From positions 434,001-498,000 of the forward strand of contig WBMQ01000008.1 of NCBI GenBank assembly GCA_016630905.1: a DNA stretch of 64,000 nucleotides. Reading direction: 5' to 3'. Below are positions 1 to 64,000 of this stretch, piece after piece. The position numbers were made by a program, and so were the translations under genes. This DNA is from Capillidium heterosporum (Eukaryota; Entomophthoromycota; Entomophthoromycetes; Entomophthorales; Capillidiaceae). Under the pieces are notes generated by a model. That model had not been told where the DNA came from and did no database searches. It worked only from the letters and a program-made list of their open reading frames with translations. Numbering within the stretch: the stretch's first letter is position 1; each line of letters opens with the position of its first letter.

Positions 1-209
<209 letters not shown>

Positions 210-229
210 AGTATGCATGATTGAATAAA

Positions 230-2284
230 GGACTGCTTTATTTATATTTCTATTTTTTGTTATTGTATCCACTGTTAGTTATTTATGGAGAAATAGTTAA
301 GTATTGATAGTACAATTGAAATATTTCATTTTAGAATTGGTAGATATCACTGCAACAATGAAGTTTAGCCAATTTTCATCATAAATTCAAAGTAAACCAT
401 AACCAGGGTACCTAGTTCCATCCACTCCAATTTCATGTGTAATTCATCGCCGATTCAAGACTTCATTAGATACTTTATTTTTATAAATCTATAATTATTC
501 CCCACCTTCCTATCCACCACTACCAATTAATAATAATCAAATTGAAATCTAAGCTATTTGTATCAAGTTCTCAAATCTCAATCACCTCAATTTCATCCTG
601 GTTAAACTTTATATTTTTGCAGCTATCAAATCAATAATGATTTTCTAAACCATAAGTGTAGATAAATTTATAGCCTGGTTTAGAATTTAACATAGGCTTT
701 TGTAAAAATTGGTAGGAGTTAGGGTAGGTAGTTACGATTATACAAGCTTTTAAAGCAAGGACACTGTCTAAGTCGATTCAACTATATTCCAATAAACAAG
801 TCAAGTCATGATACCGTCTATTACTATGAATTATCAAATACAGAAATGGATGATAACGTAGGTACAATTTCAATTTAGTTAACAAATCGAATGAAGGCTT
901 GATAAGAAAGCTGGCTGGAATCGGTGGGTACCAGTGAAACGAATAACGGCCTTCAAAATCAAATATAAGGCTACTGAGTTCTTACAGATCGAAGAATATC
1001 GATCAAAATCGTCTATAAAGTGGTGGCTTAAAATGTATGGAGCTTGGACTAGATGAATAGGCTCTTCCAAGCCAATGGTTCAATTACAAGCTAATGAATA
1101 ATCTTTCCATCTCTATAAATTGGCTGGAATTGATTTTATAAAGCCAAAGGTGCTGATAAATTACTTTAATAAAGCAATTGAATATAAGCCTTGGAAGCAT
1201 ACATAGTAGTTGAACTAAATAATAATAATAATTACATATAGCAGTTTAATGATAATAGTAATAGTTAAAGTGAATTGAGAAAGTAGTAGATATGCGCCAT
1301 GTCAATTATAAGTGATAGGCCTACAGGCTCCTACTAAATCTAGAATAAGGTATCTAGCTGTAGCCAGATAGCGAATAGGCGGCTTAGTAAGTTTGGAACT
1401 GGTACGCAGTGATGGGCATGGAAAGTTTAGTAGCTAGAAGCTACAGTAAATTCAAAGGATCAACGATCTGCCAACTTAAGGACAGATTAATTACCTTTGA
1501 CACCCTGGCAGGCTTTAAATTTTGACATCTGCAACGCAACAGCCTAATATAAATGGAAGCTATTATCCTTATTAAAATACTTTTAGGTTCCAGCAAGTTG
1601 TGCTACGATATCGTAGTCTTACATACTGCAAAGATTTTCCTCCATCCCTCCAAATAAATAATACTTTAAAGGCCGTAAATGTATGGGTTTCAAAAGTTAA
1701 AATACTCATATCTAAACGAAGCATATATAAACTTAAATTCAAATTTCAAAATAGCATATAGACATATATGAGTATAGTATAAAGTTTTTAGGAATCTAAT
1801 GCATATTTAGAAAATAATAACTTTCCAGCAGGCAAAATTTCATACCATTTATTTCATCTAACTATAGGCTTACCCAACCACTTTGGTAAGTAGTCTGAGA
1901 CTTTGCCAACTTGCAAATATAGAGTGCTCTAACGGAAAACTTGACCCTCTTCAAAGTATAGGCTAGTGCTAAAATATATAGGCTTCTACCACCTGCGAGT
2001 TTAGTTCAGCTTAATACAATAGCAACTTTTATTAGACTTTTAATCAATAGTCTGAACTTGATTGGAATAAGACTTTGGAACTAAAATGTGCCTCTTATTA
2101 TTGGTACGTATGTATTATTATTATCTTTTAATAAAGTATTTCTCTTCAATATTATATACTGTTACTAAATTTTGAAAGCAATCCAACTTTAAATTTTGTA
2201 TAATATCAACTCTGGCTCAAATATGAGTTTGAAAACTAATAAAGCAGTGAACAGTATTCATTTCTATGAAGTTTATTCCAAGGA
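230..2284. other. Gene-poor AT-rich stretch
   Basis: No ORF here looks like a protein family I know, and no tRNA fold or long repeat was seen. The only ORF over 60 codons (879-1070, minus) has no recognisable domain and no conserved context. Confidence 0.5.
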
Positions 2285-2292
2285 TATAAAAG
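2285..2292 (+). promoter_or_regulatory. TATA box of the gene at 2341
   Basis: TATAAAAG lies 56 nt upstream of the ATG at 2341. The same box and spacing precede other well-supported genes in this window, which supports the small downstream ORF being a real gene. Confidence 0.5.
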
Positions 2293-2340
2293 TTGGCAGG
2301 TTCGAATAGAAAGAATTAAACCTAGAGCATCAAACTAAAA

Positions 2341-2592
2341 ATGAGAATTTGGGCTCCTTTGACTTTCTTTACAACGATTATCAGTTGTATTCACCCTCAC
2401 TTCTCTCAAGCCGGCACCGACACTCAGGTCTTACAGCTTCCATATCTAAGCGTCATTGAAGTTCTCGAAGGGTTAAGATCTAGTATCCAATTTATCTTTT
2501 CAAACCCATCCCCAAGCCTAACTTTCAACCTCATTCGAAGCTTATTCAAAAAGGAGGACAACTTGGGACCACACTGCTTACATCTGCAATAG
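2341..2592 (+). CDS. Small putative secreted protein, unknown function
   Basis: This 83-residue ORF starts with Met-Arg and a hydrophobic stretch (about residues 4-18) ending near Phe-Ser-Gln-Ala-Gly, which reads as a signal peptide. A TATA box sits 56 nt upstream. Past the AAAAA run at about 2549-2553 another frame stays open to about 2650 and encodes an alternating hydrophobic and basic segment. The true C-terminus may therefore lie in that frame if one A is missing, or the ORF may stop at 2592 as written. No domain is recognised. I infer a small secreted protein from the signal peptide and promoter alone. Confidence 0.4.
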   Translation: MRIWAPLTFFTTIISCIHPHFSQAGTDTQVLQLPYLSVIEVLEGLRSSIQFIFSNPSPSLTFNLIRSLFKKEDNLGPHCLHLQ

Positions 2593-2652
2593 CTGCAAAG
2601 CTTCTCATGGAAAGCATAAGGAGTAATAGAAAGAAGTTGAGCAGCAGACTAA

Positions 2653-3347
2653 GGTGACTTATGCTGTGACCCAGCAAGGTAGTCCATACAGTGGAGTTAA
2701 TAGGACTTAAGCAAGTAATGACTATTCTGATCTCATCCATACCGCTGAAAAACACGGGAAATGCAGATATATGGGCTTCCAGAATGTTAAGGCAAGCCAT
2801 ATAAAGCATCATTACATATCTTATGGATCAGCAAGGCCAATATCAATCGTCATTTTCGGTATTTCAAGCTCAGCAACTTTCAGCTCTGGTCCCTGTTCAA
2901 TTATTTTCAATTTGTGAAAATCCAAATAAGCTTAATGGAATCAACCTTTCCTTTAACTAGATTCCCTTAGTCTAACCGATGGAGGCAGTTCGAAGTTGGA
3001 TTAATAAAACTATATATACAACTACTATAAAAATATTGTTTCTTTTATTTAATTAATTAGGTGCAATTTTTCATTGGCTTTATTCCAAAGTAAAACTTTT
3101 GCCAATACAGATTGAAAATAGGTTGACATTTCAACTAAGTATATCCATAATATTTTAAAACGCTTATATTTCCTTATATACGATAACTTTGCACATCTTT
3201 ATTTTTAAAATTGAGGAGACATCGACTGTATTAGTACTAGGAGAAAGTTTCCATTTTGTCAAAATGTTGGATTTGAAAGGTCAAAAGATATCAAATTTAT
3301 AGATGGAATTTGTCTATTGAACTGCAAAATATTAAAACATTCCAAAA
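2653..3347. other. No gene recognised
   Basis: AT-rich sequence between the small secreted-protein candidate and the first copy of the 1.4-kb inverted repeat. The ORF on the minus strand at 2546-2812 is largely antisense to the candidate gene, and the one at 3259-3447 runs into the repeat edge. Neither has family features. Confidence 0.4.
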
Positions 3348-4753
3348 ATCTAAATGCTAGGTTTGGATATAAATTAAAGTTTGTTTGTAAAATCTTTACA
3401 TTGGTATTTGAGCCACTGCTACTCTTAAAGTTGGTTCTACCTATCATGCTACTTTGCTATCGAAACAGCTATTGTATTTGATATGGAATCTACAAGTAAA
3501 CTTGGAGGCTGGAGAACCTTCGTTAAACACTCCAGGAATTGTGAGATCTCTTACCACATTCGGTTAAGAGATCAAGTCGCCCATAGAACTGCTCCCTAAC
3601 TTCCAAGCAAGGAAGCTGAAATTGAAGCAAGCAGCTCATCCTTTACGAGGTACGAGAACCTTAACTTGGACTTTTTACCAATATCTGGCTTGCCAACTAG
3701 GTTCCTCAAGTTGATTACAAGAAGACTGGTGCTTAAATCCACATCAAATGCATTGGATTATTCATAACTGATGCTTATTGCCTTTATCTGCTGCAATTGA
3801 TCCCTATTGCGTATGAAGCTTAATGTAGCTGTGCCCGATTGTAGGTTTATTTTGTAGACTGCAATTTTACACACTAGCTTGCTATCAGCAAAGGCTAAGT
3901 ACAGATCTAGCCGCCCAGCACATTATGCTTTATCAGTAATTGTATATCGTAAATTGAAAGGAGCTACATACATCCCCATTCTTCAACTTTAGCTTTCGCT
4001 GAAGTCTGTTGAAATCCAATGAACTTTTGGAAAATATTACCAAATCCATCCATTAAAGTTTAATACTGGGCCATAAGTAGATTTACAGATGAAGCTAAAT
4101 AGCTTATACAAGTATAGTTTGATAGATTTTGCCTAGAGATATGGAGCTGTAGGATGATTTCTTTCCTTTATACAGTTTAGCTAGTGACGAGTGTTGTGTA
4201 TAGCACTACATTCCTATATTTTAAGCTTACTTTAAGCAGCTTTAATAGCAACAGATAGCGTCTACTGTAGCTCCTATAAAGCTTGGAATGGAGGCTTCAC
4301 ATTTGAAGCTCCATTATCTAAGCCTACCATTGACGATCCAGTTCTTGATTAATTGATCATATATAGCATCAATTCCATTCTATCTCTAATTGAGAGAGCA
4401 AGGCTTTTTGTTAGCCTATCTTCAAAACCTACAATAGCAATCATCAGCGGTAGGAAGATGGCTCTTCGACTTTTTGCCATTTGTCGAAAATATGATGTTG
4501 AGATTGACAGGCCTTCTGGTATGGACCTTAGCATTTTGACAATAGTTATCGCCTCCAAGGTTAAACCCGTATACACCTTGGGGTATGAAAACTTTTGTAG
4601 TACGAAAGTTAGCAATTTAATGTAGTAGGGCCATCTTCAGCTTGCATTTCAAGTAAGTTGACTACCTAGTAGCTATTCGAACATCAAGTTCCATTCATCC
4701 TTGGCTTTGTAGCTTTCAAATATGCTTATCGATGCATTAGTAAAGTTTAGTAG
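3348..4753 (+). repeat. 1.4-kb long inverted repeat, copy 1
   Basis: The sequence from about 3348 to 4753 is present again, reverse-complemented, at about 15454-16864. The copies are nearly identical: by eye I found one substitution and five 1-nt indels. The outer edges are abrupt. I saw no terminal inverted repeat, long terminal repeat, poly-A tail or target-site duplication, so the element class is unknown. Each copy carries an ORF of about 90 codons open on both strands (here 4353-4625 plus and 4349-4615 minus) without a recognised domain. It could be a fragment of a mobile element or an ectopic duplication. Confidence 0.85.
4353..4625 (+). other. Both-strand open ORF inside the inverted repeat
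   Basis: A 90-codon ORF runs plus and an 88-codon ORF runs minus over the same bases (4349-4615). The second repeat copy holds both with a single coding difference. The plus-strand product would contain a hydrophobic beta-like stretch, then basic and Gly-rich segments; I recognise no family in either strand. Because the copies hardly differ, conservation here cannot prove coding. It may be part of a transposon-derived gene. Confidence 0.25.
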
Positions 4754-5548
4754 GAATTGATAACGTACTTCGAAAAGAGGATGCGCGCTCAAGAGTATGA
4801 TGTATTGTATTGGAATGTGTAAAAGTAATATGGATGCTAAAACTCATATATCTAGTAGTTTAAAGATGGTTAAGTCCTAAATGTGAACAAAGGAGGTAGT
4901 AAATAGTATACTACATTGATTTTAGATAGTGGATTTTTTTAAAACTTTAGCGATGTTGAAATATAATGTCCAAACTACAACCTAGTAGTAGAGCTAGACC
5001 TAATAAATTCATTATTGTTAGACTAGAATGTACATTAGGGGCCTGCTCAGTAAGGAATTAGTCAAAATATCCATTGATACCAAAGTTTTGAAATCCTGTA
5101 TTAACACTCATACTAAAAAGCTGATACAAACTGTAGTAAACCAACCACATACACCTCTAAGATTTTATTTGCAGTCCTCGATGTTCTGGATTGACTTTTA
5201 AGCTTATTCATTATTGATGCAGAGACTGGATATTAATAAATTGGCTTTTAAAGGCCGAACTTACATCCCAGTATCCAGCTATAAATTTGTAACCAATAGG
5301 TAACAACTTGCCCTACTGGCAGGTGCAGACTGTAACCCTATAAAATAGATGTTTTCTACGCTTTAGAACATCATCAACTGTTGGTAATCCTATAGTATGT
5401 GACTAAAAATTATAGATAGGTAATTGGCCCGATTACATACTATCTTTCATATCAAACACAGTATTTTCGGTTATATATAAACTCATTATAAAATACTAAC
5501 AGGTAATATACAGTAGCAACAACAATAAAATATATTTTACATTTAATA
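4754..5548. other. No gene recognised
   Basis: AT-rich spacer between the inverted-repeat copy and the minus-strand secreted Cys-rich gene. No ORF, RNA or repeat was recognised. Confidence 0.4.
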
Positions 5549-5923
5549 TCAGTGGGAAAAGGCAATGCCAACTTCGGTACAGGTACAGGTCGAATTACCA
5601 CACTTCCAGCTACTCCCATGCTGCTGGATGCAATCCTGATAGCTATAACTTGGACAAGCTACCTTACTACTGCCAACTCCATTTGAACCACATATACAGT
5701 TGTTACAACCGTCATCACATAGCCCTTGAGCCCCGTTGAAGATCTTTTGGCATTGGGGTTGAGTGTAAGTGCCGCATACCTCTCTAGTCAACGCCATAGT
5801 CTGCTTATCATACCGAATGCATCGGTTACAGGCCCCGTACTTTTCTGGACATTGGAAGATTGGTGTCTCTTGACTATTTACAAAGAATGCTAAGATGCTG
5901 AGAATGAGAGCTACTTTTTTCAT
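5549..5923 (-). CDS. Secreted cysteine-rich protein (14 Cys)
   Basis: This intronless 124-residue ORF starts at a Met-Lys-Lys signal peptide (hydrophobic to about residue 17, probable cleavage after Asn-Ser-Gln). The mature part has 14 cysteines, an even number, in dense groups such as C-x6-C-x2-C near the N-terminus and C-x3-C-x2-C-x-C in the middle. That suggests a compact disulfide-stabilised extracellular protein. No known family was recognised with confidence; pacifastin-like or Kazal-like small folds are possible but the spacing does not clearly match. A TATA box lies 56 nt upstream at 5979-5986. Role unknown; an extracellular inhibitor, wall protein or effector are all possible. Confidence 0.75.
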   Translation of the reverse strand: MKKVALILSILAFFVNSQETPIFQCPEKYGACNRCIRYDKQTMALTREVCGTYTQPQCQKIFNGAQGLCDDGCNNCICGSNGVGSSKVACPSYSYQDCIQQHGSSWKCGNSTCTCTEVGIAFSH

Positions 5924-5978
5924 GTTGGAAGACGTCTTGCTGTTTAATTTTTTGATGGCTGTAGTTATTTTAGGGCGA

Positions 5979-5986
5979 TATTTATA
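5979..5986 (-). promoter_or_regulatory. TATA box of the Cys-rich secreted gene
   Basis: TATAAATA on the minus strand, 56 nt upstream of the ATG at 5923, at the spacing seen at other TATA genes in the window. Confidence 0.6.
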
Positions 5987-7799
5987 TCAATAGCGATGAC
6001 AATTTTAATTTTAAATATATTTCACGGCTTTCATAAGCCATTTCAAGTATAGCTTTTTTAGTATTTATTTATGTAGGAAGCGGTGCAATAAATGTCAATT
6101 TGACATCCGTTAAGCCTATCGGTTTGAAATAAAGAAGAGTAGAGTAAGCTTGATAAGTATTCGTACCTTCTTAGGTAACTGAATAGGTAACGTGAGTTGG
6201 TATATTTAATTTATTCAGTTGGTGTCAAAGTATTTAGTTTATTTACTCCAATTTTTGCTGTATATCAAATTTATTGAAGGTTGTACCTTCTCAACAGTAC
6301 ATTACAAGTTAGTTTTCTGATACAACTAGTAGGTATGAGCTACTTATTTTGATATGGCTAATGTGTCCTATACCTTATAAATGCTTGGGTTTCTCAATAT
6401 TTTATAGATTCATGTTGTACTTTATTTTCTGCTGTCCAATTTTCATTCACCTTGATTTTGCACCAAATCTGCATTTCACAGTTTCAAAGCTCTAGCTTAC
6501 ATCTACTATAATCAACTATGATAGATTGAAAATAATGAAGGTTAAGATTCTGCAGTTCATGATACAGCTCAATTTAAACTGCGAAATTAAAATTTAGGCA
6601 ACTTGGTTCAGAATTATTTAAGTCGAGGTTGAAAACTTTATTATTGTAGCTTTATGGCCATTTTGCAAATTTAATCCAGCTAATTTCGAACTTTGTAGTT
6701 TATAGATGTAGTATATAAAAACTTTATACAAGGAAACCTAACCAGCAAATTCGATAAATCTAGTCACATCAATCTCGAATAGTTTTTTTACATATCCAAG
6801 AGTTTATACAGAAGTATTCGCTCGAATAGCTAAAGATAGGCAGTATTGATCGTCCAAAAATATTCGAGACTAAGATAAAAACTTACAATGAACAGTTTCT
6901 ATTGTTAGTTCTACAAGACAGCATATAGTAATTCAATGGCATTATAATTGCAGTAGCTATGATTACTGCCTTTAGACAATCGTACCTCAATTAGTTAAAA
7001 AATCTTTAAAAAACTGCACTACCACTTTAGAATTGGCTGACCTTAGTACTCTATTACTCGGTTTAGCAAAATTAAATGGCCATGCTTAAACCAAACTTAG
7101 GCATAGCTACTTAGCTTTTCTGAAATTATTAGTACATATAATTATCAGTTTCGAACCGATCATTACCTACTAAATAGATGTCATTTCTGCACATACTTGA
7201 AATGCCTTTTAGGTTGCAAAAGAACTTCTCATCACTTTATGTAGAATTTCTCAAAATGATATACACCTTGCCATCTGATATGGTCCGGCTATGTAACCGT
7301 GTGGACTGAGCTGATGAAACGCTTGGATTCAATGTTGCACCCATCCAAGTTACCAATGCTCTTGGTACCTTTTCGGATATCAGTTGTTATTACCGCTTTA
7401 TAAGAATGGGTATGCTATGATATCGTACCTTATTTTAAGCTTAGGAATAATTCAAAATGCTATACATCGCTGTTTATATAACATGGGCAAGCATTTATGT
7501 ATTCAATTGCACTTAATTGTCTACTGTATCTGAACAGTAATACTACCTTCATAGTATAGATGTTATTTTACCAAGTATTTTTGTTAAGAAATATGTCAAA
7601 TGAAGGAAGAATTCTCGCATTGAAGCTTCCAAATTGTTATCCTGAACAATGCACTACAATTAGCTTGAAATTAAGGTAGAACTATGTCAAGCTCAGGCTC
7701 ATGTTCAAAAAGCCCATCAAGCTCTTTACACCTAACCTGACATCTTAAAATAGATCCGACATTGCCTTATGATGGCAAGCCTCGGTTAAGTAAATGCAC
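5987..7799. other. Gene-poor AT-rich stretch
   Basis: No ORF above about 60 codons and no RNA gene recognised. A CTGATGA near 7311 recalls a hammerhead core but the second core element and stems are missing. Confidence 0.45.
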
Positions 7800-7808
7800 T
7801 ATATAAAT
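7800..7808 (+). promoter_or_regulatory. TATA box of the repeat-containing secreted gene
   Basis: TATATAAAT, 78 nt upstream of the ATG at 7878. Confidence 0.65.
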
Positions 7809-7877
7809 GAGCAACAGCTCCCAAAAAGAAGGACATCAAAAAACATTATTTATTGATTAAATTACCTTACTTAAACC

Positions 7878-8477
7878 ATGAAGTTCCAAACCATCGTACC
7901 CTTAGTTGCCTTAGTACTCATCTCTGCTGTAACTGCCGGACCAGTTGACGAGAACACTTTACCTAACGACCTAAGTGCCCAGAACTACAGCCCTGAACCT
8001 GGCTATGACTTGGATAAGCCCAACTTTGATGATCTCAAGGACGACCTCAAAGACAAAGTAGATGGCATCAAAGATGATTTGAAGGACAAAGTAGATGGCA
8101 TTAAAGACGACTTGAAGGACAAAGTCGAAGATATCAAGGATAAAGTTGATGGCAAGTTAGATTGCATAAAGTGCAAGATCATCAAAAAATTGGAGCTCCT
8201 CAAGCATCTCAAGGCTTGCCTCATCAAGATCAAGCTCGAGAAGTTGAAGAAGATCATCGAGCTGAAGAAGAAGTTCTTCAAGAAGAAGGTGTGCAAGGAC
8301 AAGTTTGAAAAACCTGACTATTGCAAAGAGAAAGATTTACCTAAACCTTACCGAGTTGTCAAGATCGAAGGCACTGACTCTACTACCTTCACTGAGGATG
8401 ATTTGGGTTTCAATGAGGACCGAGTCAATTTCATCACCAATTCTAACGACGACATCATCGATATCATGCTTGGTTAA
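7878..8477 (+). CDS. Secreted protein with charged 11-residue tandem repeats
   Basis: This intronless 199-residue ORF has a classic signal peptide (residues 1-20, ending Val-Thr-Ala-Gly). Residues about 52-92 are tandem copies of an 11-residue unit, K-D-D-L-K-D-K-V-D-G-I: three full units and a shortened fourth. The heptad-like spacing of Leu, Val and Ile suggests an amphipathic helix or coiled coil. A very Lys/Leu-rich segment (about 95-135) follows, with five Cys in total, then an acidic tail. I recognise no family. The fold is probably an extended helix and the protein is probably extracellular. It stands alone, with gene-poor DNA on both sides. Confidence 0.75.
   Translation: MKFQTIVPLVALVLISAVTAGPVDENTLPNDLSAQNYSPEPGYDLDKPNFDDLKDDLKDKVDGIKDDLKDKVDGIKDDLKDKVEDIKDKVDGKLDCIKCKIIKKLELLKHLKACLIKIKLEKLKKIIELKKKFFKKKVCKDKFEKPDYCKEKDLPKPYRVVKIEGTDSTTFTEDDLGFNEDRVNFITNSNDDIIDIMLG
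8028..8150 (+). repeat. 33-bp in-frame tandem repeat
   Basis: A 33-bp unit encoding K-D-D-L-K-D-K-V-D-G-I recurs about 3.5 times inside the secreted-protein gene. Third-position differences between units show the copies are not brand new. Confidence 0.8.
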
Positions 8478-11400
8478 AGTTTTCAAGTTGAATAAACGTT
8501 TATAGCTCCCCATATTATATTATATTTAATCATACTTTAATTTTGTAGCAAACGATATTTTTTGATATAGCTATACATAGAGTATATAAAATTGCAAATA
8601 AATTAACATTAAACTATATATATAGCAGCATTTTAATATATCTAATTAATATATATACTTTAAGCTCAATCCCGCTTTGATAGCGAACCAAGCAAGGAGT
8701 GCTTTTTGCAAACTAGCAAAATTTACATGTTTCTGAGCTTTAAAACTGAGGTAACAGAAGAAACTCATGTATTTTTAAAGTTTATTTGTAACATAGCTTT
8801 GGGAAGTATAAACTTAATCTGAATACACGTGTTTAACTTTATAGTTCTTGCCAAGCCTATCCTTGGAACGACAGGCTCTGTTAAGGAAAAAATAGGTTAG
8901 TGGAACATTATTTCGGGACGAATGATATATTGAAGAACTGCCTGGAGTAGGATGAGATCCTGCCTCATTACTTTTGACTAGTATATCTTACAAAATAAAT
9001 CTCAACTCTTCCTTTTGAATTAGTTAAACTCAATACAAAGCTATGTTAACTTCAATAAATGGCTACGCATCTGCTATTTTTAATGTTATGATATGTTGTT
9101 TGTATATCTTTTTTCATTTATATTATATTTGGATTTAGATATCATGCTTTCAAATATATCGAATTTTAGTATACTTCACGTTAGACTTTTTCCAATACCA
9201 ACATAGCATAAATACAATTTGCCATCTCATCAATTTAGAATACTCTCAATAGTCATTAGCAATATAACTTTTTAGTGGCATTCTAATTTCAATAGTAGTA
9301 GCACTTATATAGAAATTAACTGCAATTTTGATTTTGGATTATTTGTTTTGGATGGGAGTCTATAGTCTTCAAAGGGCGCTCTCTAAGTAGCAAATATTCA
9401 TCCGAAGAAAGCGAACAGTAAGGAGTAAGAAAAGAACTGACAACTGGCTGAAAGTCTCTACAAACTTAGTCACGAACCCCCTTCCCAGCACATAAACTAT
9501 CGCAGTTTATTGACGCTAAAGCAACTGTTGAAAATGGTAGGCTATCCTCATTTTACCTAAGATGACAAGGTGGATAACCCTATCAGGGCGCCAGAACTTA
9601 AGCGTGACTTTAACTAGCAGTTAGGCTCCAATACAAAGTGGACTTAAAACCTGTTCCCTGGCTGGTAAGAAATTGTACCTTCACCAGTTACATAGTTAAA
9701 GCTGCACATACATCTATGCTTTATTATTAGTTATTAAAAGTAGTACATCATTTGCAACCTCTCACTCATGGAAAGGAGGCGTCCGATAACAAACTCCTAC
9801 CTCCTACCTTCCAAAATGTTAATCAAGTTTAGTAATGTGGGTAAGGACACTAGTATACGAAAGTAGATGTGGCTAAATATAGCTTTATTGATTATGAATG
9901 TAGATTTTTAAAGGTAGGTGATCATAGAATTGAGGCTAAATAGCGCACACATCAGCGAAAAGGGGATGCCATGACCTTGAAATCCAAGTTTCAATTCTAG
10001 TTTCCTTGTTGACGCCATCCACATGCTTTCTAGTAATATAAAGTCAAAGCCCCAATCTAATATCTGATATCTAGTCAGACAGTACCAAGGTTTCAATGAC
10101 ACTAAATATACTTGGTCTCAATAGCAAACTATCTTTAAACTGAGTAGCAGCAATGCTATATAAGAAACAATTGAATACCTTTCACAAGAAAAACTAGAAA
10201 AGGCGGCAATAATTTGACCAAAGTTTTTATCCTTACTTTATCGTAATATTTTGTCAAGGTCAGCTTTCATCGAAGCATATCTAATGACCTAGGTTTAACT
10301 TGTAACTAAGAAGCGCCACAAAAATAGTAATTTTACGATTGAAATCTTCATCAAGTATGTGGTATAAATTAGTTCCTACATCAAAAGGTCTACCATTTTG
10401 TTTATGAATCCCTATCCTGTAGGATTAAGTTAGGATTAATTAATTGAACTGATATAAGACTTTGAAGGTGATTGAAGCTTTATCTCCATTTGATAGTCGG
10501 ACCATCCGATTTTTAAATGGATGGTGATGGAAAAGTAGCTTGTGTTGGCTTTGGGATAGGTAAATAGCAGTATTTCAAAATTTATGAGTATTTGCATACT
10601 AGTAAGTTTAGAATAGGGGCAGATAATTTGGAATTTTAATACCCATATCTTTTAGAACATCTCAATTGAATATAACTTATGGTTCAGATAGATTGCATCA
10701 CTCTGTTGCTATATTTTTACCTCCAATAGTGTCAAAATACAAAAGCAAAACAACTATTAAGGATCAGTACTAACATTAATATAAAGAGCAGTAATTGGCC
10801 ATCATAAAATGGCAAGGCCTCGACTACCAGTTACTACCAGTAATACCATATAACATCCCTCCACCCTACCAGTGCCCATAACTAAAAGTTTCAGGCTGAT
10901 AAGGTGCGTATCAAAGAAACTTAAGGGAGAGAAAGCTATTTCAAGCTTCTTGCATAAATAGGTTCTAAAAATATAAAGTTTGTCCATCGATCTCCCATTC
11001 CAAAAGTTCGAACACCAGAAGGCCAACTAAAGATCTTCAAAACATTTGATAAGGTGAAGGTAGATGCTTTAATTTTTAGCTCAAGTCATCTTGGCTTTGA
11101 AAATATAGGATGAAGTTTGGTTTGCATTCACAGCTCATAGCATCGGATAAAATACCTTTGAAATTAGCATGAGGAGGTAATCAATTGTAAACATATGAAT
11201 TCCCACCAAACTTTAGTAGAAAAAGGTAAAAGTAAAGTAAAGGAGCAAGTTGTACAAATTATACCCAACTACATTGGCCTAACTTTGGATTTTGAAAACT
11301 TGAAGCAGGCGCCAACAATAAACAAAGAACTTACCTAAGCAAACCGGTATCCAATATATTGTATGGAAAAGCTTAAACCCAAAGTCCATTTTATAAAAAC

Positions 11401-11611
11401 CAAAAACATAAAAGTAAACTTTATTAACCAATAGATCAGTGGGTAGGGGTGCGCTTTAGATGGAGGTGAGTCCTCTAGTTAGCAAGCAATGTGGGTCTAA
11501 AATCTAGATACTGAGTTGAAAAAATCTAGATAATAGTTCAACGCTAAAGTTAGATAATTGGCCATACTTGAATTAGTTAAATAGGGGAAACATAGATTTT
11601 AAAATGAAAAG
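8478..11611. other. 3.1-kb gene-poor stretch
   Basis: Two minus-strand ORFs (9908-10102, 64 codons; 10802-11026, 74 codons) have no recognisable domain, promoter or composition shift and are probably chance. No RNA gene or repeat seen. Confidence 0.45.
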
Positions 11612-13410
11612 TTAGGACTGGTGGAAGGGGTGACGGGAGCTGGGGTCGGGGAAGGGTTGACGTCGTTGGAACGGGTTAGGGTTAAAGCTGGTGGGAGAGC
11701 CGGAGGCTGAGCTGGTGAGGCGCTGGTAGGGACTGTTGCTGCTGCGATTGAACCCCAGTGCCAACATGGAGGCGGACAGCTCATCGTCGATGGTGTTGGG
11801 CTGAGAGCTGGAAAAAGGCATGTAGGGAGACTGACCCAGGTTAGGGTTATTGTACCAGTTGGCTCGGTCGCTACTAAACTGGAACATAGGGTCATCCTGC
11901 AGCATGCTGTGGACATGGCTGGGTTCGGGGTTACTGGAGAATTGGATAGGTCGGTTTATGCGTTGTTGAGCGGTACGATCGGCTGGTAGACGTCCCCAGC
12001 TGAGTCGGATGCTCTTACCGCCGATCTGGACCCCGTTTAGATTGTCAAGGGCCGCCTCGGCCTGCTGGCGATTGGCAAATTGAACAAAACCACACCCTTT
12101 TCCAGCTGGAATCTTGATGTGATCGATTTCCCCGTAGACCTGGAAGTAGCTAAAGAAAGTTAGGTATGCGCAACTAAATAAAGCTTACGTTCGAAGGTCG
12201 GCTTCAGTAGCGATGGACGACAGGTTTCCGACAAAGACGGTGGTGATGGAGGTATCGACGTAGCCGATCCCAACTCCACTACCCACTTGAGGGCTGGGGA
12301 TACGGGCCTGGCTATCCAAGGTGTAGTCCCGAGTGGAACGGGAACGTGGGGTAGCGTACGAAACTCTAATAGGCCGGCCCAGCACTACCGTACCGGGCAT
12401 TTCGTTAAGCGCGTTCGTCCGTTCCGCTTCGGAACCAAATCTAACGAACCCGTATCCTCGGGAACGACCGGTGGCACTGTCGACGACCACCTTGGCAGCT
12501 TTGGCGGTCGAGTATCGGGCTCGGAAGGTGCTGAGTAAAAGCACGTCGTCAACTCCGTCCGAGAGGTCACCCACGAAAATCGAATGTTCAGTGACACCTT
12601 CCTCTCTAATAAACAATTAGTACATTATATTTACGTACGCTTACCTTTCTTGATTTTGGGAGGGGTTGGTAAGCATAGTTTGGACGTTGACTGGGTTAGC
12701 AAAGGCCCAGTTGAGCTTGAAAACTTTTCTTGAGCCGTGGATGACGGCACCCTGTTGCTCGAAGAGGGCCTTGCGTGCTTCTTGGATGGTCGGGAAGAAG
12801 AGAATGGCATAATTGTTAATCAAGGTAGGAGAACGGTTCTGGCCAAGCTTGATGTAGACTTTGTAGCCCAGGTTCATCCATATCTGCTGTAGGATCTCCT
12901 CGTCGACCCAAGGATCGATATCACTCATACTAAAATGAAGCGGGTTAATACTTAATTAAAACTAAACGGTTAGGCGTTGGAAATCACTTACTATAAAGCA
13001 CATCGCTTGTCGAGGTCAAAAGCGGCTTGGTACTGGAACTGGTTAGGCTGAGGATTAAGCAACATGTTTCCAGAGTTGCTGGGGGAGATTCCCTGCTGCT
13101 GGGGGAAGGGTGAGCTTAGGGTAGGATAGTTAAACTGAGGTCGGATCTGGCTGGCTTGCTGAGTGGTCGGCAGTTGGAACTGCTGGCTTGAATAAATTTG
13201 CGATGGTAGCGTGCTCGGCAATGAGGTAAGGGTGGAAGGTGAGCTGTTGTTGGAGGTGGGATGCAGACTGGAAGGCTCATCGGAAGCCGAGTCGATCGGG
13301 GATGGGTGGGAAGCTACGCTTACGTTGGGATTGGGGCTTAGGTTGGAGCTGGCTTCAAGTTCGGTTGCTACCGTAGGGTTGGTGCTATTGGGGTCGGTGG
13401 AGATGTACAT
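11612..13410 (-). CDS. Triple-RRM RNA-binding protein of the Nam8/Csx1/TIA-1 group
   Basis: Four exons (13410-12992, 12929-12645, 12605-12189, 12149-11612) join in frame to 552 residues. All introns have GTAAGT/GTAAGC donors. Residues 1-135 are a Ser/Pro/Gln-rich low-complexity region. RRM1 is about 137-217, with the L-Y-M-x-D-I-D-P-W start typical of the group; RRM2 about 241-320 (S-I-F-V-G-D-L; G-Y-G-F-V-R-F); RRM3 about 357-430 (V-F-V-G-N-L; G-K-G-C-G-F-V-Q-F; ending L-S-W-G). An Asn/Ser/Pro-rich tail follows. Family members bind U-rich RNA and act in 5' splice-site choice (Nam8, U1 snRNP) or mRNA stability (Csx1, Ngr1); which applies here cannot be told. I start at the Met before Y-I-S-T-D because the in-frame upstream codons are not protein-like. 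Intron 1 splits RRM1 at Tyr140. Confidence 0.88.
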
Positions 13411-15453
13411 TTTAACTCTATCACAAAATCTAACAACAGAATCTAACGAAACAATATGTATACTAACTGGGAACAACAAGCTATTTACAAGTTTTGAGCT
13501 AATCGAGTGGTGGAACTGAGAAGCTGGCAACGATAGAATTGGCACTAAAACTAGAAAAAGGATAAACCTGGTAAGGCACTGAAAATTTAAGTTTGGTTGG
13601 GATTGGAATTGCTCGCTTAGGTTATTATAGCCAATCTCAGATGACCAGACTTAATCAAACTGGAATCCTTTTAAGGCAATAATACGATGGCAGGAATTAG
13701 GTGGGCAGCTAATTAGTTTAGCTAGCTTAGAGTATAGGTTGGTTGGGTTGGTTGGCAATATAGACAGGGAACTGGAGGGTAGTGGCGCTGGGCGACTTCT
13801 CGAGCTGATTTCAAACTTAGTTGTAACGTAGGTGGACCGACGAACTTGGGAAGAACTGAAAAGTAAAGGCAAACTGAACGGCGAATTATTTACAGATATG
13901 TACAGCTGGACCCTACTCTATTAGGCGATAAACAATATGTACAGACACCTTCAAGGTGAAGGATAGCTAGAGTCGATAGTTGGTAAAAGCTAATTCTTGG
14001 GAACTAGCGCTCGAATTAGATAAATAAGATAAAAGGTAACGAGGCTATGGGCAAGTGCAAACTAATAACAAAGTTGAGTTTGTCGGTAAGCTGAGAAAGG
14101 TGACTTCAAACGTAGTTTAGTTTGGAGTGGGTTAGGCAGTAGTTGATATAGTCGAATCAGGTAAAAAACTCTATTAGCTTGGGGAAGTCAATAAACTTAA
14201 ATAGGAATTTTTGTAAAGGGGTTTTCAGATCAGCTATTCCATTTCAACTGTAGTCGACGGTTTCACTTATAAAGCATCCCAAGCCGCAGTTTGAAGGTTT
14301 AAATTAACATCAGTAAAGTGCTTATATTGAATATTTGGGGGATTGCTTAGCTACATATTCATCCTCCAATAAATGGTCTGTATACCCATCGCTTATATTT
14401 GCCATTGGCCACTGCTGCTGAGTCCATATATTTTAGAAAGGTTCTTCCAGATCATCAACCATTAGATTGGTGATTATCGTTAGCTCTGGAGTTTAAATTC
14501 AAAACACAGGTGCGAACATCTAAAGTACCAGGTGTCAACAGCTATACTAGAGGCCGTTAACGACATTTTAAACCGAAATATGTACTAACTACATGCCAAT
14601 TAGGAAGGTTTTTCAATTGCAGATCTATATATGTACCGAATATTGATTTGAACGTCGCATTCAGTTAGGCGTGGTTTTGAGTTTCTTATAGTACTTTGAC
14701 ACATTCCTTCAAATAACAGAGAAATTCGATGGAACACTAAGAAAGCACAAAGTTTAATCATGTGTCTCAATGGAATTTTAAGGTTCTAGATCGCTGGAAC
14801 CCAGCTTCATAATAGATACCAATACCTAAGTTTTTTGTGCAGCTGTTAATCTGAGCAAAAAGCGAAAAAATATTGTAAAATTACGAATTGTACCAATCCA
14901 AAATTATAGATGGTTTTTTATAGGCTTAATCGTAAAAGGTTACTAAATTTATCGGAACAGAATAATACAGGATAGGCTTCTAAATGGTGGGTAGAATGAT
15001 AAAGCTGTATTAATAAAAGGATGGTTTTGGAGCGTTTAATTGGATAAGTTTAAACTTGTGGGTAGAATCAGGTAGTACTTTGAAAATCTGAAATAAAAAT
15101 CCATTTAATAGATACTTTGATACATTTTGATGACAACTAGTCATATTAAGCTAAGTTAATTTAAAATCACGTATGTATACATCTAAAAATAAACAAATGC
15201 TTTCAAGAATTCAACACACCATCCTTAAACCTCTTTCAAATATGTAGCTAAATTTCAAATTGATTGCATTTTAGTATAGGTTTAACTTTAAGATTATTTA
15301 ACAGTTATTTCAGAACATAGTTTTCACTTTTAGTACAATCTGATGAGCTAAATTATCATTTGGTTTCCCAAGCAGGTAGGCTTGATGGATGTCTGATCAA
15401 TCTAACATAGATTTGTGTGTTATACCTTTATTTTTGAAAGATGTGATTAATCT
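13411..15453. other. No gene recognised; probable promoter of the RRM gene
   Basis: The first few hundred bases should hold the 5' UTR and promoter of the minus-strand RRM gene; no clear TATA box was seen. The ORF at 13651-13872 (minus) has no family features. The rest is AT-rich without structure I can name. Confidence 0.4.
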
Positions 15454-16864
15454 CTACTAAACTTTACTAATGCATCGATAAGCATATTTGAAAGCTACAA
15501 AGCCAAGGATGAATGGAACTTGATGTTCGAATAGCTACTAGGTAGTCAACTTACTTGAAATGCAAGCTGAAGATGGCCCTACTACATTGAATTGCTAACT
15601 TTCGTACTACAAAAGTTTTCATACCCCAAGGTGTATACGGGTTTAACCTTGGAGGCGATAACTATTGTCAAAATGCTAAGGTCCATACCAGAAGGCCTGT
15701 CAATCTCAACATCATATTTTCGACAAATGGCAAAAAGTCGAAGAGCCATCTTCCTACCGCTGATGATTGCTATTGTAGGTTTTGAAGATAGGCTAACAAA
15801 AAGCCTTGCTCTCTCAATTAGAGATAGAATGGAATTGATGCTATATATGATCAATTAATCAAGAACTGGATCGTACAATGGTAGGCTTAGATAATGGAGC
15901 TTCAAATGTGAAGCCTCCATTCCAAGCTTTATAGGAGCTACAGTAGACGCTATCTGTTGCTATTAAAGCTGCTTAAAGTAAGCTTAAAATATAGGAATGT
16001 AGTGCTATACACAACACTCGTCACTAGCTAAACTGTATAAAGGAAAGAAATCATCCTACAGCTCCATATCTCTAGGCAAAATCTATCAAACTATACTTGT
16101 ATAAGCTATTTAGCTTCATCTGTAAATCTACTTATGGCCCAGTATTAAACTTTAATGGATGGATTTGGTAATATTTTCCAAAAGTTCATTGGATTTCAAC
16201 AGACTTCAGCGAAAGCTAAAGTTGAAGAATGGGGATGTATGTAGCTCCTTTCAATTTACGATATACAATTCACTGATAAAGCATAATGTGCTGGGCGGCT
16301 AGATCTGTACTTAGCCTTTGCTGATAGCAAGCTAGTGTGTAAAATTGCAGTCTACAAAATAAACCTACAATCGGGCACAGCTACATTAAGCTTCATACGC
16401 AATAGGGATCAATTGCAGCAGATAAAGGCAATAAGCATCAGTTATGAATAATCCAATGCATTTGATGTGGATTTAAGCACCAGTCTTCTTGTAATCAACT
16501 TGAGGAACCTAGTTGGCAAGCCAGATATTGGTAAAAAGTCCAAGTTAAGGTTCTCGTACCTCGTAAAGGATGAGCTGCTTGCTTCAATTTCAGCTTCCTT
16601 GCTTGGAAGTTAGGGAGCAGTTCTATGGGCGACTTGATCTCTTAACCGAATGTGGTAAGAGATCTCACAATTCCTGGAGTGTTTAACGAAGGTTCTCCAG
16701 CCTCCAAGTTTACTTGTAGATTCCATATCAAATACAATAGGCTGTTTCGATAGCAAAGTAGCATGATAGGTAGAACCAACTTTAAGAGTAGCAGTGGCTC
16801 AAATACCAATGTAAAGATTTTACAAACAAACTTTTAATTTATATCAAACCTAGCATTTAGATTT
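15454..16864 (-). repeat. 1.4-kb long inverted repeat, copy 2
   Basis: Reverse complement of 3348-4753, lying 10.7 kb away. Relative to copy 1 it has extra single bases near 15874, 16271, 16740 and 16837, lacks one base near 16845, and shows one substitution near 15588. The both-strand ORF of copy 1 recurs at 15582-15858. The opposite orientation means the interval between copies could form a long hairpin stem or invert by recombination. Confidence 0.85.
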
Positions 16865-17280
16865 GAAAAGTTCTGCATATATCTTATTTATATAAACCCA
16901 ATATGTTTTACAACCAATATGCTTTGAATTTATGAGATCCAGAAAGTTTGTTGGGATGGAGACCTTTGAAATTAATGTAGCAAACACTGATTCAATCGAA
17001 AATTGAAATACCCAAATTTACAATATGGTATAATCTTGTTTTAAAATGACATAGATATCTACATCATTTTCTAAAACGTGCTTTATAGGTTTTACCTTGG
17101 ATGTAGTACTATAAGAAACTTTCGCCAATTTCAATACTAGATTAGTAAAATTTTGACAGTAAAGGTAGATGTAGATTTATTACTCGATCTTATAGCTGCT
17201 TTTGATAACTGAATTTAGATGGAAATCACCAGGACCGGAAAGGGGCTGAACTTAGGACCAGTAATTATCCGTCTTAATTA
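16865..17280. other. No gene recognised
   Basis: AT-rich DNA beyond the inverted-repeat edge; nothing recognised. Confidence 0.35.
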
Positions 17281-17502
17281 GAGGTAGTAAACCTGAATGT
17301 GGTGGAGTTTGATGTTGTTCAACTTGAGATGGTGGAGATGAGAATCGGAATTGGGATCGATCTCTCTAAGCTTGGGGTGGCGGAAATGAGGATGAATATG
17401 AAGCTCTATATCGAGTCTATTTAACTTGAAATGATAAAAATTGACTTTGCAAACATGGAAATTGGGATCCTTGAATCTGGAATGGTGGAGCTTACTAAAT
17501 AG
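17281..17502 (+). pseudogene. Decayed repetitive coding-like segment
   Basis: One frame reads through about 74 codons broken only by a TAA at 17422, ending at a TAG at 17500. The peptide consists of degenerate units of about 15-17 residues starting with Leu followed by Glu/Gly and hydrophobic residues, with alternating hydrophobics as in leucine-rich repeats. The DNA shows the same recurrence of CTTGA(A/G)-type starts followed by GGTGGAG-like blocks. It may be the remnant of an LRR protein gene such as the F-box gene at 21.7 kb, or simply degenerate satellite-like DNA. The antisense ORF at 17421-17708 has no recognised domain. Confidence 0.25.
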
Positions 17503-18175
17503 TAAATCTCTAAACTTGGTGACGGAGATTCATGTTTCCAAGGTTTATTTGTACCATATATCCTTTTACATTCCAACTTAGTTGCTTTATAATCCTCATT
17601 CTTGCATTGTCTGTATTCACTATAGGTGTATCTGTTGGCAAGACCTGATATTACTAATTTGGATTTTCTATTCAAGTTTTGGGAATTACTGGATAGAAAG
17701 TTTGCCAACTTTGTAAAGAAAAACTTTCAACTATTCATTCAACATATTTTGGTTATCCATCAAAAAATCAATAGGTGGTAAATGGATATTGATTTGAAAC
17801 GAGTATACCTATTTAATTGAGCAAATAGAGATTTTTTCATAGACATGAATTATAAAACTCTAAATAAAATGCTTTATATATGACTTTACATTATAGTATA
17901 ACACATTTAATTTAGAATTTTAATAGCAATCACTTTGAAGAAATCTAAGAAAACTTTCACAATTTACCAACAATTTCATCCAATCCTTCCATTTGATTGA
18001 ACATCTGTAATCAATAAGGCAAGCCAGCTTTCGTCAGAGATTTAAATTATCCAGTGATAAATAACATGTGTTCTATTGAAATAGATAAGCTACGTAAGCC
18101 TACCATATAAGAAAGACTTGGATAAAGATTGACTATCCATTTTTCAATCGAATCAGAAAGTAAGGAAACAGTGCC
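17503..18175. other. No gene recognised; upstream region of the sulfurtransferase gene
   Basis: AT-rich; no TATA box of the strong type used by other genes here was identified just upstream of 18176. Confidence 0.35.
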
Positions 18176-19413
18176 ATGAAGTGTATACCCAAACTACCAG
18201 GTAAATCAATTATACATCGTTGTTTTAACTCGGCAAATTTTAAAATAGTACCACCTCTATGCTCACCCAAGTATCTTTACACCAAATTATATGCAGAAGG
18301 GAACCCAAAAGTAATTCCAATCGACAGTAGTTGGTTCATGCCCAATGTTAAACGCTCCCCTTCCGAAGAGTATACAAAGCTTCATATAAAAGTATTTCTT
18401 ATTTTTGAATTTCAATTCTCTCCTATCAATCTTTTAAAACTTTTTTATTCTTAAACTATAGAACAGTAGGTACTTCAACATTGACCAAATTGCCGACACT
18501 TCCTTACCTCTACCTCACATGCTACCTTCAATTGATCAATTCGAAACTTACATGACCGAGAACAACATCTCAAATCAAGATGAATTGGTTATCTACGACA
18601 GTTTAGGTGTATTCTCCAGCTGTCGCCTATTTTGGACGTTGAAAGTATTTGGACATGAGAAAGTCAGCTTATTGAATGGAGGATTGCCCAACTGGCTAAA
18701 TCAAAAATACGAAACAACTGATGTAGCTTTTAAAACTTTGCAAAAGGTAACACATCCTTTTGATCTTTTTAAATTTATCGACGACGTGTTTTGTTTTAAC
18801 AATAGGAACCTTACAAAGTCGAAAATAAAAATACAAACTTGGTAACCGACTATGACCACGTCTTAAAGCTGGTGACTTCGCAAATAAAACCTGAAGTTAA
18901 CATCTTAGATGCTCGACCTGAACCTAGGTAAATATTTTATTTTGTTTAGTAAGCCCATGTATTCATTTCAATATTTTTATTTTGTATTGTAGATTTTTAG
19001 GTACCGTACCTGAACCGAGACCTGAACTCAGCTCGGGTCACATGCCCTTCTCTACAAGTTTACCCTTCCAAAATTTGCTGACGACTTCAGCTGACAACGT
19101 CACTACTTTTAAGTCACAGCAAGAGTTGCACCAACTATTCCGAAATTTAAATTTTGACTCGAAGCTCCCAACCATCGCCTCTTGTGGTAAGTCACTTTTT
19201 TGAAGCTTTGGTTACTGATAAGTTTTTGTATTAGGCTCAGGAGTTACTGCTGCCATTATCTATTTTTCTTTGAAGTTTGGTCAGTTCTACGAGGTGGATG
19301 CCTTGGTCCCTAAGATTAAGGATGAAAGCTTGAGGGAGATGGAAGTAAGCGTATTCGATGGATCTTGGACTCAGTACGCTGGGATGAAGGGTAGTCCTAT
19401 CATTAAAGGCTGA
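18176..19413 (+). CDS. TUM1: Thiosulfate/3-mercaptopyruvate sulfurtransferase (two rhodanese domains)
   Basis: Five exons (18176-18391, 18462-18746, 18806-18927, 18993-19186, 19235-19413) join in frame to 331 residues, the usual size for the family. The N-terminal rhodanese domain (about 45-165) contains Y-F-N-I-D-Q-I-A-D and L-P-H-M-L-P-S. The C-terminal domain (about 180-331) ends with the active-site loop C-G-S-G-V-T, catalytic Cys at about residue 272, split by intron 4. The enzyme moves sulfane sulfur from 3-mercaptopyruvate or thiosulfate to acceptors; Tum1 in yeast supplies sulfur for tRNA thiolation through the URM1 pathway. The first 40 residues are basic with few acidic residues and could be a mitochondrial presequence. 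Introns are 58-70 nt. Confidence 0.9.
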
Positions 19414-20273
19414 GCTAAGTGTTGTTGTTTTAAATCATTTTGTTTTTAGCGTATATATATCAAATATTTATTTGTTATTTTATAATTTTTGAATTTTTTT
19501 ATATTAAATGCACTTGGATTTTTATACTGATGGTGAGATATTCACTCTTGAGAAGAAATATTTAGTAAGTTCATTTTGAACGGTTCAGCACAAGGAGCTA
19601 AGCAACAATCTTTTAATGACAACCATCAAGAATTGTTAAAAGGTAAATCGAATTGCTGGAACACAAAAGGATAGGAGCTTTTAGGCAATAATTTGTAGAT
19701 TACCAATAGTGTCTTTAGGGTAGGTAGAAGTATCTGATTAAAGATCTGTCAGTCGTAGCTGCTGAATATCGACAGATTTATGGGAATTAAACTTATAAAT
19801 TGAAATTTCCATCTATATATTCAATATTTTTCCCATATATAATATTATATATGTTGCTATAGCATTTTATATGCTTTAACTACTGGGCTGATTAAATATT
19901 GGATTGTGGTTGGTGTTCTACTTACAAAGACTCTTTATTAAAGCATCTGTAGGACTTCAGTACATTTCGAAATAAGTTTAATACAAGACTAGTACCAATT
20001 TTACAGCTAAAAAATCAAAATCAGTAGCTTTGGGTTCAAACAGTGTTATCAGAAGGTGATACGATTGAGTTTTTTATCTCTAAGAATACTATATTATAAA
20101 CTATAGATCCAAAAGTATTCGGAAATCAAAATTTTAATGATATTACATACCTACATCCAACGCATATAAAGAACCTGCATCGTCCTATTCATCAAAAAGT
20201 ACATAGTATCCAATACTTAACATATGGTAGATGATACGATTTACATAGTGAAGCATACAAAAAGAAAAGCATG
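19414..20273. other. No gene recognised
   Basis: AT-rich spacer between the sulfurtransferase gene and the tRNA gene. No ORF over 60 codons. Confidence 0.45.
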
Positions 20274-20278
20274 AAAAA
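20274..20278 (-). terminator. RNA polymerase III terminator of tRNA-Trp
   Basis: A run of five T on the minus strand, 14 nt beyond the tRNA 3' end, the normal pol III stop. Confidence 0.7.
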
Positions 20279-20291
20279 GAAGAGAACCGAA

Positions 20292-20363
20292 TGACCAGTA
20301 CCGGAGTCGAACCAGTAACCTTTCGATCTGGAGTCGAACGCGCTACCATTGCGCCAACTAGCC
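20292..20363 (-). tRNA. tRNA-Trp (anticodon CCA), intronless
   Basis: On the minus strand a full cloverleaf can be drawn: acceptor stem GGCTAGT with ACTGGTC (two G-U pairs), D arm with GCGC stem and AATGGTA loop, anticodon stem TTCGA/TCGAA with loop CTCCAGA (anticodon CCA, Trp), and T arm ACTGG/CCGGT with loop TTCGACT. A discriminator A follows. The A-box- and B-box-like sequences are in place and a T5 terminator lies just downstream. Confidence 0.93.
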
Positions 20364-21575
20364 TATTTGGATCTCTTTAGCTAACCTGCTTGGTTAGTTA
20401 GTCCCTCTTCTAAAAAATATACTTATATTGAAAATTAGTTGTAGTGTAAACTAAAAGACTGTTAAAGTTGATATGAGCCATTTAATTATTGAGTTGATTA
20501 GTCGAATGTATAGAATATGTTTAAAAACAGCTTATGAAAACCTACATATACATATGTTTTGTACTATTTAGTTCCTTTAGCCTGACATTTATCGGAAAAC
20601 TTATACAAACTCTAGTCCAATATCCTATACTTTCTATCAATTTGGCCTAGTTTGAGAAGCTTCAAATCTTCACAAAAGCTAATGCCATCTCCATCTCATT
20701 ACGTTTCACAGCTTGGGTTGGATAAGGTATACTCCAAGTTCCACAATATACTCCGGGACGGATAGGGTAGTACATTGCATCTATGTGTTGAGCCTTATTA
20801 ATCTTTCGATTCTAAAATTTTAGCAACTATTTGTTGAAGATGCTTACCTATTCTAAAGCTCTTTACTATAATCCATACTTCGACCTTAATTGAGATGTAC
20901 GAAATCATCTGACTATCTACTCGTACCTAACTTTACAAACCTTTACAGGTTGTATGTTGAAATAACAGTCACATTTTTCCTAAAAATAACTTGTTGACAG
21001 AATACATTATAGCAATATTTTACACAAACAGTTGTTATACTTTACGCTATACAAAGTATAAAGTTTGGAATATCAAGCTTATTACACGAATCTAGCGCTA
21101 TATCATAGTATCTATAGTCAATCGATATTATATATATATCAAAGTAATTTTGAAAAGGTTGGCTAGATATTTGTGACTACCCTAAAATATGTGGGGTGGG
21201 TTGAAATTTCAATCACTTGACCTTAGCCTTGGTTTATTTCAAGTATTTATGACGTATATCTATATGCTTTTATGTAAAAGTAGAGCTAGTTGAGGTGGGG
21301 TAAAGTAGGACGGCTTTATAGGGGATAACAAAATGCTAAAATTACTCGGTACTCAGCAATCATATAGGCTGACGTTGAATTGAGCCTACTGTATTACAAC
21401 TCAATCGACAATAGCTATACATGCATTCACTAATTAGGTAACCAATTTAGAGCAAGTCTAAAGTGGAGGGATGTGACTCGTCATCCTACTTTCAATCCTT
21501 CAAACTTGATTGAAGCTGAAGTTAGGGATGTTTCCAGTACGCTTAAAAATTATAGACTATCACTAAAGTGCAAAA
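20364..21575. other. No gene recognised
   Basis: AT-rich 1.2-kb spacer between the tRNA and the F-box gene promoter; nothing recognised. Confidence 0.45.
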
Positions 21576-21583
21576 TATAAAAG
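21576..21583 (+). promoter_or_regulatory. TATA box of the F-box gene
   Basis: TATAAAAG lies 82 nt upstream of the ATG at 21658. Its position decides the start: the longer in-frame ORF from 21568 begins with GTG and would place the TATA box inside the coding sequence. Confidence 0.55.
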
Positions 21584-21657
21584 GTACTTCAACTAAAATT
21601 CCTTTAAAACATCTCTCTCCTACCAAGAAAGAAATACAAACCCAGTTTTTATCCAAC

Positions 21658-23058
21658 ATGCCTGTCCACCTCCTCACCTTACCTGACGAGCTGATAGCCA
21701 GGGTGTTGTCGCTACTAGATATCCCAACTAAATTTCAACTGCGTAAGTTAAACAAAGCCATCACCCCCCTCCTAGATCAACTTCTCCTAACTTCTATAAC
21801 CATAAACGACAAGGAGGACTTCCTCATCTACAAAGCATTATTGGTACGTAAAGGTAATTTAGTAGTCGAACTTAACTTAGGTACGTTACTCAACAACTTT
21901 ATGATAAATTTTTGTCTCAAAAACTGTATTTCCCTCAAGAAGTTGACTTTACACTTGAGCAGCTACCTGCAGGCCAACTTCATATTGAACAACGACTCCA
22001 GCTTAAAGTTGATATCAAAGCTAACTAAGTTCGAATTGAAAGGCATCCAACTACCCAACCACTTCAAATTTTCTACCGTTCGAAGTTTGAATTTGATACA
22101 ACCACGATTAAGTCTACCTTTGTTATCCAACTTACCGTTCGTTAGTATGGAGCCCAAGCTATTGAAGGAGTTGAAGCTATCAAAGTTAGTTTTCAGCCAA
22201 CCTATTTTGGAACGTATGTTAGGGGCACTGAGCGGCATCAAGGTACTGGATCTAGATTTAGTTTTAGAGACCAAATTCCTCGAGTTAAATTTAATAGCTA
22301 CCTACTACAACGTCCACGATTTAAATCTAAAGATTAACCACACCAACACTTTACCTATAAAACTATTATTGTTAGGTAAGTTTCCAAGTGTATCGAAGTT
22401 GCAAGTCCAGCTTTACCCCGAGTTCGATACCAGTAACGACGATATCAAAGACAAGGATAGTCATTATCTAAACTTCAATGTAATCAATTTACAGAACCTA
22501 AGTTTGGATGGGTACCTGATGTTCGAAGAGTTCACCATGTTTAACTTACTTTCCAGCTTGAAGTTGGAGCGCATCCAACCTAGGGACATCATCGTTTCGG
22601 AATTAGGCAGGTTGATAAATTTGAAGACTTTGGTTTTAGATACTACCAACTTCAAAGATTGGCACTTTGACCTGCTTTTAAATCCCAGCAGCAGCAACAC
22701 TAGAATTCTCATTCCCTTCCAATCCTTGACTCAGCTATCTATCTTCAACGACTTTTCTTTAGGTGCTAAATTTATTCTCTTCTTGAATGAGCTGGTTAAA
22801 TTAACCAATTTGAAGATAGTTGGAACTTGTAAATCTAAAGCTACCTTCGGGCTGTCGAACTTCCAATCTCACGCTAAGGGTTTGAAACTAGTACCTAAGA
22901 TAAACTGCAAGGTAATGTTATTGGATTCAAGATTCCGCTTACAACTCGTTTTGCATCTACTGAGAGAGTGGAAGGTCAGGAGTTTACTTTTGGACAAAGG
23001 CTATTGGGCTGGTATTGAAGAGTTGGTAGGGAATGAAGTTAGTATCTCAAGAGTTTAA
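21658..23058 (+). CDS. F-box protein with leucine-rich-repeat-like body
   Basis: Intronless, 466 residues from the first ATG. The N-terminus reads L-L-T-L-P-D-E-L-I-A-R-V-L-S-L-L-D, a good F-box (about residues 4-45), the module that docks onto Skp1 in SCF ubiquitin ligases. The rest is Leu/Asn-rich with recurring L-x-x-L-x-L and N-L-x-x-L patterns spaced irregularly, as in degenerate LRRs that usually bind the substrate. No other domain is seen. The predicted role, substrate adaptor of an SCF ligase, rests on the F-box alone; the substrate is unknown. Two antisense ORFs over it are shadows. Confidence 0.75.
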   Translation: MPVHLLTLPDELIARVLSLLDIPTKFQLRKLNKAITPLLDQLLLTSITINDKEDFLIYKALLVRKGNLVVELNLGTLLNNFMINFCLKNCISLKKLTLHLSSYLQANFILNNDSSLKLISKLTKFELKGIQLPNHFKFSTVRSLNLIQPRLSLPLLSNLPFVSMEPKLLKELKLSKLVFSQPILERMLGALSGIKVLDLDLVLETKFLELNLIATYYNVHDLNLKINHTNTLPIKLLLLGKFPSVSKLQVQLYPEFDTSNDDIKDKDSHYLNFNVINLQNLSLDGYLMFEEFTMFNLLSSLKLERIQPRDIIVSELGRLINLKTLVLDTTNFKDWHFDLLLNPSSSNTRILIPFQSLTQLSIFNDFSLGAKFILFLNELVKLTNLKIVGTCKSKATFGLSNFQSHAKGLKLVPKINCKVMLLDSRFRLQLVLHLLREWKVRSLLLDKGYWAGIEELVGNEVSISRV

Positions 23059-23491
23059 AGATGCATTTATTTTATATCGTAATGCTTTAAATAAATATAT
23101 ACGGCTATCCCAAAATTTAATTTTAATTTTTGTATCTATTTTTTACCACCCTACCTTATACATATTAGTTTGGAATATAAATCGATCCAATGTTTTGGGT
23201 AGGTGAGTTGATGACTTTTTGGTCTTGGAGCTGTAGAGTAGGGAAAATTAAGAGTAGTGAGAGGTAAATTGAGTATATAAAGCGCTGAGACCTTTAAGTG
23301 ACTCCAAGTTGCAATCACTCCACTTTGACTTGGAAGTCCGAGTGAATTGAATAATTTTGTTTAAAAGTTATATATATGTATGTATCCTAACAGCCTATAA
23401 ACATTTGCAAATAAAAGTAGCTTGCAAAATTTCAATAGATGTTTGTAGTGCTTCAATGACGTTTACCATAGCTTTTTGAAGCCAATCAAAG
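23059..23491. other. No gene recognised
   Basis: AT-rich spacer between the F-box gene and the ribokinase remnant. Confidence 0.4.
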
Positions 23492-24694
23492 TTGAAGATC
23501 CTTTATACATTTAGCTTCTCAATTAAGGATAAATCGAATGAGCAACCATCCTTCTTGGACTCCAGCTCCATCAATGTCGACTCAGTTTATAAGGTAGATC
23601 AGACTGTTGCAAGTATTCCATTCAATAATTGGGTTGATGAAAAGGTAATTTGTTTAAATTTATTCTATCAAGCTGAATTTACCTTACCTTCAGCTTAGAC
23701 TATTTTATAGTTCGTGTTTAGGAACTAATCAATCAGTAGCTATAGCTAAGGTAATCTTCACATCAAATATCTGTTGATAAATTTAAATTTAGATAGGTGG
23801 AAAAGTCTACAATATTGGTGAGTCTGGAAAGGATGATCAATTCATAGTAAACGACATAGGAAAGGCAAAGGTAAACTACCAATTTATTGAGTATATTCAT
23901 AGCTATTTAGTTAGTCTTTATGGTAAACTAGTATAACGATAGTTCAAGTGAATAGCAACAACAATGAGATATTAGTTTTCAAGGGTATGAATGCCGAGGT
24001 CAATAACGACAATATCGTAAAGGCTTTGAACGGTAGAAAGGATATAGGTTATATTTTTTATTCAAAATGAGTTGAAGATTTCCCATTTAGCTAGTAGTGA
24101 AGCAGTAAAATTAGATACTACCATGTTTTAAAGTTCTTGAACCAAAATTTGCTTTTATTGTATATTTAGATATATCAGTCGTATTCAACTCATCGCCAAT
24201 AACCCCATCCTTAGTAAAGGAGATCCCAAAAAACACGGATTGTTTGATAGTCAACCGAGGTGAATTAGAGTTCTTTTATGAGACGATTGTACGAGATCAG
24301 AACTAAACATCAAAAAGTCAGCTAAATACACTGGAAAAAGTTTACAAATAGGCGATTATTTGATCGAACTAGAGAGTAGCAAGTTCAAGCTCTAGGCCAT
24401 AGCTTTTGGTAAAGATCCGGTGTTAATCCTAAGTAATCAATATACCTACTGTTGGATCAAATTTCTCAACTTCAGTCTACCGGTAATCGATACTGCGGGA
24501 GCTGATAATTACTTCTTAGACTACCTGTTGACTAAGTTATCAATTTTAGAGGAATGGGATATCAATTTGGATTTTATGTATAATACCGTCCAATTTGCTA
24601 ATTAGGCAGCCGCGTTATCGGCTACCAAGCATAGAGCTGCTACTTTGATACCTACGTTGGTAGAGGTGGTGAGAAGTATTTTACAATTAAATTG
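23492..24694 (+). pseudogene. Ribokinase (PfkB family) pseudogene
   Basis: Pieces of a ribokinase can be followed in order. S-I-N-V-D-S-V-Y-K-V lies near 23562 (family: G-S-I-N-x-D). G-T-N-Q-S-V-A-I-A-K near 23720 is the N-Q-x-V-A-x-A sugar-binding segment. Then come G-G-K-V-Y-N-I-G-E-S-G-K-D at 23797, V-V-F-N-S-S-P near 24180 followed by D-C-L-I-V-N-R-G-E, D-T-A-G-A-D near 24490 (family: D-T-x-G-A-G-D, one Gly missing) and A-A-A-L-S-A-T near 24605. In-frame TAG codons at about 24394 and 24604 interrupt aligned sequence, and the first exons do not join in frame. Some introns may survive. Active ribokinase phosphorylates D-ribose with ATP; this copy should not. Confidence 0.75.
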
Positions 24695-25281
24695 AGTTTC
24701 GTATAGGAAATAGTTTTTGTAAATTACTTATAAATAATAACTATTATTGCTGAATTTTATATATTCTTTGGTTAGTTTCTATATAGCTTCCTTTTATATA
24801 TATTATAATGATCTTTAAGTAATGTAAGCTTATTTACATCCAATATAATTTGTATACGGTGTTTAGGTTCTAATCAATAAACTAAATTGAGGGGATATGT
24901 AAAATTTACCAGCAAGCACAATATTGATCTTTAAGGGTTTAGAATATCTATGTAAAGTTTTCAGTGAATATAAGAGTTCTCTGATTTCATTACATCTTTA
25001 GTTGGCGAACTTTGGGTAGTTCCAATTGCTCTTTCAAAGGATTTGGCATTCCCTCAAAATAAAGCCGATATTTGGTTTTGTCCAAATTCATCTTGAAGGA
25101 ATGCCAAGTATGTTAGTAAATGGGTATATGCTTAACTACCTCCAACTTGAAAGTTTAGCTAGTGCTGCCAAACATTGTAAGTTTACTAAAGTTGTACCTT
25201 TTTCGCTACATATTTTAGAAGCTCATAAATCGACAAACCAAATCCCCAAAGTTTCAAATTAAAATTGGCCGCTTTCATCAA
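24695..25281. other. No gene recognised
   Basis: Spacer upstream of the first family A gene. The ORF at 25026-25262 has no domain. A perfect 10-bp inverted pair, TTGGCATTCC (25043) and GGAATGCCAA (25098), could form a stem with a 45-nt loop; significance unknown. Confidence 0.35.
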
Positions 25282-25289
25282 TATATAAA
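25282..25289 (+). promoter_or_regulatory. TATA box of family A gene 1
   Basis: TATATAAA, 67 nt upstream of the ATG at 25349. Confidence 0.65.
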
Positions 25290-25348
25290 GGAGGAAGTGT
25301 CAGTCTTTCAACCTAAACCAAAAATAACAATAATCCAAATAAACTATA

Positions 25349-26395
25349 ATGCAACCCAATATCCCCACCAAACTTCACTACTACAACCATGACAAACACG
25401 ACAGTCGCTTCAGTTTAACTGATGCAGGAGGAAAATCGACATTCAACTTGAAATTCAACAGGCGTAAGGCCAAGCTCAAGTGTACCAAAGGCACTAGGGA
25501 CTGTGTAAAGATCACCTTCCGACACCAAGATCCAAGCTCATGTGGGAAATTTATACTCGAGTTCAAAAGATATAAGTTCAATAATTTTGTAGTCCAATTC
25601 GTGGATAGTCAAACGATAAAGCTCGAAGAGTTCGGCAACGGTATCGACAGAACCAAAGTATTAAATATCTATTACAGCGGGTACATCGATGGAGAGTTCA
25701 AGTTAATCGACACCAACCGAGTTCCCATCTTAAAGTTCCAAGGTAAGTCGTCCTTAGGTTCCAACTTCGATACCCTAGCTTTAGATGGGATGTACGAGTA
25801 CCCCAAGTACCTAGCGCTCCTATTCACTTTTACCCTCTCGATCCACAGTGTGCAATGTGCTAGGAAATATTCCAATCGTAACTCTAGTTGCAAGAATTAC
25901 GTTAATAAGGACGATATCTTCTATACCAAGCTATCACAAAGCAGTCCTTCCAATATCTGTCACTTATGTAAAGTGGGAGGCTGTTGTAGGATAGACAGCC
26001 ATAAACATAAAGGTAAGCCTTCTGCCCATAGGTATGAAAGTAGTAGTTCGAGTGGTTGTAGCGACCTGGAAAATGAAAAAGATACTAATGGAGACTACCG
26101 TCATTTCAACTCTCATCCAAATAACGCTAGGTCTAGTGAAGCTAATAATGCTTACGAAAGTGGTGCCTATTACAAGCCATCGAATTTCAACGAAGGTTCA
26201 AGCAACCAAACCTACAACGCACATTTCCCTAGAGATGAAAAGATAGATGTATCGCAAGATCAAAGGACTCAAGTTGGTTGGGTTTTTGATTCCAATGCAA
26301 GAGCTTATGAAGGTACAAGTAACAATACAGATAATCAGACCGATGTACCACCAGCCTATCACTCTTTATTTGATACCACTTCTCATCAAAAGTGA
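25349..26395 (+). CDS. Family A protein 1: beta-rich domain, Cys cluster, PPxY tail
   Basis: Intronless, 348 residues, paralogous to the proteins at 27302, 49446 (minus) and 51063 (minus). Residues 1-150 form a beta-rich domain shared by all four copies (start M-Q-P-N, middle L-E-F...F-V-V-Q-F-V-D-S-Q-T-I-K-L-E-E-F). A hydrophobic stretch follows (152-170), then a C-x2-C-x4-C-C cluster (204, 207, 212, 213). The 130-residue tail is polar, Ser/Asn-rich and disordered, and carries P-P-A-Y at 334-337, a WW-domain ligand of the Nedd4/Rsp5 type. A beta-domain closed by a hydrophobic helix recalls the LURP-one/tubby/scramblase fold or fungal DUF6593, but that is inference. The hydrophobic segment could also be a membrane anchor. 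Confidence 0.75.
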   Translation: MQPNIPTKLHYYNHDKHDSRFSLTDAGGKSTFNLKFNRRKAKLKCTKGTRDCVKITFRHQDPSSCGKFILEFKRYKFNNFVVQFVDSQTIKLEEFGNGIDRTKVLNIYYSGYIDGEFKLIDTNRVPILKFQGKSSLGSNFDTLALDGMYEYPKYLALLFTFTLSIHSVQCARKYSNRNSSCKNYVNKDDIFYTKLSQSSPSNICHLCKVGGCCRIDSHKHKGKPSAHRYESSSSSGCSDLENEKDTNGDYRHFNSHPNNARSSEANNAYESGAYYKPSNFNEGSSNQTYNAHFPRDEKIDVSQDQRTQVGWVFDSNARAYEGTSNNTDNQTDVPPAYHSLFDTTSHQK

Positions 26396-27237
26396 GAGAG
26401 GAAATTATATTATGTATGTGGATAGATAAATGGTTAAACTTATATAAATCCTTTTGAACATACTTTAAATGCACTAAATGTACAAAGCTGTATTTCCTAA
26501 GGTCAAAGAGTATTGATAAAGATGTATTAAGCTAAGTCATATATCTTCCTCTCATAAATTTTTGAAAAAATTCAATAAACTTGGCAAGTAGCTTAGTTTT
26601 CATACAAGTCTATCAACATAAGTCTGTTGAGTTACGGTTATCAATTTCACACTATCGTGACTGAGGTTAAAGGATCAAAGTGTATTCCATAAATATAGTT
26701 TACTAGCATATTTTCCTAAATATAGCAAATAGTTTAAACATGTTAAACATCTAAGCGTTTATAAAAAGTTATTTGTTAACTGCTACCTATACTTTAGTTT
26801 AGATATTGAATTCATTTTATAACTTGTAGCTGCTATTGATAACTCAACTAGCACAAAACATAATGTTGCACAATTATCTATAGAAATTAGGCATCGTTCA
26901 CAGTACAGATTGACTTAAACTTAGGATAACTGCTAATGAAAATAGGCACATATTTTAAATGTGTATTGGCTTTAAAGTATATAGATCTATGAACCTTTTT
27001 GAAATCTAACAATTTGACATAAAGGATTTTGATGTCCCCGATAGTAGAGTCATCAAATCTATTGGTTTTATATATTCAGAGACATACTCAAATCATTAGC
27101 CTTCAAAAGAAAACTACCAGTATATTTTCTCTCGAGTTTACAAAGTTGGATCTTTCAAAAATATATAGAACCTTTATCGATGAAATATTTATCCCTTTTC
27201 CCACGCTTTCAACGAAATTGTCCGCCTTCTCAAAAAG
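26396..27237. other. No gene recognised
   Basis: Spacer between family A genes 1 and 2. The ORF at 27029-27265 overlaps the TATA box of the next gene and is unlikely to be coding. Confidence 0.4.
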
Positions 27238-27245
27238 TATAAAAG
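27238..27245 (+). promoter_or_regulatory. TATA box of family A gene 2
   Basis: TATAAAAG, 64 nt upstream of the ATG at 27302. Confidence 0.65.
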
Positions 27246-27301
27246 AGGGTGGTTGTGCTTTTTAAAATCAAAATATTTAAAGATTTAATAAAGCGATAAT
27301 T

Positions 27302-28621
27302 ATGCAACCCAACTTCCAAATCAAATTCTACTACTTCAACGACGACCAACGTGGTAGCTACTTCCGATTAGAAAATCACCAAAGAGAGCCCATATTCAAC
27401 ATAAACTTTACTCGACAGAAAGTTAAACTCAAATGTGCCAGAGGGAACCGGAACTACGTCCAAATAAACTTCAAAGATCAAGATCCAACTATATGTGGGA
27501 AATTTAGACTCGAGTTTGAAAAGCCCAAGTCCCAGAATTTTTTAATTCAATTCGTTGACAGCCAGACCTTGAAACTTGAGGAGTTCAACAACAGCAATAA
27601 CAGCAAAGTGCTAAATACCTACTATTGCAAGTATAGTGATGGGGAGTGGAAGCTGACCGATAATTTGAAATCCCCAATCGCAAAATTCAAAAGCGGCTGG
27701 TTTCTAAGTTCCAAGTTCGGTACCTTAACTTTTGACAGGAAGTTTGACTACACTACATATCTGGCTCTACTGTTCACTTTCACCCTTCTTATCCACGTCG
27801 TACAATGCTGGAAGAAATACTCCAGCCTTAGTGTTGATTGTAAGGACGATGTAAGTAAGGATAGAATATCCTACGCTATAATATCAAAGCGTAGTTTTTC
27901 AAATATCTGTGAGGTATGTAAGGTAGGGAGCTGCTGTAGGTTCGTCAAAAGTAAAGCTAAAGGAAAACGTGATGGTAATAAAGTTAAAAGCAGAAGTTAT
28001 GATGACCGTACGAATGTTGATAGTGCATGCCATACTGACAAGGTTTATGATCTGATCAACTTTGATGCGGATGACATCGAGCCTGCTAGTAGTAAAGGTA
28101 CCTATACTGATAACGTGGATTACAATCCATTCAACTTCGATATAGGTACAAGTAGCTGGATCCATAATGTCTGCCTTGTCAACAATGATTCCAACGACAT
28201 CGACGTCTCGTACGATCCCTTTAACTTCAATCCAGACAACATTAGGCATGTTAGTAGCGAAAGTATCTACAATGAAAGCGTAGATTACAACCCATTCACG
28301 TTTGATGTGAGTACGAGTGACAAAATCCACGGCTTACACTCCACTAAAGAGTATTCTAATTATACTACTGATGATGCTAGTGTAGATTATAACCCATTCA
28401 ATTTTGACGAAAGTTCGAGTAATCAAATTCACAACGTACATTTTGATAGAGATGAAAAGTAAATATATTAGGAGCTGCAGCCGATCAATTTGATGAAATG
28501 GCTGATACATCTTATAACCCCAATACTTGGGTTGAAGCGGTTATAGATGATAATACAGAAGCTCATAAGGATACACCACCGAGTTATGAGTCCTTGTTTG
28601 ATAGCAGTTCCTACCAGGAGT
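27302..28621 (+). CDS. Family A protein 2: NPF-repeat tail, C-terminal PPxY behind a -1 frameshift
   Basis: The ORF from 27302 gives 386 residues and stops at 28460-28462. The beta-rich domain (1-148), hydrophobic segment (about 152-169) and Cys cluster (203, 206, 211, 212) match the other copies. The tail then has four spaced copies of a unit around V-D-Y-N-P-F-N-F-D: three N-P-F and one D-P-F. NPF binds EH domains and DPF binds the AP-2 ear in endocytosis. After the stop, the -1 frame continues for about 54 codons to TGA at 28619-28621 and contains P-P-S-Y-E-S-L-F-D, the same tail end as paralogues 1 and 3. One missing A in the AAAA run at 28455-28458 explains this, either as a recent mutation or as a sequence error. 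Confidence 0.7.
28115..28440 (+). repeat. Degenerate in-frame repeats encoding NPF/DPF units
   Basis: Four copies of a unit around GTNGATTAYAAYCCATTCAA (the second copy encodes Y-D-P-F) recur at about 28117, 28204, 28279 and 28382, spaced 75-103 nt, all in frame. Family A gene 3 has one such unit and gene 1 a broken one, so copy number varies between paralogues. Confidence 0.7.
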
Positions 28622-30922
28622 GAGGAAGAGTGGTATATTTGCATAAAAATAAACACTAGTTACTCTTGCATGTGCCTATAGAATAGTTTTATATATTGGA
28701 TGTACAAAGGGATGGTTTTAAGGTCGAAGAATGTTGGGATAGTCTATGAATCTAATACATCTCGTCAAAGAAATCAAGGTGTTTTGATAAATTTAATGAA
28801 TTTTGAATCTAATTTAACTTTATACAAGTTATCAAAATACATCTGTTAAATTACCTGGCTATAATAAAGGAGCCCATATAAGCATTACTTCCAAGTTGAA
28901 TTTGCTTATAGATACTACTATAGGCACTAACTTTTATAGCTGTGATTCATCCTTGTACGATTATCGATTTTTATCCCTAAATCGGCCCAACCGCATTAAA
29001 ATTTCAAAACTATATTTTACAAAATAGTATTTCTATGTGCTGATAACTCTATTTTGATTTATAGATTGTATCCTTTATAACCTGTAGCTGTTGCTCACAA
29101 ATATCAAACTCATAATAGAAAATTAGCAGTATTTTGCAATGAAGTGAAAATGGGATCCAGTAGCATTATATAGTGAAAATTGGCATATATTATTAATTAC
29201 TATTGAAACGAATGTGATAGTCAACTATAGGAGGCTTTTCCAAGACACAGCCAAGGAAAAAGTCTGTAAGTGGAGTATATAAGGTTTCTTATCAATTGTC
29301 CCCATTACCTTTTTGCTTATAGGAATATTTCAATCATATGTTGTAGTCCAATTTTTTCAATAGATTTCAATTCAAGATACTTTGGAACATATTTTTGTAG
29401 GTCATCTATAACACCTTTCTTGCAATAAATATACAAAGAATGAGAAAATCAGGTAAGTCTATTCATAAAAATAGACAATTTGAATTATAAATTATGCCAA
29501 TGTATATAGCCATTAAACGCTATTTCACTATCTGTAGAGTTCAACCGTTTATGCAGATATATTTAGATGCTTGTATTTGTACTTACAGCTTAAAAATTGA
29601 TATAGTATAGTTTAATAAATATAGCTGTTAAACGTTATTCTGCAGTTTAAAAGATGTGTGGTTTAAAATATATCTATATTTATAAAGGTATAGTATATAG
29701 CTTTTTCAAAGTGCTAATTTAGATATTTGTAAATAGAAGGCTTCCGAGCAATATATTTGTAAGCAAGTACCCGTAAATTTAAGCTCTATACAGAATGGTT
29801 GACTAATTTTAAATGTACCTACTGCTAGCTTTAGGTTGCTCTATAAATATAGATATGCTTTGTGTTTTGTTCAAAATAGTTTGATCGATAGCAGTAAATT
29901 TTTTAGAGAATAAGCCTGTCATGTGAAGCTTCAGTTCCACAAAGCCGATGATCAGGTCATAGAATATCGATAGATATGCTACAAAATCCGGTACACATTT
30001 ACCTATTTTTCAAGTTAAATTGGAGACATTATAACCTGTATATGCCTCTTATGGCTAGGTTTTTGGTCTCAACAAGCATCGAGAACTTCCTTCCAACTTG
30101 CTTTCAAGGCAACCGGTAGTACTTCAGGATATATCGAAAATTTTCAAATAGTTTGAAATTGGACTGCAAGGTCAAGTTAGTGGTTCATTATAGACCAAAG
30201 ATGGTTTTACGACAAAAGCCTCCATATCTCAAAGATTTATTAAGTGTATGTAATGTAGAACTGTCTATATTTGAACTTTCTCAAGGTTCATGATGTAACT
30301 AACTAGAAAGAAGAGCTCATCACCAATACGATAAAGAATAGTAAGATAGTGAACTCATAAATTTTAATTTTATGCTTATACGACTAACCTATCCAAATTG
30401 AATAGAAAGTCTTCATTCTTATTTATCACCTCAGGAAGATTTGAGGCTAAAAGCTACCATACTCCGATGAAGGTGCAGTAAAAATTTGCCAAAATAGAGG
30501 GATTGCCTTTATATATAGATCTAGCCCTACTTTTCATTTGTCCACTACCATGTAGCTATTTTAATTTAGGCTATCCATTTATTTTCTATAATTATAGCAG
30601 AATCCACATTGGTACTTTTCCCAATTAGTAGTGTGCTTAAAGCTGGTAGAAAGTCGAGGCGAGGTCAACCTGACATTTGACAAGTAGCTAAAGGTACGGG
30701 TATTGGCCAAATATATATATCTTGCATATGGGTATAGGCCTACACCATTTTAGTTTAACAGACTAAACCACTCGATTTGGTTAAAATTCTATGACTCATG
30801 TCAACAACCATTAATCGAGATAAACTATCCCATGATCCGACCTAAGATATACTTTCAGATACTTTAGGCCATCCAACTATTCGCAGAATTCCAAAACTTC
30901 AAAAACCTACGAAGATAAAGAG
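28622..30922. other. 2.3-kb stretch without a recognised gene
   Basis: AT-rich. A TATATAAGG box near 29275 followed by an ATG and a GTAAGT-like donor near 29441-29460 resembles a gene start, but no continuing exon was found; it could be a promoter relic. Confidence 0.35.
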
Positions 30923-30930
30923 TATATAAG
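30923..30930 (+). promoter_or_regulatory. TATA box of SPX-RING gene 1
   Basis: TATATAAG, 71 nt upstream of the ATG at 30994. No equivalent box was seen upstream of the mirrored paralogue. Confidence 0.5.
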
Positions 30931-30993
30931 CTCAAGCTCAAGTCGAAATGTCAGAAACTATCCTAAACAACAACAATTTCAACATAACTCGAC

Positions 30994-32262
30994 ATGAAGT
31001 TTGGCAAGCAACTACAGGAAGAGATGCAACTTATGCAGCCAGAGTGGCAACGGTACGTCATTCCCTACAAATCGTTGAAGAAGGCATTGAAGGTGGAAGG
31101 TGAAGATCTCAAAGATACCGACGACTGGGCACCTCTATTAGCAACACTATGGTCCGACCGCATCGAACTTCTAACCGATATCTGTCAAGACTTTTACGCT
31201 TCCCACCCTAATATGGACAAGATGTTCTACAACAAACTCAGTCAATCTCTTGTCGGCCTGAGGATTTTCTTGGACCAAGCTTTTATAGATACCAAGCACC
31301 GTATCCTCATCTTGAAGGAAGAACTCAACAAATCAGTATGTTTAATTTGATATAGATTTTGCGCTTGTAAACTAACCTAAGCCTTTTAGACCAGCCCATT
31401 TGAAAAGGACTTTAAGGTTTGGTAAAATTTTCAAATATGAAGCTGTACTAAACTTTTATGTTAGGAAAAAGATATTGGCACTGTACCACGATTTTGACTT
31501 GTGGGATATTCAAACCCTACACCAACTAACTTTTATAAACTACGAGGCATTGCAGACTCAGTTTGAAAAGTTTTTATCCAAGTTACAAAAGTTAGACCTC
31601 GTAACTCCAACCAATTCAAAAATATAAACTAACCGTTCTAGATAAGCAAGTTTACTCTGCCCCACAATAACGACATCATGCTCACTTTCCTAGAGGTAAA
31701 TTTAAATAGTAATTAGCATTTTACTGACTCAATTTAGGCCAACAAGCAGATGTTGACGTTGCTACGGTTCTGCGAGTTGAACCAAAGAGCTGCCCTCAAG
31801 ATCCTCAAAAAGTTCAACAAGACAACGAATCACAATCTCAGCTTAACATTAGTTAAAACTGACCTATCGCCATTGAGTTCCTATCCCAAGCATATGATCG
31901 AACTGTGGTGGGATATCATCGACAACACGCTACCTAAACTGCAAGACTTTTTATGTCCCATATGTATGGATATATGTTGGAAACCTACACGCTTAATATG
32001 TGGTCACCTTTTCTGTCACTGGTGTTGTTTACACGCCCAAATGAACCATAGAAGGGATTGCCCTATATGTAGGAGTCAGAACGCCATGTCTCGAACTGAT
32101 CAACTACGTATCGACAAAGCTTTGAAGAACCACCTCAAATTATATTTCCCGGACGAAGTCAAGTTGAGGAAAAAGGATCAGGATAAAGAGTTGCTACTGA
32201 ATGAAATGCAGAATGTCCAGGGTGCTGAATTTATAGCTAATGCCAACTGTAGTGTTATGTAA
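30994..32262 (+). CDS. SPX-RING E3 ubiquitin ligase, paralogue 1
   Basis: Five exons (30994-31335, 31390-31421, 31465-31600, 31642-31695, 31738-32262) give 362 residues. The SPX domain covers about 1-217: start M-K-F-G-K, then P-E-W and Y-K-S-L-K-K, and finally K-I-L-K-K-F-N-K, the basic residues that bind inositol pyrophosphates. A C3HC4 RING follows, with Cys/His ligands at 261, 264, 276, 278, 281, 284, 296 and 299. SPX-RING proteins (plant NLA/BAH1, Neurospora RING-14 type) are phosphate-status-linked ubiquitin ligases; plant NLA marks phosphate transporters for removal. The 32-nt exon 2 is kept in the paralogue at 46141-47429 with identical phase and length. It lies next to the family A genes in both arms of the mirrored block. 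Confidence 0.88.
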
Positions 32263-33187
32263 AGTTTAAGTTGGTTGGATGTGGTGCAAATAAATTATAT
32301 ATGTTATCGATATTGCTTTCCAGTTCTTTTAGTTTTGATTTTAGTAGTTGGATGTGGCACCCTACCTTCCTTAGGGATACTAATCTTAGATATCTAGGAA
32401 GATGCTGTGATCTTTATAGATGTTCCTGATACTTTACCGGTTTACCAACTCGTAAAAACACATCACCTCACCTTACGTTTACCCCTTCAATAGAAGCTTT
32501 ATAACTAATATCCCATGTTATACTATCAATCATCCCAATTTAGAATGTAGCTGACTTTCCGAATAAAAGTGTAGTACTGCTAACTTATTAATAAATTACA
32601 CTAGGTTAGTAATATTTTGATCCCATTCTTTATACATACCCTTGTAGTTTAGTAATCGGACAGCATTTTCGTAGAAGTATATCCGGGTTACTTGTATGGA
32701 TTATATTAAATAAATAAAATTTAGGTCAAATTCAACATCTACTATCATTCATAACTTTGCTATACTCTACTTTTAACGCTAGATATTTCAACACCTGTGA
32801 TTGATTATCTTTGATGCGTAGCATCTGTAATATTTTCTAAAGCCCCTTAGTATTAAAAAAAACCTTTTATTATTTCAACCCATATAGATTTCAAGTAGAG
32901 CTATCATGTGTCGTTAGCAATATTTCGTAGGGAAACTTGTAGTATTTCTGCTTCATAAGTCTATACCAAACTATGTATCCGTTGATTCACAGCACTAGTT
33001 CCAATATATATATCTTTATTATGTAATGCAAAAATTACGTTAACTAACTTTTGTAAACCGTAGCAATTGATTTCTGACTCATTGTACGTCATTATATTTT
33101 TTGCAAAGTAAATAGACGGCTTTGCATTCAAAACTATAAAGATTCCACAGTTCACGTTTCTTTATATTTTAAAAAAAATTAGAAAAT
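32263..33187. other. No gene recognised
   Basis: AT-rich spacer. The minus ORF at 32961-33155 shows no family features. Confidence 0.4.
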
Positions 33188-33851
33188 ATGGTACAAGAAA
33201 TCCACGCCAACCTACCCAAATTTGAAGATGGGTTCGACATGTCGACTATAAAGTCTACAAAAAAGGTTACCAACTGCTTTATATTTCAAGGTGGTGAGGT
33301 AGCCCTTCAACTTGTTTCTAAATTTAATTTGAGGTTTTAGATATTATTAGGATTGAAGAAGCGGGGATTTGGTGCCAACAAATTCAATGGGTTTGGAGGT
33401 AAAGTTGACAAAGGTGAAACTGTTGAACAAGCTGCTTTACGTGAAGTTCAAGTAATTTTATACAAAATATGGTACCAATGTCTTTATCTAGGAAGAAGCC
33501 AACATAACTATCCAGCCCCAAGATTTAAAGAAGGTGGGCATAATACAGTTCACTATGCGAAATGACGATGTTTTGTTGGAGGCCCACGTATTCATTTCCG
33601 AAAAGTTTAGTGGCACCATACAAGAGTAAGTTTTTATTTTATATGTTATTTTAAAATGTTACAATAGGACTGAAGAGATGGCACCTCAATTTTTCAAATT
33701 TGCTGATATCCCGTTCGATAAGATGTGGAGTGATGATTACATGTGGTACGAGTATCTATTGAAGAAGCAATGTTTTGTCGGCAAGTTTTACTTCCATGAG
33801 GATGAGCACACGTTGCTAGCTTATAGTTTGGAGAAGGTTTCTAGTGTGTAG
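33188..33851 (+). CDS. Nudix hydrolase, MTH1/NUDT1-like 8-oxo-dGTP diphosphatase
   Basis: Four exons (33188-33298, 33341-33451, 33492-33625, 33668-33851) give 179 residues. [20 protein letters not shown] matches the MTH1 signature closely. The Nudix box begins at Gly57 (G-K-V-D-K-G-E, then A-L-R-E-V-Q-E-E-A-N-I); the box Gly near its end is Asn here, while the metal-binding Glu residues are kept. The C-terminal W-S-D-D-x-x-W-Y segment corresponds to the W-P-D-D substrate-pocket segment of human MTH1. It would clear oxidised purine nucleotides (8-oxo-dGTP, 2-OH-dATP) from the pool. It is slightly longer than human MTH1 (156 residues) at the N-terminus. Introns are 40-42 nt. Confidence 0.9.
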
Positions 33852-35155
33852 GTTTGAACGATGCTTTTTAAGTTTTGCTTGGCGGTGTAGAGTGATTTCG
33901 AAATTATAACTAAATATTAGTATTGCTGTTATAAATTTAATATCAATATTGTATTTGTTATACATATTTGAATAAATTCTTTAAAATAAAATTTATAAGT
34001 CAGTTTTGAAATTTAGTAGCATGTCTATATGGGCTAATTTCAGATAAAGTTTCGATATGGTTTAGCAATACGGAACGGTACGGATGTAAAGTTCCTTATT
34101 ATCCCAAAATATAGTTTTATATACCTATCTTAGAGAAATAGTATTTATATTTAAAATATAATTTTAAACTACAGTGTTCCTTTGTAAAACATGTATCTGT
34201 ACAAGCTTAGGCATATAGTTATGGAATATTGATTTATAGCTAACCTTGGCAATAGTATCCTTTATTATGTAACCAATATAAATAGGAAACCTTAGTTATA
34301 CAAATGTTTTAATTTTGGCTTTCCAAAGCTTACATAGGTTTATATACATGTTGAAATAAAGATCTATTGGCATAGATATATCCTACTATATAGTTTAATA
34401 GGAACCCGGTTTAAAAGGACTACTTTCTACATTCTTAAACTATAAAAATATAGATAGACGGTTTCCACCTATATCAATAGATAGCCACGTCTAGTACATT
34501 GTCAATGCCCTGTAAACTTTAAATGAAAACACACATATGTATTTTGTAATATTGATCATTTGGCATCAATATTTAAAGCTATCTTAAAAGTGTAGAAGAT
34601 GTTGATGGTATATCTGAAATTATTATTATCTCGGCTGCAATTGTTTATTATAAAGAATTGATTGTGTTTTAGAGAGAGTACTAAAGTATATTTCGCCTGT
34701 TCAAAGAATCAATGACGAGACGTTGGTTAATGATAATGCAAATGCTCTACGATATGCTATTTGAAACCAATATATTCCATTTATAAATACAAACTGTATC
34801 TACTATTGCTTTATAAGATCTTAAAGGTATACAAAGTGTCCTTTAGTAGGACTTTACCCTGATATTTAATCCAGAAAGCTTGTCGTTGTTATACTTTTCA
34901 TTAGGAATATGAATCTCTTTATAAGCTTAACTCGGTAGTTTCATTCTTTTCCTATCTACCTTTTAGAAGTTTTTGTGATGAAACGAAATTTTTTCCAGAT
35001 TGAATGTACTAAACTTTATCTAATTTGATCTAATCTTTCTAAATTGATTTGATTGCAAAACCTACACCAATAAGAATACCTCAATCCTTCAATCCCAAAC
35101 CAAATTTCCTTCAAGTTGTAAACGACTACTATCACCAATACCAAACTTAGAAAGA
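33852..35155. other. No gene recognised
   Basis: Strongly AT-rich 1.3-kb spacer; no ORF above 60 codons. No TATA box was seen just upstream of the NDUFB9 start. Confidence 0.45.
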
Positions 35156-35559
35156 ATGGGCTACATCTTACCCACCCCCACCCACACCCAAGTTATCCAA
35201 CGGCTGTACAAGCGTAGTTTAAAACTCTCTTTAGACTGGATAGTCTTCCGTAACGAATGGAGAGTTGAAGCTTTGAAGATTAGACAAAGATTTGAAGCCA
35301 ACCGTCACGTCCATGAGCCCAAGAAGATTAGGGCTTTAATTGAAGAGACCGAGAAGGAGTTGGAAGAACGTAGTCACCCCGACCCTCATATCTGGGTAAC
35401 TGCACCTGAAGGTACCAAGTGGGAGCGCTTCGGTGTTCAGAAACCTATCGTAAGTTTTTTACAATTATATAAAAGATTTTGGTTTGTTGTTATAGTGCAT
35501 GTGCTTACTAACTTTTTTGTGTTTGTCTTTAGTTCTTCAAATCTACCCTCAAGGAATAA
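35156..35559 (+). CDS. NDUFB9: NADH dehydrogenase (complex I) B22/NDUFB9 subunit, LYR family
   Basis: Two exons (35156-35449, 35533-35559) give 106 residues. Near the N-terminus L-Y-K-R-S-L-K is the LYR-family motif (here L-Y-K), followed by the D-W-x-V-F-R-N-E-W and R-F-E-A-N-R-H-V pattern typical of NDUFB9. LYR proteins bind mitochondrial acyl carrier protein; this one is an accessory subunit in the distal membrane arm of complex I. The last exon has only 27 nt (F-F-K-S-T-L-K-E, stop). The unspliced ORF running to 35659 is the intron read through. Its presence shows the organism keeps complex I, unlike budding yeasts of the Saccharomyces type and microsporidia. Confidence 0.88.
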
Positions 35560-35927
35560 ATCGGAAATTAGTGATAAATTTAAGTTTACTTTGATGTCTC
35601 CAAGTAAGTTCTATGAGAAAATTATAAAATTTTTATTGAATTTGGACATTAAGTATTGAGATGAAAATTCTAATTTCTAAGACCAACTTGTCTATTTGTA
35701 TTTTAGACCTTTTAGACCATTTTCAACTAATTATATTCATTATTTAATAAGCTATCCAAGCCTCCTCTTTAACTTTAAATGCTTTAATAAATACATCCCT
35801 TTACCTTTACATATTTAAGATCTCTGCAAAAATTTACTTCAATCCTAAATATAAATGTATTTTTTCAATGCAGCCATATAAAATTTACAAAAATGCTTTA
35901 TTTCAAAGATGTACTCCAAATTCAAAA
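35560..35927. other. Convergent 3' spacer between NDUFB9 and DNA2
   Basis: Short AT-rich region holding the 3' ends of two converging genes; nothing else seen. Confidence 0.5.
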
Positions 35928-38900
35928 CTAAGTTTCCAACTTGGGATGGGCGATCAAAGCCGTATCTTGCAACTCAAAGATCTAAATTTATAAAGTTAGC
36001 TTAATTCAGCTAGGTAGTATATAAAAATAACCTACCCAGTTACGGTGTTTAGCCAACGTGACGAAGGACTCCAAAACGGCGCTTCCACCTCCACTTCCCA
36101 CCGTACGTACAGAACCAATGACAATAAGTTTGGTCCGTGCTCGTGTGAAAGCCACGTTGATTCTACGCCAATCTTTGAGGAGTTCTCCAACCTATTCAAT
36201 TTAAAACAACAGCGTTAGATATCTTTGTCATACCAAAAAACTTACGTTACACCTGCGATTACTTCGGACCAAGCTGATCAAGATAATATCCTTATCCCTA
36301 CCTTGGCTCCTATCAATTGTAAGCACTTCGACTCTGCCCAACTCCTTGTCGAGCGCCTGCTTCATCCTATGTAGCTGGTTGCGGTAGGGGAGAGATAACG
36401 GCCATGCGATCCTCACTGACACCCGATTTCTTAAAAGCCAGCAGCAGCTGCCGCACCAACTTGATCTCGACCAAGTTGTACAAGTTAGTGCCCTCTCGCT
36501 TCTCCTTACCTTTGATGCCATCGGTATCAAACAAAACGACGCTGTGGTTGGGATCCAGCCCGTACTGCAACCAGCACTGGTCGATCTCCGTACATAGGGA
36601 ATTTGTGCCACTATCGTGAAGTTCTTTGAGCATAGAAGGTAGGGGAAGGCTCAGGCGATTGATGGCAACCTGGTGAGTACCACAACGTAATGCTCCCTGG
36701 TACACGAGTTCGTTGGCGACGTCAGTGATGTCTTGATTCATGCGGTACTGTGTTCGCAACGTCGCAATAGCTCTCGGGTGCTGTTGACTCAATCTCTGAA
36801 ACAGACTGGTAGCCAACAACGACTTTCGCGCGTTGGAGCCTCGTATCAGAGGGGGAAGTTGGTAGTGATCGCCAACTAGTACAAATCTGGCAGCTAATTT
36901 CAAAGGACCTATGCATATCGGCAGAGTGATTTGACTAGCTTCAGTCGACAATGCAGTAGTCGAAGGGATCCAATGTCACCTTATCAGGGATGGAAGAGGG
37001 GGTGGCTGATAGATAGAGCGGTGGTAGCTACTATGGTCGTAGTCTTGAAAAGTTGATCCAAACCTCGAGCGGTTGGTCTGCCTTGAAAGTAACTCTCCGT
37101 TAAGAACTTGTGGACATCATGGTGCACTTTAGCCTTGTTTCCCAGCCGGACAATGGAGGTCACCCCCAAGCTATCTAACTTCCTTAGGATAGTGTCTACA
37201 GCCGAGTGGGTATGGGAAGTAATTAAAATGCGGTTGGCTTTGTTGAAGGTCAGAGCTTTGACTAAATTGGCAATCAAAGTGGTCTTCCCAGTACCAGGCA
37301 TCCCTAGGATTAATGCGTAGTCTCGTGCAGTACGAACTTTCTGTATAGCAGCCTGCTGATCCTCGTTCAGAAGGCTTAAAAGCTGATCGACCTCATGGGG
37401 AAGTTGCTTACCAGTAGGTGCCGGCTTGAAGATAGGGGGTACCAGGTCAACTACCAAGGATCGCAGCCTGGCTGGTGGACCTGTGGTTGCTGCCAACATC
37501 TCGATCAAATTGGCTCGAACCTGCATATTGGTACCGCTAAACTCGGTGAAGTCTAACCGGTACAAGTTGGTATCGTTGAAGCTCTTAGATTGGTTATTTT
37601 TGGCTAAATCGAAAGTCTGAAGTTGGGGGTAGGCTTGGTCGAAATGCTGGTATCGATCCCTATGAAAATCCTTGGACTTTTGAAAGGTGCCAGTAAAGGG
37701 TTGGTCCATACGTAGGTCGATGTAGTTGTCCTTGAGGTCGATAATGGTGGCGTAAGAGAGAGTGATGTGCTGAGTCGGTTTATCGCGGTTATCGGTCGAC
37801 ACTATAACAACATCCCCTATATTGAACGAGCTTTTGGTCAGTGGGGAAGGGTTTTGTACAAAAGCTTGCATGAACCTGTAAGTGCGTATCGAAGCCCTCA
37901 GATCCTTCTTAACTAGATCTTCAATATCAGTTGCCCCACTGTTACAACTCACCATCTTCGATCTATTGTCGGTGGTAAGGTGCACCTCTTCGATACACTT
38001 TAGGCCTAGTAGAGTGGCAGCGGACCCACTGGATGACTGATTGGATTCCCAGATTAAAGTTGGAACTTCCTCGTCTTCCACCTCTTCTAAAGTTATAGCT
38101 TCCTCCATAGCTCTAAAAAAGTTCAAGTGGCGTTCTGTGAGATGAACCGTATTCTTCTCGAATAAATCAGGGATGCCGCTCGTAATTGAATTTCCATTCT
38201 CAAAGGTTTTGTGATACAACGTACAAGCTTTCAAGGTGGCACAGTAGCTGCAGGTGGTAGGGTTTTTCAGCATCTCGGGGAGTTTCAGCTGAGTACTGTC
38301 GTCGTCATTGGGAACCATAAAGGTGGTCAACAAATTGCGTGCTATTATTAAACTGACCAGCTCATCACGCTTTGGTACTACTTGGACCATCATGTTGCCG
38401 TCCAATTCACCTTGGATGTAGAACAGCCAACCCGATTTGATGTCAGTCTCGTACCGTTCCTCCATCATTAGTAAGTAGAGTAAAGTTTGGGCCTTGTGAT
38501 AAATACTCTGGTCCGGTTTCCCCGATTTGAACTCTAAAGGTACTAGCAATGTATATTCCATATCGGCATCCTTCCTTTCAATAACTTCTAGCACAGCATC
38601 AATCTGACCTTTCAGACCAAACATTGGTGACCATATTGTCTCTTCGATTTTAAACAGTTTGTTGATACTTACATTGGGTTTGGGGTCGGTGGTCGGTTTC
38701 CCTACGTACTTTTTGGACCAAAGCTGTAGCGGTTGGATACCCTGACGCATAAACTGCATAGCCGACAGGTCAGTCTCCTGGCATCCATACAGAAGCTCAT
38801 AATTCTTCTTTATGATCTGCTCGGCTGCCTTCTCCACGTATGTAGTATCGAACCGATTGGTGGCTAAACACAGCTGCATCAGTTCGTGCAGCATGATCCC

Positions 38901-40506
38901 AAACACCATTATTTTGGAATCGTTACCTGGGGCTCCTCGTACCTTCTGCTTTAAAATGGATCTCCGCAAGCAGTTGAAGCTATCGGCAAGAGTAGTTGTA
39001 GGTAATAACATATCGGGGTTCAAAATAAGGTACCCTTTACTTTTGTCGATTACAAAGGTTCGCCGATCCCAATCCAACTCCCCAACCAGATGGACAATGT
39101 TGCCTACCTGGACTGGGGAATCCACCCAGTCATCCAATAAGGAGGCAGTAAACTGTAAGTTGGCGAACAAATCGAAAAGGATGAGAAATTTAAGCTTGAC
39201 ATTATCAGCCGTATACTGGTGCTTCACCTCGGTCACCAAGTAGCGGTAGTACTTCTTGGGACGTCGGTCGAATTGGTTTAAAGAGAACTGCTCCTCGTTG
39301 GCGGCGTATCGTTTGAAGGGATTTATGGAAGCCATATCATCGACTGATAGATTTTGGTTTGAAACTTCCGACTCCTTTGAGTCAGAGCTGAACGAATCAC
39401 TGTAATCGGAGACCACTTTGAATGGACGAGTTAATTTTGTAGGCTACAATAAAGTTCACTTACAGTTGATGACTTCGTCTTCATTCGCGACAGTAGGGAG
39501 GGGTGGTGATGGTAGAGTAGTACTAACATTGACAATTTCACAATCAGAATCCTCGAACATGGCTTCAAAGTCATAATCCTCACTAATTTCATCTTCCAAA
39601 GGGGATTCTACTTTTACAATCAACTTCTCCTCGTCAGATTCCATTTTAAAGGAAAGAGAACTGTCATATCTGTCTAGAAGATAGAATTTAGAATATTTAA
39701 ATGAATGTGTTTACCTAAGCCTTGGTCATCTTTTAAGGTAGAAGCATTTAGCAGCGGTAAATTTGGAGTGCTTTTTGAAAAGGAAATTGGTTGATTCTCT
39801 TTTTTAATTTCTTCCTTCATTAGTACAATCCCATCTTCCTCATCAGAAAGTACTTTGAAGGAGAACGAGCTGTTACTCATATCTTGAAAATAAAAATTAA
39901 AGAGTTTAGCTAAGAATTGAATTACCTAAATCTTGGAAGCTTTTATCCTTTCTCTCTCTATCTTTGAAAAGTGTCGAACCATCCGATAATGTTTGTTTTG
40001 TACTAATTATTGGAACAGGAGTTGTTGGTTGGGTTTCTGATAAACTTGTAGTGGTATTCGAACTTTGCAGATAGGATTGGGAGTAAGCTCGAGTCTTTAT
40101 ATCTAGCCTTTGCTCATCGGCCTCTGGAGACTGATGTCTCTCTACACTTTCCAAGGTTGAAAGATTGGGTTTTCCACTTGATTGAGTAGAAATTTGGAAT
40201 TGGGATTGAGAGTAGGCCCTAGTCTTTACAAATCGAAAATTAAATTAAAATGGATTTGGAAAGCAAATGATAAATAAGGTATAGAATTACATATAAAAAC
40301 CAATTTATTTTAATAAAATTTACTTTTAGTATCGGAACCTTAGCGGAGCTATCTACACTTTGGCTAAAATTACTTACTTTACTACCTCTCTCTCTTGAAT
40401 GCAAGCCTTTTTCAATACCTTCATTCTCATTTAAAAATTCACTTTTAATTTGGTCGTATATTTCTTTAGATATAACTTTTCGTTTGTTGGATTCCTTTCT
40501 TTCCAT
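35928..40506 (-). CDS. DNA2: DNA2 nuclease-helicase, with three 1-nt frame disruptions
   Basis: Seven exons (40506-40324, 40223-39926, 39882-39715, 39673-39464, 39415-36246, 36191-36036, 35981-35928), about 1411 residues if three extra bases are ignored. Residues 1-330 are a disordered Ser/Glu-rich N-terminus. The RecB-type nuclease has the Fe-S cysteines (about 435 and 675, 678, 684), metal-binding Asp559 and the E-F-K-S-G-K motif (581-586). The SF1 helicase has Walker [10 protein letters not shown] near 991-999, [16 protein letters not shown], and Q-G-R-D-K-D. DNA2 trims Okazaki flaps and resects double-strand breaks. Frame is broken near 36986, exactly within V-D-E-A-S at 36943, and in the C run at 36387-36390. 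Each needs one base skipped, and after all three the frame again fits the last exons. Confidence 0.9.
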
Positions 40507-40969
40507 AGTTGAAGTGTTGAATTGAGCTTATCTAAATGTTTTTTATCGATTAGCTTCTTATGTTTGAAATTGAAAGCTTGAAATATTAAAATTTTGGAGT
40601 TCTTGAAGCTGATGTAAGTTGAAACTTACATCATACTTGTTAGAATAGATTTGTAGGAAAACTCAAGTATTCAAACACCTGCAAATTTTATAATAAACCA
40701 ATTTAAAGTTTAATATAAAATCATGCTTCAATAACTTTCGACAGAACAATCAAGCTTATCTAACTCAACCAAGTTAAGTTTAATGAATGTATATCCAACC
40801 GTTAAAATACTTTTGCCAAGTACAAAGCTTCATTTGCCGAGACAATTGTATAGGCTCTGGGATGAAATAGCAATTCACCGAAATGAAAATTTACCAAATC
40901 TTCATCTCAACGCCGATGTTCATTATTCTAAGACCTACATACCAGCTACATTTACAAGCACCCCATCCA
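40507..40969. other. Divergent promoter region
   Basis: Between DNA2 (minus) and the Cys-rich gene (plus). The 63-codon ORF at 40783-40974 overlaps the TATA box of the next gene and has no family features. A short inverted pair around 40608-40630 (TGATGTAAGTTGAAACTTACATCA) forms a perfect hairpin with a short loop; it might be a factor-binding palindrome. Confidence 0.4.
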
Positions 40970-40977
40970 TATAAAAT
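40970..40977 (+). promoter_or_regulatory. TATA box of the Cys-rich secreted gene
   Basis: TATAAAAT, 73 nt upstream of the ATG at 41043. Confidence 0.55.
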
Positions 40978-41042
40978 AACTTCCTATCTCAAAACTCACC
41001 TACAACTTTAACTTCAACTCACAACACTTGCAGCTCAAAAAT

Positions 41043-41443
41043 ATGCTACTCCAAACCATTTTAATACTAATCCTTACTACCCTTTCCAACTATTATCCAA
41101 CTTTACTCCTGGCATATATCAACATATCACCAAATGTCCTAACCTAGAACTCGATAGCTGCTCTATATTAGAAGATTTACACTACAAGCCTGTTGGTAAA
41201 CGATGTTATTTTGACTCTTCCAACCCAGATGCCTGTCCCAGGTGCTGGGCATTCCGTAACAACAAATGGGTATGTTACAAGCAAGTGAAAGTATATAATG
41301 GGATCAATGTCAGTAACTCCTGTCTACATCTCGACACTATAGATGTTACAAAATTCAATAGGTACTGTAAGCCGTTGGATAAAGAAAGTGATGGCAACGA
41401 CAATGGCAATTTAGATATAGGAATTATAGACATAAAAAGCTAA
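41043..41443 (+). CDS. Secreted cysteine-rich protein, frame-disrupted
   Basis: The frame from ATG 41043 encodes a hydrophobic signal peptide of about 18 residues and soon stops. From about 41112 a second frame runs about 110 codons to TAA 41441-41443, with eight cysteines including C-P-R-C-W and W-V-C-Y, an acidic Asp/Asn-rich tail and no Met of its own. The two frames join if one base is added (or two removed) between about 41095 and 41112. The TATA box, signal peptide, even Cys count and AATAAA just at the stop support one gene. No splice pair that would join them was found. Function unknown; in style it resembles the 14-Cys secreted protein at 5.5 kb, without obvious homology. Confidence 0.55.
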
Positions 41444-41483
41444 TAAAAATTAATGTTTTATAAAGTTTTATTTATATTCCTAT

Positions 41484-44264
41484 TCATCCCAACTTTACAT
41501 TTCGAACCACCTGTAAAATTCCCTTTTCCGACTTTAGTGCAAACCATTTAGGTAGCTTACTGTTCTTACTTTCCTCAACCAACTTTTTGAAGGTAGGTAC
41601 GTTCTTATCAAAATCATCTATTAGAGCTCGAACTTGAATATCCAATTTGGTAAAGTCAGCATCTCTACCCCTATTATCTACAATGAATTCAATAGTCGTC
41701 TTACTACCCTGTAAACTGCTCCTGTTTATCGATAGTACCAGCTGCTTCGTATTTAGAATCGTAGAGTTGGTAACTAAGTTGAGGGAGCTATCTTTGAGTA
41801 CTATCGAAGGGTTGTAAACCAAATTGTTGAAAGGAGGGCTAAAAACTAGTTGATAGGATTTACTACTCTGCACCTCGACTTCCAACTTGTAAGCTATTCC
41901 ATTATCGAGTTGACTTTTGGATTTAATATCGACTTTGATCAACTGATCGATGGGGCTATCGAATTTAGGTAAAAGTACATCATCGATACGGATGGTGTCT
42001 CTATCTATATTATAGCTGAAGTTTTTGTTGTTGGATATCAAGGTGTAAATACTGTCAGCAACCTCTTTATGCCTTATCTTGGTTTCCAATTCGATGTAAT
42101 TGGCATTGGTATCTAAGTTGTAGATGTGGCTGAACTTTACAGGGATGGGGTGCTGGTCACTAATAGGCGATAATGTCAATGAACTTGCTAGCAGCCCAGC
42201 TGATATCAAAGCAATTGCTGGCACTGTAAACTTGTAGTACTTGATACCTATCGATAAGTAAGGTAAAGTAGGTAGGACGGAAGTGAAGGCCAAAATTCCA
42301 AAGAGTAGGTAAGGTATGAAAATTTCATCAACTTCAAAGATAGTATCGGCGTACCCATCCACTACCATATCAACTAAATCACCGATGACTAATAAAGGTA
42401 AGACTAATACGAGGATGTTTACGACGACGGCAACTGTAAAGCCAACCTTGACCAACTTGGTATTGTTCGTCAACATGAGGTGGTAAGGTAGAAAAGTCAA
42501 ACTCAATATCAAGACAAAGGTAGGCAGGGAAAACCATAGGATGTAGTATAGATTACCCAAGTTGAAGTGACTGATGGCAGCGTTTGCAGTTATGATGAGG
42601 ATCCAAAGGATACTGGTACCGTAAGCAGAATCGTAGAAACGAACCAAAGGGTCCAAATTCAAACCTTGGACTCTGTTAAACTGCTTGCGGTAGTAAATAA
42701 AGTCAGCCAGCATATAGATCGCAACAGTCAAACATACAGATGTGAGATAGACTAGGTAGGGTAGTTTGAGCAGAATAATTGGGTTGACTTTACCAACTAA
42801 TATAACTAAACCACATACGAATCCAACACCAAACAAATAAAAGAGAATAACGAAGCTGAAGCTACTTAGAATGTTCAAAATACTGTTCTTTAGGACGTGC
42901 GGGTTTGATTTGTAGTTACACTTACGCTGGACGACAAAGTAAGCAAACAAGGTAGCTGAACTCAAGATGGCTAATCCAGCCAATAAGTTGCGGTCGAGCT
43001 GCTTGGCATAGCTGATGATGGAACTGTCATTGATGTTAAAGTAGATATTGGAATCCGAGGTCTCAATATTGCTATCTAGATCTACGAGTACACCTTTGGA
43101 ATCGAAGAGTAGGGGCTCCAAAACATCCAACATTTGCTCTCGCATATGTTCGACACTGCTTAGGTGGATCTCGTCGAACTTATCGTTAAGTGTGTTGATC
43201 TTGGATCTACTTTTGAAAAAGCTTAGATCTAAACCCACCTTTGTACCACCCTTGTTGAAGTTGTTGAAGCTGGAAGTAAAATTGATGAAATTCATATTGA
43301 AAAGCTTGTTATTAAAGTTGTTGATGTTGGGATGCTTTAGGTTACGCATCAAGTTGGGCCACAGCTGGTCGTGCTGCGAAATCTGGCGTATGATAGATTT
43401 CCCGTTGCTGCCGTCACCCTCCATACTTAAGAAAAACTGGACATCCTTGAACCACTTATGTTGGAGGAATCGTAAACTTGAAGAACTGCCTATATGTTCG
43501 GTACCTAAGAATACAAAAACTACCGAGTGATTGAGGGATTGTAAGCTCAAACTGCGTAGTAACTCTAGCATCAAGGAGATTGGGATACTGGAATCACTAC
43601 CACCAAAGTTGGTCAAGTTAGAGTCATAGTTGGATGCTACCAGGACGCTTTTGGAACTTTTACCAGTTATTCGAACTACTATGTTCTTGCCTTCTACCAA
43701 GTAAGCTACGTTGCTCCCTTCATCCAACTTATTGAAGTTGGTAGTGAACTTGTCAATATCGATCTCTAACTTATCGTTCAAATTGTTTTTAACCAAGTTG
43801 ATAAAGGTTTCTATATAGCCTTCTACTATTGAATAGTAATTAGAGTTGATGGGGTGCGGATACCGAGTGAGGAAATCGAGGTGCTTGATTGCATTATCGG
43901 TTGAAAAGTCTTTGTTGGTAGGTATATCCTTGAAAATGCTGATGTTCAAATCTTCCAGTTTAGTATCAATAGCAACATTTTTAAAGTTGGATGGAGTAGA
44001 TATGGGATTCTCCTTTAACTTGGATAACTGGGGGCTTACAAATACACAGGCTACATACAATATTGTGAGAACAAGATATACGGTTACAACCTTGTACCAT
44101 TGTAGATTGATGTGTCGGGTTGGGATAGGTGGTGGTATTGGGACACTGTTTTCTGAATCGTGGACTACAGTGTACTTGTAAGGGTTGGGTGGTGGTTCTG
44201 AGGGACTAAGTAGTTCGATCTCGTAGTTGTTAAAGTCACTATTTTTGTCCCTGGAATTTATCAT
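41484..44264 (-). CDS. M28-family vacuolar membrane protease homologue, probably inactive
   Basis: Intronless, 926 residues. A short cytosolic tail and a membrane segment (57-77) precede an M28 peptidase-like lumenal domain (about 115-390), then some eight or nine membrane segments (about 425-690) and a lumenal C-terminal domain. That is the architecture of yeast Pff1 and ER Fxna/ERMP1. Against the family, the first zinc His (H-Y-D-S) is Asn212, the bridging Asp is kept (Asp224), the E-E pair is Glu256-His257, N-L-E is S-M-E (Glu282 kept), and the last His (Y-H-T) is Asn357. Three of five metal ligands differ, so zinc binding and catalysis are doubtful. The long open frame argues that the protein itself is still under selection. 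A TA-rich run at about 44312-44330 may be the promoter. Confidence 0.88.
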   Translation of the reverse strand: MINSRDKNSDFNNYEIELLSPSEPPPNPYKYTVVHDSENSVPIPPPIPTRHINLQWYKVVTVYLVLTILYVACVFVSPQLSKLKENPISTPSNFKNVAIDTKLEDLNISIFKDIPTNKDFSTDNAIKHLDFLTRYPHPINSNYYSIVEGYIETFINLVKNNLNDKLEIDIDKFTTNFNKLDEGSNVAYLVEGKNIVVRITGKSSKSVLVASNYDSNLTNFGGSDSSIPISLMLELLRSLSLQSLNHSVVFVFLGTEHIGSSSSLRFLQHKWFKDVQFFLSMEGDGSNGKSIIRQISQHDQLWPNLMRNLKHPNINNFNNKLFNMNFINFTSSFNNFNKGGTKVGLDLSFFKSRSKINTLNDKFDEIHLSSVEHMREQMLDVLEPLLFDSKGVLVDLDSNIETSDSNIYFNINDSSIISYAKQLDRNLLAGLAILSSATLFAYFVVQRKCNYKSNPHVLKNSILNILSSFSFVILFYLFGVGFVCGLVILVGKVNPIILLKLPYLVYLTSVCLTVAIYMLADFIYYRKQFNRVQGLNLDPLVRFYDSAYGTSILWILIITANAAISHFNLGNLYYILWFSLPTFVLILSLTFLPYHLMLTNNTKLVKVGFTVAVVVNILVLVLPLLVIGDLVDMVVDGYADTIFEVDEIFIPYLLFGILAFTSVLPTLPYLSIGIKYYKFTVPAIALISAGLLASSLTLSPISDQHPIPVKFSHIYNLDTNANYIELETKIRHKEVADSIYTLISNNKNFSYNIDRDTIRIDDVLLPKFDSPIDQLIKVDIKSKSQLDNGIAYKLEVEVQSSKSYQLVFSPPFNNLVYNPSIVLKDSSLNLVTNSTILNTKQLVLSINRSSLQGSKTTIEFIVDNRGRDADFTKLDIQVRALIDDFDKNVPTFKKLVEESKNSKLPKWFALKSEKGILQVVRNVKLG

Positions 44265-46140
44265 TGTGGATTTTGTATTTTGATATTGAGTTGAGAGTGA
44301 CTTATCACTCCATATATATATATTATTTTATCCGCTCGAGGTATAAATCTAGATCAGATCTCTCCCCTCTTGGTAATGTACAGTAAAGCCAAGTTTCTTA
44401 ACTATACCTGGATGATGCCTAATAGACATTACCTTTGTGTAGCGAATATAACAGTGGATTTTGTTAGAATTCCGAAATATTTTATAAGAGTTTGCTTTTT
44501 GCTTATACCATTTAAGGTAGGAATGCTGGGCGGCCCGCCCTAGCTTTTAAAGAAATATGTTAATTAGGTGGTTAATATCGACCTTATTCTCATAATCCTT
44601 TCTATACACTATACTGAAAAGGTGTACTTTAACTCTAAGCTTACTTCCTTTTTGATCTACAAAGGGAAGCAGGAGTATTCCAACTACTTGATAAAAAATA
44701 TTTGAATATGGAGATAACAGCCTTTCGAAAATGCATTAGAGCCAGTAAAGTATAGTATAAAGGCACATAGTGTTGATGGCTTAGGTCTCAATTATTTTGA
44801 AATATACTTTACTATATTTGGCTATTTGCGATGCGGAAATTGAAAATTTGGGAGCCGAGAATAAGGTAATTTAACATTACTATAAAAGTCGATATCATCT
44901 TTTTACAAAATTACCAAGGGAACCAAACCTTCTTTCATTGGTTTGACTAAAGGAGGTATTAGCAACCAACTGAAATTTTTAGAACCTATTAGTCCGCTAA
45001 GGTGTAAGTGGAGCTCAAATGGCAAATGGGAGTGCTGTATCAGAGTAGGATGCAAGCGTTGTTTACCTTGTAGGCTCTTATAGGATATTTGCTAAAAAAT
45101 AGTTCAAGTTTACTAGCCAAACTAAAGTACATCATCTACATTGCTTAATAAAAAGATCTGAAAGGTATCTAAAAATAGGTATGAGTTTGATGTCAAATTC
45201 TTATCCAACTTATTAAGCTAGCCACATATAAGCTACTACCAGCTATAGGTAGCCTAATGTTTACTTGACGATCCACTTTGATCTGAAATTAATAGTTGAA
45301 TATATCTCTCAAGATATGAAGTTAAAATCTGTATACTTCTGCTTTGATAGGGCGAATAGCCAAGATTTGTAAACGGTAATGCCTCCAACCACCACCATTT
45401 CTCAACCCTCTTGATAAGCTATATTTTGAACTAAGGAAATAGTTTTCTTTTCGTAAATCTCACACCTATTAGATCCCTACCTTATTTTTAAAATACTGGT
45501 GGAGTGTTAGGTAGTTTACCTACCTTTGAAATTGATACTTTTATATTCTGGATAGGCTATCGATTCAGAAGCTACTGAAACACCTTAGTTGCCAAGGCAT
45601 TTCAACTTAAATTGGAAATTCGAGAATGTAATAAAATAAATGGATTTTAATAGTATAGTTAAAAATTATCGATATATAAATATAAATTCTTGTATTGGTA
45701 TAAAGTAAAAAATAGGGTACTCTGGTTCAAAAATATATATCAATAAAATACGAGCCAAAACGATCGGTGGTTTAACATAGTAAATTAAAGTAGGTGAACT
45801 ATAGAAGGTAATATTACCATATGAATTGTAAATCATATGGAACAAGGAACTGATTAAAATATATCAGACACCTAAGTAGCATTTAGCAATCAAAAATATA
45901 TAAAATTAGTTTTCTGGAATCAGTGTCTATAGACAAATATATATAACAGTCCTGCCTTAACCAGTAAGCTTACATATGCTTTGCCACATAGCCAAAAAGT
46001 TTATTAAGAAAATATACAATGTTTCTTAACCTATTATCAAAATTTTTAATATTAAAGGTGCTATACATTCGAACAATCATCAAACCTATCACCGTACCAT
46101 ATAAATTTTTGTTCAATTTCTCTTTCAATCTAAAAGAAAA
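44265..46140. other. 1.9-kb stretch without a recognised gene
   Basis: AT-rich, with one short GC-rich imperfect palindrome GGGCGGCCCGCCC near 44527. The small ORF at 46019-46225 overlaps the 3' end of the next gene and is antisense to it. Confidence 0.45.
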
Positions 46141-47429
46141 CTACATTATGGTACAGTTGGCGTTGGCAAGCAACTCGGCTCCCGGTGCATGGTTCATCTC
46201 ATTTAATAGCAGCTCCTTATCCTGATCCTTCTTACGGATCTTAACTTCATCGGGGAAATACAACTTCAAATGATTCTTGAGAGCCTTATCGATGCTCAGC
46301 ATATCGGTACGCGCCATGGCATTGGGATGTCGGCACAGCGGGCAATCCCTCTTGAAGTTCATCTGGGCGTGTAAACAACACCAGTGGCAAAAGAGGTGGC
46401 CACACACGAGGCGCGTAGGTTTCCAACATAATTCCATACATATAGGACACAAAAAGTCATCCAACTTGGGTAACGTCTTGTCAACAACTCCCCACCAAAG
46501 AAACAACATCTCTTTGGGGTAGCTGGTCAGAGGGCTGAGATCAGTTTTAACTAGGGTGAGGTTGGAGTTGTTATGAGTAGCCTTGTTGAATTTCTTATAG
46601 ATCTTGATGGCAGCTTTTTGATTCAATTCACAGAACTTGAGTAGAGAGAGCATTTGCTTGTTAGCCTACAGTTTTTCAAAAAAATGGGCTGAGATGTTAG
46701 TATCATTTTTAAAAATTTAGTAAAGAGTACCTCCAAAAACAAAAGTAAAGTGTCTCGGTTGTCGGCTGAAGATAGCTTGTCAGCCTACTTATTATTAGAC
46801 TAGACATTCAATAAAAAAGGTACCAGCTTCAGTTTTTGTAATCGCTGTAAGAAGGCATCAAACTGCTCTTGCAACGGTTCATATTTGAGGGTATTTAATT
46901 GAGGCAGCGTTTGAATGTCCCATATATCGAAATTGTGATATAGAGCCAAGATTTTCTTCCTAGTCCTAAAGTTAGCACTTGATAAAGCTAACTAAAAATA
47001 CCAAACTCGGAAGTCTTTTTCAAATGGGTTGGTCTAAAAACAAGTGAGTCAGTTATAGTTTCCTATCCATTAAAAACTTACCGATCTAGTCAGCTCTTCT
47101 TTCAGAGCTAGGATCCTAGTCTTGGTATCCAAAAATGCTTTATCCAAGAAAAGCCTTAGACCTACTACCGCCTGACTCAGCTTAAAGTAAAAGAGTTTGT
47201 CCATCTCGGGGTGACTGGCGTAGAAATCTTGACATATCTCGGTTAATAGCTCTATTCGGTCGGACCATAGCGTAGTTAACAACGGTGCCCAACTTTCGGT
47301 TTCCATTCCTTCTAAACTGTCGCCATCCTTCTTTAAAGCTTTCTTTAAGCTCTTGTAGGGAATTACATGCTTTTGCCACTCGGGATTTATATGTTGGAGT
47401 TCGCCCTCCAGCTCTTTACCAAACTTCAT
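46141..47429 (-). CDS. SPX-RING E3 ubiquitin ligase, paralogue 2
   Basis: Five exons (47429-47082, 47033-47002, 46965-46824, 46784-46731, 46665-46141) give 366 residues. Exons 2, 4 and 5 are 32, 54 and 525 nt, identical in length to those of the paralogue at 30994-32262. SPX domain about 1-221 (M-K-F-G-K, P-E-W, Y-K-S-L-K-K, I-K-I-Y-K-K-F-N-K); C3HC4 RING ligands at 265, 268, 280, 282, 285, 288, 300 and 303, all present. The C-terminal part (RING and the K-L/K-I-R-K-K-D-Q-D-K-E-L-L-L-N-E-M end) is the most similar between copies. The linker around exon 4 has diverged more (A-D-K-L-S-S-A-D against I-S-K-F-T-L-P-H). Both copies look functional. Confidence 0.88.
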
Positions 47430-48366
47430 GTATATCTAATCTTCTGCTATCGCACTTAAGCTTTTGAGTCGAAAGGAACAAGGTTGGTTTTAAGCCAAAG
47501 TGTGCAGGTTCGATTAAGGGAACCAGGGTTTTGTACATAGGATATCCTCAGTTGAAAAGTGATCAGTAGCAAATTGTAAACCGTAGAACTTCCAAGAATA
47601 AGGTTCTGGAACTTTTTAGACAAAACCAGGTGAACTTTGTTATCCATATGATTGGCTCAAAGTTTAATTTAAAAATTTCCTAAACTGAAAAAGAGCCGAT
47701 CCTTTAGTCAATAATGGAAGAAAGCGGAATAAACTCAAAAATTCCAAATTAAAAGCGTTCTAAAATAAAAATAAATTAGATTATAACGCATTTTATTCGG
47801 AATCTATAGATTCATCTTCCTGTTTCTGTATCTAGGATATCTCACCTACAAGCTGAAGTTAGTACCTCTTTAAGCACATAGCAACAGGTTTGTAGGTGCC
47901 CCTTTACCCACCATATATACTGATATATTTATCAATTTCGATGCACTAAAGAAATGATACGCAGCTTTTCGCTAAATATTGGGCTTCAACCAAGTGGGAG
48001 ATAGCATTTAATATGGTATAGTAAACGATGCTGGCGGTCAAATAAAATTGGTTCACATCTACCAGGTTACAGACCAGTGATTTGGGCACATCAAAGGTTG
48101 GTGGAAAATAGATGAGCTTTTCTATTGTATTCAATCAATCCAATAAACTTCTGTTGATAAATTTGTGTAAAAATTAGATTACTTGAAAAATCTATCAAGC
48201 TTATCAGAGGCTCGGATTTCTTTAACTAGATGGACTGGACCCAGATTTTTTAAAATATCTTTTAATCTCAAAAAATACCACTTTGTACATATAAAGTATA
48301 TATAAGCTTTTCAGTAGGCACAGCTTATTTTTAGAAATAGCTACATATCAAATAGTCCTCCTTCCC
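47430..48366. other. No gene recognised
   Basis: Spacer between the SPX-RING gene and family A gene 3. ORFs at 47456-47647 and 47946-48134 (minus) have no family features. Confidence 0.4.
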
Positions 48367-49446
48367 TCAATCTTGATGCGAAGAATCGAATGCTGATTCA
48401 TAACTTGGTGGTGCATCCGTATGAGTAGGTGTCCAGCTACTTGTAACTTCTTCGGCGCAAAGATCGGAATTAAAGAGTACACAGGCTGAATCCATACTTT
48501 GATCTTTTGGTGCCTTCATAACACCTGCCCTATCATCTCTATCGAATTGTACAGAATGGATTCGGTTACTTGTATTTGCATCAGAGCTAGATGAGTGGTA
48601 ACCTATGTCTCCAGCGTCGAAATTAAACGGATTCAAGTCTATACTTCCAGCATCAGAACCTTTGCTTCCAGTAGATTCACTATCGTCCATATAGAAACCA
48701 GTTAGGTCGAAGGCATAATCAGTACAACTTAAATTATCAAAGTTGGTGCGGTCACTCAAACTACCATCTTTAAATCCATCGGCACTAGGCTTAGCTTCAA
48801 GTTTGGCGAGCATACAGCATCTTCCTGCTTTACATACATCACAGATGGTCGATTCGCTAAACCACAGGTGAGTGTAGAACTTTCGATCCCTATTTACATC
48901 GTTGTCACTCAGCTTACGTTTAAAGTATTTCTTGTCACACTGCACGCTGTGAACTAGAAGGGTGAAGGCCAACAGGAGTGCCAAGTTCTTGGGGTGCTCG
49001 TACCCATTATCCAAAACTAATGTACCGAACTTGGATTCCAAGAACTTGCCAGCTTCGAACTTAGCGATGGGGGACTTGAAACTGTTTGTTAGTTTCCATT
49101 CGTTGTAAATTGATAGGCTGTAGAAGGTGTTTCGTACTTTGGCACCGTTGGTGCCTATGGCGTACTCTTGAAGCTTTAACATTCGACTGTGGACGAATTG
49201 GATGGTAAAGTGATGAGGCGTAGGCAGATTGAATTCGAGTACAAAGTTTCCACATGGACTGGAACACAGCTTTTGAAAGTTAATTTGGACGTAAGTCCCA
49301 CTGCCTCTAGCGCATTTGAGTTCGGCTTTAAGTTTCGTAAAGTTTATATTGAATATAACATCATTTTTCGAATCTTTTAATTGGAAGTGACTGCCGTGCT
49401 GGTCGTGATCAGAGTAGTAGAGTTTGATGGGATAGTTTGATTGCAT
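48367..49446 (-). CDS. Family A protein 3: beta-rich domain, one NPF, PPxY tail
   Basis: Intronless, 359 residues. The beta-rich domain (1-150, start M-Q-S-N-Y-P-I-K-L-Y-Y), hydrophobic segment (about 154-170) and Cys cluster (202, 205, 210, 211; C-x2-C-x4-C-C) match family A genes 1 and 2. The tail has one L-N-P-F-N-F-D unit, the block N-R-I-H-S-V-Q-F-D-R-D-D shared with gene 2, and P-P-S-Y-E-S near the C-terminus. This tail makes it closest in design to gene 2, the copy at the mirrored position. A TATA box lies 38 nt upstream. Cellular role unknown; the motifs suggest a membrane-associated protein that meets EH- and WW-domain proteins. Confidence 0.75.
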   Translation of the reverse strand: MQSNYPIKLYYSDHDQHGSHFQLKDSKNDVIFNINFTKLKAELKCARGSGTYVQINFQKLCSSPCGNFVLEFNLPTPHHFTIQFVHSRMLKLQEYAIGTNGAKVRNTFYSLSIYNEWKLTNSFKSPIAKFEAGKFLESKFGTLVLDNGYEHPKNLALLLAFTLLVHSVQCDKKYFKRKLSDNDVNRDRKFYTHLWFSESTICDVCKAGRCCMLAKLEAKPSADGFKDGSLSDRTNFDNLSCTDYAFDLTGFYMDDSESTGSKGSDAGSIDLNPFNFDAGDIGYHSSSSDANTSNRIHSVQFDRDDRAGVMKAPKDQSMDSACVLFNSDLCAEEVTSSWTPTHTDAPPSYESAFDSSHQD

Positions 49447-49483
49447 TGTTATTTGAATTTTAAGTTGAAAGCTGGCAGCTCCC

Positions 49484-49492
49484 TTTTATATA
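49484..49492 (-). promoter_or_regulatory. TATA box of family A gene 3
   Basis: TATATAAAA on the minus strand, 38 nt before the ATG at 49446, closer than at the other TATA genes (50-82 nt). Confidence 0.6.
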
Positions 49493-50427
49493 CTAAGATT
49501 GCGGTCAATCTTTTGAAAATGTAAGTGGAAAAATACATATCATTGATATATGTTCTTATGAAATTTTTGGGTAGGAAGGTTTAATTTTTAATACTCAAAG
49601 GAGAAGTATATATTTGATAATAGCAGAAATTCAAATTGGAGATGAAGAAAAATATATGAACCGTGGCTTTTAGTATTCCATCTTAATTCCAATATTGCCA
49701 AAAATTCAACAAATATAAATCTAATTGAAAAAGATCTTCATAAGAACATATAACCCGTCGTTTTACATATTTTTATAAACTCTTTGATTATATTGATATT
49801 GACTGAGTTTCTATCAAGGTTAGGACTCCATTCTGCCAAGATTTTTGAATCTCAAAGATCTAAAGTATAAGAACTTTTAGAAATGAAGCTTTTATACTTG
49901 ACTGAAAATTAAATTGAATAGCTCTAAATTTTGAATATACTTATCAATAAATTGAAAATACATGTTTGTTAATTTATGTTTTAAAAATAAATGTATGATA
50001 CTCAAAGCTACGCTAGGACAAAAGTACTATAAGAATATCAAACTACTGGCACTATATATATACTATTCCTTGGGCAAATATTTAGTACTCCAAATTTTAT
50101 TTAGAAAACCGTGCAAATCATCAAATCTCAGTAGACTGGTATTAACTGATTGTTATAAATATTAGAATCTTCGCTACTGATGGGTATAACGTGATTTGGA
50201 TTGTAAGCTTCATCTAGATCTTTGAAGGAGAGTCGACATGACCATTACAACTACTACTTTCAAATTAGTTGATAGCACCCTTAGCCTTGGTTTTAAATTT
50301 AATGAACTTACAACATCCATAACTTTGCATATCTTATAGTAGCGTTTCTCATTAGGGTTCAAAATAAAATTACTTTGTTTAAATTATTAGCAGCTTTGTT
50401 TAGTTTTATTATTTAAAATCGCACTAT
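49493..50427. other. No gene recognised
   Basis: Spacer between family A genes 3 and 4; the plus-strand ORF at 49962-50165 looks like chance AT-rich sequence. No clear remnant of the missing tail of gene 4 was found in it. Confidence 0.4.
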
Positions 50428-51063
50428 TTAGATTTGGTGAGAAACACTGCCTTTCAAGTGTGAAAAATTACATGTCGCTAATTTAGCATAGAAAGCTAAA
50501 TCCTTATCAACCTCATAGTCACGAGTAAAATCGAGTTTAAAATACTTTTTGTTACATTTTACGCTATGAATGGCAAGAGTGAAGATGAGTAGTAGGGACA
50601 GGTACTTGGAAAGCTCATACGCCTTGTTCAAAGTCAAGGTACCGAGCTTAGACTGGAAGAACCAGCCACTTGCAAATTTTGCGATTGGTACCTTGTTTTC
50701 GTCGGTCAGTCTCCATTCCCCATCTATAAATCCACCGTAGTAAGTATTACGTACTGAAAAGCTATAAGGACCATTATTGAACTCCTCAAGCTTAATCGTT
50801 TGATGATCGATGAACTGAATTAGGTAGCTTGTTGCCTTTTTATTCTTGTACTCAAGTTTAAATTTGTCACATTTGATTGGATTCTGATCCTCGAAGTTGA
50901 GTTGAAGGTAGTCTCCATGCCCTTTTGCTGACTTCACATTGGCTCTTTGGCAAGTAAAGGTGATATCGAAGCTGGGATTTCCTTTAGAGTCAACTAAACT
51001 GAAATGGCTTCCTTGTTGGGCTTTGTCAGAGTAGTAAATGTCGATAGGGTAGTTCGGTTGCAT
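50428..51063 (-). CDS. Family A protein 4, truncated (no tail)
   Basis: Intronless, 211 residues. It has the full beta-rich domain (start M-Q-P-N-Y-P-I, middle Y-L-I-Q-F-I-D-H-Q-T-I-K-L-E-E-F) and the hydrophobic segment Y-L-S-L-L-L-I-F-T-L-A-I-H-S-V. It stops where the other copies have the C-x2-C-x4-C-C cluster and the long polar tail. Just before the stop, residues look like a decayed version of the cluster. The PPxY and NPF motifs are therefore absent. It could be a natural tail-less variant that competes with the full proteins, or a gene in decay. A TATA box 50 nt upstream suggests it is still transcribed. Confidence 0.7.
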   Translation of the reverse strand: MQPNYPIDIYYSDKAQQGSHFSLVDSKGNPSFDITFTCQRANVKSAKGHGDYLQLNFEDQNPIKCDKFKLEYKNKKATSYLIQFIDHQTIKLEEFNNGPYSFSVRNTYYGGFIDGEWRLTDENKVPIAKFASGWFFQSKLGTLTLNKAYELSKYLSLLLIFTLAIHSVKCNKKYFKLDFTRDYEVDKDLAFYAKLATCNFSHLKGSVSHQI

Positions 51064-51112
51064 TGCTATAATTTTGGATTTTAGTTTATGGATTAAATGT
51101 TAACCAGCTCCT

Positions 51113-51121
51113 ATTTATATA
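51113..51121 (-). promoter_or_regulatory. TATA box of family A gene 4
   Basis: TATATAAAT on the minus strand, 50 nt before the ATG at 51063. Confidence 0.6.
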
Positions 51122-52366
51122 ATAAACTGCGGTCAGTATTTCTAAACTGAGGAAATATATAATTCACTGATAGATGTTCTTCTAAAGTACTTTGAGAAAC
51201 TCAAAGGAAAAATAACTGATAGTGATGGCTGTGGCTTTAATTTTGAGCTAGAGATTGATGTGCGTATATCTCTAAGACATATCAGCTAAAAGTATACGTG
51301 ATACTATCACTTTAGGATACTGATATTATAAGTCAAATTGACTGGTGCTTTCTCATAGTGTCCTGATCCATTTTAGTACACTAAATGCGGCAGCTTGTGG
51401 TAAGATTTTCAGTTTATTAGCGGGATCTATAGCAGAAATTTGACATATACTGAAATATATCTGTAAAGTTAATTTTCCAGTACATGGTCTACTGATAAAC
51501 TAAGTATTTGCAATAAAATGCATCAGATTTTATATAGATTCCCTTCTCAGAAATACTAAAATTGAATTAATTTGGCTAATATGTGGCTTTAAAAAACATG
51601 CCAATATCAGCTTATTTATAATGCCGCCTTGAAAGAAGTTCAAAATTGGCCGAATTCAAAATTTTGGCCTATCTTGATACATTTATCGAAAATATTTCAT
51701 TGTAATGGTAGCTTTATAATATAAAACCATATATAAAATTTATTCTACAACTAGAAACAAACATTTGTCAAGTATATGAAGCATTGTTACTTGGCATTCT
51801 CACACTTATTTTTATAGATCAGTTAATTGGTACATTACTAAAATTATATCAATATCGATTTATAGATCGGGTTAATAGTTGTCCAAATACTTGGTTTTCA
51901 TGTTAAACCCCTTCAAGAGTCTTACATCGGAAGCATTATTGGCAAAATATACTCCATTCGAAACAACATTTACATCTAGTCGTCGAATAAACTTTCAACA
52001 CCTTAGCTAGAACTATTTATACTCCACACTTTAGTTTTCCAAACAGTAACATACATCATTTTACAGCACCAAACTCGAATAGATGCAGCATTATTGGGGT
52101 TTCTACGCTAACGCCACTCTAAATATTTCGGTCCCTAAAAAAAGCGCTTAAATCCTTGTCGGCGTCTCCTGAAATAGTTCCCTTTTCAGCCTTTGTGCTC
52201 CGAGATCCTTGGGTTTCAAGTTGTCAAATTTGATCTGGATAAACTCTAGCCAAAACTTCCAAATTTACTGACATTTGTTTGGTAGCATAGATGTTAAAAA
52301 TTTGGAAGTTAAGCACTTGCAACCTTATGAAACACACAAATTGTAGATTTCGTAAATTTGTATACG
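51122..52366. other. No gene recognised
   Basis: AT-rich spacer at the outer end of the mirrored block and upstream of the P450 gene; nothing recognised. Confidence 0.45.
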
Positions 52367-52375
52367 TATATAAAT
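52367..52375 (+). promoter_or_regulatory. TATA box of the P450 gene
   Basis: TATATAAAT, 67 nt upstream of the ATG at 52434. An out-of-frame ATG at 52391 lies so close to the box that it is probably upstream of the transcript start. Confidence 0.65.
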
Positions 52376-52433
52376 GCTAGATATATCTCCATGTCAAGCC
52401 ATCTAAAATTTAATAACCACTCAACAACTAAAG

Positions 52434-54002
52434 ATGGAAACGATAGTGTTGGTTACAGCTGCTATAGCCAGCATAGCTGTTTACAAGATCTACGCAATGT
52501 TCAAGGTACCCAAGGAGCTCCAACACCTGACCGGAGTATCCTTCATCAAGATGGTTGGTGCCTTCCTCAACCGAAAGTCCTTCGACGAGCAGGTGAAGAC
52601 TATCTACAAGCCAGCATTAGTCGACGGCAAAGCACGCATGTGGACGCAGGGCAAGTGGGAGCTTATTTTGACCGACGTAAATCACGTCAAAGAAATCTTT
52701 ACCCACCCCGACAAGTTCTTGAAGCGCGCTCCTAACGATACCGAAGAAAACAAGATGATGTTGGCTAGGAAGTTCTTGGGTGAGTCCAACATCGTTGGCA
52801 ACGACGGTGACGAGTGGAAGCGCCACCGCAAGGTCGTCAATCCAGCCTTGAAGAAGCAGTGGTCCCCCGAACTCTTTGGCCGAGTCACTTACCAGATGAT
52901 CGACAAGATTGACGCGCAGGACGGAAAGCCCATTGAGGTACTGGATATGTTCCAGTTCCTGACCCTAGATGCCTTAGGCCTAGGTCTCTTCAGCTACGAC
53001 TTCAAAGCTATGAAGCAGGGAGACAAGGACATCAACTTGACGCTGTACCACGAAATTATGAAGTACATGTTCAACCCCATTTACTTCATGTTCCCTACCC
53101 TCGAGTACTTTGTCCCTTCTAGGTACGATGCTCGTATCAAACTTGATAAGTTTAGGGCCTGGTTGAACTCTATCATCCAAGAACGTAAAGAAGACGTCAA
53201 GAACAACCAGATGAAGGATGATTTACTGACCCTGATGATCCAAGCCAACTCGTCAGAAGTTGATGGCGGCTTAGATGACGAAGAGACAATCAATAATTTG
53301 GCCACCTTCTTCATTGCTGGGCACGACACTACTGCCAACACCTTGACTACTACCATGTACTACTTGGCCAAACACCAGGTAAATCGCTTCTAAAATGCTA
53401 CGTACTAACTCATTTTCTACCTAGGATATCCAAGACAAAGCTCGAGCCGAAGTCCTCAATATCTTGGGTGACAGCGAAGTCAAAACCCCTAGCTTTGAGG
53501 AGCAAAAGAGCTTCCACTTCATCAACGCCATCATCAAAGAGAGTATGCGTATCATCACCACGGTGGCTCAGCTCCGTAGATACTGCCCCGAGGAGTACAC
53601 GTTGGCCGACGGCTACAAGATCCCCAAAAACACCTTCGTTAGAGTTATGCCTTGGTTGGTCCACCACGACGAACAAATTGTTCAACAAGCCGGAACTGTT
53701 CTCCCCTCAAAGGTTCTTGGATCCTAGCGTTAACTCAGATACCAATTGGATCCCCTTTGGTGGTGGTAGTAGAATATGTAAAACGAATGTTTATGACTAT
53801 TTGTATTAACTTTGTGTAATTTTTAGGTGCCGGTATGAACTTCTCCTTAGTAGAGCAGCGAGTAGTCATGGCCATACTTCTACAAAAGTACTATATCAAG
53901 CTGGGGCCCAAATCCAGCAGTAGGGCCACCCCTTACCTATCTTCGGGTGGTTTAGTCAGACCGGCCGATATGGACGTCGTCTTCATCAAGCGTGTCGAAT
54001 AA
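52434..54002 (+). CDS. Cytochrome P450, one 1-nt frame disruption
   Basis: Three exons (52434-53378, 53425-53777, 53827-54002) give about 490 residues if one base near 53677-53680 is skipped. There is an N-terminal membrane anchor (about 3-20), the helix-I motif A-G-H-D-T-T (295-300), the helix-K motif E-S-M-R (354-357), and the heme loop F-G-G-G-S-R-I-C-A-G-M-N-F with heme Cys at about 433, split by intron 2. It is therefore a full-length microsomal class II monooxygenase needing NADPH-P450 reductase. The CYP family and substrate cannot be told. The disruption lies between H-H-D-E-Q-I and F-N-K-P-E-L-F, a segment conserved in P450s, so the base is extra in the DNA rather than an alternative protein end. 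Confidence 0.9.
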
Positions 54003-54239
54003 TCTTTTTCCAATTTAAACTTTACAAATAAATATCATAAGGCGTATAGTATTCTAAAATAGACTTGAATAATTAAATGTTTAATAATTTAAACTGCCAA
54101 CGATAAATGAAGACTTTAAAAGCCATATATGGTAAACAATATCTCAAAAAGTAAACTTGAACTATGAATTGGATAGAGGCAGTAAAATCCAAACATCTAC
54201 TTGAAAAATACTATTCAAATCAAGAACCTATCCAACTGA

Positions 54240-55213
54240 CTAGTTCTGTAGACGGATGCCGTAGCACAAAAGGATGACGATGGAGGCTAATGAAACCAGC
54301 ACCACGTTCCATAAGAACCCAATGGTGTCAATAAAGATACCTACCTCCGGTACACTGGGAAAGGTACTCCGTAACGTAGGTAAAGCGAACAAGATCATAA
54401 GGCCATTGGGTAACAAGGTAGGTATGACGTCCCGCTTATCAACGAATATTTGGATTGATAGCCTCAAAAAGGCCAAAGTCAAACCCCACTGCGTCAGCAA
54501 CAAAAGAATGGAAAATATCTTGACTATGTCCGTTCTACTTACATCTATCTGCATGTAGACTTCGGGTTGTGTTATCACTTTCTTCAAATCGATTTTCTTT
54601 AAATTGCTAGATTGATCATCTACTAGGTCAGCCTTCAACGACTCTGGTAACGATTCAAAGAGGATGGGTGCCAGTTCGGGATACTTTTGCGAGCTAATGG
54701 TCTCTTCAAATAAAGAGTAGATACCGAATTTGCAGCTATAGGTCTCGAAGGGGTACATGAGCTCACTTCCTTTGTCCATAGGTATTTTGACTCGCTTGTC
54801 TCTAAGAAAAAATCTACATTAGCACATATTTGGGATATATCTGTCACTACAGTTTGAAAGTTTGATTGATTAAAAAGTCATGCTGATTCTCGAAAAAGTA
54901 AAAAGTGAAATTGGTCTTCAACTTCTTACTGGGGTTCTCATCTTCGAAATAGGATTTACCTAAGTTGACCTGGTATCGTACTTCACAGTTGCGTGCTTTA
55001 ACGTCGACGTTCAAAAGCGAGACTAGTAGGCTTACTTTGTCTTTGTACATTTCTGTGTTGTCGAATAACTTTACGGTTTGCGAATCTTTAAAGTTGTCGG
55101 CTTGGCATCGCAGGTATAGACCTACGAATAGCAAGATTTGGAATAGGAGGAAAGACAGTATACCTAAAGTGGATTTGAATCGGAACTGTCTGGTACCAAA
55201 GCTTGGAACTCAT
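54240..55213 (-). CDS. DUF4436-type membrane protein, probable 1-nt frame disruption
   Basis: Exons 55213-54851 and 54801-54240. The N-terminal part has a membrane segment (S-F-L-L-F-Q-I-L-L-F-V-G-L-Y) followed by a beta-rich extracytosolic region, including Y-P-F-E-T-Y. The C-terminal part has three membrane segments with L-F-A-L-P-T-L-R and G-F-L-W-N, features I know from DUF4436 proteins, whose function is not established. The start is uncertain. The first ATG (M-S-S-K-L-W-Y) is in a different frame from the first membrane segment, and one base near 55192 must be skipped to join them (then 307 residues). An unseen upstream exon is the alternative. A TATA-like AAATATATT lies about 85 nt upstream. 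Confidence 0.65.
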
Positions 55214-55670
55214 TATAAAAGTTGGTGGATGTTGAAGTTGGAGGCTGATGAGAGAAGTTGAGTTGCAAGTGAAAGTAGATGGAACTTTGGCAATATATTT
55301 TTGCAATTAATTGAAATACTTTTGGCAATTGTAGTTTGGGAAATTTTATTTTTGCATTGGGAAACTGTAGGGTACATGTTCGGTAATAGGAGCTGGATTT
55401 CAATCAAGTGACATTTATGCTGTTAAAATGAAGCACTAAGCTCATGTGGATAGTGTAGGATGTATCTCTTGTATATCCAACATTACCAGGCAGATATCTA
55501 CCCTTTAAAACTCCGTCCGGTCCATGAGTCATCCTCAGCCAAATGGTACTGTGCTCACTTCAAATTTAGCAGCAACGACCAATGACCTAATTCCAATTGC
55601 CAAAGCTTGAGTACTTTATGCTAACTCAAAATTAAAATTTTTTCAACAACTCCCGAAGCACTCACCCAAA
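55214..55670. other. Divergent promoter region
   Basis: Between the DUF4436-type gene and eIF2B-gamma, which point away from each other. The overlapping minus-strand ORFs at 55164-55407 have no family features. Confidence 0.45.
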
Positions 55671-57229
55671 ATGTTCATAGAAGACAAATCCATCAGCAAC
55701 TTTGTAGTAAAGCAACCTCAACCTTATCTAGGTATTATCATCTACAACGAGTTTCAAAGCCAAGTTAAGAAAGATGACCCCTTGACCCAACTCAGCCGTT
55801 CCACCGTCAAGCAGCTACTCCCCATTGCCAACCAACCTTTACTTTACCACCAGCTCAACATGTTCGAACACATCAATGTCAAGGAAGTCAAGTTGATAGT
55901 CTACCCCAGCTCCAACTTGAACAGTAACCAGCAGTTGGAAACTTTTATCAACTCGCAGTACTACGGAAATTTAAAAGTTACAGTTGAGTACCTGGAAGAC
56001 TTTTCCAAGAACAGTTTACACGTCATCTTGGATCTCTATTCCAGTTTTACTGGAAATTTGATTGTTGTTCGTGGTGAAGTTGCTTTGACTACCAACTTGA
56101 CAGGTTTACTAGATGTCCACAACTCCAGTTCCAACGTCGCCTTCACCAAGTACTTCTTCAAGCAGAATTTGGACGACAAGCACGATAAGACGGAAAGTAT
56201 TGGTTTTTTAAAATTTTTGTTAATTTTTATATAATTTAGATACGTTAATGGTAGGTATAGTCAAGGAGAGTAATCGACTTGTCTACCTCAAGTCCAAAAA
56301 CCCCAATGAGATCAACATCACCTTGAAGAGTTCACTGTTGAAGCACTACCCCAAGCTCCAAATTAAACGCCAGTTGAAGTCGACCAACATTGTTGTTTTG
56401 TCCAGTTGGACCATCAAGCTATTGGAAAGTTTGAGTTCCAATCACACCAATCTGTCGTTGGATAATGGATTGGATATGCTTATTAAATTCCAAAGTCGAC
56501 CCAACTTGAGCATTAGAGAGAACATTTTAAAAGGTAACTTTACCTACCATTATTATAAGTATGATGATTTATTTAGGTTTATCTAGCCCTTAACTATAAC
56601 AGGTTTCAAACACAAGACAAGTTGGTCAAGGAGTACTCTAGTTTAGACTTGGAAACTGACAACAACTCTCTCATAAGCTGCAACTATTATATCGAAGAGG
56701 AACCGTTGATAGGTCACATCGACACTTCCAGCCACTACTACGAACTTAATAGACAGGTATCATCTTACCTCCCACCACCATTTACTTATTTCTTTAGTTT
56801 TCCAAACTGGTAGTCGAAAAGCTCCCCAAAAGTGTAAGTCTAGGTCAGTTTTCCCAAGTTGGACCCGAGTCTATACTAGGTAAACACTGTTCGTTGGGCG
56901 AGCGTTCGTCAGTCAAAAAATCGGTCCTAGGTAGCTACTGCAAGATTGGGAACCACGTCAAGCTGGTCAATGTCATTGTCATGGACAACGTGACTATCGA
57001 AGACAAGTAAGTTTTCTTTACTTTAAATTTACTTATTGGACTTTAGTGTCAAGATTGAAAACTGTATTCTAAGTTCCAACGTCAAGATTGAAGATAAAGT
57101 CAGTTTGATGGCGTGTGAGATCGGGTTCGGTGTAACCATCACCAAGGATTGTAAATTTATTTTATGAGACTTGATGCTAATGTTTTTATTTTTGTAGCTC
57201 AGTTAAAGAACCGTTGCGTAGTGGAATAA
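55671..57229 (+). CDS. GCD1: Translation initiation factor eIF2B, gamma subunit
   Basis: Six exons (55671-56196, 56240-56533, 56587-56756, 56798-57006, 57047-57150, 57198-57229) join in frame to 444 residues. The N-terminal nucleotidyltransferase-like domain includes L-T-Q-L-S-R-S-T-V-K-Q-L-L-P-I-A-N-Q-P-L-L-Y. The C-terminal left-handed beta-helix has hexapeptide repeats such as I-L-G-K-H-C-S-L-G, V-L-G-S-Y-C-K-I-G and V-I-V-M-D-N-V-T-I-E. This order and the I-M-D-x-V-T-I-E-D block are typical of eIF2B-gamma (yeast Gcd1, human EIF2B3); epsilon would carry an extra C-terminal HEAT domain, absent here. With epsilon it forms the catalytic part of the GDP-GTP exchange factor for eIF2 in the cytosol. 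Introns are 40-53 nt. No TATA box was seen. Confidence 0.87.
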
Positions 57230-58390
57230 TAAAAACAAGTCCAAATGCGTTTAGCTTATAATGATCGTGCAAGATCAGCAAAAGCTTTACCTTTGGAATG
57301 TGGTATTTTGAAGCTATAGGTCTGTAATGATAGTTTTATTCAATTAGTATATTTTAAATCAAGGTTAAAAGCTAGTAAAATAAAATTGCATACACTTTGC
57401 AAATGAATGTCAATAGATCAACTTTTAATGTAAGTATTGATGCTTATAGCTGCTGATTTCAGGTTACCAAGGTATGTATTGATAGTGTTGAAGCTCCAAC
57501 TCACTAGGTATCTGAAATTTTTCGATGGTCCAATAAAATATTGATTAGTTTTTCAATTAAAGGCATCCCTTCCATCAACAATTTTCCCAAAGTATAGACC
57601 AATAGCATCTTAAATTCAACCAAATTGTGATAGATTACAATTACATACACATTATTTTTAAACTACTTTAACTATCCATTTGAATTTGTACTATACCATA
57701 CCAAAAGCTATTTTTAACATATATAAACTTTCACTGGTATAGGTCTGCTATACTTTGTAGAATCCCACTGTCTTCAACTTTAGTCCCTTATATCGATCCT
57801 AGGAAACCAAACTTTCATCCTACCTGTTGGTAACCTTGCCCAGAACCAAAAACAGAACCAAAACTACTACTTTTAGTTAGAGCTTCTAGGCTAACTTTAT
57901 GAAACTTGGCTAACTTTCCATCTAAATGAAAGCTTTTATCGATTTTAGGGAGGTGCTTGAGGTTTTTTGATTGGGATCGCAATCTCTAATAAAGCACCAG
58001 TTATTGTATAGTGCTTGTATATGAAATTTAAAAGGATAGGTTTCCTCACAAGATATAGCTTTAAGTGAATAGATTTCTAGATTTTGAACTTATCATGTTA
58101 CTTTACATTGGAAATGAATCTGCAATCTTTAGGTAATATATCCCTGAAATCTTGGTCCTTAGAATAACGTCAGTCCTTTTAGAGTAACATTTATAAAAGC
58201 AGTCTATCAATAAAACTTGACAATTCTATATCATCTAATATAACCATGTATTTAAATACTACGTTCCAAAAATATTTATTGAAAATAGTACAACGTTATT
58301 CATGTGGTGCTAGATCAAAGAGAAGCTGATACTGCATATGAAATTAGGAAAAGTATTGGGTTAGATAATGAAGTAGTCAAAATGCAAGAG
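57230..58390. other. No gene recognised
   Basis: AT-rich spacer with no ORF over 60 codons. Confidence 0.45.
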
Positions 58391-59063
58391 TTAAGAGAAC
58401 ATGTTCCTTATACGTCTGCCCAAGCTAACCTTAGGACCCTTAGCTTCAATCTTTTGCACAACGTCTGAAAAGTCAGCTGACTGTGGTCTCGAAAAGTTGG
58501 CAGCTGAAGGACTTGGAGGAGGCTGCCACGACACTGGTCTTATACGTCTACCTCCAATTGAGTTGAAATCTGCCCTCTGTTCCTCCAATCTATCTGAATT
58601 AGCTTCGATCAAGTTGAGAAGAGGTGGTAAGTTGTCCAAGTTGTAGCGCGAAGCACTGACACGGTTGTTACTAAACCTCATAGTGTTGGAAAGTAAAGGC
58701 GTCAAATCGTTGTTGTCGTTAGCTTTACTTTCCAATGACATTATAGTAAGTTGACTGGTGCTGCAGATGGAGTTACGATTGGAGACTGGGTTGGCTTGAC
58801 TAGGTTCGGGGAACATATCGATGATATCTAGCATAGATGAGGTGTCATCTTCCTTAGGCTGGACTAAAGTGCGCTTCCAACTTGTTGAGGTTGGGGAAGG
58901 TGGTGCGTTGGCCGTCCAAGCGTTTTCCAACGCGGTTGATAGTACTTAGTAACTTCTCATCTTCCTTAAGTTGGCTTTGCTTCGAAGTGGTGTTGGTTCG
59001 TAAATCAGGACCTACCTTGCTATCGCCTAAAGGTAGGTACAAAGTGTTGTTGCTGCCTAACAT
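58391..59063 (-). CDS. Unknown Ser/Pro-rich protein, two overlapping frames
   Basis: Frame 1 from ATG 59063 encodes a polar N-terminus (M-L-G-S-N-N-T-L-Y-L-P-L, later L-L-S-T-I-N-R). Frame 2 opens near 58930 and runs 179 codons to the stop at 58391, with P-P-S-P-T-S-T-S-W-K-R, an Asp/Met-rich helix (S-M-L-D-I-I-D-M-F), Ser-rich disorder, a short predicted helix (L-L-N-L-I-E-A-N-S-D-R-L-E-E) and a basic end (L-G-R-R-I-R-N-M-F-S). Skipping one base near 58927-58934 joins them into about 223 residues. There is no domain I recognise; the composition suggests a disordered regulatory protein with many potential phosphosites. A TATATAA-like box near 59158 fits the start at 59063. Confidence 0.55.
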
Positions 59064-61204
59064 ATCGATGAGTTGAAGTATAGTTTCTAATAAATGCCGG
59101 ATTCAAAAAGAAAAGTTGTTGCCAGTTGAACGATTTCAAACCAATACTGGAACCTAGTTATATACCAAAACTTGCAAAAGTAAAACTTGGGAAAGTTGGA
59201 ATTGGAGGCAGAACCCTTTATTTATAATGGTTAAGGTCCAGTTTTACGTTATTCTTTGTATTGCGATTTGCAAATGGTGCTTGAAGCAAAATATGAGCTC
59301 GAAGGGTTTATAACTTTTCGAGCTAACCCATTCACTCCTTTTATGCAGCTTTATGGAATCTTTTGGCTGTTATACCTTCTCTCTTTCGACATGTGATGCC
59401 AGTTTTCACTTTTGTCATTGGCTGGGTAGTTGTATAATTCAAAAATTTGCTATTTATAGGTAGTAGGGAATGAACGCAAGTGTTTGGGAGTTAATTAGTT
59501 TTGGGCAAATTTATTGGCAAGTGGGCTCCACTTTGTATCCCTTTCCAAAAAATATGTCCTAAACTTTTATTAGGTTTGAGGTTTTGAGATAGCTATTTCT
59601 GAACAGAATAGACCTACTTTAAGATCTGTTTGAAGTTTTGGATTTGGAAAGTGTAAAATTAATCTATATAAATGAAAGGCATATTGATCAGGGTGCACAA
59701 ATACAACGATAGTTCGTCAATGTGATCGTACAAACGAGCTAGAACCATCCAGTTATCTATTGGTTTTATATGTGGACCATGTTTATTGCCTTTTCAGGTA
59801 AAGCTAAGAGTACTATAAATACTTTTAGGCGGATAATTTCCACTAGAGCAGAAGCGTCTTACCGATCTGGCATATTGAAATTTACTTTTGCAGTCAATTC
59901 GAACCTGATCTTGGAGTACTTTGCCCAACTGGTATCGCTAGACGGCTTAATACCCCTATAGCAATATTTGCTGGACGCATTTAAAACTGTACAAGTGGTT
60001 ATGGATAGGATTTATTAAAATATGAATCTGACTCGAATATATAGCTACTATCAGCCTATATGAACTAAAGCAAAAGATAGCTATATGTTGCTTTTGATTT
60101 GATTTGCTATCTGGTATATCTATCTTAGCTAAATTACCTAGTATAAAAAAGGATTGGTTCAGCAGATATTAGACTGAGGAGGTATAGGTTTTACGAGTTA
60201 TAGTATCCGTACTATTTGAATCCAGTTCCTCTTTTGACCCTTTAGGTTTTAAACTATTTGAGTTTGAACGTATAGGATCTGTCTCAAAGTTCTCAAATAT
60301 ATTGCTACTAAAACCAATATATTGCTGATGGGTTTATAACAACAATATATATGATGTATATTGGATAGTTGCTGATATTATGGTGGCTTGAAATGTAAAA
60401 GGCTTAATTCAAATAGTTTATTGCTGGGATTTGCATGCATTTATGTAAGTTTAGTATATGATATTCAATACATGATCCTTCATAGATATATATTTTAAAG
60501 GGCTATATCTTTTCATATACAAATCGATAGATTGAACTGGCTTTAGAATTTTTAGCTTTAGCTTGATATAGCTACTGTTCTGAATTGCTGCTATGATTTT
60601 CAAGTTAAATTATTAACAATTGCTCATTAAATCGGAACAGAAAAGAGTATAGGCTTATTTCATCCAAGCTTATTCAGTTTTTCTTATAATCTCAATTAGC
60701 TTTATACAGATCAATCTTGCTATATAAAATAACAAGAGCACTATAGTTTTGGAAGGCTATATCCATTTGCAAGAATTTATCACTTCGTATATCGTTTTAA
60801 TGTTATGTTATCATAGCATTAAATCTAGTCACCATAGTTTAAACTAGTTCTCAAACCAAACGAAATGTCCAAAGAAATCAAATTTTGAAATGCAACTAAC
60901 ATTGGTTATTAGAAGCTCTTTCCTACGTTAGGTGCTGGACTCTTTCCCTTAAATAAAGATAAAGCTAAGGAGAGGGTATGTTAGGCCAGTAGTAATCTTT
61001 CGCTACCACTAACTGCCTAAAGCCAATCAATAAACTCATGCTTTATCTAGCACTTTCTATCGAGAAAAGGACCAATCAAAGGTGCCACGATAGTGCTCAA
61101 AATCCTAAACTCGAAATCTAGATTGTTCAGTTATAACTAAGAATTCGCCAAAGATAAAAGGCTTGAAAACTTTCAGCACTGAACAGCTTTAGAAACAAGG
61201 TAAC
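59064..61204. other. 2.1-kb stretch without a recognised gene
   Basis: AT-rich. The plus-strand ORF at 59770-59961 (63 codons) is slightly richer in G+C than its surroundings but has no recognised domain. A weak TATA-like GATAAAAGG near 61153 may serve the next gene. Confidence 0.4.
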
Positions 61205-62974
61205 ATGACGATGCGCACTAGGAAAACCAAGCCCGTTAGCCGAGAAAAGGAAGTCGACAAGAGCTCAGAGAAGGACAAGGACCAGAAAGTTTCTTGATGA
61301 GAAAGTCGACACCGCTAAGAAGATAATCGGTAGCAGTAGTGACCAATTTTCGTTCATTGAGCTCCTCATGTTCACATTGTTCCTGGCGCCACTGACCGCC
61401 CATACCGTAACTACAGCCATCAACATGTCCCCAAAGTTGCTGGAGCCCATCCTTGGTAATTACTTTCCCCATTTCTACTACCATTACAACTGTGTCGCCT
61501 TCGCCTTGCTTGGAGTTGGTTGCGGATTCTACTTTCGTAGCACTTTTGTCAACAATATATCCCAGAAGCTGGGCCAGCTAGGGCTTTTCATAAGTTTATC
61601 TCAGATTTACATCAATAACGCCATGCCAAGTGCTGATTTATTGGGTCCCTTCCTCGCCTCTCATGTAGGGCACCTGCTTCCCGTCTATTTGCCCATCCTC
61701 AACGCCGCTTGGTTGAACTTTAGTCTTTTTTTACACCACCTAAGCTTTTTAAAATTGGAGGATACAAAGCTGCATACCGTCACCTTGATAACCATTCATA
61801 TCGCCTCCATCGTCCTTGGGGTAGGTTTGACTACCAACTGGCCTCAGTTTTTGACTTTTATCGAGTCGTCCTGCGTCAACTTCATGCTGACTGGCTTTTC
61901 CATCGGGTTGATGGTTCTCTTCCTCAACTTTACATTGCTGCAGACTTACAGGCCCACCCTCTACGATAAAGTGGTGCTTCCAGTCTTCATTTTTTTTGTA
62001 GTAACTACGACCCTCGTCAAGTTCCCCCAGTGCTCATCCGAGCTTAGACCAGTATACCCCAGGTTGTCCCCCAGGTTCAGCATCTTAGCCCGCAAGGAAT
62101 CTACAACTGGGTGGGTCTCTGTCTCCGAAGATCACAGCAGCAAGCTGCGGTTCCTGCGATCGGGGCACTCCATTCCTGGGTGGTAAGTTTATCGAGTACG
62201 GAGACTCTATGTTTGAGTCGTTCTACTACATGGAGGCGGTAAACATGGTCAAGAGACAAAAGTCAAACCCACCCAAAGCACTGCAGATCGGTTTAGGGTA
62301 TTGGTATATCGGCTCAGTACCTGATGAAGGATGGGGTTGAAGTAGATATCGTCGAGATCGACCCGGTCATTGTCGACTACGCCGAACAATATTTCAATTT
62401 GACGCGTCCCGACAATGTCTACATCCAGGATGGACGTCAATTCTTGGAGCACGTACAGCCAGGTACCTACGACTATATCTTGCACGATGTCTTCACCGGT
62501 GGTACCGTGCCCAAGACATTATTCTCGATCGAAGCCCTGGAACTGTGCCGCGATGCCATGAAATCAAACGGCGTCTTAGCCCTCAATTACGTGGGAGGCG
62601 TCACCTACCCCTTCAACGTGACTTTCTCCACGGTTGCTTCTACCATCCAGCATGTCTTCCCTCACGTACGGCTTATCGCTGAACGACACGATTCGACTCA
62701 GCCGGGCAACCTCATCAACCTGGTGTTCTTTGCATCCCAAAGTGAGATTACGTTCGGACCTGTCCCATACATTGAAGACATTGATTCTACCCGTTACAAG
62801 GCGTTGCACAGTTTCTCAAAGCACGAAGTCGATATAAAGAAGTATATCAACAAGGAGGTCAAGCCTTTGACCGATGCCAACAACCATCTACATACGTTGC
62901 AGAAGTTGTCGGCTGAGGTTCACTGGTACAAGATGCGCGAACTGTTCCCCACCCAGTTCTGGATGGATTATTAG
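61205..62974 (+). CDS. Membrane-anchored spermidine-synthase-like protein, frame-disrupted
   Basis: No intron found. The N-terminal half (61368-62160) has about six membrane segments. The C-terminal half is a Rossmann methyltransferase-like domain of the polyamine-synthase type: A-R-K-E-S-T-T-G-W-V-S-V, H-S-I then L-G-G-K-F-I-E-Y, G-L-G then I-G-I-S-A-Q, V-D-I-V-E-I-D-P-V-I-V, Q-D-G-R-Q-F-L and Y-D-Y-I-L-H-D-V-F. Frame breaks near 62175 and at 62299 fall inside these conserved blocks and each needs one base skipped. A third, at TGA 61295, joins an Arg/Lys-rich N-terminus from ATG 61205 (588 residues in all), but starting at ATG 61368 would avoid it. Such fused proteins are often not true spermidine synthases, so the substrate is open. 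Confidence 0.8.
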
Positions 62975-63199
62975 GGTTGATATAAAAGATTTCTTTAATT
63001 TTTAGGTTTGGGAGCTAGTAACTTTAACTTTTTGGATAGTTGATTTATTTTCAATTACTTATACACTTTAGCTTGTATGATCTATGGTTGTTTTTAAACA
63101 TTTTGATAAAGTACTTACATCCAAACATATACTGAAAGTAAAATTGTTTATTAAAATGGGCCAAAGGAAAAGTTTAATCCCAACATCTCTTTTGAACAT

Positions 63200-64000
63200 T
63201 TAGATGTTGACAAAGGCAACCAAAGGTTCACCAGGCAAAGCTACCTTCCCAGCAATAGGTTCAGCACCGATGAGCTGGATCTCCAAGTTGCTATAGCCAA
63301 GGCTTCTACGGATGTAGCTAGCATTGGTGTTTAGAGTGGCCTGCTCGTCAAAGGTCAGAGCGCGGTTGAAAGCTGATGGACCAGAGGCTACAACGCGTTT
63401 CTAAACCATGATTAACAACTTATAAAGATTTTGACAAGTTACCTTGATCTCGTTGACGAAGGGCATGACTTGCTTGTCCTTCATCATGCCACGCTCGGTC
63501 AAAGCTTGTCTCAAACCGGCATCATCAAAGGTATCGGTGTCCTGAGTTGGTTAGTAGACGTCACTTGAAAAATCAAATACCTGGTTGTAGAACTGCTTCT
63601 GGATGGCAATGACGTCCTCCTGCCACTGAGGGAAGACAGTGGCGACATGAATGGTCAGAGCCTTGGGCTTGGTGGGGTCAAAGGTAACGGTTGGAGTCTT
63701 GCCTTTCTTGGCCTTCTTGAGACCAGCTCCTTCTTGTTCACGTACCTTCTTAAGTACTTTGCGGAGATAGTCGGCAGCTTCAAGTACGCTGTTGTCTACT
63801 GGCATGCTGACCGTGGGGAATGAGGCCTGCATGATGGATTCGGGCTAAAAAGGACGATTATCAGAGCGTTGATATTACTACTAAATTACCTTTTTCAAAA
63901 CCTGCTGCCATACATGTTCAGAGTAGTGAGGCGTGAATGGAGCGATAAGGAGGGCTTGTACTTCGATGAAACGAAGTACTAGATCATAGTGCATACCCTC
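63200..64000 (-). CDS. CDC60: Cytosolic leucyl-tRNA synthetase, C-terminal part (5' end outside window)
   Basis: Four exons are visible (64000-63890 partial, 63844-63581, 63541-63443, 63400-63200), all phase 0, 225 residues. [15 protein letters not shown] is the signature in the anticodon-binding region of the archaeal/eukaryal LeuRS type. The rest is the eukaryote-type C-terminal extension (V-A-T-V-F-P-Q-W-Q near the middle, [13 protein letters not shown] near the end). The enzyme charges tRNA-Leu in the cytosol. The catalytic and editing domains lie beyond the window. Introns are 39-45 nt. Confidence 0.9.

Follow-up and report, generated by a model that had tools for sequence, protein, structure and literature searches.

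The four related genes at this locus raise the question of whether they encode a membrane-trafficking family and, if so, with which fold and through which partners. The analysis covered a stretch of 64,000 nucleotides, hereafter the window (positions 434001-498000 of contig C43), and the genome from which it comes (29.5 Mb, 44 contigs).

Four paralogues in two gene pairs

As originally predicted, one family is represented in the window by four open reading frames, A1 to A4. Identity to A1 amounts to 40-43% in the full alignment and 46-53% over residues 1-175. The genes and their parts are as follows.

25349..26395, + strand: A1, 348 aa; predicted tubby/LURP-one-like barrel (1-174), Cys cluster and long tail with PPAY, without NPF or DPF
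25958..25987, + strand: A1 Cys cluster CHLCKVGGCC (204-213) with basic residues after it, putative S-acylation site
26348..26359, + strand: A1 PPAY (334-337), PY motif
27302..28462, + strand: A2, 386 aa in frame; predicted barrel and Cys cluster, tail containing NPFx2D three times and DPF once
28124..28141, + strand: A2 NPFNFD (275-280), NPFX(1,2)D-type signal
28214..28222, + strand: A2 DPF (305-307), in the context DPFNFN
28289..28306, + strand: A2 NPFTFD (330-335)
28391..28408, + strand: A2 NPFNFD (364-369)
28462..28623, + strand: out-of-frame continuation of the A2 tail with PPSY (28576-28587), not joined to A2 as the sequence stands
48367..49446, - strand: A3, 359 aa; predicted barrel and Cys cluster, tail containing NPFNFD once and PPSY
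48616..48633, - strand: A3 NPFNFD (272-277)
48400..48411, - strand: A3 PPSY (346-349)
50428..51063, - strand: A4, 211 aa; predicted barrel only, tail lost
50274..50345, - strand: degenerate trace of the Cys-cluster region, downstream of A4 and spread across frames (read by eye)

The tandem pair A1/A2 precedes an SPX-RING gene (30994-32262, +), and A3 and A4 lie behind its inverted copy (46141-47429, -); the short introns of both SPX-RING genes were read by eye. The inverted copies match between 31717-32261 and 46142-46686 (71%) and between 31114-31343 and 47074-47303 (70%). Since such a copy stands beside each gene pair, A1/A2 and A3/A4 probably represent the two arms left by an inverted duplication of some age.

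The A2 frame ends with a stop codon at 28460-28462, and its PPSY lies beyond this point in another frame. The one intron tried to mend the frame (donor 28459, acceptor 28558) does not restore it. A non-standard CTG code was also considered; CTG codons fall on three alignment columns with Leu in 5/5 copies, and the standard code was kept.

Broken sugar-kinase-like frames, assigned by eye, precede A1, and an open copy at C43:553.5k adjoins a broken copy of the A family (window 24115-24605 and L015 3521-4093). This suggests duplication of the segment as a whole. Elsewhere in the window an inverted repeat of ~1.4 kb (3346-4776 and 15431-16864, four pieces of 94-100%) surrounds ~10.7 kb and may be either a recent inverted duplication or the ends of a mobile element. 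Further frames include one with a DUF4436 match (54240-54779, -; E 2e-12), one with a hydrophobic, by eye secreted-looking N-terminus and tandem DLKDKVDGIKD repeats (7878-8477, +), and a DNA2-like frame; there is also a tRNA-Trp. The DNA2-like and M28-type protease frames, the tRNA-Trp, the short introns and the standard code are compatible with a yeast-like fungus.

A predicted tubby/LURP-one-like barrel

The β-rich domain closed by a hydrophobic helix, as read from the sequence before, is borne out by the structural model, a predicted barrel of 12 strands around a hydrophobic C-terminal helix. In the fold comparison the barrel model aligned with a LURP-one structure over residues 1 to 169. 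The Foldseek E-values are all above 0.001, the query-normalised TM scores are 0.43-0.46, and the second place in the ranking goes to an unrelated chain. By prediction, the window proteins would belong to the Tubby C-terminal-like fold (Pfam clan CL0395).

The guess of a LURP-one/tubby/scramblase-like fold stands at the level of the predicted fold but not at that of the Pfam profiles. Neither PF04525 (LOR) nor PF03803 (scramblase) matched any of the 14 of 18 family copies scanned with hmmscan or the organism's own genome (0 matches each), and PF01167 (Tub) had no match in the same 14 copies; E-values up to 10 were asked for, of which the HMMER filters drop most above 0.1. DUF6593, also named beforehand, had no match in the Pfam scans, nor was the term found in the literature searched. 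Sequence profiles against the PDB gave 0 matches with 4 rows and no LURP-one or tubby match with 11 rows, the best hit being an antibody chain (E 0.77). Among A1, A2 and A3 the domain is conserved at 46-53% identity compared to 27-40% for the rest of the protein, again as anticipated.

About 18 open copies in the genome

A genome search with a single copy found 16 matches at E<=10, counting the query. Other queries gave 18 (a C1 copy), 12 (a C38 copy) and 10, 3 and 8 matches (distant copies); some of the matches in these searches are pieces of one copy. Thirteen stretches were fetched, seven of which were read for frames, while six (L016-L021) were scanned with the profile and contained no listed match. 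In all, 18 open copies were read: A1-A4, C43:1011k, five on C1 (two of them with an open N-terminus), C38:476k, C44:1281k, C12:2989k, C38:305k, C6:421k, C38:347k, C43:795k and C32:1951k. Broken or partial copies are found at C23:617k, C38:477k, C43:554k, C1:1847k and C1:941k.

Profile searches (741 frames from the fetched loci plus four frames, database size set to 200000) covered the more divergent copies. With an 11-row profile the E-values are 5.1e-10 for C44, 9.9e-9 for C12 and 3.9e-5 for C38:347k, and 0.14, 0.31, 1.5 and 2.3 for C43:795k, C38:305k, C6 and C32. C43:795k, C6 and C32 are linked via the C12 copy (E 1.2e-28, 4.2e-24 and 2e-12), and these four together match the 11-row profile over 166 columns with a probability of 97.0 (E 1e-10). 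Membership of C38:305k, the most distant row, is weak. In a 14-row tree the window copies cluster (98/94) with C43:1011k next (94/98), while the distant rows are long-branched and of uncertain placement.

One genome holds about 18 open members that Pfam leaves unlabelled (14 scanned). A protein database search returned 0 of 404 and 0 of 1054 candidates at E<=10 from a database poor in close fungi. As a control, the 926-aa M28-type protease of the window retrieved one protein, from a chytrid and 23% identical, among 7993 candidates scored. The absence of the family from this database means little because the control shows that close fungi are missing there, and orphan status was rejected as uninformative on the same ground. 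The single protein matching the protease frame carries PF04389.

Cys cluster and short linear motifs

The three full-length window copies harbour the C-x2-C-x4-C-C cluster noted at the outset (A1 204-213, A2 203-212, A3 202-211). It lies beside basic residues and is a putative S-acylation site; it could instead bind metal.

The expectation of NPF in two copies is confirmed, with three in A2, which also has one DPF, and one in A3. A1 contains neither NPF nor DPF, and the aligned stretch reads KPSNF. The NPFX(1,2)D signal is confined to A2 (three) and A3 (one); the remaining 16 of the 18 copies, among them A1, lack it. When the tails of A1, A2 and A3 are shuffled, 0.004-0.013 NPFx1-2D and 0.005-0.013 PPxY are expected per tail, and 0 of 5000 shuffles produced the three signals of A2. 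Motifs that occur singly stand out less (P 0.018 for the A3 NPF, 0.013 for the A1 and 0.005 for the A3 PPxY). DPF, present in the tails of A2 (P 0.061) and C43:1011k (P 0.047) and, within the barrel, in one C1 copy, is at chance level in both tails.

PPxY had been assigned to all three full tails. It is in frame in A1 (PPAY, 334) and A3 (PPSY, 346); that of A2 is out of frame, leaving 2 of 3 tails in the present sequence. Defined as [LP]PxY, the PY motif occurs in 10 of the 18 open copies, near an end in nine, compared to a summed expectation of 0.91 from residue shuffles; since the copies are related and hence not independent, the figures serve as a guide. Nine copies have it outside the folded domain. 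It lies at most 15 residues from the C-terminus in A1, A3 and C43:1011k, and near the N-terminus in C44 (LPSY, residue 6), C12 (LPIY, 3), C38:305k (LPSY, 11), C43:795k (PPSY, 6) and C32 (PPNY, 25); in C6 it is LPDY at residue 283 of 314. In the four rows of the C12 group, the Pro and Tyr of the N-terminal motif are invariant (LPIY, PPSY, SPDY, PPNY). The fifth C1 copy has its sole PY, LPEY, inside the barrel, and eight copies have none in frame (A2, A4, the other four on C1, C38:476k and C38:347k). As background, a small, hand-picked set of 15 other proteins of the same genome gave 1 match in 6362 residues. Instead of PY/NPF tails, the C1 copies (L009, C1:1044-1048k) end in Gly-rich sequence, in some cases with scattered Cys.

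Candidate partners and proposed function

NPFX(1,2)D is recognised by the SHD1 domain of Sla1, with DPFxD, NPF and DPF described as less effective variants (PMC7889276). The genome has a single SHD1 match (PF03983; C44:1251572, E 2.0e-25), in a frame that also contains SH3 and SAM_4. Because of the NPFxxD spacing and this Sla1-like gene, we name Sla1 as the candidate NPF receptor; EH domains and AP-2, the readers first suggested for NPF and DPF, may be an alternative. HECT matches number nine at four places, and three WW matches (841509-842089) come before the one at C23:839991-841116 on its strand, a layout known from Rsp5. On C44 the Sla1-like gene (1251572), the family member with LPSY (1280870) and a HECT gene (1290841) lie within about 40 kb, which may be chance.

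Based on these features we propose, with about even confidence, that the A family proteins are cytosolic and membrane-peripheral and form a new tubby/LURP-one branch. The barrel would bind lipid or a lipid-linked ligand, as its fold suggests, and the Cys cluster next to basic residues would be S-acylated and so serve as a membrane anchor. PY would be the docking site for WW domains of the Rsp5/NEDD4-type ligase; in A2 and A3 only, the NPFx2D repeats would bind SHD1 of the Sla1-like coat adaptor. Ubiquitin and the endocytic machinery might then move and turn over the protein, comparable to PLSCR1 with NEDD4-2. Since the duplicates keep different tags, they would be localised or turned over differently. 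This functional reading rests on short motifs, and the membrane-trafficking interpretation is partly supported: motifs, candidate partners and predicted fold favour it, while the restriction of NPFx2D to two copies, not including A1, and the lack of PY in 8 of 18 copies do not. If it is true, Pfam profiles have missed a tubby/LURP-one branch in which the barrel is joined to NPFX(1,2)D and PY, lipid-binding barrels are linked to Rsp5 and Sla1 as new players in membrane traffic, and natural copies with gained or lost tags are ready-made tests of the role of each tag.

A related, unlikely explanation is that the proteins serve as Rsp5 adaptors, the barrel recognising membrane cargo or lipid while PY and NPFx2D bring in the ligase and Sla1. 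PY kept at opposite ends in divergent copies would be expected if ligase recruitment were the conserved job, many copies with variable tags would suit cargo diversity, and both a ligase and a Sla1-like protein are encoded. However, each of the 18 proteins has at most one in-frame PY, eight have none, and the nearest precedent, PLSCR1, is a substrate. In its fuller form, unlikely in our view, the tubby-fold barrel would sense lipid or cargo, PY at either end would recruit the ligase, and tandem NPFx2D would in some copies link the complex to endocytosis that depends on Sla1. Arrestin-related adaptors are Rsp5 adaptors with a different fold; tubby-fold adaptors, if real, would represent a second fold for this role.

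Alternatively, the proteins could themselves be membrane cargo, with the helix spanning the membrane, the β domain on its far side or tail-anchored, and NPFXD and PY acting as sorting signals. The Cys and basic residues do come after the helix, NPFXD occurs in membrane cargo proteins (PMC7889276), and a review describes PLSCR1 as a tail-anchored protein with a single transmembrane domain, anchored through its C-terminus (PMC9158361). The N-terminus, however, is not hydrophobic, and the helix is part of the region aligned with the LURP-one barrel. Its hydropathy is below 1.6, the classical threshold for a transmembrane helix, in 4 of 5 copies, and we regard the cargo explanation as improbable.

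Decaying lineage-specific duplicates, whose motifs would be inherited remnants without a present role, have a similarly low probability. The out-of-frame A2 tail, the lost A4 tail and several broken copies elsewhere agree with decay, as does divergence of the tails at every codon position. Beyond the barrel, positions 1, 2 and 3 differ by 0.42-0.50, 0.42-0.45 and 0.51-0.59 among A1-A3; because all three change to a similar degree, this is a sign of weak constraint on that part of the window copies. In contrast, barrel codons of A1-A4 diverge most at position 3 (0.48-0.57 versus 0.25-0.34 at position 2; silent sites are almost saturated, which makes dN/dS unusable for most pairs), and distant copies retain PY. 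A selfish toxin-antidote family with PY controlling its own trafficking is barely credible: the family is multi-copy, clustered and fast-changing, and the antidotes of fission yeast wtf genes bind Rsp5/NEDD4 ligases through PY motifs, but wtf proteins are multi-transmembrane (PMC10721834), unlike the barrel.

Comparison with known systems

We return to the preferred reading of a membrane-peripheral tubby/LURP-one branch. The combination of such a barrel with NPFX(1,2)D and PY was not found in the open-licence literature searched. LOR proteins, with At5g01750 as solved example (1zxu), have a barrel alike by prediction; the window group lacks a PF04525 match and adds the Cys cluster and PY tail, with NPFx2D in two copies. 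The tubby/TULP C-terminal domain (1i7e, 1s31, 2fim, 3c5n) shows no sequence match to the window group, whose barrel is N-terminal while that of tubby is C-terminal. PLSCR1 is a member of the tubby superfamily and, like the window group, has both a Cys cluster and a PY motif. In the window group, in contrast, PF03803 finds no match, the Cys cluster follows the barrel and PY is C-terminal. Tubby-like proteins bind phosphoinositides or work as scramblases (PMC10584680); for PLSCR1, a palmitoylated CCCPCC and PPXY motifs are described (PMC9158361), as are binding to NEDD4-2, partly via PPxY, and ubiquitination by it (PMC12368045). The NPFNFD and NPFTFD of the window fit the NPFX(1,2)D signal of the yeast Sla1 cargo Drs2 and Dnf1. 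While Drs2 and Dnf1 are integral membrane proteins, the signal here is carried by a protein predicted to be peripheral.
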